From assembly GCA_030602785.1 (NCBI GenBank), contig JAUVZB010000016.1, positions 1 to 41,891 of the forward strand: a DNA stretch of 41,891 nucleotides, given 5' to 3'. The position numbers and the translations under genes are program-made. Shown here piece by piece: positions 1 to 41,891 of this stretch. Below the pieces are notes generated by a model, which saw only the letters and a list, made by a program, of their open reading frames with translations, was not told the DNA's origin and ran no database searches. Source of the DNA: Dehalococcoidia bacterium (GTDB taxonomy: Bacteria > Chloroflexota > Dehalococcoidia > GIF9 > AB-539-J10). Every line of letters starts with the position of its first letter. Position 1 is the stretch's first letter.

Positions 1-137
1 TGCAGCAATGCCGGCATGAGAAACATCTGCCCGGGCTCGTATGGACGGAACGTCTTGCTCACGCGTCTCCCCCTCGCTCAGCTTTGCCCCAATTATACCT
101 TCCATACGTGCCCAAAGCTATTACTCGGACAGGCTCC
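1..137. mobile_element. Right end of a TA-flanked inverted-repeat element (left end outside window)
   Basis: Bases 120-137 read ATTACTCGGACAGGCTCC and are followed by TA (138-139). The same terminal sequence, with the TA, closes the two small elements at 21604-21770 and 21773-21865 (two mismatches to the right end of the latter). The rest of 1-119 has no recognisable coding content and does not resemble the interiors of the other two elements. TA-flanked ends of this kind are typical of IS630/Tc1-mariner elements and their MITEs; the family assignment is inference. Confidence 0.5.
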
Positions 138-1843
138 TAGCAAAGCTTGTCGCGCTCATTGAGACAATCGAAGCGCAAGTGTCCAATGAGGCCTTCGACG
201 CGAATCTGAAGGCAAAGCAGGAGGCCGCGACAAAGCGGCGTGCGGCCAGCGAGGATGCCAAGCGTGTGTTCTCGACTGCGCCTTTGGAGGGAGTCGCATC
301 CGAAAGCTGGCGTTCACTGTGGGAGCAAGCGCGTGCCTTCTCAGAGCAAGCGGCATACCCAGCCACGGCGTTTCCGAATACGGGTGATGAGGCAAGGTGT
401 GTCCTTTGCCAGCAACTGCTCACAGACGACGCTAGGAGTCGCCTCCGGGGGTTCGAGGACTTCGTCAGGGGAAACCTTGAACGCAGCGCGGCCGAGGCTG
501 AGAGACGCCACCAGAAACTGGTCCAGGGTCGAGTTGAGATTCCGAATGACGAGGAACTGGAGGGCAAGCTCGATCTTGCGGGAGTGACGGACGAAACCAT
601 TCAGGGGTTGATGAGGTCGCGTTTTGCGACGATGCGTTCTCGACAGGAGCAATTCTGCATTGTGGAGGATGCGGACACGCTGCCCACCCTGCCAGTCCAG
701 CCCGTCGCGGAGTACCTTGCCGAATTGGAAACGAAGCTAGAGAGCCATGCGAGTGGATTCGAGGAAGATGCCGCGTCAAGTAACCTTGATGAGGTGCGAG
801 ATCAGAAGCGCGAAGTCGAAGCGCGCAAATGGCTGTCCGCACAAAGGCCCTCGATCGAGGTCGAAGTCGATCGGCAGAAGGGTATCCAGCTCCTGGAGAA
901 GGCTCGGCGACTCACGAACACAAGGGCGTTATCAGAGAAAGCATCCCGTCTATCCGAAGAATTGGTATCGGACGCATTCAAGCAGCGTTTCGAGCAGGAG
1001 TTGACGACGCTTGGCGCCTCAACGCTTCGAGTGAGCTTGGACAAAGCGAAGGCGAGCAAGGGGCAGGTCTGGCATAGGCTCAAGCTGAGGCAAGTCCAAC
1101 GGACTGTCCCAACCAGGGACATCCTGAGTGAGGGTGAATTCCGGATAGTCTCTATCGCTGCGTTTCTAGCGGACGTTGCGGCGGACCGCGGCAGCACGGC
1201 ATTCATCTTCGATGACCCCATTTCTTCCCTTGACCAATTCTTCGAGGAGAGAGTCGCCGAACGCCTCGTTACACTTGCCAGGTCCAGACAGGTAATAGTC
1301 CTCACTCATAGACTTTCACTTCTCTCCTCTCTTGAGGAAGCAGCTCGCAAGTCAGATATGCACAGTCGGGTCATTTCGCTTGAGAGACAGCCTTGGGGAA
1401 CAGGTGAACCAGGTGATGCACCTTTACCAGCACAGAAGCCGAACAAGGCACTGAACACGTTGTTGAACGAGAAGCTGTCGAAGGCGAAGAAGGTGTACCA
1501 AGAAGTCGGCTCGTCGGAGTACTCGGATCTCGCTACGGGCCTCTGCAACAGCATTCGCATCACGATTGAGCGCCTCATCGAGTATGACTTGCTTGCTGAT
1601 GTAGTTCAACGGTTCCGGAGGCCTATCACCACCGTGGGCAAGCTTGACAGGATAGCGAAGGTCACAGCCGAGGACTGCAGATTCATTGACTCCATGATGA
1701 CGAAGTACTCCCGCTATGAACACTCGCAGCCGGAAGAAGCACCAGTGGCTCTGCCAGACCCAGACGAACTTCACGATGACCTGACGAGACTCATCGAATG
1801 GCAGAGCGAATTCTCCAAGCGTGAAGAGGTTCCCCAGCCATGA
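41..1843 (+). CDS. RloC-like zinc-hook ABC-type ATPase, N-terminally truncated
   Basis: The visible protein is the C-terminal part of an SMC/Rad50-type ATPase. It has a zinc-hook-like CVLC (residues 120-123) between charged helical, coiled-coil-like segments, an ABC signature LSEGEF (about 361-366), Walker B FIFDDPISSLD (about 388-398) and an H-loop VLTHR (about 420). No Walker A is present. The C-terminal domain has R506, E510 and H561, reminiscent of the Arg-Glu-His triad of PrrC/RloC anticodon nucleases, though the E-to-H spacing is longer than in PrrC. The stop overlaps the hsdR start (ATGA), which fits the known position of RloC/PrrC-type genes inside type I restriction loci. Residues 1 to about 33 are encoded by the end of a mobile element, so the original N-terminus was lost or lies beyond the window. 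There is an in-frame stop at 17-19, so the fragment cannot be extended upstream. It is probably a non-functional remnant; the true start, if any, is unknown. Confidence 0.7.
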   Translation: MDGTSCSRVSPSLSFAPIIPSIRAQSYYSDRLLAKLVALIETIEAQVSNEAFDANLKAKQEAATKRRAASEDAKRVFSTAPLEGVASESWRSLWEQARAFSEQAAYPATAFPNTGDEARCVLCQQLLTDDARSRLRGFEDFVRGNLERSAAEAERRHQKLVQGRVEIPNDEELEGKLDLAGVTDETIQGLMRSRFATMRSRQEQFCIVEDADTLPTLPVQPVAEYLAELETKLESHASGFEEDAASSNLDEVRDQKREVEARKWLSAQRPSIEVEVDRQKGIQLLEKARRLTNTRALSEKASRLSEELVSDAFKQRFEQELTTLGASTLRVSLDKAKASKGQVWHRLKLRQVQRTVPTRDILSEGEFRIVSIAAFLADVAADRGSTAFIFDDPISSLDQFFEERVAERLVTLARSRQVIVLTHRLSLLSSLEEAARKSDMHSRVISLERQPWGTGEPGDAPLPAQKPNKALNTLLNEKLSKAKKVYQEVGSSEYSDLATGLCNSIRITIERLIEYDLLADVVQRFRRPITTVGKLDRIAKVTAEDCRFIDSMMTKYSRYEHSQPEEAPVALPDPDELHDDLTRLIEWQSEFSKREEVPQP

Positions 1844-4800
1844 CGCCACGCGACTACACCGAGGATACCCTGGTGCAGCAGACGACTGCGGAGTATCTTG
1901 AAGAACAGCTCGGCTGGGAGTCTCTCTACGCGCACAACACCGAGACCTTCGGTCCGGAGGGAACGCTCGGCCGGCTTTCAGACCGCGAGGTTGTCCTGAT
2001 TCGGCATCTGCGACAGAAGCTGACTGAGTTCAACCCTGGCCTCCCCACAGAGGCCTACGACGATGCGGTCCGACAAGTCGTCTCGGTCTCCTCCACGCAG
2101 ACCATGTTGGCGATGAACCGCGAGAAATTCGAGCTAGTGAAGGACGGCGTTCGGGTTGCCTTCCACAATGACAAGGGGGAACGGGTTCGTCAGCGGCTGC
2201 GCCTGTTTGACTTCGAGAGACCGGACAACAACCACTTCCTTTGCGTACGCGAGTTCTGGGTGCGCGGTGATCTGTACCGGCGGCGGGCAGACATCGTTGG
2301 CTTCGTCAACGGTCTACCGTTGCTCTTCATAGAACTCAAGAACGTCACCAAGGACATTCAGATAGCCTACGAGAAGAACCTCTCCGACTACAAGGACACC
2401 GTCCCGCACCTGTTCCACCACAACGCATTCATCGTCCTTGCCAACGGGGACAAGGCCAGGATTGGGACACTGTCCAGCCGGTTCGAGCACTTCCACGAGT
2501 GGAAGCGCCTGGCCGAGGAAGAATCGGGCATCGTGGACATGCAGACGCTGCTCAAGGGAGTATGCGAGAAGCACAACTTCATGGACCTGCTTGAGAACTT
2601 CATCGTTTTTGACGATTCACCCGGCGAAACGCACAAGATTCTCGCCCGGAACCACCAGTTCCTTGGCGTCAATCGCGCTATGGAGGCAGTGAAGGACCGA
2701 AAGAGCCGCCAGGGCAAGCTCGGCGTGTTCTGGCACACGCAGGGCGCAGGGAAGAGCTACTCGATGGTCATGTTCACTCGCAAGATTCACCGCAAGCTTG
2801 GCGGCAACTTCACCTTCGTGATTCTAACCGATCGCGCGGACCTGGATACACAGATCTACAAGACATTCGTTGGCTGCGGTGTGGTGGACACCGACGGCGA
2901 CCAGTGCCGCGCTGCCAGCGGTGAACATCTCAGTCGGCTTCTTGCTCTGCAGAAGTCGCACGTTTTTTCGCTGATTCAGAAGTTCAACCAGGATGTGGAA
3001 CCGGGCGCCGCGTATACGCAGCGAGACGACGTCATCGTCATTACTGACGAAGCACACCGGACACAGTACGGCATGTTGGCACTCAATATGCGTAACGCCC
3101 TGCCGAACGCAAACTACATCGGCTTCACCGGCACCCCGCTATTCACAGACGACCAGATTACCCGCCGAGTCTTCGGTGAGTACGTCTCGACCTACGACTT
3201 CCAACGCGCCGTAGAGGATGGAGCGACGCTACCGCTGTACTACGACGCCCGTGGCGAGAAACTCGGGTTGGCAAAGGGCAACCTTCTCGATCGCATGGCC
3301 GCGAAGGTAGAAGAACTTGAAACACAAGACATTGACGTTGCGGAGCGACTGGAAAAGGAGCTGAAACGAGACTACCACATACTCACAGCGAACAAGAGGC
3401 TGGACCAGATTGCGCGCGACTTCGTCACGCACTATTCAAACGCGTGGGAGACGGGCAAGGCCATGCTGGTCTGCATCGACAAGGTCACCTGCGTACGCAT
3501 GCACAACCTCATTGTGAAGTACTGGGACAAGCGCATCCGTGACTTGGAGGCGGACATTGCCACAGCCGCAGATGAGCAGGAAGAAGTCTTCTATCGCCGT
3601 CAGATCCAGTGGATGCGAGAGACTCGTGTGGCCGTTGTCGTCAGTGAAGAGCAAGGCGAGGTTGACAGGTTTCGCAAGTGGGGTCTGAATGTCACCCCAC
3701 ACCGCAGCTTGATGAAAAAGGGAATGGATTTGCCGGAGTCCATGCGGCAGCAACCCCAATTCCGCAACATACAACACATGGACCTTGATGAAGCATTCAA
3801 ACAGGCAGAACACCCATTCAGAATCGCCATAGTGTGCGCCATGTGGCTCACCGGGTTCAACGTGCCCTGCCTGTCCACAATCTATCTGGACAAGCCACTG
3901 AAGGCGCACACACTCATGCAGGCGATTGCACGCGCGAATCGGAAGAACGAAGGCAAGAACAACGGCCTCATCGTTGACTACTGTGGCATCCTCAAGAACC
4001 TTCGGAATGCGCTGGCCACGTTTGCGGGGCAGGCCGACAGCGGCCACGGTGGCGGTGGCACCGAACACGAACCAGCTAGGCCAGAAGAAGAACTCCTTTC
4101 CGAACTCGCTGAAGCCATCGTCTATGTGCGGGCCTTCCTGACAGATCGGAATGCTTCACTCGAAGATATCATGAGCAGGTCGGGCTTTGAGCGGCTTGCC
4201 GCCATTATGGCCGCCAAGGAGGCGGCGAACCAGAATGATGAAACAAGAAAGCGCTTTGAGATCATGTGTCGCGAGGTCTTCAGGAAGTTCAAGGCGTGTA
4301 TCAACATCGCTGGCGTGAATGCGCATCGCAGGGACTACGGCGCGATCAACGTTGTCTACAGGAGTCTTCACCAAGATCGTGAGCGCGCGGACATCACGGG
4401 CATCATCCGAGAGCTTCACAAGATTGTGGACGAAGCTATTGTGCCCACGACAGACCAAGTCGGGGAGGAACGGGCACCCTACGACATCAGCAAGATTGAC
4501 TTTGAGCGGCTCCGCAAGGAGTTCGAACGAACGCTCGGCAAGAGAACCACGGTTCAGAATCTGAAGCAGGCTATCGAGAAGAGACTCCAGAGACTCCTTG
4601 AACAGAACCCACTGCGCACGGACTTCCAGCAGCACTACGAGCAGATTGTGGCCGAGTACAACCGTGAGAAAGACCGTGTGAGCATCGAGCGGACATTCGA
4701 AGCGTTGCTGAAGTTGGTCCAGGAACTGGACGAGGAAGAGAACCGGGCGGTCCGGGAAGGCCTCGACGAAGAATCGTTGGCCGTGTTCGACCTGCTAAAA

Positions 4801-5079
4801 AAGCCGGAGCTGAGCGCACAAGACATCAAACGCGTCAAGAGAGTTGCTGTCGGACTTCTGGAGACGCTGAAGGCGGAACGGCTGAGAGTCGACCACTGGG
4901 GGGAAAAGGAATCGACTCGCGACGGAGTGCTGACGGCGATTCGCGACTTCCTGTGGAGACAGGACACCGGGCTTCCTGAAGACTCCTACACAGATGAGGA
5001 GGTCAACGCGAAGTCCGACGACGTGTTCAGACACGTGTTGCGTGCATACCCAACGCTCCCGTCACCGTGCTACGCATGA
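1840..5079 (+). CDS. hsdR: Type I restriction enzyme, R (motor/nuclease) subunit HsdR
   Basis: This 1079-residue protein is a full-length HsdR. The N-terminal nuclease domain carries the PD-(D/E)XK signature: D in RRRADIVG near 151 and ELK near 164-166. A superfamily 2 translocase follows, with Walker A HTQGAGKSYSM (near 298), DEAH (near 402) and TGFTGTPLF (motif III region near 427). Motif VI is ANRKNEGKNNGLIVDY with QAIARANR just before it. The C-terminal ~300 residues are helical, as expected for the subunit that docks on the methyltransferase. In the HsdR2M2S complex it cuts unmodified DNA after ATP-driven translocation. The start ATG overlaps the stop of the preceding ATPase by 4 bp, indicating translational coupling. 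The hsdM and hsdS partners are not in the window and presumably lie upstream. No terminator is visible after the stop; a MITE-like repeat begins 17 bp later. Confidence 0.96.
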   Translation: MTPRDYTEDTLVQQTTAEYLEEQLGWESLYAHNTETFGPEGTLGRLSDREVVLIRHLRQKLTEFNPGLPTEAYDDAVRQVVSVSSTQTMLAMNREKFELVKDGVRVAFHNDKGERVRQRLRLFDFERPDNNHFLCVREFWVRGDLYRRRADIVGFVNGLPLLFIELKNVTKDIQIAYEKNLSDYKDTVPHLFHHNAFIVLANGDKARIGTLSSRFEHFHEWKRLAEEESGIVDMQTLLKGVCEKHNFMDLLENFIVFDDSPGETHKILARNHQFLGVNRAMEAVKDRKSRQGKLGVFWHTQGAGKSYSMVMFTRKIHRKLGGNFTFVILTDRADLDTQIYKTFVGCGVVDTDGDQCRAASGEHLSRLLALQKSHVFSLIQKFNQDVEPGAAYTQRDDVIVITDEAHRTQYGMLALNMRNALPNANYIGFTGTPLFTDDQITRRVFGEYVSTYDFQRAVEDGATLPLYYDARGEKLGLAKGNLLDRMAAKVEELETQDIDVAERLEKELKRDYHILTANKRLDQIARDFVTHYSNAWETGKAMLVCIDKVTCVRMHNLIVKYWDKRIRDLEADIATAADEQEEVFYRRQIQWMRETRVAVVVSEEQGEVDRFRKWGLNVTPHRSLMKKGMDLPESMRQQPQFRNIQHMDLDEAFKQAEHPFRIAIVCAMWLTGFNVPCLSTIYLDKPLKAHTLMQAIARANRKNEGKNNGLIVDYCGILKNLRNALATFAGQADSGHGGGGTEHEPARPEEELLSELAEAIVYVRAFLTDRNASLEDIMSRSGFERLAAIMAAKEAANQNDETRKRFEIMCREVFRKFKACINIAGVNAHRRDYGAINVVYRSLHQDRERADITGIIRELHKIVDEAIVPTTDQVGEERAPYDISKIDFERLRKEFERTLGKRTTVQNLKQAIEKRLQRLLEQNPLRTDFQQHYEQIVAEYNREKDRVSIERTFEALLKLVQELDEEENRAVREGLDEESLAVFDLLKKPELSAQDIKRVKRVAVGLLETLKAERLRVDHWGEKESTRDGVLTAIRDFLWRQDTGLPEDSYTDEEVNAKSDDVFRHVLRAYPTLPSPCYA

Positions 5080-5096
5080 CAAAGGGTGCACAATTC

Positions 5097-5210
5097 CGAG
5101 GACACCATACTTAATTCACCTCACGTTCGGCATTGGCACGCAGTGAGCCGCTTTCCCCCGAATCACGCAACGGTAGCTTCGGAGCTCCGGAGATAAGTGT
5201 GGTGTCCCCA
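5097..5210. mobile_element. MITE-like repeat with GGGGACACCA termini (copy 1)
   Basis: The left end GAGGACACCATACTTAA and the right end ATAAGTGTGGTGTCCCC form imperfect terminal inverted repeats (about 14 of 17). The interior segment CACGCAACGGTAGCTTCGG recurs almost unchanged in the copy at 9565-9678. It lies between hsdR and the PIN gene in the 5080-5314 gap, which holds nothing else I recognise. The termini resemble the short palindromic repeats mobilised by REP-associated or IS200-like transposases, but no transposase is in this window. Confidence 0.7.
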
Positions 5211-5314
5211 TAACTCAGAAGACCCGGCGATTCGTAGTCCAGTTAAACCCGTGGAACTCCAGGCGATGAGTCAGCGAGCGTAGCCTGGCGTGGCGGCGAG
5301 CGCCGCCTTCATCC

Positions 5315-5848
5315 TCAATGTCCCCCACCTCTCTTGAGTGTCGCCAGGTATTCCGTGAACGACGAGGCCGGCAGCTTCCTCCTTCTGGCAAGCATGCCAC
5401 CCCAGATCGCATCGGCTTCTTTCACACCGAGGCGCCCATCCTCATACGACTGGAGCAACACATCCGGTGTGGTAAGCAGAGGCATCTTATGAACAGCGCA
5501 GAACGCCTTGACGTCCGACAGGTTGTTGCTTGCCAGAATCCCCCCACGATACAGCAGGTAGGCCATGCAGGACGCCTCGCCGGCACCGTAACGGCCGCTC
5601 TCATGGAACCTGGCCAACTGCAACGCTTCCGGAGAGCCGGCCATCATCGTCTCGATCGTGATGTGTCCTTTCTCGACGCACAGCTGAACCCGCGCTGCCA
5701 GATGCGGCACTCTGTTCAGTTCCTCCATGACCTCTTGCAGGATGATCATTCGCTTCGAATACAGGTCCTCGATAACGTCCATTCGGTCTACCCAGGCAAA
5801 GCTGGACACGAAGTCCGAATCGAGGACGATCGGGGCGTCAGTCGACAA
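5315..5848 (-). CDS. PIN-domain protein (putative toxin/RNase)
   Basis: The protein (177 residues from a TTG start) opens with IVLDSDFVSSF, the first strand and catalytic Asp of a PIN domain. It continues with an acidic helix EVMEEL and then GAGEASCMAYLL, with the second conserved acid. The strand ILASNNLSDVKAF follows, where the usual DD pair is replaced by NN with an Asp three residues later. PIN domains are Mg-dependent RNases, often toxins. I chose TTG at 5848 because GGAGGA lies 8 bases before it and no ATG fits; an in-frame start far upstream would run across the protease gene. It overlaps the ImmA/IrrE stop by 11 bp, so the two are translationally coupled and form the end of a three-gene operon. 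The toxin role is inferred from fold and context; the altered acid cluster leaves activity uncertain. Confidence 0.75.
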   Translation of the reverse strand: MSTDAPIVLDSDFVSSFAWVDRMDVIEDLYSKRMIILQEVMEELNRVPHLAARVQLCVEKGHITIETMMAGSPEALQLARFHESGRYGAGEASCMAYLLYRGGILASNNLSDVKAFCAVHKMPLLTTPDVLLQSYEDGRLGVKEADAIWGGMLARRRKLPASSFTEYLATLKRGGGH

Positions 5849-6575
5849 TGTCGGCTTCCTCCGCTCCCCCCAACACCTCCTCCAGCAGTCCCGCATCAGC
5901 CAGGAGTTCTTCGTACCTCGATTCGGTGATGAGTCCCTTCTCCAACGCCTCCACCGCCTTCTCCGCGTAGTCCGACACCAGTGTACTTTCGTGGGTGGGG
6001 AGATACAGAGCAGTGCTCTTCCCGAGTGACCTCGCACTCCGGATAACGTCCACGCACCATCTTTCGTTCTGCTCGCGCGTGATGAGCCTGAGTCCCTTGA
6101 GTCGCCAGCATATCGCTCTCCGGCTCACGCCGAAGAACTGCTCGAGGTGGACGATGTCCGCAAGAGTCAACTCCACCTCCGCGCTCTTGCGCAGCCGGAG
6201 TTGATTGAAGATGGCATCCTCCGGCATGAGCAGATGCACCGCGAACATGTCGGCAACCTGCTCGCTGTCCGAGGCGCGTTCGAAAGACTCCACCATGCAT
6301 GCTCTGCTCGCGAGATGCTCATCATGGAGGCAGTGGAAGAGCTCATGCGCCACGGTGAAGTGCTGGTGCCCCAGGGTCTTGGCGGTGTTCACCAGGATGA
6401 CTTTGACCCTGTTCGTCTTGAGCGTCGCACCGGACATGCTGCTCTGCAGTGGCCGCTTGATGCAGGTGATGCCGAGCGAACCTGCCGCCCTGTCCACGTC
6501 GCAATGCTCCGTGGATTGCAGCCCGAGCTTCAGGCGGGTGTCGATGACCAACTGACGCGCCTTTGCTTCATGCAT
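5838..6575 (-). CDS. ImmA/IrrE-family metallopeptidase
   Basis: This 245-residue protein has the zinc protease motif HELFH (in TVAHELFHCLHDEH, near residues 77-90) and a downstream glutamate helix EQVADMFAVHLLMP that supplies the third ligand. This is the standard ImmA/IrrE (COG2856) layout. Family members cleave or antagonise a partner XRE repressor. The partner is directly upstream: the XRE stop and this ATG are separated by 3 bp. The C-terminal ~100 residues contain another helical stretch (LTLADIVHLEQFFGVSRRAICWRL), HTH-like and common in this family. The gene ends inside the start of the PIN gene. I infer that it inactivates the XRE protein and releases the operon, as in RosmerTA-like pairs and ICEBs1 ImmR/ImmA. 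Confidence 0.9.
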   Translation of the reverse strand: MHEAKARQLVIDTRLKLGLQSTEHCDVDRAAGSLGITCIKRPLQSSMSGATLKTNRVKVILVNTAKTLGHQHFTVAHELFHCLHDEHLASRACMVESFERASDSEQVADMFAVHLLMPEDAIFNQLRLRKSAEVELTLADIVHLEQFFGVSRRAICWRLKGLRLITREQNERWCVDVIRSARSLGKSTALYLPTHESTLVSDYAEKAVEALEKGLITESRYEELLADAGLLEEVLGGAEEADIVD

Positions 6576-6578
6576 GTG

Positions 6579-6917
6579 CTATTCCCCAAGCAGCCCGTAC
6601 AGGCTGTCCAAGTTCGACGCGATGCGTTTCGCCTGCGCAATCACCGGCAGGTCGTCCGCGCCCAGGTCGGATACCCTGAAGGCGATTGCCACCTGAGGGC
6701 TCTCTTCCTTCGCAGGCTCTTCCAGGAAGTACGACAAACGGTAGCCATAGAGATCGGCCAGCTTCCGGAGCATCACCGTGCTCACCGGCCGCGCGCCGGT
6801 CTCGATGTACGATATGCTCTCCCGCTTGACGTTCAAATAGCTCGCGACCTGCTCCTGCGTGAAGCTGGACGACTCTCTGACTGCGCGCAGGCGCTTGCCG
6901 ATAGTCCCGCTGTCCAT
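6579..6917 (-). CDS. XRE-family HTH transcriptional regulator (antitoxin-like)
   Basis: The 112-residue protein starts with a Cro/cI-type helix-turn-helix (IGKRLRAVRESSSFTQEQVA...VKRESISYIETG, residues 6-42) followed by a helical C-terminal part ending ASNLDSLYGLLGE. The ATG at 6917 has an ideal AAAGGAGGT five bases upstream; two GTG codons just before it are in frame but sit on the ribosome site. It is first in an operon with the ImmA/IrrE protease and the PIN protein. A palindrome lies between the -35 and -10 boxes of its promoter, so autorepression is likely. Its specific DNA target is inferred, not shown. Confidence 0.9.
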   Translation of the reverse strand: MDSGTIGKRLRAVRESSSFTQEQVASYLNVKRESISYIETGARPVSTVMLRKLADLYGYRLSYFLEEPAKEESPQVAIAFRVSDLGADDLPVIAQAKRIASNLDSLYGLLGE

Positions 6918-6963
6918 CACCACCTCCTTTCCGTGTTACGCCGCGACACATCTAGTCAACAGC

Positions 6964-6992
6964 AATGTAACACTGGCGTTACCATTCGTCAA
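6964..6992 (-). promoter_or_regulatory. Promoter with overlapping palindromic operator for XRE-ImmA-PIN operon
   Basis: On the minus strand, TTGACG (6987-6992) and TACATT (6964-6969) are separated by exactly 17 bp. The spacer contains the palindrome GTAAC-6-GTTAC (6967-6982), running from the -10 box into the spacer. Binding there would block RNA polymerase. The operator position just upstream of an XRE gene indicates autoregulation (inference). Confidence 0.7.
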
Positions 6993-7047
6993 GGCTGCGT
7001 GATGCGCACACGTCACCACCGTCTTCGAGCGGGGAGTCTGAATTTCG

Positions 7048-7227
7048 CGGACACCATGCTTGGTTCATTGAATTTCGGGGACACTTCCCTAGTTCTGAAT
7101 TCCGGGAATTCCGGGGACACCACACTTAATTGCCCATCACGTTCAGACACGGCGTTCAGTGAGCTCTCACCGCCGTCGTTTGAACAACTTCAGCTGTGGG
7201 ACACCGGAGATAAGTGTGGTGTCCCCG
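7048..7227. mobile_element. MITE-like repeat with GGGGACACCA termini (copy 2) plus nested left-end fragments
   Basis: The complete copy is about 7112-7227: CGGGGACACCACACTTA on the left matches the right end TAAGTGTGGTGTCCCCG as a 17-bp perfect inverted repeat. Two more left-end fragments precede it, GCGGACACCATGCTTGG (about 7048) and CGGGGACACTTCCCTAG (about 7076), suggesting nested insertion and deletion. Together with the XRE promoter they fill the 6918-7293 gap. Confidence 0.65.
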
Positions 7228-7293
7228 CAATTCTGGATAGCGGAATGGATGCGGTGTCCTCGCGACTTGGACTGAGCAGTTGACCCGACTGTC

Positions 7294-7899
7294 CTACTCG
7301 CCGCAGAAGGCGACCATCCAGCGTGACCATGGGTCATCGAAGCTAACCCAGGCAGTGCTGAACGCCGCCGGATCGAAGTCGTCACCAACCCACATGCGCA
7401 GTTCCTCGTGCTGTTCGTGACCGGGGTTGTCGAGGATCTCCAGCAACTTCTCGTATCCCCACGGGCCGCCACAATCCTCGAGTGGGCAGGCCCGCCTGCC
7501 GGCGAGGCATCGCGGATAGTCGACGCCCTTCTCCCGGGGCACGATTTCCTCCAGCCTGACGCTGTGCCGCCAGTTGTCGCCGAAGTCGTACGTGTAGACT
7601 GCCCGCCTGTTGTCGAGAGTGAAGTACCTGGCGATGTCACATTCCCAGCCGGCAAGAGTGTCCCTGTCGCGTTCAAACTCATCATCAGGGAGCCCTATCT
7701 GAGCCTTCCTCCCTGTGGAAGGGTCCACCATCGTGAACTCGTGGAGATGGTAATCGAGCCAGCCCATCGCATCCTGAATGGCAACGTGCAGATCCCAGAA
7801 TGAATAGTCGCTGGGAACCTGTACTCGTCTCCAGACGGGGGGCTTGACGTCCTTGAGGGAGATCTTGAACTGGTAGACCTGCTTGACGCGTTTGGCCAT
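7294..7899 (-). CDS. PRiA4_ORF3 (plasmid pRiA4b Orf3-like, PF07929) family protein
   Basis: The protein (201 residues from ATG 7899) matches the family pattern: VYQFKISLKDVKPPVWRRV at the N-terminus, then FWDLHVAIQDAMGWLDYHLHEF, YTYDFGDNWRHSVRLE near 105-120, the cysteine-rich CLAGRRACPLEDCGGPWGY, and a C-terminal FDPAAFSTAWV. The family is widespread, often found on plasmids, near transposases and in accessory islands; its biochemical function is not established. A GTG 15 bases further upstream (7914) is in frame, but its ribosome site would overlap the codon, so ATG is preferred. Repeats surround the gene on both sides, so it was probably acquired with the island. Confidence 0.9.
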   Translation of the reverse strand: MAKRVKQVYQFKISLKDVKPPVWRRVQVPSDYSFWDLHVAIQDAMGWLDYHLHEFTMVDPSTGRKAQIGLPDDEFERDRDTLAGWECDIARYFTLDNRRAVYTYDFGDNWRHSVRLEEIVPREKGVDYPRCLAGRRACPLEDCGGPWGYEKLLEILDNPGHEQHEELRMWVGDDFDPAAFSTAWVSFDDPWSRWMVAFCGE

Positions 7900-8418
7900 A
7901 ACTCGTTCACCCACTCCTGACCGACATGTCTGCAGGGAGTCCTGTCCTGCCCGGTGAATCCGTCGGTCCTTTTCTCGTTGCGACCGCCGACAGTCGGCGG
8001 CCGGTATCGGGCATCAGCCACTCTCTCGTGCCGCGAGTCAGTAGCATAGGCCATCACACTACGCCGGTCAATCGTCGACTCCCGGGGGAATTACGGGGAC
8101 ACCATACTCAATTCCCTTTCACCCTGCGGGGGAGCCCGCACTCTGAATTCGGGATTGCGTGTCCCATCAGGGGTGATCGCCTGCAGGACGACGGGCCGGA
8201 CATGTCCGGCCCCTACCGGCACTTCTCCTCCCCACTCTGCGGGCAGCCATGGGAGGCTGCCCCTACGGTAGTACCGCAATTCCAGAGACACCACACTAGA
8301 TTCGATCTACGTTCGGCATTGGCAAGTGGTGAGCGACTTTCTCCCGAAATCACGGTGCGACCGCTTTGGCTGGGGGCCAGTGGGAAAGGTATCCCTGCGA
8401 TTGCCTCCGATTGAGAGA
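7900..8418. repeat. Repeat-filled intergenic region with MITE fragments
   Basis: This 519-bp gap has no convincing gene. A left end of the GGGGACACCA family starts near 8095 (ACGGGGACACCATACTCAATT) and breaks off after about 35 bp. It is followed by the composite hairpin repeat at 8172-8277. A degenerate GGGGACACCA-family copy (left end AGAGACACCACACTAG near 8283, interior ACGTTCGGCATTGGCA shared with 5097-5210) runs to about 8400 and lacks a clean right end. Open frames across the stretch are repeat artefacts. Confidence 0.55.
8172..8277. repeat. Composite double-hairpin repeat, copy 1
   Basis: The core is GTGATCGCC, then the hairpin GGGCCGGACATGTCCGGCCC, then CACTCTGCGGGCAGCC, then a second hairpin GGGCAGCCATGGGAGGCTGCCC followed by CTACGGTAG in two overlapping pieces. 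The same ~107-bp unit occurs at 9714-9820 and 9931-10038. Such palindromes with a CCCCTAC flank look like REP/MITE-type dispersed repeats; the function is unknown. Confidence 0.7.
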
Positions 8419-9426
8419 CTAGCCATGCTGGGTAATGCGAGCGCCCGTTCTTTCCTGCAGCGTCAGCTGAACGACTGAGTCCTCGTCTTCCCACCGTTCA
8501 TTCTGGCCGCGGTATGTGAACCGGAGTATCCGCTGGCTCTCACCGAGTGTGTTCACCACCACGCACAGGCAGTACCCCTCAGGGGAATACTCCTTCATTG
8601 CCCGGTATTCGCCTGGCGTTAGCTCGGTGTTGACGGTCTCACCTGACAGCCCTTTGACTTCGATTCGAAGCAGTTGGTCCAGCCTCCGAGCCTCGAGATC
8701 CCACCCGACCTTCTCTCCGGAAACATCGTTGATATCCCATCGTTGATCTCGGTAGTACTGCTTGACCAAGTCAACCGCTGCCCGCTCCACCTCTTGCCTC
8801 CGTTCTGTGTCAGATGCGGAGCCCCGAATCGGCCTTCCTGCCGTCGTTTGTAGGCCGAGTCGTGGCCGCCAAGTGCGTACGTAGTCCAGCACTGTTTGGC
8901 GGTACCCTTGATGCCCCGGTTTGTCGGCATACCACACGGCGTGTCTGCCGAACCCTAAGCCATCCGATCTCGCCCGGGGGACACGGAAGTCTCGCTGCTC
9001 GGTGGGAAGGAGGACCGCCTTTGCGGCGGACGCACTGACGTGATAGGCCCACTCAAGAGGCGAATCGGGCAGGCGTCGTTCGCCGACAAGATGACGCGGG
9101 CAAGGCCGGGCATTCGAGAACACGGTGGCATCGGAATACCAGCCCACTATCCGCAGGTCGTTGTGTGGATTGTTGGCACACCACAAGACCAGAACCTGGT
9201 CTATTTGGGACGAGGCAGCAGGGTCGATCCTCCGGAGATGCAGCGCGCCGCGCGATTCCATGTGTCCGTAGACCGTTCCTCTCTGGTCGGGCAAGAAGTT
9301 GTACATCTCGAATCCGAAGCCGTGTTCATCGGGGAACCCTCCACCCCTGAGTACGACATCGACTGTGGGGTTACCACGGTAGTACTCCATCCAAGCAACG
9401 CGGCAAAAGAGCATTCTTGCTTCCAT
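8419..9426 (-). CDS. DUF3883 (nuclease-fold) domain protein
   Basis: The 335-residue protein has two parts. Residues about 225-320 match DUF3883: ERAAVDLVKQYYRDQRWDIN, then EKVGWDLEAR and LLRIEVKGLSG, with a D...E-x-K arrangement typical of restriction-endonuclease folds. After that come LTPGEYRAMKE and YCLCVVVN. The N-terminal ~200 residues (MEYYRGNPTVDVVLRGGGF..., then LVLWCANNPHNDLRIVGWY) are unrecognised; they resemble a small ligand- or modified-base-recognition module, but that is speculation. The start at 9426 has AAGGAGG 6 bases upstream. The gene stands alone, flanked by repeats, in a defence-like neighbourhood with type I restriction and toxin-like genes. DUF3883 domains are often fused to helicases or ATPases in defence proteins; a solo nuclease role is inference. 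Confidence 0.8.
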   Translation of the reverse strand: MEARMLFCRVAWMEYYRGNPTVDVVLRGGGFPDEHGFGFEMYNFLPDQRGTVYGHMESRGALHLRRIDPAASSQIDQVLVLWCANNPHNDLRIVGWYSDATVFSNARPCPRHLVGERRLPDSPLEWAYHVSASAAKAVLLPTEQRDFRVPRARSDGLGFGRHAVWYADKPGHQGYRQTVLDYVRTWRPRLGLQTTAGRPIRGSASDTERRQEVERAAVDLVKQYYRDQRWDINDVSGEKVGWDLEARRLDQLLRIEVKGLSGETVNTELTPGEYRAMKEYSPEGYCLCVVVNTLGESQRILRFTYRGQNERWEDEDSVVQLTLQERTGARITQHG

Positions 9427-9564
9427 CACCCTCCTCCTTCTTCGTGGTTGGACCGCATTAGCAGCTACCAAGGGTCATCGTGGGAGCATCGGCCATACTT
9501 GGGAGCGGCCTCGGTCATTGTAGTCCAGTTCTATCCAGCGGTGAAGGGCCAACTGCGGGAATTC

Positions 9565-9678
9565 CCGGGACACCATGCTCGATTCCCTTTGCGTTCTGCG
9601 CTCGCAAGCGCTGACCAGCATTCCCCGGAATTACGCAACGGCAGCTTCGGCACTCCGGAGATAGGTATGGTGTCCCCG
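9565..9678. mobile_element. MITE-like repeat with GGGGACACCA termini (copy 3)
   Basis: The ends are CCGGGACACCATGCTC on the left and GGTATGGTGTCCCCG on the right. The interior TACGCAACGGCAGCTTCGG and ACTCCGGAGATA match the copy at 5097-5210 closely. At about 114 bp both copies have the same length, which supports a defined mobile unit rather than chance. Confidence 0.7.
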
Positions 9679-9713
9679 TGATTCCTCTGCATTCGGGCTG
9701 GTGCATCGCATAG

Positions 9714-9820
9714 GCGTGATCGCCTACAGAACGACGGGCCGGACATATCCGGCCCATACCGGCACTTCTCATCCCCACTCTGCGGGCAGCCATGGGAGGC
9801 TGCCCCTACGGTAGAACCGC
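9714..9820. repeat. Composite double-hairpin repeat, copy 2
   Basis: Nearly identical to copy 3 at 9931-10038 and close to copy 1 at 8172-8277. It has the hairpin GGGCCGGACATATCCGGCCC and the GGGCAGCC/GGCTGCCC stem followed by CCTACGGTAGAACCGCC. Confidence 0.75.
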
Positions 9821-9930
9821 CATGGTCCATGCCAGGACAGGCGTTCACGAACCGTCACGGCATTGGGACTGCACCCACGCTCCTGCGAGGGAGGCCCGCA
9901 CTCTGCATTCGGAATTGCGTGTCGAATTGG

Positions 9931-10038
9931 GCGTGATCGCCTACAGAACGACGGGCCGGACATATCCGCCCCATACCGGCACTTCTCATCCCCACTCTGC
10001 GGGCAGCCATGGGAGGCTGCCCCTACGGTAGAACCGCC
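9931..10038. repeat. Composite double-hairpin repeat, copy 3
   Basis: Same unit and orientation as copy 2. One base change in the first hairpin (CGGACATATCCGCCCC) weakens that stem, while the second stem is intact. High identity to copy 2, flank included, suggests a recent tandem or segmental duplication. Confidence 0.75.
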
Positions 10039-10170
10039 GTGGCCTACAACCGTTGGGCCGTTCACGAACCGTCACAACATTCGGACCACACCCACCACCC
10101 CTGCGGGCACGAAGTGCAGCCGACAAGAATCAAGTCACGGGCGCGCACCACACCCACGCCCCTACGGCAG

Positions 10171-10890
10171 CTACCCCACGGATGCGGCCGGGCACAGGCC
10201 GCTCAGAACACAGTCGCCGCAGCGCGGCCTGCGAGAGTGACAGACAGTGCGCCCGTGCTCTATCAGGTGAAGGTGGAACCTGTATCTCTCCGACGGAGCC
10301 ACGAGTTCCTCGAGGGCGGCCTGAGCACCCTCAGCAGTCATGCGGCTGTCGATGAGGCCAAGGCGCCGCGATACGCGGTGCACGTGTGTGTCCACGGGCA
10401 ACGCAGGCCTTCCCATCGCAAAGAGCAGTACACAACTGGCGGTCTTCTGCCCGACACCGCTGAACGACGTGAGGTATTCGCGGGCAGCTCCCAGTTCCAT
10501 CGTGTTCAGGGAGGAGAGGTCAAGGGACCCGTTCTCGCGCACAAGCCGCACAAGCATCTCTTTGATGCGGGCCGACTTGATTCTGGACAGCCCCGCGTTG
10601 CTGATGGCCTCCTCGATGTCCGCAGCGCCTGCGGACACAACCGCCTCCAGAGAGCCAAAACGAGAGAGCAGCGACTCGAAGGCGCGGTGCGAGTTGACGT
10701 CCGAGGTGTTCTGAGACAGGACCGTCTCCACCAGCACGTCAACGGCCCTCCCGCGCGACTCCCAGGGACGGGGCCCGTATTCAGCATCAAGTGCCCCCAT
10801 GATTTCCCCGGGCCTGCTGTCCGGCACGGAGACACGCTCCCCTTGAACGGAGCGAGAACCAACGGAGGCAGACTCAGGCATTCCAGACAT
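10171..10890 (-). CDS. nth: Endonuclease III-like DNA glycosylase/AP lyase
   Basis: The protein has the helix-hairpin-helix LTSFSGVGQKTASCVLLFA with the catalytic Lys (GVGQKTA). The following PALPVDTHVHRVSRRLGL contains the catalytic Asp. The C-terminal iron-sulfur signature C-x6-C-x2-C-x5-C (CHSRRPRCGDCVLSGLC) is complete. It removes oxidised pyrimidines in base-excision repair. The conserved core starts near IMGALDAEYGPRPW, so the first ~35 residues are extra and the start is uncertain: ATG 10890 is used here, ATG 10908 is also possible, and neither has a good ribosome site. It is transcribed divergently from the nucleoside hydrolase, with about 40 bp between starts. The N-terminal LSQNTSDVNSHRAFESLLSRF is typical of the HhH-GPD fold. 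Confidence 0.93.
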   Translation of the reverse strand: MSGMPESASVGSRSVQGERVSVPDSRPGEIMGALDAEYGPRPWESRGRAVDVLVETVLSQNTSDVNSHRAFESLLSRFGSLEAVVSAGAADIEEAISNAGLSRIKSARIKEMLVRLVRENGSLDLSSLNTMELGAAREYLTSFSGVGQKTASCVLLFAMGRPALPVDTHVHRVSRRLGLIDSRMTAEGAQAALEELVAPSERYRFHLHLIEHGRTVCHSRRPRCGDCVLSGLCPAASVG

Positions 10891-10928
10891 GGCACGTGAC
10901 ACACACATGTGCTAGTGTAATCGACGCA

Positions 10929-11858
10929 ATGAGCCTGAGTGTAGCACTGGACATCGACCCGGGAATAGACGATGCGCTCGCCGTCGCCCTCGCGCTGCGC
11001 AGTTCGGAGATACGACTCGAACTGGTCACAACTGTCGCCGGGAACGGACCTCTGGAGATGACAACGCGAAATGCACTGCGGGTACTCCACCATCTTGGTG
11101 CGGACGATATCCCGGTGGCTGCAGGGGCGGCGCAGCCTCTGCGGAAGCCATTCTACGGCGCCATTGGCTACCACGGCCATGACGCCCTCGGGGGCATCGA
11201 TCTGCCCGACAGTCCGCATGCCGCTGACACGAAGACCGCTGTCGACGCCCTGTACGAATTCGCGGCCACGAAACCAGGAGAGCGCGTGCTCGTAGCCACA
11301 GGTCCACTCACAAACGTGGCACAGGCGTTCCAACGCCATCCCGAATTGCCCGCGATGCTCAAGGAACTGGTCATCATGGGGGGAGCGTTCGGGCTTACCC
11401 GATACGGAACGGGCAACCAGACACCGGTTGCCGAGTTCAACATCTGGCAGGACCCGGATGCAGCCGAGGTGGTATTCGCCTCAGGGGCCTCGATGACCAT
11501 CGTCGGACTGGACGTGACGAACGACCCGGCAACGGCACTGGCAGATGATGACCTCGCGCGACTGCGCTCAGGCGCCACGCCCACCAGCCGCATGGCCGCA
11601 GATATCACCGCATTCGCCCTGAAGACACACCCCAACTGTGCCCTTCACGACCCACTCGCGCTCGCAGTGGTGCTCGATCGGACGCTGTTCGATTTCGCGC
11701 ACGGGAGCCTCGAAGTCCACGCTGCCCCTGATACTGAGATGGGCCGAACGATTGTGCGTGCAGACAACCCACCTCCATGTCCACCTGCCGCAGTCGCCAG
11801 CGCGGTCGACGGTCCACGATTCAAGCAGTTGTTCCTATCCCGGATGATGGAACACTAG
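10929..11858 (+). CDS. Inosine/uridine-preferring nucleoside hydrolase
   Basis: The 309-residue protein begins MSLSVALDIDPGIDDALA, the calcium-binding DxDxxxDD signature that defines the family. VLVATGPLTNVAQAF and ELVIMGGAFG further on are also characteristic, as are AEFNIWQDPDAAEVVF and the C-terminal HDPLALAVVLD. It splits nucleosides into base and ribose in salvage pathways; which nucleosides cannot be told from sequence. ATG 10929 was chosen because the family's first strand begins there. No ribosome site precedes it, and a -10-like TGTAAT sits only 8 bases upstream, so the message may be leaderless. The next gene, a PfkB kinase, starts 1 bp after its stop, so the two are co-transcribed and the kinase may use the released sugar or a nucleoside. 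Confidence 0.95.
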   Translation: MSLSVALDIDPGIDDALAVALALRSSEIRLELVTTVAGNGPLEMTTRNALRVLHHLGADDIPVAAGAAQPLRKPFYGAIGYHGHDALGGIDLPDSPHAADTKTAVDALYEFAATKPGERVLVATGPLTNVAQAFQRHPELPAMLKELVIMGGAFGLTRYGTGNQTPVAEFNIWQDPDAAEVVFASGASMTIVGLDVTNDPATALADDDLARLRSGATPTSRMAADITAFALKTHPNCALHDPLALAVVLDRTLFDFAHGSLEVHAAPDTEMGRTIVRADNPPPCPPAAVASAVDGPRFKQLFLSRMMEH

Positions 11859-11859
11859 C

Positions 11860-12849
11860 GTGGCACACGTCCTCGTGTGTGGAGCCATCAACTGGGATAC
11901 GACCTGCCTGGTCGAGCACCTCCCGATTCCCGGCGAGGAGGTCACCTGCGACAGCGTCAGCGAGGTGCCGGGTGGCACAGGAGCGAACGCCGCCGTCGCG
12001 GCTGCCCGCATCCTCGGCCCGGATGAGGTGGCGTTGTTCGCCGCACTCGGCCGTGACAGTATCACAAGCGTGCAGCTCGCCATCCTCGACACCGAGGGTG
12101 TGGCACATGGACCCGTCGCTCGAATCAGCGGGCAATCCTCAGGACGTGCCTATATCTTCGTCGACCACTCGGGGCAGAACGTCATCGCAAGCAGTGTCGG
12201 CGCGAATTCCGCCCTGAACACCCGTCACGCCCGACAAGCGAAGCTGTCCACCCTGCTGCAGAAGTGCCGTTGCGTGGTTCTGACCGACCCTCCGCTGCAG
12301 GTAGCGTCGTATCTCCTCCAGGCTGCCGCAGCTCTGGACCTTCCGGCCCTCTGGGACCCGGGCATCCTAATCCGACACGGATGGAACGTGCTCGCTCCGC
12401 TGACCAGAAACGTGGATACTCTCGTTCTGAACGAAGTCGAGGCCCGTCAACTTTTCTGTGCGGCAGATCCGCGTGACATCGTACGCAGCCTCGACCTGCG
12501 CAGCGCGCCATCTCACCTCGTGTTGAAGCAGGGAGCGCGCGGCTCCCTCACAGTCGACTGTGCGACCGGCGCCACGACGCCCATTCCCCCACTCCCCATG
12601 GAGAAGCTGGGACTCCAGGTGGTCAACACCGTGGGCTGCGGCGATGTCTTCCTTGGCACATACGCGGCCTATCTCGCGCTAGGCTTTGAGAGGCGACAGG
12701 CCCTCCTCATCGCTTCGGCTGCCGGCGGACTGAATGCAACAAGGCCGGAGACCAGGGGAGGCCCTGACCGAACGAGCCTTGAGGACGCGGTTCACCGGGC
12801 TGCGAGTCTCGGGTTCACGTTACCCCACACAGAAGGCAGCGTCGGTTGA
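11860..12849 (+). CDS. PfkB-family carbohydrate/nucleoside kinase
   Basis: The 329-residue protein has the ribokinase-superfamily N-terminal pattern GAINWDT...PIPGEEV and VPGGTGANAAVAAARIL, plus the C-terminal catalytic motif NTVGCGDVFLGTYAAYLALG. The Asp of GCGD is the catalytic base, with G-C-G in place of the more usual G-A-G. It starts with GTG at 11860, 1 bp after the nucleoside hydrolase stop. The operon (hydrolase, kinase, Gate-domain membrane protein) suggests that it phosphorylates ribose or a nucleoside such as inosine or adenosine in salvage; the exact substrate is not readable. Confidence 0.92.
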   Translation: MAHVLVCGAINWDTTCLVEHLPIPGEEVTCDSVSEVPGGTGANAAVAAARILGPDEVALFAALGRDSITSVQLAILDTEGVAHGPVARISGQSSGRAYIFVDHSGQNVIASSVGANSALNTRHARQAKLSTLLQKCRCVVLTDPPLQVASYLLQAAAALDLPALWDPGILIRHGWNVLAPLTRNVDTLVLNEVEARQLFCAADPRDIVRSLDLRSAPSHLVLKQGARGSLTVDCATGATTPIPPLPMEKLGLQVVNTVGCGDVFLGTYAAYLALGFERRQALLIASAAGGLNATRPETRGGPDRTSLEDAVHRAASLGFTLPHTEGSVG

Positions 12850-13847
12850 GCCCCGTACGAGAATCGGGGCCGACGGCACAGGCGACACCACCAACCGGAT
12901 TCCTCCCGGGGCTCAAGGCCGGGTTTTACCAGGGCTCGCGCAAGGGGATACGCGGTTCACTCTGGATATGCAGAATCCTCGTTCCCGTCTCCCTTGCCGT
13001 CGCACTGCTGGACTGGACAGGCTGGCTTTACGCACTCGACCCCATCTTCCAACCCGTCATGGGGCTCATCAACCTGCCACCGCAGGCGGCGCTCCCCATT
13101 CTCCTGGCGATTTTCACCAGCGTTTACGCAGCGATCGGGATGATTGTGGTTGTCCCGTTCTCCGCCGGGCAAGTCCTCCTGCTGGCCGTCTTCGTCACGA
13201 TAGCCCACATGCTCGTCGTGGAAGGACTGATACAGCACAAGTCCGGAATCAATCTCATGAAGATAAATTCGATACGACTGGTGACCGCAGGCCTCACCGT
13301 CTTCGTGGTATCGCAGTTCTTTCCGGGCACGGAGACCCCTGTCGTGTTGCCCGAGGCCATGGGATTTCACGCGACGCTGCTCGACGCGCTTGCGGGCTGG
13401 GCCCTTTCGACATTGAGTCTCCTGCTCAAGATTTTCATCATCATCATGGTTGTCATGATTGCTCTGGAGACGCTCGACGTACTGGGATGGAACAAGAGGC
13501 TTGCGGAGTTCTTCCGGCCGGTTATGGCAATCCTCGGACTCACTCCCAACGTGGCCTCGATGTGGGTGGCCGGAACGTTCTTCGGCCTCACTTGCGGAAG
13601 TGCCGTCGTCATGGAGGAGGCGGCCAGCGGCCGGCATGCGGAGGATGAACTTGAGCGGCTGCACATCTCGCTGGGAATCAATCACTCGATAATCGAGGAC
13701 CCTGCCCTGTTCCTGGCGCTGGGGGTACCCATCTTCTGGACGGTAGTACCACGGTTCCTCGCAGCAGCAGTGGCAGTCCAGCTATACCGCCTGGTTCGCG
13801 CTGCGCGGTCACGCTACGGGCGCCGCGCAAGCTCCGACTCAGCGTGA
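12846..13847 (+). CDS. Gate-domain (nucleoside recognition) membrane protein
   Basis: The 333-residue protein has about eight hydrophobic segments, for example ILVPVSLAVALLDWTGWLYA, AALPILLAIFTSVYAAIGMI, VLLLAVFVTIAHMLVVEGL and IFIIIMVVMIALETLDVLG. Loop motifs MGLINLPPQAALP and SLGINHSIIEDPALFLALG fit the nucleoside recognition (Gate, PF07670) family, which is also found in nucleoside transporters and spore-maturation proteins. The likely start is TTG 12846, overlapping the kinase stop by 4 bp (TTGA), so translation is coupled. Operon partners argue for nucleoside or base movement across the membrane. No ATG fits the start; the N-terminal ~30 residues are hydrophilic and poorly constrained. 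Confidence 0.85.
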   Translation: MSPVRESGPTAQATPPTGFLPGLKAGFYQGSRKGIRGSLWICRILVPVSLAVALLDWTGWLYALDPIFQPVMGLINLPPQAALPILLAIFTSVYAAIGMIVVVPFSAGQVLLLAVFVTIAHMLVVEGLIQHKSGINLMKINSIRLVTAGLTVFVVSQFFPGTETPVVLPEAMGFHATLLDALAGWALSTLSLLLKIFIIIMVVMIALETLDVLGWNKRLAEFFRPVMAILGLTPNVASMWVAGTFFGLTCGSAVVMEEAASGRHAEDELERLHISLGINHSIIEDPALFLALGVPIFWTVVPRFLAAAVAVQLYRLVRAARSRYGRRASSDSA

Positions 13848-13848
13848 C

Positions 13849-14070
13849 CTAGGAGTCAGGGACTTCAACAACTTTGTGTCTGGCCGCCAGGCCGGACAGG
13901 AGGCGCACATCGCTCGGCGCGACGCGGTAGTACTCTGCAACGGCACGCAGCACGGCCAGGTTCGCCTTTCCCTCCGTGGGCGGCTCCTTCACGCGCACGA
14001 CCAGGTGGTCTTCGACCGGCTCAATAGAAGCCACCTTCGAGTTCGGCTTGACGTCCACACGTATCTTCAC
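13849..14070 (-). CDS. DUF167 (YggU-like) family protein
   Basis: The 73-residue protein has the complete DUF167 pattern: MKIRVDVKPNSKV at the start, then VVRVKEPPTEGKANLAVLRAVAEYY and VRLLSGLAARHKVVEV. This is the normal length for the family. Its function is not known. The start lies inside the 3' end of mtaB (50-bp overlap, different frame), so it is co-transcribed with mtaB. Its stop abuts the end of the convergent Gate-domain gene, leaving no room for a separate terminator. Confidence 0.93.
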   Translation of the reverse strand: MKIRVDVKPNSKVASIEPVEDHLVVRVKEPPTEGKANLAVLRAVAEYYRVAPSDVRLLSGLAARHKVVEVPDS

Positions 14071-15346
14071 GAGCCCTCCTTACCCACACGGCGTCTCCCA
14101 CCAGGTGCTCCAGCGTCACGTCTTCGAGCACATTGTGCAGCGGCAGTGCGCTACGACAAAGCAGCCGAAGGTAGTTGTGGCTTGTGCCCGAGTAGACGTG
14201 GCTGCCAGGTTTCGTCTCTTCCTCCCAGAGCACCTCCGCAGTCCTTCCGAGCCATGAGCGAGCATACTTCTCCCTGCTGCTCGATGCAAGTCGGCTCATC
14301 GCACCCACTCGTTCTTTCATCGTGGATGGCGCCACCACGCCCTCCATGCCGGCAGCACGCGTTCCGGGTCGCGACGAATACGGGAACACGTGGATGCGGG
14401 CGAATTCCGCAGCCTCGCAGAATGAGACCGTCTCGCCAAACTCGGAGTCGGACTCTCCCGGGAATCCAACAATGACGTCCGTCGTGATAGCGACGTCCGG
14501 CACCACAGCGCGGATGGCTTCCAGCGAACGTATGTAGGAGGATGGTGAATACGCCCTGCCCATCCTTCGAAGCACGCCGGGACTCCCGCTCTGCAACGAC
14601 AGGTGGAAGTGCGGGCACAGGCGCCTGTCCTCCCAGAGCGAGAGGAGTTCCGCGGACAGTTCCCCGGGCTGGAGCGATGACAGTCTCAGTCGCAGCAGTC
14701 CAGGCACTCCAAGGACCTTACGCACAAGGCCCGCAAGTGTCGTGTCTCTGTCTTGATACACACCTATCTTCGTGCCGGTGAGCACAATCTCCTTGTGCCC
14801 GTCACCAACACGCTGTCTGACAGTCTGCAGCACTTCCTCAACCGGCCTCGACCGCTCCCCCGGTCGAACCAGCGGCACAATGCAGTATGCGCACGGTGTC
14901 GCGCACCCCTCCTGCACCATGACAAGGCTTCTTGTCCGTCCGCGCGAAGACGTGCATCCATCCATCATGAGACCCACCTCTTCCACACATCCTCTTCGCT
15001 TCCGGAGTTGTGCTTCCACAGCGTCGACCACCCGGCTCTTCTCATCGTTGTCCGCCAGGACGTCAGCCAGCGAGGCCAGCGCACCAGGCTCGCGTTGCAC
15101 GTAGCAGCCGGTCGCGACTGTCAGGCTTTCCGGGTTGTGGCGCCGAACGGACCGCAGCCATTGACGCACCTTCCGGTCGGCCTCTGCCGTGACGGTGCAC
15201 GTGTTGATGACGTAGACGTCGGCCTTCTCACGCGGACTGACCACGGTGAAACCGCGGGCCTCGAACTGCGCGGCCAGTGTTTCCAACTCGGCCTGGTTGA
15301 GCTTGCAACCAAGCGCATGAACCGCGACCCGATAACTCGCATCCAT
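14021..15346 (-). CDS. mtaB: tRNA-t6A37 methylthiotransferase MtaB (radical SAM)
   Basis: The protein (441 residues from ATG 15346) has the N-terminal MTTase domain with three cluster-binding cysteines (LGCKLNQAE, INTCTV, TGCYVQ). The radical SAM motif is CATPCAYC, with GERSRP and VLTGTKIGVY downstream. LGCKLNQAE is characteristic of MtaB rather than MiaB or RimO. The C-terminal region is TRAM-like. The enzyme converts t6A37 to ms2t6A37 in ANN-decoding tRNAs, using SAM and an auxiliary Fe-S cluster. GTG 15352 is an alternative start two codons upstream; neither has a strong ribosome site. It is divergent from recJ across about 130 bp. Confidence 0.94.
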   Translation of the reverse strand: MDASYRVAVHALGCKLNQAELETLAAQFEARGFTVVSPREKADVYVINTCTVTAEADRKVRQWLRSVRRHNPESLTVATGCYVQREPGALASLADVLADNDEKSRVVDAVEAQLRKRRGCVEEVGLMMDGCTSSRGRTRSLVMVQEGCATPCAYCIVPLVRPGERSRPVEEVLQTVRQRVGDGHKEIVLTGTKIGVYQDRDTTLAGLVRKVLGVPGLLRLRLSSLQPGELSAELLSLWEDRRLCPHFHLSLQSGSPGVLRRMGRAYSPSSYIRSLEAIRAVVPDVAITTDVIVGFPGESDSEFGETVSFCEAAEFARIHVFPYSSRPGTRAAGMEGVVAPSTMKERVGAMSRLASSSREKYARSWLGRTAEVLWEEETKPGSHVYSGTSHNYLRLLCRSALPLHNVLEDVTLEHLVGDAVWVRRAREDTCGRQAELEGGFY

Positions 15347-15429
15347 CTGCACGATGGCCGATTATAGCTATGACCCGGTGGTCGAGCAAGGCGCAGGTGG
15401 GTTTTCCAATCGTGCGACAGATTTCCACG

Positions 15430-15460
15430 TTGCCGCGGCCTCCTGGCCCTGTGTTATAGT
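15430..15460 (+). promoter_or_regulatory. Candidate recJ promoter
   Basis: TATAGT (15455-15460) makes a good -10 box about 21 bp before the recJ ATG. The best -35 candidate, TTGCCG (15430-15435), has a long 19-bp spacer, so the match is only moderate. Confidence 0.4.
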
Positions 15461-15480
15461 TGTGAGGCTTGGACAGCTCT

Positions 15481-17184
15481 ATGACAGTATCCCGCAATGG
15501 CCCGCCTCCTTCCACACGTTGGGACATCAGTCCTCCAGCCCCCGGGGAATACCTCAGCGCTGTCACGTACCCTCCACTGGTTGCACAACTGTTGTACAAC
15601 CGCAATGTCGGGCCAGACGAGGTGCCCGCTTACGTGGACCCTGACCTCTTCACCACTGAAAGCCCCTTCGTGCTCCCCGGCGTCAGCGAGGCAGTCGACC
15701 GGATATACCGGGCAATCCGTGAGGGAGAGACAATCGGGGTCTACGGTGATTTCGACGTTGACGGAGTCACCTCAACTGCAGTCATAGTGGAGGCCCTGGA
15801 GATACTGGGTGCTCGTGCCATCGCCCACCTGCCCGACCGGTTCAAGGACAGCCACGGTCTAAAAGCGTCCGGAGTGAAGTCCCTGCGAGACCGGGGCGCG
15901 AGACTGGTGATAACCTGCGACTGCGGCATTTCTGACCTCGCCGAGGCGGACAAGGCCGCCGCGCTGGGCGTGGACCTCCTCGTTACCGACCACCACGTGC
16001 CTCTCTCCGTCCTGCCACGGGCAGTGGCTGTCGTGAATGCGAAGCGCCGGGACAGCCGCTACGGCTTCACGGAGTTCGCGGGCGTCGGAATAGCGTTCAA
16101 GCTCATGCAGGCCCTGTTCTACGGCGACTCGCGGGCCGGGCTCCTCGACGAACTGCTGGAGCTCGTAGCACTCGGCACCGTTGCGGACATGGTTTCACTC
16201 ACCGGTGAGAACAGGCAGTTCGTCCAGAAGGGACTCAAGGTGCTGAACTCAAGCAAGAGGCCCGGCGTTCAGGCACTCATCCGAGTGTCCGGGCTCACGC
16301 CCGGCTCTATCAGCTCCGGCGATATCTCGTGGGCGCTGGGACCAAGAATCAATTCGGCAGGACGACTTGATGATGCCAACATGAGCCTGCGATTGCTCAT
16401 GACGGACTCGGAAGAGGAGGCGCAGTCTCTCGCCGCAGAGCTTGACGCCACCAACAGTGAGCGCCAGACGCTCACCGCCGAGGTCTATGAAAGGGTGCGG
16501 GAACGACTGGCGGACCAACCGGAAGCACCCCTCCTCATGGCTGCGGACGACTGCTACCCGGAGGGAGTAATCGGTCTTGTCGCCGGCAGAATCTCCAAGG
16601 AGCGCTATCGGCCGACGGTTGTCGTCACCACGGGAGAGGACATCTCTCGCGGCAGCTCACGCAGCATACCGGAGTTCGACATGGCGTCAGCGCTGGAGGC
16701 ATGCGGAGACCTGCTGGTCAGTTTCGGCGGCCATCCCATGGCCGCAGGATTTGCTGTCAAGACAGAGAATCTCCCCCGCCTCGAGGAGCGCCTCATTGAG
16801 CTCGCGCAAGAGCGGCTCTCCGGAGTGGAACTCAGCCCGCGCATTAGAATCGACGGGGAGGTCCGGCTGAAGCAACTCGGCGGCGACACGTACAAGCTGA
16901 TGGCTGAACTGGAGCCATTCGGCCAGGACAACCCTCAGCCCTGCTTCATCAGCCGCGGAGTCGAGGTCCTCAAATGCCGCAGCCTCAAGAACCACGAGCG
17001 ATGGATGAGCCTCAGGCTGCGCCAGGACGGAGTGATGTGGGAGGCGGTCGATTTCAGAACCCTCCGGCGCCCGGAGGACGTGCCCAGCCTCATCGACGTG
17101 GTATACACGGTCCGCACACGACGCTGGAACGGCGAGGAGGTCCTGCAAGCGAACGTGCAGGATTTCGCGCCTTCAGCCCTCTAG
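15481..17184 (+). CDS. recJ: Single-stranded-DNA-specific exonuclease RecJ
   Basis: The 567-residue protein has the DHH phosphoesterase motifs: GVYGDFDVDGVTSTA (motif I), CDCGIS, LVTDHHVP (the DHH motif) and VALGTVADMV. The DHHA1 part follows with PEGVIGLVAGRI and the glycine-rich SFGGHPMAAGF. The C-terminal OB-fold region includes ELEPFGQDNPQP. RecJ is a 5'-3' ssDNA exonuclease in recombination and mismatch or excision repair. ATG 15481 was chosen; an in-frame TTG at 15469 is possible but less likely. The gene's end overlaps the convergent lgt gene by 12 bp, so the pair lacks a conventional terminator between them. Confidence 0.97.
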   Translation: MTVSRNGPPPSTRWDISPPAPGEYLSAVTYPPLVAQLLYNRNVGPDEVPAYVDPDLFTTESPFVLPGVSEAVDRIYRAIREGETIGVYGDFDVDGVTSTAVIVEALEILGARAIAHLPDRFKDSHGLKASGVKSLRDRGARLVITCDCGISDLAEADKAAALGVDLLVTDHHVPLSVLPRAVAVVNAKRRDSRYGFTEFAGVGIAFKLMQALFYGDSRAGLLDELLELVALGTVADMVSLTGENRQFVQKGLKVLNSSKRPGVQALIRVSGLTPGSISSGDISWALGPRINSAGRLDDANMSLRLLMTDSEEEAQSLAAELDATNSERQTLTAEVYERVRERLADQPEAPLLMAADDCYPEGVIGLVAGRISKERYRPTVVVTTGEDISRGSSRSIPEFDMASALEACGDLLVSFGGHPMAAGFAVKTENLPRLEERLIELAQERLSGVELSPRIRIDGEVRLKQLGGDTYKLMAELEPFGQDNPQPCFISRGVEVLKCRSLKNHERWMSLRLRQDGVMWEAVDFRTLRRPEDVPSLIDVVYTVRTRRWNGEEVLQANVQDFAPSAL

Positions 17185-17985
17185 GCTGTCGCCCTGTTCG
17201 CCCCGTTGAGCGGCGAGGTGTCCACGCCATTTCATGACGAGAATCGGCAGGCACGCAAGAATGACACCCAGGCTGATGAGCTGGCCCTGCTGAAGTCCAA
17301 GAGCAACGGGTTCGTTCACTCTCCAGAAACGAATCACGAAGTCCCCTGCTGAATAGAGCATGACATACGTGAGGAACGAGGACCCGTCAGGCTTCGGTCG
17401 CTTCCGCATCCAGAAGACAACGGCGAAGACGACCAGATTCCATGCTACGAAGTAGAGCTGTGTTGGGTGCAGGGGAACTCCGGGCAGGGCACAGAACGAA
17501 TTGGGGTGGTCGTAGATCACAGCCCACGGCACCGATGTCGGCGACCCATGGCAACAGCCGTTTATGAAGCAACCCACCCTGCCGACGGCCTGTCCCAGAG
17601 GCGCCCCGAGAGCCACAGCGTCGCCCACCCGTGCCATGCTCGACCACGGGATACGATTGACCCGCGTATACAGGAATGCACCCAGAGGCGCACCGAGTAT
17701 GGCCCCATACAGGCCAAGTCCTGCGAAGTTGAGCAAATCGATTGACTGGCCGGGGTGGGACATCAAGTGGTCGACCACGTGCACCATCCGCGACATGACC
17801 AGCCCTCCAACAACCCCCCACAGGAAGACGCCGTACAACTGCTCTTCGGAGATGCCCGTTCGCCGGGCTTCCAGCACTGCCGCAACGAGTACCGTCAGGA
17901 CGGCAAGAGCGACCATCACTCCGTACCACCGGACCGTCAGGCCCCCGATGGCAAATGCTACCGGATCGATATCGATTACGTTCAT
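17173..17985 (-). CDS. lgt: Prolipoprotein diacylglyceryl transferase Lgt
   Basis: The 270-residue integral membrane protein carries family signatures: VRWYGVMVALAV near the start, GLGLYGAILGAPLGA, VGRVGCFINGCCHGSPT (the Lgt core), and PLHPTQLYFV with a conserved His. About seven hydrophobic helices fit the known topology. Lgt attaches diacylglycerol to the lipobox cysteine of prolipoproteins; the zinc-binding lipoprotein encoded at 19017 is a potential client. It ends within the last codons of recJ on the opposite strand. Confidence 0.96.
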   Translation of the reverse strand: MNVIDIDPVAFAIGGLTVRWYGVMVALAVLTVLVAAVLEARRTGISEEQLYGVFLWGVVGGLVMSRMVHVVDHLMSHPGQSIDLLNFAGLGLYGAILGAPLGAFLYTRVNRIPWSSMARVGDAVALGAPLGQAVGRVGCFINGCCHGSPTSVPWAVIYDHPNSFCALPGVPLHPTQLYFVAWNLVVFAVVFWMRKRPKPDGSSFLTYVMLYSAGDFVIRFWRVNEPVALGLQQGQLISLGVILACLPILVMKWRGHLAAQRGEQGDSLEG

Positions 17986-18480
17986 GGCAGTACGGGGCCA
18001 CCCCCATCGCCAGCAACCTCGCCGGGACGACGGCCGCCCGATATCCTAGCACAAGAGAGGCAGCGGGCCGGATTCGCATGGCTGTTCTGTAGCTGGTCCA
18101 TGGTTCTGTCCACCCGCCGGGCGGGTAGATAGTAGGCGGAGTGGAATTGCCTCGTTTCCCGTAGGGGCGGACCTCCGTGTCCGCCCGTGGGGGTTGGTGG
18201 GCGGCAGGGTGGGATTGCGTAGTGGGCCATTCTGGGCTGTGCTGCCCTTTGCAGCGTTGTGTGAAGACACGACGACGGGCGAGGCATGCCGGGTAGTGTG
18301 TCGTTCAGGGCTGTGTTGGCCTTTGCAGCGTTGTGTAACGACAGGACGACGGGCGAGGCATGCCTCGCCCCTACATTCGGACCACTCCACACCCACCTCC
18401 ATCGAGCCGATTGGGACGGTCACCGCACGGCTTCCATACCGTCGCTACGAGTCGTTCAGCCGCAGGGGGCGACTCGACAC
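17986..18480. repeat. Hairpin and tandem-repeat intergenic region upstream of zur
   Basis: This stretch has no supported gene. GTAGGGGCGGACCTCCGTGT plus CCGCCC (18161-18186) forms a hairpin with a CTCC-type loop. A ~74-bp unit containing CTTTGCAGCGTTGTGT and ACGACGGGCGAGGCATGCC occurs twice in tandem (starting 18234 and 18308). The second unit ends in a perfect 20-bp palindrome GGGCGAGGCATGCCTCGCCC (18351-18370) followed by CTAC, the same flank as the composite repeats of the 8-10 kb region. Confidence 0.6.
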
Positions 18481-18483
18481 CAG

Positions 18484-18530
18484 TTGACCTGTAGCGCGCG
18501 GCGCGCTATGCTAGATGAAAATCCTTTTCA
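18484..18530 (+). promoter_or_regulatory. zur promoter with Zur-type operator
   Basis: TTGACC (18484-18489), a 17-bp spacer and TATGCT (18507-18512) form a good promoter. Immediately downstream is the perfect palindrome TGAAAATCCTTTTCA (18516-18530, 6-3-6), which closely resembles zinc-uptake regulator boxes. It would cover the transcription start, so zinc-loaded Zur would repress the whole zur-znuACB operon, including itself. This reading fits the genes that follow. Confidence 0.8.
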
Positions 18531-18540
18531 TTTAGCACCA

Positions 18541-19020
18541 ATGAAGACCACGAACACCGAGCCGGGAATACTGAACAAGCTGCGGGCCAGGGGCTACAAA
18601 CTGACCCCTCAGCGACGCGCGGTCGTGCGCGCTCTCGCGACATCAGACAGACACATGACGCCTGCACAGGTCCACACCGCAACACGGGAGGAGAGGGACG
18701 ACGTCGGGCTCGTCACAGTGTACCGCACGATCAGGATGCTCGCCGAGCTGGGCCTCGTGTGCGAGATATCAACAGACGGACACCAGCGAAGCTACCTCCT
18801 GCGAAGGCCGCCGGAGCACCATCATCACCTCGTGTGCTCCAGTTGCGGTTGTGTGGTTGACTTCGTGAGCAGCGATGTCGAACGGCTCCAGAGCCGCCTC
18901 GCCCGCGAGACCGGGTTCAGGATAGACGGGCACATCGTGGAGTTCGTAGGCTGCTGTGCGCAATGCCGGAGCTCGGCCCCCTCACCGGAGGTCGTTCACA
19001 GACAGAGAGGCATTGCATGA
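18541..19020 (+). CDS. zur: Fur-family regulator, probably Zur
   Basis: The 159-residue protein is a complete Fur-family repressor: a winged helix (LTPQRRAVVRALA... and DVGLVTVYRTIRMLAELGLV, residues about 20-75), then the metal-sensing region PEHHHHLVCSSCGCVVDF with the first CxxC. The second CxxC comes late in GCCAQCRS. The ATG at 18541 lies just after the operator. Its stop overlaps the start of the metal-binding lipoprotein gene (ATGA), and the Znu-type transporter follows, so it most likely senses zinc. Fe or Mn sensing cannot be ruled out from sequence alone. Confidence 0.88.
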   Translation: MKTTNTEPGILNKLRARGYKLTPQRRAVVRALATSDRHMTPAQVHTATREERDDVGLVTVYRTIRMLAELGLVCEISTDGHQRSYLLRRPPEHHHHLVCSSCGCVVDFVSSDVERLQSRLARETGFRIDGHIVEFVGCCAQCRSSAPSPEVVHRQRGIA

Positions 19021-19940
19021 ACCCGGTAATGACAGGACTTCCGATGCCGTGCTGCTTCCGGAGACCCACAAAACCCTCCCACACCCATCACTCCTCTACG
19101 ACAATCCTGCTTGCCGGTGCACTTGCTGTCTGCCTGCTTGCCTCTACCGCAGGCTGCACCAACCCACGAGTAGAAGAGACGGACACAATCAAGGTGATTG
19201 CGACGATTCTGCCGCTAGCGGACTTCGTGCAACAGGTCGGTGGCGAGAGGGTTGATGTCACAGTCATGGTTCCCCCCGGCGCCAGTCCGCACGTCCACGA
19301 GCCGACACCGGGCCAGATGGCTGATGTGAGCAAGGCGGACGTGTACGTCAAAGTTGGTTCGGGCGTGGAATTCGAGATTACGTGGCTGGACAAGCTCGTC
19401 GAGCAGAACCGTGCCATGCACATCATCGACTGCTCGGAGGGAATCGCCGTGGTGGGCGGCGACCCCCACATCTGGAACTCCCCAGCCAACGCATCAAAGA
19501 TGGTGGAGAACACCTGCGAGGGGCTTGTCTCAGTCGACCCGGCTGCCGCGGACCACTACAGACGCAACCTCGAGGGCTACAACGAGCAGCTTGCCGAACT
19601 GGACAGCTACATGCACGAACGCTTCGATGGCGCCACCGAACGCCATTTCATGATGTACCACCCTTCGTTCGGCTATCTGGCAAGCCAGTATGACCTCACG
19701 CAGATAGCGGTCGAGCGCGAGGGGAAGAGCCCCACCCCACAGGTGCTGCGGGACTGCGTAGACCTCGCGCGGACTCACAACCTGGACTACATCTTCGTTG
19801 GCTCCCAGATGTCGCCTTTCGAGGCCGCGAGCCTCGCCGAGGCAATCAACGCAGAGACGGCCCTGATGGACCCTCTGCCCGCCGACTACGTGGCGAACAT
19901 GAGAGACGTGGCGGACGCAATCGCCCGGGAACTCGAGTAG
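19017..19940 (+). CDS. znuA: Metal-binding ABC transporter lipoprotein, ZnuA-type
   Basis: The 307-residue protein starts with a signal peptide (TTILLAGALAVCLLASTAGC) ending in a lipobox with Cys after STAG, so it should be lipid-anchored by Lgt. The mature part has the cluster A-I metal-binding motifs: PGASPHVHEPTP, GGDPHIWNSP and MMYHPSFGY, each with a metal-ligand His. The final part, FVGSQMSPFEAASLAEAI, is typical. It lacks the long His-rich loop of some ZnuA proteins. ATG 19017 overlaps the zur stop by 4 bp. It captures Zn2+ (possibly Mn2+) and delivers it to the ZnuB permease. Confidence 0.9.
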   Translation: MNPVMTGLPMPCCFRRPTKPSHTHHSSTTILLAGALAVCLLASTAGCTNPRVEETDTIKVIATILPLADFVQQVGGERVDVTVMVPPGASPHVHEPTPGQMADVSKADVYVKVGSGVEFEITWLDKLVEQNRAMHIIDCSEGIAVVGGDPHIWNSPANASKMVENTCEGLVSVDPAAADHYRRNLEGYNEQLAELDSYMHERFDGATERHFMMYHPSFGYLASQYDLTQIAVEREGKSPTPQVLRDCVDLARTHNLDYIFVGSQMSPFEAASLAEAINAETALMDPLPADYVANMRDVADAIARELE

Positions 19941-19952
19941 ACAGGAAATCAG

Positions 19953-20777
19953 ATGTCCGGAAGAGAAATGAGACAGCACGTGCCAGGAAGCACGAAGGCG
20001 AAAGACACTCACAACACGGCGGCGCCGGCGGAAGTCGTGAACCTCCGCGAAGTCTCGGTCGACTACGACGGCTTCATCGCGCTGGAGAGCGTGAACCTCA
20101 GCGTACAGGAGAACGACTTCTTCGGCATTATCGGCCCCAACGGCGGTGGAAAGAGCACGCTGCTCAAGGTCATCCTTGGGCTCGTCAGTCCGCAACAGGG
20201 CGAGGTGACAGTGTGGGGACAGCCACCACTGAAGAGCCCCCGACGGGTCGGCTACGTGCCGCAACACAGTTCGTTCGACCGGGATTTCCCGATCACGGTG
20301 TGGAACGTCGTGCTGATGGGACGTCTCTCCCGTGCTCACATGTTCCGGGCCTACGATGAGCACGACAGGCAGAAGGCCCTGGAAGCTCTCCAGACGGTTG
20401 GCATGACCGACCTGCGAAAGCGCCCCATCGGCAGCCTATCAGGTGGTCAGCAGCAGCGGGCATTCATCGCTCGAGCTCTGGTACGTGACCCTGCTCTCCT
20501 GCTGCTTGATGAACCCATGGCGAACGTGGATTCTGGCACACAGGAGGAGATCTACGAACTCCTCTCCGAGCTGAGCCACCGGATGGCCATCATGATGGTC
20601 ACACATGACCTTTCGGCAATATCAACCTACGTCGACAAGATTGCGTGCCTCAACCGGCGCCTGTACTACCACGGCTCGAAGGAGATACCGGCCGAGGATA
20701 TCGAGGCTGCGTACGGTTGCCCCATCGAGCTTCTCGCACACGGAATGCCGCACAGAGTCCTGAGGAGACACGACTGA
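19953..20777 (+). CDS. znuC: Zinc/manganese ABC transporter ATPase, ZnuC-type
   Basis: The 274-residue ABC ATPase has Walker [10 protein letters not shown] (about 66-74), the Q-loop region [10 protein letters not shown], signature LSGGQQQR, Walker B ALLLLDEP and the switch His in [25 protein letters not shown] before the signature is typical of the Mn/Zn (MntA/ZnuC) group. It begins 12 bp after the znuA stop, with AGGA upstream of ATG. Its N-terminal ~30 residues ([10 protein letters not shown]...) are an unusual hydrophilic extension. Its stop overlaps the permease start (TGATG). Confidence 0.95.
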
Positions 20778-21604
20778 TGCTCTCCGTACTCAGCTACGAC
20801 TTCATGCAGAACGCCCTGGCTGCGGGGATACTCGCAGGCATCGCATGCGGGGTGGTTGGCACATTTGTCGTGGTCAGGCGGATGGTGTTCATCAGTGGCG
20901 GCGTCTCCCACGCCACGTTCGGTGGAATCGGGCTCGCCTACCTGCTGGGCTTCAACCCCATGCTTGGGGCACTGTTGTTCGCGGTCGCAGCCGCGCTCGG
21001 CATGGGGGTCATCACACGCAAGACAAAGCTGTCTGAAGACACAGGCATCGGCGTGCTCTGGGCAACAGGCATGGCACTGGGTGTCATCTTCGTCGGCCTG
21101 GCATCCGGCTACGCTCCGGACCTCTTCAGCTACCTGTTCGGCAATATCCTGACGGTCCAGAGAAGTGAGCTGCTCATGATGCTCGTCCTGGACGGGGTCA
21201 TCATCGCTACCGTACTGGCCTTCTACAACGAGCTCCTCGCTGTGAGCTTCGACGAGGAATTCGCCAGAGTGGAAGGCATCCCCACAGCCACGCTCCAGAT
21301 GGTCCTGCTTGGACTGATAGCTCTCACCATAGTGACTGTAATCAGGGTTGTGGGAATCGTACTGGTCATCGCCCTCCTGACCATCCCTCCCGCAATCGCA
21401 CGACAGTACACTGCAAGCCTCTCGAGTATGATGCGCCTTGCTGTGGCAGTGAGCGTTGGCCTCTCCGTGTGCGGAATCGCCCTGTCCTATCTGCTCAACA
21501 TTGCATCGGGAGCAACGATAATCCTACTCGCCAGCGTCACACTCCTGACCGTGCTCCTCACAAAGAAAGTGCGTACCGGGCGGGCTGCGAGGAACACAGG
21601 CTAG
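20777..21604 (+). CDS. znuB: Zinc/manganese ABC transporter permease, ZnuB-type
   Basis: The 275-residue permease has about eight or nine hydrophobic helices and the family motifs [24 protein letters not shown] near the N-terminus and [24 protein letters not shown] near the C-terminus. It completes the ABC-3 family transporter. The start overlaps znuC (ATG shares the A of TGA). Its last codons run into the left end of a TA-flanked element: the TAG stop is made of the target TA plus the first G of the element. Length is normal, so only the tail ([13 protein letters not shown]) is likely to have been altered. Confidence 0.93.
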
Positions 21605-21770
21605 GAACCTGTCGGAGAAACAGCCCCTGCGGCATTGGTACGAAGGGAGCAGCTCTGCGACGGGGCGCACTTGAGCTCATTAGCGCATCACCGTCCTTCG
21701 TGAAGCAACACACCAACCCCACCCTGCGCTGCGTGGTCTCATCGTCAGCACGGTTATTCCGACAGGCTCC
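21604..21770. mobile_element. MITE-like element 1 (TA-flanked)
   Basis: The element is bounded by TA at 21602-21603 and 21771-21772. Its left end GGAACCTGTCGGAGAAAC and right end GTTATTCCGACAGGCTCC are inverted repeats (15 of 18). No reading frame inside it is convincing. TA-flanking and the TIR style suggest a non-autonomous IS630/Tc1-mariner relative; the parent transposase is not in the window. Confidence 0.75.
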
Positions 21771-21772
21771 TA

Positions 21773-21865
21773 GGAGCCTGTCGGAGTAATGTTTTGCCTG
21801 AAGCTAAATGCCCCCGATTCTTAGGTTGCTCTAGCTTTGACTCAGGGATTACTCGGACACACTCC
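21773..21865. mobile_element. MITE-like element 2 (TA-flanked), abutting element 1
   Basis: The left end GGAGCCTGTCGGAGTAAT and right end ATTACTCGGACACACTCC are inverted repeats (15 of 18), flanked by TA at 21771-21772 (shared with element 1) and 21866-21867. The two inner ends of elements 1 and 2 form a near-perfect 37-bp palindrome across the shared TA. It interrupts the small minus-strand gene whose start is at 21995. Confidence 0.75.
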
Positions 21866-21995
21866 TAGCCTGGAGCCTTCCTGTGTTCGAGATGTAGCTG
21901 TGGACATCCGTTGTGCCCGACTTGTCGACGATGCCGTTCCATGAGTCGATGTTGCTCGCGTTCATGCAGGCAATGACCGATTCCTTCATGTTCAT
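21849..21995 (-). pseudogene. Truncated small-protein gene, paralogue of 26591-27175
   Basis: From ATG 21995 the frame reads MNMKESVIACMNASNIDSWN and continues with GIVDKSGTTDVHSYISNTGR, then runs into MITE 2, which supplies a stop after 48 codons. About half of the first 40 residues match the protein starting at 27175 (VIA, GVVDKS, VH, NTGRL). The remainder of the gene is gone. The nucleotide similarity continues through the divergent intergenic region into the start of the hydrolase gene at 22060. Family unknown. An ATG at 21989 is an alternative start. Confidence 0.55.
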
Positions 21996-22059
21996 GCCCG
22001 TCCACGTTTGATGCGACAAGACCGAGGATTTGTGTCATCCTTCGAGAGAGGAGAGGGCC

Positions 22060-23163
22060 ATGAGGCGCACAGTGCGGCGGTATCTGTGTGGCGTGGGGGC
22101 TGCCACGAGGGCAGTGGTGGTCGGACTGGTTGGTTGCGCCTTGCTCCTGCTTGCCTCGGGAAGTCCGACCGCCTTCTCTACGCCAGCCGTCGATTCCTGC
22201 ACCGTCTTTGCCGTCAAGCAGCGGGATACCGTCTACCTTGGCAACAACGAGGACTACCCCTACGCCGAAAGCGCCTACTGGGTCGATCCCGGCGAGGAAG
22301 GAGAATACGATGTGTTCTACTTCGGCCTTGATGACCTTCGGCCTCGCGGCGGCGTCAACGACAAGGGTCTCTGCTACGATGCGACCGGCCTGCCGGAAGC
22401 CCTGCTGAACCGGCACTACGAACTGACTCCGCTGAAGATTCACTTCCCCATACTCGCGCTGCGGAACTGCAGCACAGTGGAGGAGGTCATTGCTCTCGCG
22501 CTGAGCTACGACTGGGGCCGCCACATGCGCTACCAGGCGCTGTTCGCCGATGCAACCGGCGACGCGGTGGTGATAAGCCCCGGTTTCGATGGAGAACTGG
22601 CCTTCACCAGGAAGAGCGAGGGCAACGCCTACCTTATCGCCACGAATTTCAACCTCGGTGAGAAGTATTATGGCGAATACCCGTGCGAGCGCTACGACAC
22701 AGTTGCTGTCATGTTGGAAAAGACGAAGACCGACACCGACCTCACTGTGGAGCTGTGCCGCGATGTGCTTGCCGCCGTTGACCAGAGCGAAGCCGATGCC
22801 TACACGCTGTACTCGACCATCACCGACCCCGTCGAGGGACTGGTCTATGTCTACTACCTGCGGCAGTTCCAAAAGGGCGTCGTTCTCGATGTTGCTGAAC
22901 TGCTGGAAACAGGAGAAGCGGCCTATTCCATGCGGGCGCTGTTCCCCGTGAGCCTGGTGACGCGCGCCGAAGCGGCTATCCCCGAGGAGCCCGCGGATGT
23001 GCGATTGCATGTGGCCACGGCCCTGCTCCTAGTGGCTGCGGCTGTGGCGGTCGTTCGGATTGAGATGGCGGGGCGCAGAAGTCACCCGCGCAGCCGACCC
23101 GCGTCACGCCGCTGGCACCGGGTTCCGGCGTCCCGCTCCACGCTGCTACGAGGGCAACACTAG
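22060..23163 (+). CDS. C45/choloylglycine-type Ntn hydrolase, secreted and membrane-tethered
   Basis: The 367-residue protein has an N-terminal signal or anchor (AVVVGLVGCALLLLASG) followed by VDSCTVFAVKQRDTVYLGNNEDYP. In Ntn hydrolases of the linear-amide group (penicillin V acylase, C45 acyltransferase), the Cys becomes the N-terminal nucleophile after propeptide removal and the NNED region is conserved. GVNDKGLCYDATG and the later LIATNFNLG also fit. A second hydrophobic helix (VATALLLVAAAVAVV, about residue 320) is followed by an Arg-rich tail, so the enzyme domain should sit outside the membrane. Substrate unknown; N-acyl amides are typical. Start ATG 22060 has GAGAGGAGAGG upstream. The gene is divergent from the broken small gene at 21995. 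Confidence 0.82.
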   Translation: MRRTVRRYLCGVGAATRAVVVGLVGCALLLLASGSPTAFSTPAVDSCTVFAVKQRDTVYLGNNEDYPYAESAYWVDPGEEGEYDVFYFGLDDLRPRGGVNDKGLCYDATGLPEALLNRHYELTPLKIHFPILALRNCSTVEEVIALALSYDWGRHMRYQALFADATGDAVVISPGFDGELAFTRKSEGNAYLIATNFNLGEKYYGEYPCERYDTVAVMLEKTKTDTDLTVELCRDVLAAVDQSEADAYTLYSTITDPVEGLVYVYYLRQFQKGVVLDVAELLETGEAAYSMRALFPVSLVTRAEAAIPEEPADVRLHVATALLLVAAAVAVVRIEMAGRRSHPRSRPASRRWHRVPASRSTLLRGQH

Positions 23164-23491
23164 CCTTCTGTCTCAGTTCATGGTGCCGCCCCGCGGAGGC
23201 GCGTCTCCGGAGAAGGACTGCCTCCCACGAGACGCGGCAAGCGATGCAGCTATCACAGTTCTCAACGCGTTCGTGACTCCCAGCCTCCGCGGGGCAGTTC
23301 CTTCAGTAAGCATGGTGTCTATACGTACGACAAGCCTCCGGGTGTACTGAGAAGGGAAGGCTGGCCAGTAGGGTGCGCCTCCCCGTACTTGGACGGCTTC
23401 GTTCCGATACCGTTCGAGAAACCACACGGGAGAGGGTAGAACAGGCCCCAACAAAGCGCGCGGTTCCCTGGTCTGCTCGCTAGTGGAGTGG
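23164..23491. repeat. Intergenic region with a 13-bp perfect inverted repeat
   Basis: GCCCCGCGGAGGC (23188-23200) and its exact complement GCCTCCGCGGGGC (23283-23295) flank 82 bp. This looks like a short element or a decayed insertion. The remaining bases up to the stop of the minus-strand gene at 23492 show nothing I recognise; the minus-strand frame across the repeat has no family features. Confidence 0.4.
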
Positions 23492-24172
23492 CTACCAGAC
23501 AGTGAACTTCGAACCCCACGTTGCCTGTATTTCGCTGTTCACCTGCTCCACGACTGGCAGGAGTCGGCCCTGCGGCAGGAGGACGAAGACTGAGAATCCT
23601 CCCAAGTATGCGTAGGCCTCCCTCGCCCGTGTTACCTTCTTGGCCTGATCGAGAAGCTGAGGGATGTACGTTGTCCTCTTCACCCGCGGAAGATGCTGGT
23701 ACACGAGAACGGACTTGCCACTTGAGTAAAGGTCTCTCACCTCGTTCCAATAGAGGTACTTCGTGGAATCCTTGAGTGATGCGACCTCGAATCCGTTGTC
23801 CGGGTCGAGGAAGACCAGATTACTGCTTCGCGAACGGCTCGTCAGGTCTCGGAAATAGGCCGCTCTGTGTTCTTCCTCGGGTGGGACCACTGCCGAGTGG
23901 AACACGCAGTCACCGAGCAGGCCACTGGATTCGATGACGGCTAGGTTGCGATTGGCGCAGTGCCGCTGCGCAGCCAGGAACTCGAACAGCGCTGCATCAT
24001 ACTTCTTCCAGCGACGGGGGAGGTTCAAGTACTTCACGCGGTTTCCGTCTGACCTGCCGTCGTCCGTCGTTAGCATCCAGCAGACAGTGACCTGGCCGCC
24101 CGCGCGGACAAACCCGCGTAGCAGCGCATACTTCCTGTAGTCATTCAGGTCGCCGAAGTACTGGTTCTTCAT
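23492..24172 (-). CDS. Conserved hypothetical protein (MKNQYFGDLNDYRKYALLR type)
   Basis: I do not recognise a named family, but the 226-residue protein looks real. It opens MKNQYFGDLNDYRKYALLRG, a pattern I have seen in hypothetical bacterial proteins. A central LVFLDPDNGFEV resembles the D-P-x-N/D motif of nucleotide- or methyltransferase-like folds, and SGKSVLVYQHLPRVKR and FSVFVLLPQG follow. It appears cytoplasmic, with no signal or membrane segment. ATG 24172 is chosen because the conserved start lies there; an in-frame codon at 24214 would add 14 unlikely residues. It is divergent from the PARIS-like pair across a 333-bp gap, so a link with defence is possible but unproven. Confidence 0.7.
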   Translation of the reverse strand: MKNQYFGDLNDYRKYALLRGFVRAGGQVTVCWMLTTDDGRSDGNRVKYLNLPRRWKKYDAALFEFLAAQRHCANRNLAVIESSGLLGDCVFHSAVVPPEEEHRAAYFRDLTSRSRSSNLVFLDPDNGFEVASLKDSTKYLYWNEVRDLYSSGKSVLVYQHLPRVKRTTYIPQLLDQAKKVTRAREAYAYLGGFSVFVLLPQGRLLPVVEQVNSEIQATWGSKFTVW

Positions 24173-24505
24173 GTTGCGGTCCTCACGCCATTGTCGCGGT
24201 TGAGCACCTGGCATGCAAGATTGTCGAGAGAAGCCAGGGCAACCACTACTACATCCCCATGACTGCTGCCGATCGTCTCGAACAGATGTCTGTGGCGATG
24301 CCAGGGATTGGGTGAGGGGGAGCGGCCAAGTGGTTGTCAGTTGTGCAGCAGGAGGCAGTCACCGTGACTGCCTCACTTTCTGGCGCGCCGGTTTGCCTGG
24401 CCACGAGACTGCCAAGATTGACTCAGTTGACATAGAATAGTTCCAGGGACACACTACTCCAGATTCGCGGAAGCTCGAAACAGTTCGTGTTCCTAGGAGA
24501 TAGTG
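24173..24505. other. Divergent intergenic region with hairpin and candidate promoter
   Basis: A perfect 10-bp stem GAGGCAGTCA-CCG-TGACTGCCTC (24352-24374) stands in the middle. TTGACA (24427-24432) could serve as a -35 box toward the ATPase gene, but no good -10 follows at 17 bp. TTCCAGGGACACACTACTCC (24441-24460) looks like a decayed end of the GGGGACACCA repeat family. Nothing else is recognised. Confidence 0.4.
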
Positions 24506-25855
24506 ATGAGATTGAAGAGCCAGTGGTCGGCGAAGAATCGGAAGCGCAACGCAATCAGCCACATCGAAATCAAGGGGCTGTTTGGCCAGTTTGACTACAG
24601 CATTCCCTCGTCTGATTCGGTCGAGGACATGACGCGCCTCATGGTGCTATACGGCGAGAATGGATGTGGAAAGACCACCATTCTGAAGCTTCTGTATCAC
24701 CTTCTCGCTGTCAGAGGCAGGGGCCACAAGACCTTTGTCGCTCGTTGCCCATTTCGCGAGTTCGTTGTGGAGATGACAGACGGGACTGTCGTCGGCGCCG
24801 TCCGTGAAGCCGGAGAACTGACCGGCAGCTTTCTCATCTCAGTGAAGAGTCCTGGCTCTGAGGCGCAGTCGTTCCGCCTTACCGCGGATGAGAAGGGAGG
24901 CGTTAGTGCGTCACACAATGATAATGGTGAGGTATTAGCCCGTCTCTGGCCCGCTTTGGAGAAGATTGACATGAGGGTGGATTTCGTCCCCGACGACCGT
25001 CGAAGTCCTGACTTCATGGGCGACGGCGACCTCGCGATTATTGAGGAACGCACCGTCGGTGTACGGCACGGCCGTGTTGTCAATATGAGGGAGGCGGAGT
25101 CTGGCTCTCCCGACACTCTCTTGCTGGAGACCACACTGAAACGGATGACTGACTCGCTTCGGACACGGATGATAACTGCGTCCAGTATGGGCTATGCGAG
25201 TGCAAATGCCATCTACCGCGACGTGGCGCTAGAGATTGCTCGATATCAGGGGCAAGATGCTCCGGTTGAGCGAGCGCAGGTGGAAGACATGGTGCGTTTG
25301 CTGAATGGATTGTCCCAAAGGGCAAAGGCATACGCTAGCCTTGGTGTAACGACGAAGTTGGATACATCCAGCTTCGTTGAGGCCCTGGAATCGACGTCTC
25401 CGCAACGTCAGGGGCTGATGTATGCGGTCATTCGCCCGTACGTTGATAGCGTCATGGCTCGCCTTGATGCCTCGGAGGACGTGGGCAACGCAATCGAGTC
25501 GTTCACCCGCAATCTCAACCGGATGTACTCACGGAAGCGAGTGGCCTTCAGTCTTGAAGATGGTCTATCGATTCACCTGCAAGATGGAATGGAGCTTTCG
25601 CCAGACTCCCTGTCCTCGGGCGAGAAGCAGCTCCTCCTGCTGCTCTCCAATGCCGTTGCTTCTCAGAGTCGGTCAAGCGTGTTGGTGATTGACGAGCCCG
25701 AGATATCCCTCAACGTGAAGTGGCAGCGCCAACTTGTCAAGACTCTCTTGGAATGTGTGGGTTCTAGCCCAGTGCAGGTCGTGCTTGCAACGCATTCCGT
25801 CGAACTGCTGGCACAGTACCAGGACAGCGTAGTCGGGCTCGCTTCGGGAGGGTGA
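24506..25855 (+). CDS. AAA/ABC-type ATPase, AriA-like (PARIS-type defence candidate)
   Basis: The 449-residue protein is an AAA_15/AAA_21-type ATPase: Walker A YGENGCGKTTI (about 49-58), signature LSSGEKQLLLLLSNA (about 372), Walker B VLVIDEPEISL (about 392) and the switch His in LATHSVELLA. The long middle region between Walker A and signature is helical and unlike a transporter. It ends at the start of a gene for a Toprim/DUF4435-type protein. Such a two-gene pair, ATPase then Toprim nuclease, matches the PARIS anti-phage system (AriA/AriB), where AriA scaffolds and releases AriB on sensing phage anti-restriction proteins. The ATG at 24506 has TAGGAGA 5 bases upstream. OLD-like or retron-associated ATPase pairs are alternatives. 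Confidence 0.72.
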   Translation: MRLKSQWSAKNRKRNAISHIEIKGLFGQFDYSIPSSDSVEDMTRLMVLYGENGCGKTTILKLLYHLLAVRGRGHKTFVARCPFREFVVEMTDGTVVGAVREAGELTGSFLISVKSPGSEAQSFRLTADEKGGVSASHNDNGEVLARLWPALEKIDMRVDFVPDDRRSPDFMGDGDLAIIEERTVGVRHGRVVNMREAESGSPDTLLLETTLKRMTDSLRTRMITASSMGYASANAIYRDVALEIARYQGQDAPVERAQVEDMVRLLNGLSQRAKAYASLGVTTKLDTSSFVEALESTSPQRQGLMYAVIRPYVDSVMARLDASEDVGNAIESFTRNLNRMYSRKRVAFSLEDGLSIHLQDGMELSPDSLSSGEKQLLLLLSNAVASQSRSSVLVIDEPEISLNVKWQRQLVKTLLECVGSSPVQVVLATHSVELLAQYQDSVVGLASGG

Positions 25856-25890
25856 CCCCCAATGTTGGTGGAGAATGCACGAAGGTCTTG

Positions 25891-26787
25891 ATGTTGAGTG
25901 AGCCACGACGAATAGCTGAACTCGTGGAACGATATAGACTCGAGCCTTCCCTGCGCGATGTCTACGTTGAGGGGAACACGGACAGGCGCTTTCTGAAATG
26001 GTATTTCGAGGGCAAAGGCTATGTCGACGCTGTGGTCTATGGAATCCAAACGGTTGAGGTTCCGAGTGATGTTGTTGAGAGACATGGCTTTGAAGTCGGG
26101 AACCGAGGCAGAGTGCTCGCGCTAGGAGCTGAGTTGGTTGGCGCACTTGGTGAACATGCCAAACAGGCCACTTGCATCGCGGACCGTGATTTCGACAGTG
26201 TCTTGGGTTCCTATGACTATGGCCCCCTGACCCTCTTGACGGACGGTTCTTGTCTGGAAACGTACTTCTTCGACCAAGAATGCGTAGGCAAGCTTTTTGG
26301 TGTCTGCCTCAGAGCGGAATGCCAGGTAACAGCTGAGTTGATTGGTCAGTTTTCCTGTGTTCTTAGGCGCCTGTATTGCATCCGGGCCGCCAACAAGAAC
26401 CTTGGACTCGGCATTTCGTGGATTGACTTCTTGAAGTGGTGTCGCACGGACGGTACCTTGATAGAGTTCGAATCGGAGAAGTTCACAAACAGCTACCTGG
26501 GCAGGGCGCACCATCCGGTATCAAATGAAGCCTTCCAATTGCGAGTGCTGGAGTTGGAGGAGGGGGGTAGAGGGGACTATCGCCTCTATGTCAACCGCGA
26601 TGACTTCGTCCGATTGCTCGCATGGTTTGTGAATGAGACGGGGTTGCGGTACCAAGGAGGGCGTAGACGCCGTGCGCAGCGGTATGAAGAGGATCAGCTT
26701 GCGAGAATGCTAGTAGGATGTGTCGAGTCACGCATCCTTGCCAATCATCCGCTCTTCTTGAACTTGGACAGCCGGTTACGTGGGTAG
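25891..26787 (+). CDS. Toprim/DUF4435-like nuclease, AriB-like (PARIS-type defence candidate)
   Basis: The 298-residue protein opens MLSEPRRIAELVERYR and then shows DVYVEGNTDRRFLKWYF, the first Toprim motif with its conserved Glu. ATCIADRDFDSVLG (DxD) and LTDGSCLETYFFD follow. This arrangement matches DUF4435, the AriB effector, which in characterised PARIS systems is a Toprim ribonuclease that acts on tRNA. ATG 25891 has AAGG at good spacing. A GTG at 25852 overlapping the ATPase stop is also in frame but has its ribosome site directly abutting the codon. It pairs with the ATPase just upstream, so the two are co-translated. The Arg-rich stretch GGRRRRAQRY near the C-terminus could bind nucleic acid. 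Activity and target are inferred. Confidence 0.68.
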   Translation: MLSEPRRIAELVERYRLEPSLRDVYVEGNTDRRFLKWYFEGKGYVDAVVYGIQTVEVPSDVVERHGFEVGNRGRVLALGAELVGALGEHAKQATCIADRDFDSVLGSYDYGPLTLLTDGSCLETYFFDQECVGKLFGVCLRAECQVTAELIGQFSCVLRRLYCIRAANKNLGLGISWIDFLKWCRTDGTLIEFESEKFTNSYLGRAHHPVSNEAFQLRVLELEEGGRGDYRLYVNRDDFVRLLAWFVNETGLRYQGGRRRRAQRYEEDQLARMLVGCVESRILANHPLFLNLDSRLRG

Positions 26788-27175
26788 TGCGTACCGCGAG
26801 GACGCTGACAGTCTTAGGCATCTTCACGTGAACTGGCTGGTGCTCATCTGACGGACTGGCTGGTGTGTCGAATTGAACGGGCAGGGCGTCGACGCTCGTG
26901 AGGTGTTCCTCCACTCTCCTCGGGCGTGCACAGGCGGTTAGAAAGCCCCACACTCCCACCTCACTGTTCCGGATGCAGCTGGCCCATTTGCCGTCGGGAT
27001 AGGCTACGGCAGAAGCTATCTTTCCGTCGGTGATGGGATATGTTGCCTTGAGCCTTCCAGTGTTCAAGATGAAGTTGTGGACAGTTGCCGTGCGTGATTT
27101 ATCGACCACGCCGCTCCGCGTTGAGACGTGGCATTTCTGTATGTAGGCGATGACCGCTTCCCTATGCCCATCCAC
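26591..27175 (-). CDS. Small protein of unknown family, intact paralogue of the broken gene at 21995
   Basis: From a GTG start at 27175 the protein begins MDGHREAVIAYIQKCHVSTR, continuing with GVVDKSRTATVHNFILNTGR and TDGKIASAVAYPDGKWASC. The first 40 residues match the truncated copy at 21995-21849, with many silent differences, which shows real coding history. I do not recognise the family. The C-terminal ~65 residues lie antisense to the 3' end of the AriB-like gene and look like read-through, so the original protein was probably about 110-130 residues and the 3' end may be frameshifted. Treat the end coordinate as uncertain. Confidence 0.45.
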   Translation of the reverse strand: MDGHREAVIAYIQKCHVSTRSGVVDKSRTATVHNFILNTGRLKATYPITDGKIASAVAYPDGKWASCIRNSEVGVWGFLTACARPRRVEEHLTSVDALPVQFDTPASPSDEHQPVHVKMPKTVSVLAVRTTHVTGCPSSRRADDWQGCVTRHILLAFSQADPLHTAAHGVYALLGTATPSHSQTMRAIGRSHRG

Positions 27176-27230
27176 GTTTGCCGCGACAGAACCGCGGACC
27201 TGTGTGGTTCTTCCAGGGAGGAGTGGGGTA

Positions 27231-27281
27231 TGAAGGGCGCAGTGCGGCTGGAGTGTGCGCGGCGTGGCAGTCAGAGTTAGC
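27231..27281 (+). pseudogene. Remnant of a hydrolase gene start (second copy of the divergent module)
   Basis: ATGAAGGGCGCAGTGCGGC here aligns with ATGAGGCGCACAGTGCGGC at 22060, the start of the C45-type hydrolase, and the similarity extends upstream through GAGGAG. The reading frame stops after 16 codons, and the rest of a hydrolase is absent because the next gene occupies the place. I read it as the relic of a lost paralogue. Confidence 0.4.
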
Positions 27282-27729
27282 TGTCGAGCTGCTCGAAGTC
27301 CTCAAACCACAGCCCCGCGAATATGTCCCAGGGGCCCATGAACAACTTGTCGCCAATGCTCCTGGCCTGGAAGAAGGGGCCCCAGTTGTGCACGTTGAGT
27401 CTCCTCAGTATGTATTCGTCAGGGGGCGTGCCGGATTTCCAGCAATTCCTGAGATAGCCGAGAGCTTCCTCTCCATACTGGGTCTTCACCTCGGGGATGA
27501 TGAAATCCCGAAGCAGCCTCTCGATTCCCGGGTTGTGCAGGAGCTGGGCCTTGACGTCGTCGTACGGGCCATCCTCGAAGTCGAAGGATTCCCCCCAGAG
27601 TCCGCGCCCCTTGCTGCGGAGCCAGGGATAGGAGACCGACTGGTTCTCCCGCGTGAGTCCCCAGAGGAACTCCGGGGCGTTCATGAAGTACCTCTGCAAC
27701 CTGCCCTTCATCCTCGCATCCACGTGCAT
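27277..27729 (-). CDS. Hypothetical protein, 150 residues
   Basis: I do not recognise the family. The protein has no signal peptide or membrane segment and is rich in aromatic residues. Segments such as MNAPEFLWGLTRENQSVSYP, FEDGPYDDVKAQLLHNPGIE and VHNWGPFFQARSIGDKLFMG look like a folded cytoplasmic domain. The ATG at 27729 has GGGGAG about 5 bases upstream. It stands alone, with the DUF3795 gene divergent from it, in the accessory stretch next to the PARIS-like pair. I have no functional proposal. Confidence 0.6.
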   Translation of the reverse strand: MHVDARMKGRLQRYFMNAPEFLWGLTRENQSVSYPWLRSKGRGLWGESFDFEDGPYDDVKAQLLHNPGIERLLRDFIIPEVKTQYGEEALGYLRNCWKSGTPPDEYILRRLNVHNWGPFFQARSIGDKLFMGPWDIFAGLWFEDFEQLDS

Positions 27730-27897
27730 GTCTCCCCTGGAAGCGGTTCGGCGGCCCGCTCCCAGCCATCTCCGTAGATTATGTAGCTGTCTGTATCATA
27801 GCGCAATACCCCTGATCCCGGGCGCATTCAACCCGACAACAGAGAGAGGGGTGCGTGCCCGCAGGCTGTTGGAGTACGCTTTGACAGGGGGGCTGAC

Positions 27898-28479
27898 ATG
27901 AGTGCCGCGGAGGCCCACTACAAGAGCTACCCCACGATAGGCGCCTGTGGAATCGACTGCGGGCTCTGTCCTCGCCATCACACGAAGACGGGCAGTCGCT
28001 GCCCCGGCTGCGCGCCGCCCGGCTTTCTCGACATGGGCGGGCAGTGGTACAAGATGACCCGCTGTGCGGTGCGCGACCGTGGCTACGAGACCTGTGCGGA
28101 GTGTTCGGAGTTTCCCTGCTACCGCTTCGAGGGCTGGGATGCCGGCGACTCGTTCGTCAGCCATCTCAACTCCATCGCCAACCTGCGCGCCATCAAGGAG
28201 CGAGGAATCGAGGGCTTCGCAGAGCAGCAGCGCAAGCGGATAGCGCTTCTCGAGACCATGCTGGGCGAGTTCGACGAGGGCCGCTCGAAGAGCTACTGCT
28301 GCCTCGCAACGGCGCTCCTGCCCATCGACGACCTTGAGACTGCCTTGAGCGCCGCACAACGAGAGGTCGCGGAGACGGGTATTCCCCCCGACGACAAGAA
28401 GAGCCGAGCGAAGGTCCTGCATGGACTCATCGACTCCGCCGCCGACCGCCTCGGCATCACGCTCAAGTTGCGCAAGTAG
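27898..28479 (+). CDS. DUF3795 cysteine-rich protein
   Basis: The 193-residue protein starts with IGACGIDCGLCPRHHTKTGS, then RCPGCAPPG and CAVRDRGYETCAECSEFPCY. This series of cysteine pairs matches DUF3795 and suggests one or more metal or Fe-S sites. The C-terminal half is helical. The function of the family is not established. ATG 27898 follows GGGGGG a few bases upstream (ACAGGGGGGCTGAC). There is no obvious partner gene nearby. Confidence 0.9.
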   Translation: MSAAEAHYKSYPTIGACGIDCGLCPRHHTKTGSRCPGCAPPGFLDMGGQWYKMTRCAVRDRGYETCAECSEFPCYRFEGWDAGDSFVSHLNSIANLRAIKERGIEGFAEQQRKRIALLETMLGEFDEGRSKSYCCLATALLPIDDLETALSAAQREVAETGIPPDDKKSRAKVLHGLIDSAADRLGITLKLRK

Positions 28480-28788
28480 GTGAATCACGTGGGAGACGGC
28501 GGTTGACGGCTGTAAAGTACGTCCTGCTGTAGCGTGTCCTGTGCTTCGGACTTCGTGCCTTGGCTCGATGTCCGGTCTCTGCAGCCGGATACCGCGAAGT
28601 CCTTGACACGGCTACCAGTGGTTGACTGTCCCCTGATGTGTGGTTTACAAGGTCGCGCCTGAATGTTTACAAATGCGGCTCCAGTGGTTTACAAATATGC
28701 GACGAAAGGTTTACAATTACAGCGTGAATGGGTTACAAGGCGGTCCGCCAGGGTTGATAGCCGGGCAAGGTTGCTGTAGGGCACACCG
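28480..28788. promoter_or_regulatory. Intergenic region upstream of the HTH-HATPase-STAS gene
   Basis: This 309-bp gap is dominated by the 22-bp-period direct-repeat array (28621-28760, listed separately). The first ~140 bp after the DUF3795 stop show no repeat or gene I recognise. No conventional -35/-10 pair stands out, so the promoter may be embedded in the array. Confidence 0.5.
28621..28760 (+). repeat. Iteron-like array: GTTTACAA every 22 bp
   Basis: GTTTACAA begins at 28643, 28665, 28687 and 28709. GGTTACAA follows at 28731. Degenerate matches GTTGACTG and GTTGATAG begin at 28621 and 28753. All seven positions are exactly 22 bp apart, about two helical turns, so the sites face one side of the DNA. 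Spacer sequences differ, so only the 8-9-bp core is conserved, as expected for protein-binding sites. The array ends 28 bp before the ATG of an HTH protein, suggesting cooperative autoregulation. A relic end of an IS21-type element, which also carries multiple repeats, is the main alternative. Confidence 0.8.
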
Positions 28789-29850
28789 ATGACGGGTGAA
28801 CGACGTGAGGAGATACGACGGTTCATCCTCGAGACCGTCGAGAAGCACCCATCCGACGTTGTGCGGCTTACGCAGGAGCGGTTTGGCATCAGCAGGCAGA
28901 TGGCGCATCGCTATGTGCGCGGGCTGGTCATAGATGGTCTGCTGGTTGGCGATGGTACAACGAGCGGGCGGCGATACTCCCTCCGTAGCCTTGTTGAGGA
29001 GCGACTCAGCCTCCGGGTGACGGCGGAGACCTCGGAGAGCGAACTCTGGCGTCTTCGCGTGAGACCGAGGCTTGGAGATCTGCGCAAGAACGTCCTTGAC
29101 ATATGTCAGTACGGTTTCACCGAGATGTTCAACAATGTCATCGAACACTCGGCTGCCGAGACCGCCTCTGTCGGGCTCAGCTTGGATGCCACCAATCTGC
29201 AGATGACTGTCCACGACGACGGCGTGGGAATCTTCAACAAGATAGCGCGTGAACTCAGGCTGGAAGACCCGCGCGTGGCGCTGTTTGAGCTCTCCAAGGG
29301 GAAGCTGACGACGAACCCGCGGCGGCATACTGGCGAGGGAATCTTCTTCACTTCGCGGCTCTTTGACAGGTTCCACATCCTCTCCGGGGGACTGTTCTAC
29401 TCACACAGCAGCGAGTGGGATGACTGGCTTGCCGAGATCGGCGAGCAGGATGAGCCCGGCGCAGGCACTACGGTGCTGATGAACCTTGCCGTGGATTCGA
29501 ACCGAACGCTTAAAGGCGTCTTCGACCGATTCGCCTCGGCAGAGGAGGACTACGCCTTCTCGCGGACGCATGTTCCGGTTCGTCTCGCGTCCTACGAGGC
29601 AGAGAAGCTCCTCTCCCGCTCGCAGGCTCGAAGATTGCTCGCGCGGGTTGAGCAGTTCAAGGAAGTGGCACTCGACTTCGATGGAGTGGACTTCATCGGC
29701 CAGGCGTTTGCGGACGAGGTTTTTCGCGTGTTCAAGAACGAGCATCCGGAAGTGGCTATCTACCCGGTACGGGCCAACGAAGACGTAGAGAAGATGATTC
29801 GGCGCGTGAAGTCAGGCGTGAGCGAGGGAGGGACGCGCTTCCCTGCATGA
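28789..29850 (+). CDS. HTH - HATPase - STAS-like (DUF4325) fusion regulator
   Basis: The 353-residue protein has three parts. Residues about 5-65 form a winged HTH (REEIRRFILETVEKHPSDVV, then ERFGISRQMAHRYVRGL). Residues about 105-225 form a GHKL ATPase with N-box YGFTEMFNNVIEHS, G1 VHDDGVGIFNKI and G2 HTGEGIFFTSRLFDRF; ATP-lid features are short. Residues about 275-345 match the STAS-like DUF4325: RRLLARVEQFKEVALDFDGV, then DFIGQAFADEVFRVF. This joins DNA-binding, anti-sigma/kinase-like and anti-anti-sigma-like modules in one chain. It lacks the phosphoacceptor His of a sensor kinase. It probably controls its own promoter through the 22-bp repeats; ligand and targets are unknown. The ribosome site (TAGGG) is weak. 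Confidence 0.85.
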   Translation: MTGERREEIRRFILETVEKHPSDVVRLTQERFGISRQMAHRYVRGLVIDGLLVGDGTTSGRRYSLRSLVEERLSLRVTAETSESELWRLRVRPRLGDLRKNVLDICQYGFTEMFNNVIEHSAAETASVGLSLDATNLQMTVHDDGVGIFNKIARELRLEDPRVALFELSKGKLTTNPRRHTGEGIFFTSRLFDRFHILSGGLFYSHSSEWDDWLAEIGEQDEPGAGTTVLMNLAVDSNRTLKGVFDRFASAEEDYAFSRTHVPVRLASYEAEKLLSRSQARRLLARVEQFKEVALDFDGVDFIGQAFADEVFRVFKNEHPEVAIYPVRANEDVEKMIRRVKSGVSEGGTRFPA

Positions 29851-29950
29851 GAAGTTGGCTGGATGGGAGGTATGGAAGCAGTACGAGCATATCGGGGAGC
29901 ACCTGAAGTGGTTCGCGCGAAAGAGCGAGGTGGCCCGGTTGCGAGCCGAT

Positions 29951-29979
29951 TTGACAAACCCCTGCTCGGCCTCTACCAT
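29951..29979 (+). promoter_or_regulatory. trp operon promoter
   Basis: TTGACA (29951-29956), a 17-bp spacer and TACCAT (29974-29979) form a strong sigma70-type promoter. Transcription would begin near 29986, about 30 bases before stem I of the T-box. There is no visible operator, so control is mainly by attenuation in the leader. Confidence 0.75.
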
Positions 29980-30009
29980 CCGCTTTCACAAGTGAATAGG
30001 CAAAGGCTG

Positions 30010-30295
30010 TGAGCGGGACTAGTATGCCCACCAGCGAGTCTCAGAGAGCCGGGTAAGGTGTGAGCCGGTGACAGCGCAGGGGTTGAATGGACCCGGGAGC
30101 CGCAGACCGAAAGGGATTGTCCCGAGTAGGTTCTGACGGAGAGGGCACCGTTATCAGAGCCCAGGGTATAGCCCGGTTTGACCGGGACGGTACCTGAGAA
30201 GAGATGGCCGCACGCCTTGGGTGCGTGGTCAACTAGGGTGGCACCGCGAAGGCCTTTTGGCCCCTCGCCCCTATTGGGCGAGGGGCTTTCTTTTT
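30010..30295 (+). ncRNA. Tryptophan T-box riboswitch leader
   Basis: The leader has all the T-box landmarks: stem I closed by CGGGAC (30014-30019) with GTCCCG (30119-30124), the AGTA element (30021-30024), the AGAGAGCCGG region, and GGTGTGAGCC. The T-box consensus AGGGTGGCACCGCG is at 30235-30248, and a terminator follows. The specifier codon is most likely TGG (Trp) at 30088-30090, in GAATGGACCC and followed by a purine. Uncharged tRNA-Trp would pair with it and with the T-box bulge, stabilising the antiterminator and letting transcription reach trpE. The assignment to Trp is confirmed by the genes downstream. Confidence 0.92.
30260..30295 (+). terminator. T-box-controlled intrinsic terminator
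   Basis: GCCCCTCGCCC, a CTATT loop and GGGCGAGGGGC (30260-30286) form an 11-bp GC stem followed by TTTCTTTTT. It competes with the antiterminator that includes the T-box sequence. Confidence 0.93.
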
Positions 30296-30324
30296 GTCCG
30301 GCAAGTGCTGAAGGAGGAATGGAG

Positions 30325-31794
30325 ATGTACTACCCAACGCTGGAAGAGGTACGACGTTACGCAGAGGGAGGCATGTGGGCGCCCGTCTGGCGTGAGGTCG
30401 TCGCGGACCTTGAGACGCCGGTGTCTGCGTTTCTCAAGGTGAACCGCGACGGCCCGTCTTTCCTTCTTGAGAGCGTTGAAGGCGGCCAGCGGATGGCGCG
30501 CTACAGCTTCATCGGTGCGGGACCGTATCCCACGCTGAAGCCGTCGGCTGCCGGTAGTGGGGATCCGCTCAACCATGTCGAGAGCGCCCTGTCCCGGTAC
30601 AGGGTCGCGCAGGTTCCCGGACTGCCTCGATTTTGTGGCGGATTCGTCGGCTACCTTGGCTACGAGGTGGCAACGCGTTTCGAGGAACTGCCCTCGCCGG
30701 AGAACGACGTCCTGGGATTGCCCGAATCGCTCTTCATGCTCGTGGACACGATGCTCATCTTCGACCACGTCACGCACACCATCAAGGTGCTCAGCCACGT
30801 TCGTCCTGACGGTGACCCCGAGGTGGAATACGAACGGGCCGTCGACAGGATTGAAGAGCAGATCGCACGCCTGCATGGACCGCTTCCCGGAGGGCGCGAT
30901 CCCGGGGCACACAACTCTGTGTCCGGCGAGGTGCACTCGAACATGACACGGAAACAGTTCGAGGCGTCTGTCATGGAGGCCAAGCGCTACATCACGGAGG
31001 GCGAGGCCATACAGGTCGTGCTGTCCCAGCGTCTCACGCGCCCCACGAGCGCGGCCCCGTTCGATATCTACCGGGCGCTCCGCAGCGTGAATCCCTCGCC
31101 GTACATGTTCTTCGTGGACTACGGCAGCTTTCAGGTCGTCGGCGCGTCGCCCGAGATTCTCGTTCGGGTCGAGGATGGCGTGGTGACGACGCGCCCTCTC
31201 GCGGGCACCAGGCGTCGTGGAAAGGACGCTGAAGAGGACGCACGACTCGAGTCGGAGCTGAAGAGCGACGAGAAGGAGCGTGCCGAGCACATCATGCTCG
31301 TTGACCTTGGTCGCAACGACGTTGGCCGAGTGAGCCAGCCCGGCTCTGTCGAGGTGAGCGAACTCATGGACGTGGAGCGCTACTCACACGTCATGCATCT
31401 GGTCACGAACGTACAGGGCCGTCTTCGTGATGACCTCTCCGCGTTCGACGCGCTTCGCGCCTGCTTCCCCGCCGGCACCGTCTCAGGTGCGCCAAAGATA
31501 CGAGCGATGCAGATAATCGCCGGCCTTGAGCCGGACAGGCGAGGGTTGTACGCCGGCGCCGTTGGCTATTTCTCCTTCTCCGGGAACATGGACATGGCAA
31601 TTGCCATCAGGACGCTGGTCGTGAAGGACGGTGTGGCCTACGTACAAGCGGGCTGCGGCATCGTGTACGACAGCGTCCCGGAACGCGAGTACGAGGAGAG
31701 CATGAACAAGGCCGGGGCGCTGTTGAAGGCCATCAGCCAGGCCGAACAGGCCACCGCGAAAACGGAGGGACGCCATGTTGCTGCTCATAGATAA
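30325..31794 (+). CDS. trpE: Anthranilate synthase component I
   Basis: The 489-residue protein makes anthranilate from chorismate and ammonia supplied by TrpG. The N-terminal part has the tryptophan feedback site SFLLESVEGG, so it is allosterically inhibited by Trp. The chorismate-binding domain has ITEGEAIQVVLSQRL, ARLESELKSDEKERAEHIML, VDLGRNDVGRV and FPAGTVSGAPKIRAMQII. Near the end are YAGAVGYFSFSGNMDMAIAIRT and QAGCGIVYDSVPEREYEES. ATG 30325 has AAGGAGG at 7-base spacing; the ATG two codons earlier (30319) is too close to that site. It is the first gene after the T-box terminator. Its end overlaps trpG by 20 bp. Confidence 0.97.
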   Translation: MYYPTLEEVRRYAEGGMWAPVWREVVADLETPVSAFLKVNRDGPSFLLESVEGGQRMARYSFIGAGPYPTLKPSAAGSGDPLNHVESALSRYRVAQVPGLPRFCGGFVGYLGYEVATRFEELPSPENDVLGLPESLFMLVDTMLIFDHVTHTIKVLSHVRPDGDPEVEYERAVDRIEEQIARLHGPLPGGRDPGAHNSVSGEVHSNMTRKQFEASVMEAKRYITEGEAIQVVLSQRLTRPTSAAPFDIYRALRSVNPSPYMFFVDYGSFQVVGASPEILVRVEDGVVTTRPLAGTRRRGKDAEEDARLESELKSDEKERAEHIMLVDLGRNDVGRVSQPGSVEVSELMDVERYSHVMHLVTNVQGRLRDDLSAFDALRACFPAGTVSGAPKIRAMQIIAGLEPDRRGLYAGAVGYFSFSGNMDMAIAIRTLVVKDGVAYVQAGCGIVYDSVPEREYEESMNKAGALLKAISQAEQATAKTEGRHVAAHR

Positions 31795-32347
31795 CTACGA
31801 CAGCTTCACCTACAACCTGTTCCAGTATCTCAGTGAGATGGGCGAGGACGTGGTCGTGGTTCGCAACGACCGCACCAGCCTGGATGATATCGAGGCCATG
31901 GCGCCGGACCGCATCGTCGTGTCGCCGGGCCCCTCAACGCCTGAGAACGCCGGCATCTCCAACGACGTTGTCCGGCGCTTTGGAAGCAGACTGCCTGTGC
32001 TGGGCGTCTGCCTCGGCCACCAGTGCGTTGGCCATACGTACGGCGCGGTGGTCCGGCAGGCGCACGAGATAATGCATGGCAAGAGTTCAGATATCTACCA
32101 CGAAGGTGCCGGTGTGTTCGCCGGCATGCCGAATCCCTTCTCGGCGGTGCGTTACCACTCGCTCATCGTGGAGCGCGAGGGACTCCCCGATTGCCTCGAT
32201 GTGACTGCGTGGACCGCCGACGGTCTCATCATGGGCCTGCAACACAGGGAGCATCCGGTACAGGGAGTGCAGTTCCATCCCGAGTCGTTCATGACCGAAT
32301 CAGGCAAGGAACTGCTGCGCAACTTCGTGAAAGGAGCAAGCAGATGA
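31775..32347 (+). CDS. trpG: Anthranilate synthase component II (glutamine amidotransferase)
   Basis: The 190-residue class I amidotransferase begins MLLLIDNYDSFTYNLFQYL. It has the nucleophile in LPVLGVCLGHQCVGHTYG and the His-x-Glu of the triad in VQFHPESF. MSPGP-type motif VVSPGPSTPENAGIS is also present. It hydrolyses glutamine and passes ammonia to TrpE. Its start lies within the last 20 bp of trpE and its stop overlaps trpD (ATGA), so the three are translationally coupled. The pairing with TrpE argues against PabA use only, though some organisms share it for folate synthesis. Confidence 0.97.
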   Translation: MLLLIDNYDSFTYNLFQYLSEMGEDVVVVRNDRTSLDDIEAMAPDRIVVSPGPSTPENAGISNDVVRRFGSRLPVLGVCLGHQCVGHTYGAVVRQAHEIMHGKSSDIYHEGAGVFAGMPNPFSAVRYHSLIVEREGLPDCLDVTAWTADGLIMGLQHREHPVQGVQFHPESFMTESGKELLRNFVKGASR

Positions 32348-33366
32348 TTCGAGAGGCTATCGGCGCCCTGGTTGCAGGGCGCTCACTGGACACGATGGAG
32401 ACGTCGTGCGTGATGCACGAAATCATGCAGGGCGAGGCGACACCTGCCCAGATTGCCGCCTTCGTAATCGGGCTGCGCATGAAGGGAGAGACCGCCGATG
32501 AGATTGCGGGAATGGCGGGCGCGATGCTGTCGCGGGCCGTGCGCATCGATGCCGGGGCCGAGCTGGATACGTGCGGTACGGGAGGAGATGGCTCGCACAG
32601 CTTCAACATCTCAACTGCGGCGGCGTTTGTCGCGGCAGGAGCCGGTGTGAAGGTGGCCAAGCACGGCAACAGGGCGATGAGCAGTCGGTGCGGCAGCGCA
32701 GACGTCCTGGAGACGCTCGGCGTGAGACTGGACCTCGAGCCGGGCCAGGTTGAACGCTGCATCAGACAGGTCGGTATCGGATTCCTCTTTGCCCCGCGCT
32801 TCCATCCGGCCATGAAATACGCGGCCGGACCGCGCAAGGAGATAGGCGTACGTACCGTGTTCAACATCCTGGGGCCTCTCTGCAATCCTGCGGGTGTGAG
32901 GGCCCAGGTCCTAGGTGTGGCCGAACCGGGCCTTGTTGAGAAGATGGCGGGAGTGCTGCATCGACTTGGCTTCGAGCGGGCGATGGTTGTGCACGGCGAG
33001 GATGGACTGGATGAGATATCCCCGTCAGGAAAGACCATGGTGTGCGAACTGGATGGAGGCCGGATGAGCACGTATGCAGTCAGTCCTGCGGACTTCGGAC
33101 TGCGACCGTCTCCGCGGAAAGAACTCGAAGGCGGAAGCGCGGACGATAATGCGAGGCTACTGCGTGATGTGCTGGCTGGCAGGCGTGATGCGCGGCGCGA
33201 TGTGGTCGTGATGAACGCAGCGGCGGGACTCATGGTCGCAGGCAGGGTGCGGACACTCAGGGATGGAGTGGTGATGGCGACGGATTCCATTGACAGCGGT
33301 CGTGCGTTGAAGAGAGTGAACGCACTGTCGGAGTTCAGTCGCAGCTTCGCCGGGGTGGCGGCATGA
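32344..33366 (+). CDS. trpD: Anthranilate phosphoribosyltransferase
   Basis: The 340-residue protein joins PRPP to anthranilate. It contains the PRPP-binding motif DTCGTGGDGSHSFNIST, the anthranilate-site segment VAKHGNRAMSSRCGSADVLE, and FLFAPRFHPAMKYAAGPRKE with GVRTVFNILGPLCNPA. An unfused gene of normal length. The start overlaps trpG by 4 bp and the stop overlaps trpC by 4 bp. Confidence 0.97.
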   Translation: MIREAIGALVAGRSLDTMETSCVMHEIMQGEATPAQIAAFVIGLRMKGETADEIAGMAGAMLSRAVRIDAGAELDTCGTGGDGSHSFNISTAAAFVAAGAGVKVAKHGNRAMSSRCGSADVLETLGVRLDLEPGQVERCIRQVGIGFLFAPRFHPAMKYAAGPRKEIGVRTVFNILGPLCNPAGVRAQVLGVAEPGLVEKMAGVLHRLGFERAMVVHGEDGLDEISPSGKTMVCELDGGRMSTYAVSPADFGLRPSPRKELEGGSADDNARLLRDVLAGRRDARRDVVVMNAAAGLMVAGRVRTLRDGVVMATDSIDSGRALKRVNALSEFSRSFAGVAA

Positions 33367-34151
33367 CGATTCTGGAGAGGATAGTGGCGGAGGGCGCTGT
33401 AGCGCTCGAGCGGCGCAAGGAGATGCATCCTCTGCACGAGGTCGAGCGTACCGCCTGGCTTCGCGAGCCGGCGCGTGACCTCGCACTCGCGCTGCGAGGC
33501 GACGGCGTGAGCGTCATAGCGGAAATCAAGAAGGCATCTCCCTCAAAGGGGGTCCTCAGTCATCATTTCGACCCCGTTGAACTGGCTTCGACGTATGCGG
33601 CGAACGGCGCGTCCGCGATATCGGTTCTCACAGAGCCGCGCTACTTCCAGGGTAGCCTGACCACACTGCAGCAGGTCGTCCGGGCACTGGGCGATGACCG
33701 ACCGCCGGTGCTCAGGAAGGACTTCATCGTTGACCCCTACCAGGTGTTCGAAGCCCGCGCCTGTGGCGCGGACTGCCTCTTGCTCATCGTGGCGCTTCTC
33801 GGCAGGCCCCGGCTTGGGGAGTTTCTGAGACTCTGCCACGAACTTGGCATGCACTGTCTGGTCGAGGTGCACGACGAAGCGGAACTCGACACCGCGCTCG
33901 CGAGCGAGGCGCTGATTATCGGCGTCAACAACAGGGACCTCCGGACGTTCAACGTGGACCTGGCGACCTTCGAACGGCTCCGTCCACGTATTCCCAATGG
34001 GCACATCGTTGTCTCCGAGAGCGGCATTCATGGACGCGAGGACGTCGAGCGGCTGAGGGCCGTGGGCGTCGACGCGGTGCTGGTTGGCGAGGCGCTGATG
34101 ACCGCTCCTGACGCCGCTGCAAAGCTGAGGGAACTGAGATGTGCAGCGTGA
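33363..34151 (+). CDS. trpC: Indole-3-glycerol phosphate synthase
   Basis: The 262-residue TIM-barrel enzyme has the active-site lysine segment VSVIAEIKKASPSKGVL, the phosphate-binding region VLRKDFIVDPYQVFEARACG, IIGVNNRDLRTFNVD and IVVSESGIHGREDVERL. It converts CdRP to indole-3-glycerol phosphate. Start ATG overlaps the trpD stop (ATGA). Its 3' end overlaps trpF by 13 bp. It is not fused to trpF, unlike in enteric bacteria. Confidence 0.97.
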   Translation: MTILERIVAEGAVALERRKEMHPLHEVERTAWLREPARDLALALRGDGVSVIAEIKKASPSKGVLSHHFDPVELASTYAANGASAISVLTEPRYFQGSLTTLQQVVRALGDDRPPVLRKDFIVDPYQVFEARACGADCLLLIVALLGRPRLGEFLRLCHELGMHCLVEVHDEAELDTALASEALIIGVNNRDLRTFNVDLATFERLRPRIPNGHIVVSESGIHGREDVERLRAVGVDAVLVGEALMTAPDAAAKLRELRCAA

Positions 34152-34801
34152 AGATCAAGATATGCGGACTGCGTGAGGAGGCGCACCTGCTTGCGGTGGC
34201 TGACGCAGGCGCCGACTACGCGGGTCTCGTGCTTGCCGAGAGCAGGAGACAGGTCACGCCTGAGCGCGCCCGGGAACTCATACGGGTGCTCGATGCGGCA
34301 GCTCCGCGGCCGCAGGTGGTGGGCGTGTTCGTCAACGCGCCGCTCGATTTCGTGAACGCCACTGCGGACTTGTGCGGACTGGACCTCGTGCAGCTTAGCG
34401 GCGATGAGAGTCCGGAGTATTGCAGGAGAGTCGAACGCCCCGTCATACGAAGCGTGCACGTGTCGTCTTCCACGACAGTCGAGGACATTGAGATGCTAAT
34501 CACGGCACAGCGAACGGCGCGACTTGGATCGGCGGATATCTTCCTGCTGGATACGGGGAGCAAACGACTCTACGGCGGCACCGGGCGCACCTTCGACTGG
34601 TCCATCGCGCGGGTGGTCGCAGCGCGCCACCCGGTCATGGTTGCGGGGGGGTTGACTCCTGCCAACGTCAGCCGCCTTGTGCGGGACGTGCATCCCTCGG
34701 CTGTGGATGTCTCCTCGGGCGTCGAGCGCGATGGCAGAAAGGACGAATCACTCATTCGAGCCTTCGTGGCTGAAGCACGAAAGGCTGGACAGGAGAATTG
34801 A
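34139..34801 (+). CDS. trpF: Phosphoribosylanthranilate isomerase
   Basis: The 220-residue barrel starts with [20 protein letters not shown], whose Cys is the catalytic residue. Later motifs are [44 protein letters not shown] (catalytic Asp and the GGTG phosphate loop) and [14 protein letters not shown]. It isomerises PRA to CdRP between TrpD and TrpC. The stop is 1 bp before the trpB start. Confidence 0.96.
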
Positions 34802-34802
34802 T

Positions 34803-36002
34803 ATGCAGACAATGACACTCCCTGATAAGAGAGGATACTTCGGCGTACACGGCGGGCGTTTCGTGCCGGAGACGCTTGTGCCCGCCCTTGACGAACTTGC
34901 TACTGCCTATGCAGAGGCCATGGCCGACGAGACGTTCAGAGCGGAACTCGAAACACTCTTCAGGGACTACGTTGGCCGCGAGACTCCATTGACCTTTGCC
35001 GAGCGCCTCACGGAGCACTGCGGCGGGGCACAGGTGTACCTGAAGCGAGAGGACCTGGCTCACACCGGCGCCCACAAGATAAACAACGCCCTCGGCCAGG
35101 CACTGCTCGCACAGCGCATGGGCAAGCGGCGCATCGTGGCGGAGACCGGTGCCGGCCAGCATGGCGTGGCGACTGCCGCAGTGTGTGCGAAGCTGGGCCT
35201 CGAATGTATCGTGTACATGGGGGAAGAAGACATACGCCGCCAGGCGCTGAACGTCTTCCGCATGAAGCTCATGGGCACCGAGGTGCGTCCGGTCGCCTCC
35301 GGGGCGCGTACGCTGAAGGACGCCATCAACGAGGCGATACGCGATTGGGTCAGCAACGTTGAGACCACACACTATCTGCTCGGTTCGGTGGTGGGACCTG
35401 CCCCGTATCCCGAGATGGTGAGGGATTTTCAGTTGGTGATCGGCCGGGAGACGAGGCGGCAGGTGCTGGAACGGCTGGGGCGGCTTCCGGACTACGTTGT
35501 GGCGTGTGTGGGTGGCGGTAGCAACGCGATAGGCATGTTCTACCCGTTCATTGACGACGAAGAGGTGAAGCTCGTTGGAGTCGAGGCCGGCGGGAAGGGC
35601 CTCGCGACGGGTCAGCATGCAGCACCACTGGCGGCAGGAACTGTCGGCGTGCTGCACGGAGCCAGGTCATATCTGCTCCAAGACGAGCACGGGCAGATAC
35701 TCGGTACGCACAGCGTGTCCGCCGGTCTCGACTACCCCGGCGTTGGCCCCGAGCACTGCTATCTCAAGGACATCGGGAGGGCTACCTACGTGGCGGTTGA
35801 TGACATCGAGGCACTGGAGGGATTCAAGCTGCTCTGCAGGACCGAGGGCATCACGCCGGCATTAGAATCGGCGCACGCGGTGGCTCATACCGCAGCGCTG
35901 GCGCGGACGTGCAGCCGAGAGGTCGTCATTGTCGTGAATGTCAGCGGTCGCGGTGACAAGGACATGGACATCGTGGTCGACGCACTGGGAGGTGCTCTGT
36001 GA
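34803..36002 (+). CDS. trpB: Tryptophan synthase beta subunit
   Basis: The 399-residue PLP enzyme condenses indole with serine. It carries the PLP lysine in [35 protein letters not shown], the glycine loop [10 protein letters not shown], and [20 protein letters not shown] with [20 protein letters not shown]. This is the canonical TrpB1 type. ATG 34803 has GGACAGGAG about 7 bases before. The stop overlaps trpA (GTGA). Confidence 0.98.
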
Positions 36003-36781
36003 ACCGGCTGGCGGATGTGTTTGACACGACGGGACGGACCGCGCTCATCGCGTACGTCACCGTGGGATATCCGAGCATCGATGCGACGCTCAGGCTCGTG
36101 CCGTTGCTCGCCCGGAGCGGCTGCGATATCGTGGAGCTTGGCATACCGTTTTCCGACCCGATGGCGGACGGCGCCATGATACAGAAGACGAGTCATGAGG
36201 CTCTGCTGAACGGGGTCACTCCGGACGTGTGCCTCGACGTCGCCAGGCAACTGAGCGGCGAAGTCGATGTGCCGCTCGTGTTCATGAGCTACTACAACCC
36301 CATTCTCAAGAAGGGACTGGACGGTTTCTGCCGCGCATGTGCCGACTCCGGCGTGAGCGGACTCATCGTGCCTGACCTGCCGCCGGACGAGGGCGGTGAA
36401 CTCGAATCGGTGTCTTCCGCGTATGGTGTCGACCTTGTCTACCTCTTGGCGCCAACTGCCACCGATGCGCGCATCCGACTCGTCGCCGGCAGGTCGCGAG
36501 GATTCCTGTATCTGGTGTCGCTTGCAGGAGTGACCGGTGCGCGTGCGGCGCTCCACGATGGGTTGGAGGACTTTGTCGACCGGGTACGTGCGGTGGCGAA
36601 GCAGCCCCTGTGCGTGGGTTTCGGCATCTCGTCGCCTGAGCAAGCGGTGCGCGTTGCGAAGGTCGCCGATGGCGTCATCGTTGGCAGTAATATACTGCAA
36701 CTTGTGGAGCAGGACGGCTCGCTTGAGGAGGCTGCCCGCTTTGTGCGCGCTGTGCGCACGGCACTCGACTCGGCGGAGTGA
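35999..36781 (+). CDS. trpA: Tryptophan synthase alpha subunit
   Basis: The 260-residue barrel cleaves indole-3-glycerol phosphate and channels indole to TrpB. Catalytic Glu is in [17 protein letters not shown] and catalytic Asp in [28 protein letters not shown] and [17 protein letters not shown] with [11 protein letters not shown] are the phosphate-binding parts. It starts with GTG overlapping the trpB stop. It ends the operon. No strong terminator is visible in the 34 bp before the convergent TMEM175-like gene. Confidence 0.97.
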
Positions 36782-36815
36782 TGGGTTCCTGCAGGTCTAT
36801 GAAAGGGGAGAGGCT

Positions 36816-37490
36816 TCAGAGGCCCGGCGTCGGGGGCCTGGCTTTGCGAAGCTCCAGCGTATAGCCGCCCTTCGCGGTGAGCACCACGTAGTAGACGACC
36901 AGGCCGAGGAGAACGTTCATGCTGAGGTGCGGCCCGACAAACACGAGCGCGATGGTCAGCAGCAGGTAGGCAGTCCCGATGCGCAGGGCCCTCCTCATGC
37001 GGCGCACGACCCTCGCAGGCGTGTCGCCTCCGAAGAGAAGGCCACTTCCTACAGCGTGCCGCCAGGTGAGCGCCAGCAGGAGCTGGATGGCGAGCAGGTT
37101 GCCCTCGTAGAAAAGCACCGCTGTCTTCGTCATCGCGTACTTGCTCACGAGCGCGGTCGAGAACGGCGCGAGTGCCACAAAGACCAGCAGCAAAGCGTTG
37201 AGCCAGATGAGCGCGCCGCTCGAGCGCGTCATATAGTGGAACTCGAAGTGGTGCAGCACCCAGAACATCAGCAGCACAAGGAAACTGAGTGCGTAAGCGT
37301 GGAAGGCAGGGGACATGTCCAGCAGGGCGTGTTGGAGAGCCGCCTCGGAAGGCTGCCGGATGAACTGCGGCACGACGAGCTGGAGCACCAGCAGTGCCAT
37401 GGCGACCGCGAAGACGCCATCGCCGAGCTGCTCTACGCGACGCAACGCCTGGAGCTGCTTCTCAACCGAGTGTCGAGAGGCCGGCTCCAT
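36816..37490 (-). CDS. TMEM175-family (DUF1211) potassium-channel-like membrane protein
   Basis: The protein (224 residues from ATG 37490) has VEQLGDGVFAVAMALLVLQL near the N-terminus, the variant of FSDGVFAIA that lines the pore of bacterial TMEM175 channels. About five or six further hydrophobic helices follow (AYALSFLVLLMFWVLHHFEF, ALIWLNALLLVFVALAPFST). Bacterial members are K+ leak channels. The start is uncertain: GGGAGGAG abuts ATG 37490, and ATG 37508 is also in frame. The gene converges on trpA. Confidence 0.88.
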   Translation of the reverse strand: MEPASRHSVEKQLQALRRVEQLGDGVFAVAMALLVLQLVVPQFIRQPSEAALQHALLDMSPAFHAYALSFLVLLMFWVLHHFEFHYMTRSSGALIWLNALLLVFVALAPFSTALVSKYAMTKTAVLFYEGNLLAIQLLLALTWRHAVGSGLLFGGDTPARVVRRMRRALRIGTAYLLLTIALVFVGPHLSMNVLLGLVVYYVVLTAKGGYTLELRKARPPTPGL

Positions 37491-37690
37491 CTCCTCCCAC
37501 GGTGCTCGCATGCGGCACACTAGCATTGCAGCGGCGGCATTTCAAGTGAGGTCAGGCACGGTTGATTGCACTACACCTGCTGGAGCATGGTCCGTGCAGC
37601 AGGGCACAAACGTCTGTTGCTTGCGACTGGTTGGCCTCGCGAGCGGAGGATGACCGGACGCGGACATCCATGTATTTCCAGGCCAGCCAC

Positions 37691-37699
37691 TGGTATGAT
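37691..37699 (+). promoter_or_regulatory. Extended -10 promoter for the CyuA-like gene
   Basis: TGGTATGAT is an extended -10 box (TGn plus TATGAT) 33 bp before the ATG at 37732. The region 17 bp upstream (TGTATT) is a weak -35, which is common with extended -10 promoters. Confidence 0.5.
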
Positions 37700-37731
37700 T
37701 GCCCAAAATCGTCTGGAGGAGCCATCAATCC

Positions 37732-39021
37732 ATGGATGAGTTGATTTCCGTGCTGAAGGCAGAGATTGTGCCCGCCACAGGGTGTACCGAGCCGGTGGCC
37801 GTAGCCCTCGCCTGCCGAGTGGCATACGAGAAAGTAGGCGGAGAACTGTTTCGTGTTGAAGTGGTGACTGACCGAGGTGTGTACAAGAACGGGCTGGAAT
37901 GCATAATTCCGGGCTCCGGGATGAAGGGGCTTGAGGCTGCAGCTGCGCTCGGTATCGTGGGAGGCGACGCCTCCCTTGGTCTTGAGGTTCTCGGTCAGGC
38001 AGGGCCTGCCGATGAGAGGAAAGCCACGGAATATGTGAAGAAGGGCATCGTCACTGTCTCCGTCAACAGGGCTCTTGTGGGCATCCACGTGGAGGCCCGA
38101 GTGGAGACAGACAGAGGTATCGCGCGGTGTCTCATAGAACGGCGCCATGACAACGTTGTCGAGACAGAGGTCAACGGCGTGGTTGAGCGCCGTGGCGAGG
38201 AGGAACAGAATTCGGCGCGGGTGCAGTGGCCGGAGGGACGAGGGTTCGCGGATATCGTCAGTTTTGTGCGAGGAGTGTCTCCGGAGGAGGTGTCATTCCT
38301 TCTCGATGACGTGCGACTCAACGAGAAACTCGCGGAAGCCGGTCTCTCCTCGGATATCGGAGCCGGGGTTGGCAGGACACTGGCCTCACTGGTGCAGAAA
38401 GGTACGCTGACCGATGATGTGGTTCGTCTGGCCGAACGGTTGACGGCTGCCGCGGTGGATGCGCGCATGGGGGGCGCGCGGCTTCCCGCACTGAGTGTGG
38501 CGGGTAGCGGCAGTCACGGCATCATCGCCACTCTGCCGCTCGTGGCCGTGGCCCGTACGCGGGGTATCTCCCGGGACGAACTGGCGAAGGCGCTTGCACT
38601 GAGTTGCCTCGTAACGATCTACGTCAAGCACTACACGGGAAGGCTCTCCGCGATGTGCGGCTGTGCAGTGGCGGGAGGCTCGGGAGCCAGTGCCGGTGTT
38701 GCCTATATGCTGGGAGGAAACGACGAAGCGCTTGAGTGGGCTGTCGAGAATGTTGCCGCCAGTATCACAGGTATGATCTGTGATGGCGGAAACCTGAGCT
38801 GTGCTTCCAAGTCTGCCACAGGCGCGATGGTGGCGGTGACAGCTGCATTGCTTGCGTGCGAGGGTACCAGGATGCCCGCTCAGACCGGTGTTGTGGGTGA
38901 TTCTGTGGAGGAGACAATACGGAACATGGGCCGCGTCAGCAATCCCGGTATGGCTTCCACAGATGACGTGGTGCTGGATATCATGCAACAGGGCACCGGC
39001 TACGTCGACAAAGGGAGGTGA
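37732..39021 (+). CDS. CyuA/UPF0597-family L-cysteine desulfidase or L-serine dehydratase-like enzyme
   Basis: The 429-residue protein matches the UPF0597 (YhaM/CyuA) family: EIVPATGCTEPVAVALACRVA at the start with the conserved Cys, IIPGSGMKGLEAAAALG, LSVAGSGSHGIIATLPL, and SAMCGCAVAGGSGASAG with GMICDGGNLSCASK. Those cysteines hold a [4Fe-4S] cluster in related serine dehydratases and cysteine desulfidases. It probably degrades L-cysteine to pyruvate, sulfide and ammonia, or deaminates L-serine. GGAGG is 12 bases upstream of ATG 37732. It lies downstream of the trp region but in its own transcription unit. Confidence 0.93.
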   Translation: MDELISVLKAEIVPATGCTEPVAVALACRVAYEKVGGELFRVEVVTDRGVYKNGLECIIPGSGMKGLEAAAALGIVGGDASLGLEVLGQAGPADERKATEYVKKGIVTVSVNRALVGIHVEARVETDRGIARCLIERRHDNVVETEVNGVVERRGEEEQNSARVQWPEGRGFADIVSFVRGVSPEEVSFLLDDVRLNEKLAEAGLSSDIGAGVGRTLASLVQKGTLTDDVVRLAERLTAAAVDARMGGARLPALSVAGSGSHGIIATLPLVAVARTRGISRDELAKALALSCLVTIYVKHYTGRLSAMCGCAVAGGSGASAGVAYMLGGNDEALEWAVENVAASITGMICDGGNLSCASKSATGAMVAVTAALLACEGTRMPAQTGVVGDSVEETIRNMGRVSNPGMASTDDVVLDIMQQGTGYVDKGR

Positions 39022-39377
39022 GGTGGTGCGCAACCTTGCTCCTGTCCTGCTGAGTACAAGCGGGAGGCCGTGCAGGTATGTCCCTGGTGTTCGGCAAGGC
39101 GTTTCGTTCCATCAGAAATGATGAGCGGGCTGTGATGCATGGGATTGTCCTTGGGGCGTTCGGTCTTACGTATCTGTGAAATAGCGCACAGGAAGTATTG
39201 CCTCTCGACGTGGGAGCCGGCACCCATCCTCGTTGGCAACATCGCTGTCAGGGCATTGCTCTGCTGCTGGTTTTGCGCGCTCGCGTCTGACGCAGGATGA
39301 GTTCCCGAAGGTTCCTGGGGTTGCGAGAAACGGAGGCTTGGTCTCGTGCGGTTCTGCGGTCGGGTCTCAACCAGGGT
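39022..39377. other. Intergenic region with one doubtful small frame
   Basis: A 33-codon frame at 39078-39179 (MSLVFGKAFRSIRNDERAVM then HGIVLGAFGLTYL) has GGGAGG 10 bases before its ATG, but no other support, and I do not call it a gene. The remaining bases up to 39377 hold nothing I recognise. Confidence 0.35.
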
Positions 39378-39572
39378 CTATCGCCCGTTTCTGTGTGCCG
39401 AATCCGTCAGAAATCCATCGAGCTCTCCCTGGGTGAAACGCCTGTCGCCGCGTGTGCCGAGGCGGTAAGCTGGAAGCAGGCCTTGCTTCTCCCAGCGCCT
39501 CACCGTGTTCGGGTGGACGCTGAGGTATTTGGCTGCCTCGGTAGTGGTCAGCATACGTGAACGCTTCGGCAT
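39378..39572 (-). CDS. Excisionase/MerR-like helix-turn-helix protein
   Basis: The 64-residue protein is a single DNA-binding domain: MLTTTEAAKYLSVHPNTVRR, WEKQGLLPAYRLGTRGDRRF and TQGELDGFL. This is the HTH_17/excisionase pattern. It may be an antitoxin-like or recombination-directionality protein, or a small regulator. No integrase or partner gene is next to it. Either ATG 39572 or the one at 39554 (before LTTTEA) could be the start. Confidence 0.85.
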   Translation of the reverse strand: MPKRSRMLTTTEAAKYLSVHPNTVRRWEKQGLLPAYRLGTRGDRRFTQGELDGFLTDSAHRNGR

Positions 39573-39983
39573 AGCTTCAGAACCCCGTTGGACCTGCCGC
39601 GACAGGTGCGACTCTAGGCAGGTGCGATTGCGTTGTCTATCACCAGAACGTACTGCGGAGCGTGAGGTTTAGGTTCTGTCAGGTGCCTTGGTTGACGACT
39701 GCGAGGCGCATGTGGCTTCGTGTGGCGAAGCTGAGCACCTCTACGCCCTTCGTTCCGTGGGTGTTTTCGCGCGTGCATGCAGCGACTCCCCCTCGCGCAA
39801 CGTCCCATGACCATCTTCCCTCCCATGTGGTGGGTGTGGTGAGGTCTGGTCAGTTGCCTCCCCGACTGCGGTGCGGCACGCTTTGCCCCGTAGAACCGCC
39901 GAGGGGCCGCCCAAGAACAAAAATAAGAACATGCGGGCAAGGGGTCACGGGCGGCCTCCCTGGCGGAAGAAGGAGGCAAGGAC
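39573..39983. other. Intergenic region upstream of the secreted-protein gene
   Basis: I find no gene here. GGCCGCCC (39906-39913) and GGGCGGCC (39949-39956) could pair across an A-rich loop just before the ribosome site of the next gene. The minus-strand frames across it lack family features. Confidence 0.4.
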
Positions 39984-41087
39984 ATGAAGAAGAAAACACT
40001 TCTCGCGCTCTCTTTTGCCCTGGTGTTGGCTCTCTCTGTTCCCGTGATGGCTGCAGCGGACGAGGAGCCTGCCGTTGGCGACCTGATGGCCGGCAAGGAC
40101 ACGCTTGTCGGTAGCGTTCAGGTGTCGAATGATGGCTGGAATCTCTACGTGCAGTATGTGGTCGATGTGGAAGGATGGGTGATGACGGAGGCGCACCTGG
40201 CAGTTGCCCCGTCGCTGGGGGACATCCCTCAGACGAAGAAGGGCAACCCGAAGGTGGGTCTGTTCCCTTACTGTGAGGAGTTCGAGGAGCCCGTGACCGA
40301 GTGGGAGGTCACTATTCCACTCGGCGACCTCGAGGCCGGCGACAGGCTGTTCATAGCAGCCCATGCGGCGCTGATTGGCCCGGAAGGCGAGGACGAAAGC
40401 GCGTGGGCCTTTGGCAAAGGCTTCCCGTGGAAGAACTGGGCCACGTACTTCGTGTATGACGTCGCGGAGCCGTTCACGCTTGAGGCATCCGGCGGAGCTA
40501 CTGCCGGGCCGGCCGTGGACCCGCTGGATGAGACCAACCCCTGCGTGCTCCTCTCTGCTCCGGCGGCAACCACTGAGGACCCGGAGGTTGTACTGGGCGC
40601 CGAGGCGCGCATCGTCATTCCGCTGCCGCCCGGTACGACGTTGAGCGACATCGAATCCATCTCCTGGATGGAGTACCTGAAGACGGGATACCCGCCGCAC
40701 GTTGACGTTATCATCGACACAGGCGGGAGTGAGGACGCACTCGCGTTCGAGTACGCGTACAACGATGTCGCGCTCCATTACCCCGAGGGCTGGCCGAGCT
40801 ACAACGCGCTCGCGGACGCCTGGTATGCAACCTTCAGCGACGACGGTGATGGCCCTGTCGAGGTTGGAGGCAGCGCACTTGGCTGGCTTGCGTCCGGTCC
40901 TCCGGGACCTCCGACCGCGGCCAACTTCGCGACGCTGAGCGACTGGCAATCCGCCACAGGTGTCACGTATGGCGCAGTGACTGTGAATGGCGACACGCCC
41001 GTCCTGCGGATCGAGATTGAGGTAGACAACTGGTTGGGCGGGGCCGAGGCGTTTGTCGATGACATGGTAGTCGTGCTGGCTGCATAG
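39984..41087 (+). CDS. Secreted protein of unknown function
   Basis: The 367-residue protein starts with a clear signal peptide: MKKKTLLALSFALVLALSVP, cleaved after VMAAA. The mature part is acidic and beta-rich, with repeated aromatic/Gly patterns such as DGWNLYVQYVVDVEGWVMTE, AHAALIGPEGEDESAWAFGK and EIEVDNWLGGAEAFVDDMVV. It has few cysteines (CEEF, NPCVLL) and no catalytic motif that I recognise. It resembles extracellular proteins with jelly-roll or lectin-like domains ending in VDD, but no family can be named. AAGGAGG lies 7 bases before ATG. Two hairpins follow the stop. Confidence 0.85.
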   Translation: MKKKTLLALSFALVLALSVPVMAAADEEPAVGDLMAGKDTLVGSVQVSNDGWNLYVQYVVDVEGWVMTEAHLAVAPSLGDIPQTKKGNPKVGLFPYCEEFEEPVTEWEVTIPLGDLEAGDRLFIAAHAALIGPEGEDESAWAFGKGFPWKNWATYFVYDVAEPFTLEASGGATAGPAVDPLDETNPCVLLSAPAATTEDPEVVLGAEARIVIPLPPGTTLSDIESISWMEYLKTGYPPHVDVIIDTGGSEDALAFEYAYNDVALHYPEGWPSYNALADAWYATFSDDGDGPVEVGGSALGWLASGPPGPPTAANFATLSDWQSATGVTYGAVTVNGDTPVLRIEIEVDNWLGGAEAFVDDMVVVLAA

Positions 41088-41105
41088 AAGCCCCTCCCTT
41101 TTGAC

Positions 41106-41152
41106 TTGGGCCTTCGGGCCCAATGGGGGAGCCCTTGCTGCGGGGCTCCCCC
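41106..41152 (+). terminator. Double hairpin after the secreted-protein gene
   Basis: TTGGGCC-TTCG-GGCCCAA (41106-41123, UUCG tetraloop) and GGGGGAGCCC...GGGCTCCCCC (41125-41152) are two strong stems in tandem. There is no U-run, so termination may be Rho-dependent or the stems may protect the mRNA 3' end. Confidence 0.6.
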
Positions 41153-41458
41153 CATCGCATATCGCAGAGGGAGTGACCGCTCTGCCGCGCCGATTGCCGC
41201 GGCTTCGAACGGCGCCATGACTTTCCCGCCTCTGCCGGCTCCTCCAATGGCGGCACCCGCGGTAAGACCATGTCCCGCGTGATGCACCGGGCGAGATGTC
41301 TCGGCCCTGCCTCAGATTTTGACGCTCATGCACACGGGGACATATACTGAAAGTATGTGCTTTCATATATGGCGGAAGGGGTCGCGACGGGTTGTGCGCT
41401 TTCCAGGCATTGTTGTAGTAAGCAACGCAGAGGGCCGACACGTCTGAGTGGAGGACGA
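41153..41458. other. Intergenic region before the last operon
   Basis: The first ~165 bp show no gene that I recognise. The last ~140 bp hold the promoter and palindrome listed separately and then a 5' untranslated region of about 100 bases ending in GGAGGACGA before the ATG at 41459. Confidence 0.4.
41319..41359 (+). promoter_or_regulatory. Promoter with palindromic operator for the 41459 operon
   Basis: TTGACG (41319-41324), an 18-bp spacer and TATACT (41343-41348) form a good promoter. The -10 box lies inside the palindrome CATATACT-GAA-AGTATGTG (41341-41359, 7 of 8 pairs), so a repressor bound there would block transcription. The repressor is unknown. Confidence 0.6.
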
Positions 41459-41641
41459 ATGAAGTCACTGAAAGAACTCATCGAGGGCGGCCAGTACGAA
41501 CTTGCAGCCTACCGGCTGGTCTATGGCGCAGTCATGGCACAGGTGCAGGCTCCGCTGCCGAGGACGTCTGCGCTCTCGCCTTCGGGCATCGTGCGACGGC
41601 GCGCGAAGATGGCTTCGGAGAAGGCGGAGAGTGATGACTAG
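41459..41641 (+). CDS. Small hypothetical protein, 60 residues
   Basis: The protein starts MKSLKELIEGGQYELAAYRL and is followed by VYGAVMAQVQAPLPRTSALS and a charged end. GGAGG lies 5 bases before the ATG. The next gene starts 8 bp before its stop, so the two are co-translated. No family is recognised; such small helical proteins are common ahead of other small genes in phage-like operons, but that is only suggestive. Confidence 0.55.
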   Translation: MKSLKELIEGGQYELAAYRLVYGAVMAQVQAPLPRTSALSPSGIVRRRAKMASEKAESDD

Positions 41642-41891
41642 GCGCAAGGCGAAGGACAGGGACAAGACTGCCGACAAGGCGGGTTTCTATTCCCGCGCGT
41701 TGGGCGAGGCGGAGCGGCTCCAGATGCAGGAGGCCTCTCAGGTCGAGGGTATCGACGACGAGATAGCGCTTCTGCGCATCAGGCTGCGCGAGCTGGCGGA
41801 GCAGTCGCCGGAACGCATTGACCTGCAGATGGACCTGGCGAACGCCATTGCTCGCCTCGTGAAGACCCGCTACCAGATATCCAGCCAGCAG
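41634..41891 (+). CDS. Helical hypothetical protein, 3' end beyond the window
   Basis: The frame begins at ATG 41634 inside the previous gene and continues to the last base without a stop. It is at least 86 residues: MTRRKAKDRDKTADKAGFYS, then RALGEAERLQMQEASQVEGI and DDEIALLRIRLRELAEQSPE. The pattern, charged start then leucine-zipper-like helices, resembles small terminase-associated or regulatory proteins of Chloroflexota-type genomes, but I cannot name the family. Confidence 0.6.
   Translation, partial: MTRRKAKDRDKTADKAGFYSRALGEAERLQMQEASQVEGIDDEIALLRIRLRELAEQSPERIDLQMDLANAIARLVKTRYQISSQQ

Follow-up and report, generated by a model that had tools for sequence, protein, structure and literature searches.

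The question raised by this locus is what a row of seven short repeats does directly in front of a gene whose product combines a predicted DNA-binding domain with a SpoIIAB-type ATPase. The window, i.e., the whole stretch of DNA that was analyzed (41,891 nucleotides), is from a Dehalococcoidia bacterium (GCA_030602785.1, contig JAUVZB010000016.1, positions 1 to 41,891, forward strand). A first-pass annotation had described an exact 22-bp direct-repeat array of seven units, and this was borne out in the window, where all seven positions lie 22 bp apart (28621-28774); five units are good and the two end units are degenerate (Table 1). The array was not picked up by Tandem Repeats Finder in the window, because the spacers differ. 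It is nevertheless far beyond chance: four successive one-period steps, each with 7 or more of 8 matches, were present in the window, compared with at most one step when the full window was dinucleotide-shuffled 10 times, and the pattern GKTTACAA-N14-GKTTACAA had 0 occurrences in 200 shuffles. Within the 2.57-Mb genome this pattern was unique to the array locus. Comparison with the 92%-identical orthologue (L008) showed 2 differences in the 56 core positions, 10 in the 98 spacer positions and 32 in 141 positions of the upstream flank; at both core differences the orthologue version was nearer to the consensus.

Table 1. Positions in the window of the repeat units, the putative promoter and the gene that follows them.
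Feature	Position	Strand	Basis	Remarks
Unit 1, degenerate	28621..28642	+		core GTTGACTG; same in orthologue L008
Unit 2	28643..28664	+		core GTTTACAA
Unit 3	28665..28686	+		core GTTTACAA
Unit 4	28687..28708	+		core GTTTACAA; holds putative -35 TTTACA (28688-28693)
Unit 5	28709..28730	+		core GTTTACAA; holds putative -10 TACAAT (28712-28717)
Unit 6	28731..28752	+		core GGTTACAA; GTTTACAA in orthologue
Unit 7, degenerate	28753..28774	+		core GTTGATAG; GTTGACAG in orthologue
Putative sigma-70-like promoter TTTACA-N18-TACAAT	28688..28717	+	sequence prediction	formed from units 4 and 5
Gene for 353-aa HTH-GHKL-STAS protein	28789..29850	+	Pfam, AlphaFold2, Foldseek, alignment	

The domain architecture of the protein encoded by the 28789 gene, previously called an HTH-HATPase-STAS fusion, was confirmed by Pfam, AlphaFold2 and Foldseek. 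An N-terminal winged HTH (residues ∼3-65) is followed by a SpoIIAB-type GHKL ATPase domain (∼83-235) and a STAS-like DUF4325 domain (∼255-342). The Pfam matches were HATPase_c_2 and DUF4325 (PF14213), the latter with 56.3 bits against a cut-off of 23. The AlphaFold2 model, based on an alignment of 43 homologues, had a mean pLDDT of 87 and a pTM of 0.83 and placed the recognition helix of the winged HTH at residues 36-48. The best solved matches found by Foldseek were SpoIIAB chains (E 1e-5, TM 0.72 by target length). In the family alignment the ATP-site (N/G box) residues E112, N115, N116, D143, G145, G147, G182 and G184 were invariant. In an alignment made by eye, the D-S-S-G of SpoIIAA-type proteins corresponds to IGQAFADE in the STAS-like domain, and the phosphorylated serine of SpoIIAA, its position matched in the same way, seems to be absent. 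PADLOC and NCBIfam assigned no defence name to the protein.

The upstream regions of relatives were then compared. The set consisted of 53 homologues from GTDB species genomes; a search of the bacterium's own order gave two more genomes with the gene, one of the two being that of the 92%-identical orthologue, which was also among the 53. Short direct repeats were found immediately before the start codon, and homologues with such arrays at the same place came from more than ten phyla and were mostly 41-54% identical. In the averaged autocorrelation of 45 upstream regions, peaks occurred only at lags of 21, 22, 43 and 44. Three-unit arrays at p<=0.05 were present at 29 of 46 HTH-bearing homologues, compared with 1 of 41 control windows further upstream. 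Strong three-unit arrays (a score of at least 21 of 27) were present at 24 of the 46, whereas none of 75 promoters taken from other genes of these loci had one. Homologues from later whole-genome searches repeated the pattern, with strong triples in L100, L103, L107, L108 and L115. The exact period held in the window and was relaxed in relatives to 21 or 22 bp: over 72 loci, adjacent cores were spaced by 22 bp 28 times and by 21 bp 15 times, the other listed values occurring once each. Core orientation in the same 72 loci was 104 forward, along the gene, versus 17 reverse (n=121).

Homologues without any array had been named by the first-pass annotation as evidence against its reading. Such cases were found in part, as 17 of the 46 HTH-bearing homologues were without a significant three-unit array, several of them having two units, or a core in another arrangement. 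No array was present at six homologues that lack the HTH (L041, L053, L054, L056, L091 and L092). As far as the upstream sequences of these relatives tell, the array is associated with the gene and depends on its HTH. A Desulfobacterota-type clade (L036, L038, L045-L052; helix TKPTVLKYINEL) carried TTTATxxTTA-type elements with irregular spacing and not the 21-22 bp array. In L009 and L011, the region ∼30-80 bases upstream of the gene holds what looks like an operator mixing inverted and direct sites: a near-perfect inverted repeat TATTCGCAACTAAT...ATTAGTTGCGAATA was seen in L009, together with direct GTTGCGAA copies 22 bp apart (L009/L011).

The restriction of the array to this gene was examined by a search for GTTKAYAA-N14-GTTKAYAA in 16 genomes, with up to one mismatch allowed. 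The best match was at the family gene in 14 of the 16 genomes (exact in 12, one mismatch in two), and one-mismatch matches elsewhere occurred at about the rate of a reversed control pattern. For these reasons nothing in the 16 genomes pointed to a wide regulon with such arrays, the pattern search covering paired cores; single sites may occur elsewhere. Genome G092 had no match with at most one mismatch. Genome G090 had none at its family gene, where the array steps are 21 bp, and one exact pair elsewhere (GTTTACAA-N14-GTTGACAA, L062, G090:C44:10566-10595), which may be due to chance or mark a second target.

The core sequence changes between clades, and clades with other cores keep the same period. 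The common core GTTKACAA is paired with S/TRQAxxRH-type helices in both halves of the family tree, and in derived clades TCCTTTAAG is found with TPQAVxxH, AAAGTTTAC with RQAVFKN and GTTGCGAA with SRQAIRKH, the core groups having been assigned in the tree by eye from the upstream regions. The TCCTTTAAG clade is a single branch (100/99) with hosts in the Chlorobiota, Pseudomonadota and Campylobacterota, so that the core would follow the gene and not the host. In a matrix correlation, core and recognition helix were related when taken alone (r=0.30, p=0.001). The partial Mantel test, with the backbone (overall protein) distance removed, was borderline under automatic phasing of the cores (partial r=0.15, p=0.054), and for this reason coevolution of specificity between core and helix is considered likely and not proven.

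The first-pass annotation had proposed cooperative-type binding sites with the next gene encoding the binder, and comparison strongly supports this. The array tracks the gene across phyla with a fixed period and orientation, is nearly exclusive to it, is absent at HTH-less homologues and has a core that differs with the recognition helix. Taken together, these comparisons indicate that the array is the operator of the following gene and would be bound by that gene's own product, a reading to which we assign a probability of roughly 0.83. In the mechanism that we infer, the winged HTH would bind physically to the 8-bp core. As neighboring sites are separated by two turns of the helix (21-22 bp) and share one face of the DNA, several protomers could load side by side and cooperatively in one direction. 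DNA binding would presumably be switched in response to a signal when the SpoIIAB-like domain binds or turns over ATP and contacts the STAS-like domain. A counterpoint to binding at direct repeats is that a twofold-symmetric SpoIIAB-type dimer would more simply bind inverted repeats.

The sign of regulation was assessed from the geometry of the promoter. The putative promoter in Table 1 was the only sigma-70-like promoter found directly upstream of the 28789 gene, and a similar -35/-10 pair built from units was seen in 23 of 72 loci. The 21-22 bp period fits two turns of DNA and also the -35/-10 distance. As two adjacent units would supply the -35 and -10 hexamers, occupancy would most likely exclude RNA polymerase, and since the -10 is followed by units 6 and 7 in the window, repression is favored. 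Autorepression in particular therefore appears probable from this layout, with less assurance than the operator itself. A variant compatible with the autoregulatory operator, in which the protein activates its own promoter or the array titrates or stores the protein, has a smaller but appreciable chance of being correct: in several loci the array reaches beyond the promoter on its upstream side, and sequence alone does not give the sign of regulation, but units that overlap both hexamers and also sit downstream of the -10 in the window (28731-28774) form a layout typical of repression.

Tandem overlapping sigma-70 promoters with no regulator would be another account of the period. TTGACAAT can be read as a -35 (TTGACA) and as a -10 (TACAAT), so that the period would equal a promoter spacer of 17-18 bp; the hexamer pairs of this form, in the window as well as in the loci counted above, and the 104 of 121 cores that point with the gene agree with this. 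However, no such array accompanied any of the 75 other promoters of these loci, clades whose cores are not promoter hexamers (TCCTTTAAG, AAAGTTTAC, GTTACAG) retain the period, and 4-7 units are more than a promoter needs. The lack of an array at HTH-less homologues would also go unexplained, and plain tandem promoters were rejected as an improbable origin of the array. Sites for another host factor common to these genomes are less probable still; direct binding by the gene product is indeed deduced from comparison, but both the array and its core go with the gene through its transfers and in more than ten phyla, and the array occurs essentially only at the family gene and needs its HTH. Iterons of a replicon, which ∼22-bp direct repeats resemble in form, and multiple terminal repeats of an IS21-type element, both raised in the first-pass annotation, found no support and can practically be dismissed, as the array has no Rep, istA or istB gene or adjoining transposase beside it, lies between chromosomal neighbors (a DUF3795 protein and the trp operon), occurs once in the genome, and has neither a neighbor conserved across homologues nor a plasmid match.

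The autoregulatory operator was compared with known systems. Multi-site autorepressors likewise have repeated, helically phased sites over the promoter of their own gene. Multi-site operators are exemplified by those of iteron-binding Rep proteins and of toxin-antitoxin systems. To our knowledge, such autorepressors mostly use inverted repeats or serve replication. SpoIIAB/SpoIIAA and RsbW/RsbV share with the window protein a GHKL domain, which among solved structures best matches SpoIIAB, and a STAS-type partner domain; here, in contrast, both are in one chain with a DNA-binding domain, and no sigma factor partner was seen. The nearest described relative in kind is CapK/CapS. CapK is an ssDNA-activated HTH-STAS-GHKL kinase that phosphorylates CapS, a separate STAS-wHTH repressor, and CapS binds palindromes at its own promoter and at the adjacent immune operon promoter (Chambers et al., 2026, PMC13373217). 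The two systems have in common HTH, STAS and GHKL (SpoIIAB-like) domains tied to autoregulated transcription, a repressor of its own promoter (proposed here) and travel with accessory genes. They differ in domain order (HTH-GHKL-STAS here, HTH-STAS-GHKL in CapK) and in the use of one protein and direct repeats here, whereas in CapK/CapS kinase and repressor are separate proteins and the sites are palindromes. Moreover, no capS lies directly downstream in the window, and no partner gene or conserved operon was found in 54 loci. Because of the domain order, the absent CapS neighbor and the direct repeats, the window protein was not filed as CapK, and by analogy it may work like a one-chain version of CapK/CapS.

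An extended version of the operator reading is speculative, and we consider it doubtful as a whole. Head-to-tail contacts, in which the GHKL domain of each protomer meets the STAS-like domain of its neighbor, would build an ATP-gated filament on the same-direction 21-22 bp sites, and this one-gene switch, accessory cargo of genomes and prophages in many phyla, would silence its own promoter until released on a stress signal. If true, a partner switch would be folded into one transcription factor. No description of the HTH-GHKL-STAS family or its array was found in the open (non-subscription) literature; the array is very probably, judging from the comparisons above, a real and widespread autoregulatory operator of this family that the literature searched does not describe. 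It would give an almost unstudied protein family (DUF4325) a testable regulatory circuit, and, next to the recently described CapKS, would tie partner switching of the SpoIIAB type directly to DNA binding within a single chain. Across many phyla, natural variation supplies HTH/core pairs by the dozen, each presumed target adjoining its gene, which could be a source of orthogonal repressor-operator pairs.

The gene itself is rare: it was found in 3 of 84 genomes from the order, in 4 of 350 from a sample of the phylum and, for two other groups, in 4 of 337 and in 9 of 297. Clustering of neighbors showed no conserved neighbor gene in 54 loci, and PADLOC and Pfam revealed no partner gene among 103 neighbors, with only scattered housekeeping and generic matches. 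Searches of plasmid and phage records with the protein gave no match, nor did a distant blastn search with the locus. Relatives were present on nineteen IMG/VR contigs, some of them beside an integrase, spanin-like or tail gene. That the gene occurs alone, sparsely and at times in prophages suggests accessory cargo, with a role for example in the response to stress or phage.

Several further elements were observed in the window. Behind the 28789 gene lies a T-box leader that precedes trpE (30000-30275, + strand; RF00230, 88.8 bits, just below the gathering score of 93, E 4.5e-20); a promoter-like site (29951) and a terminator (30259-30287) accompany it. At 24503-26787 (+ strand), an AriA-like ATPase and, after it, a protein that matches DUF4435 weakly resemble a PARIS-type defence pair. 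In a defence cluster at 41-6923, a Type I restriction enzyme subunit (1840-5079) adjoins an AAA protein that has a PDC-S06 match, and there is also a CapP-like (5838-6575) and CapH-like (6579-6923) pair. Several GAATTTCGGGGACACC-like repeats, direct and inverted, are present at 7030-7260 and are possibly the remains of a mobile element end. A tandem repeat of 74 bp, with two copies that are 87% alike, is located at 18219-18364. At ∼8200-10240, translations of overlapping ORFs contain one stretch (such as GAASHGCPQSGDEKCRYG) several times, which suggests a dispersed repeat.
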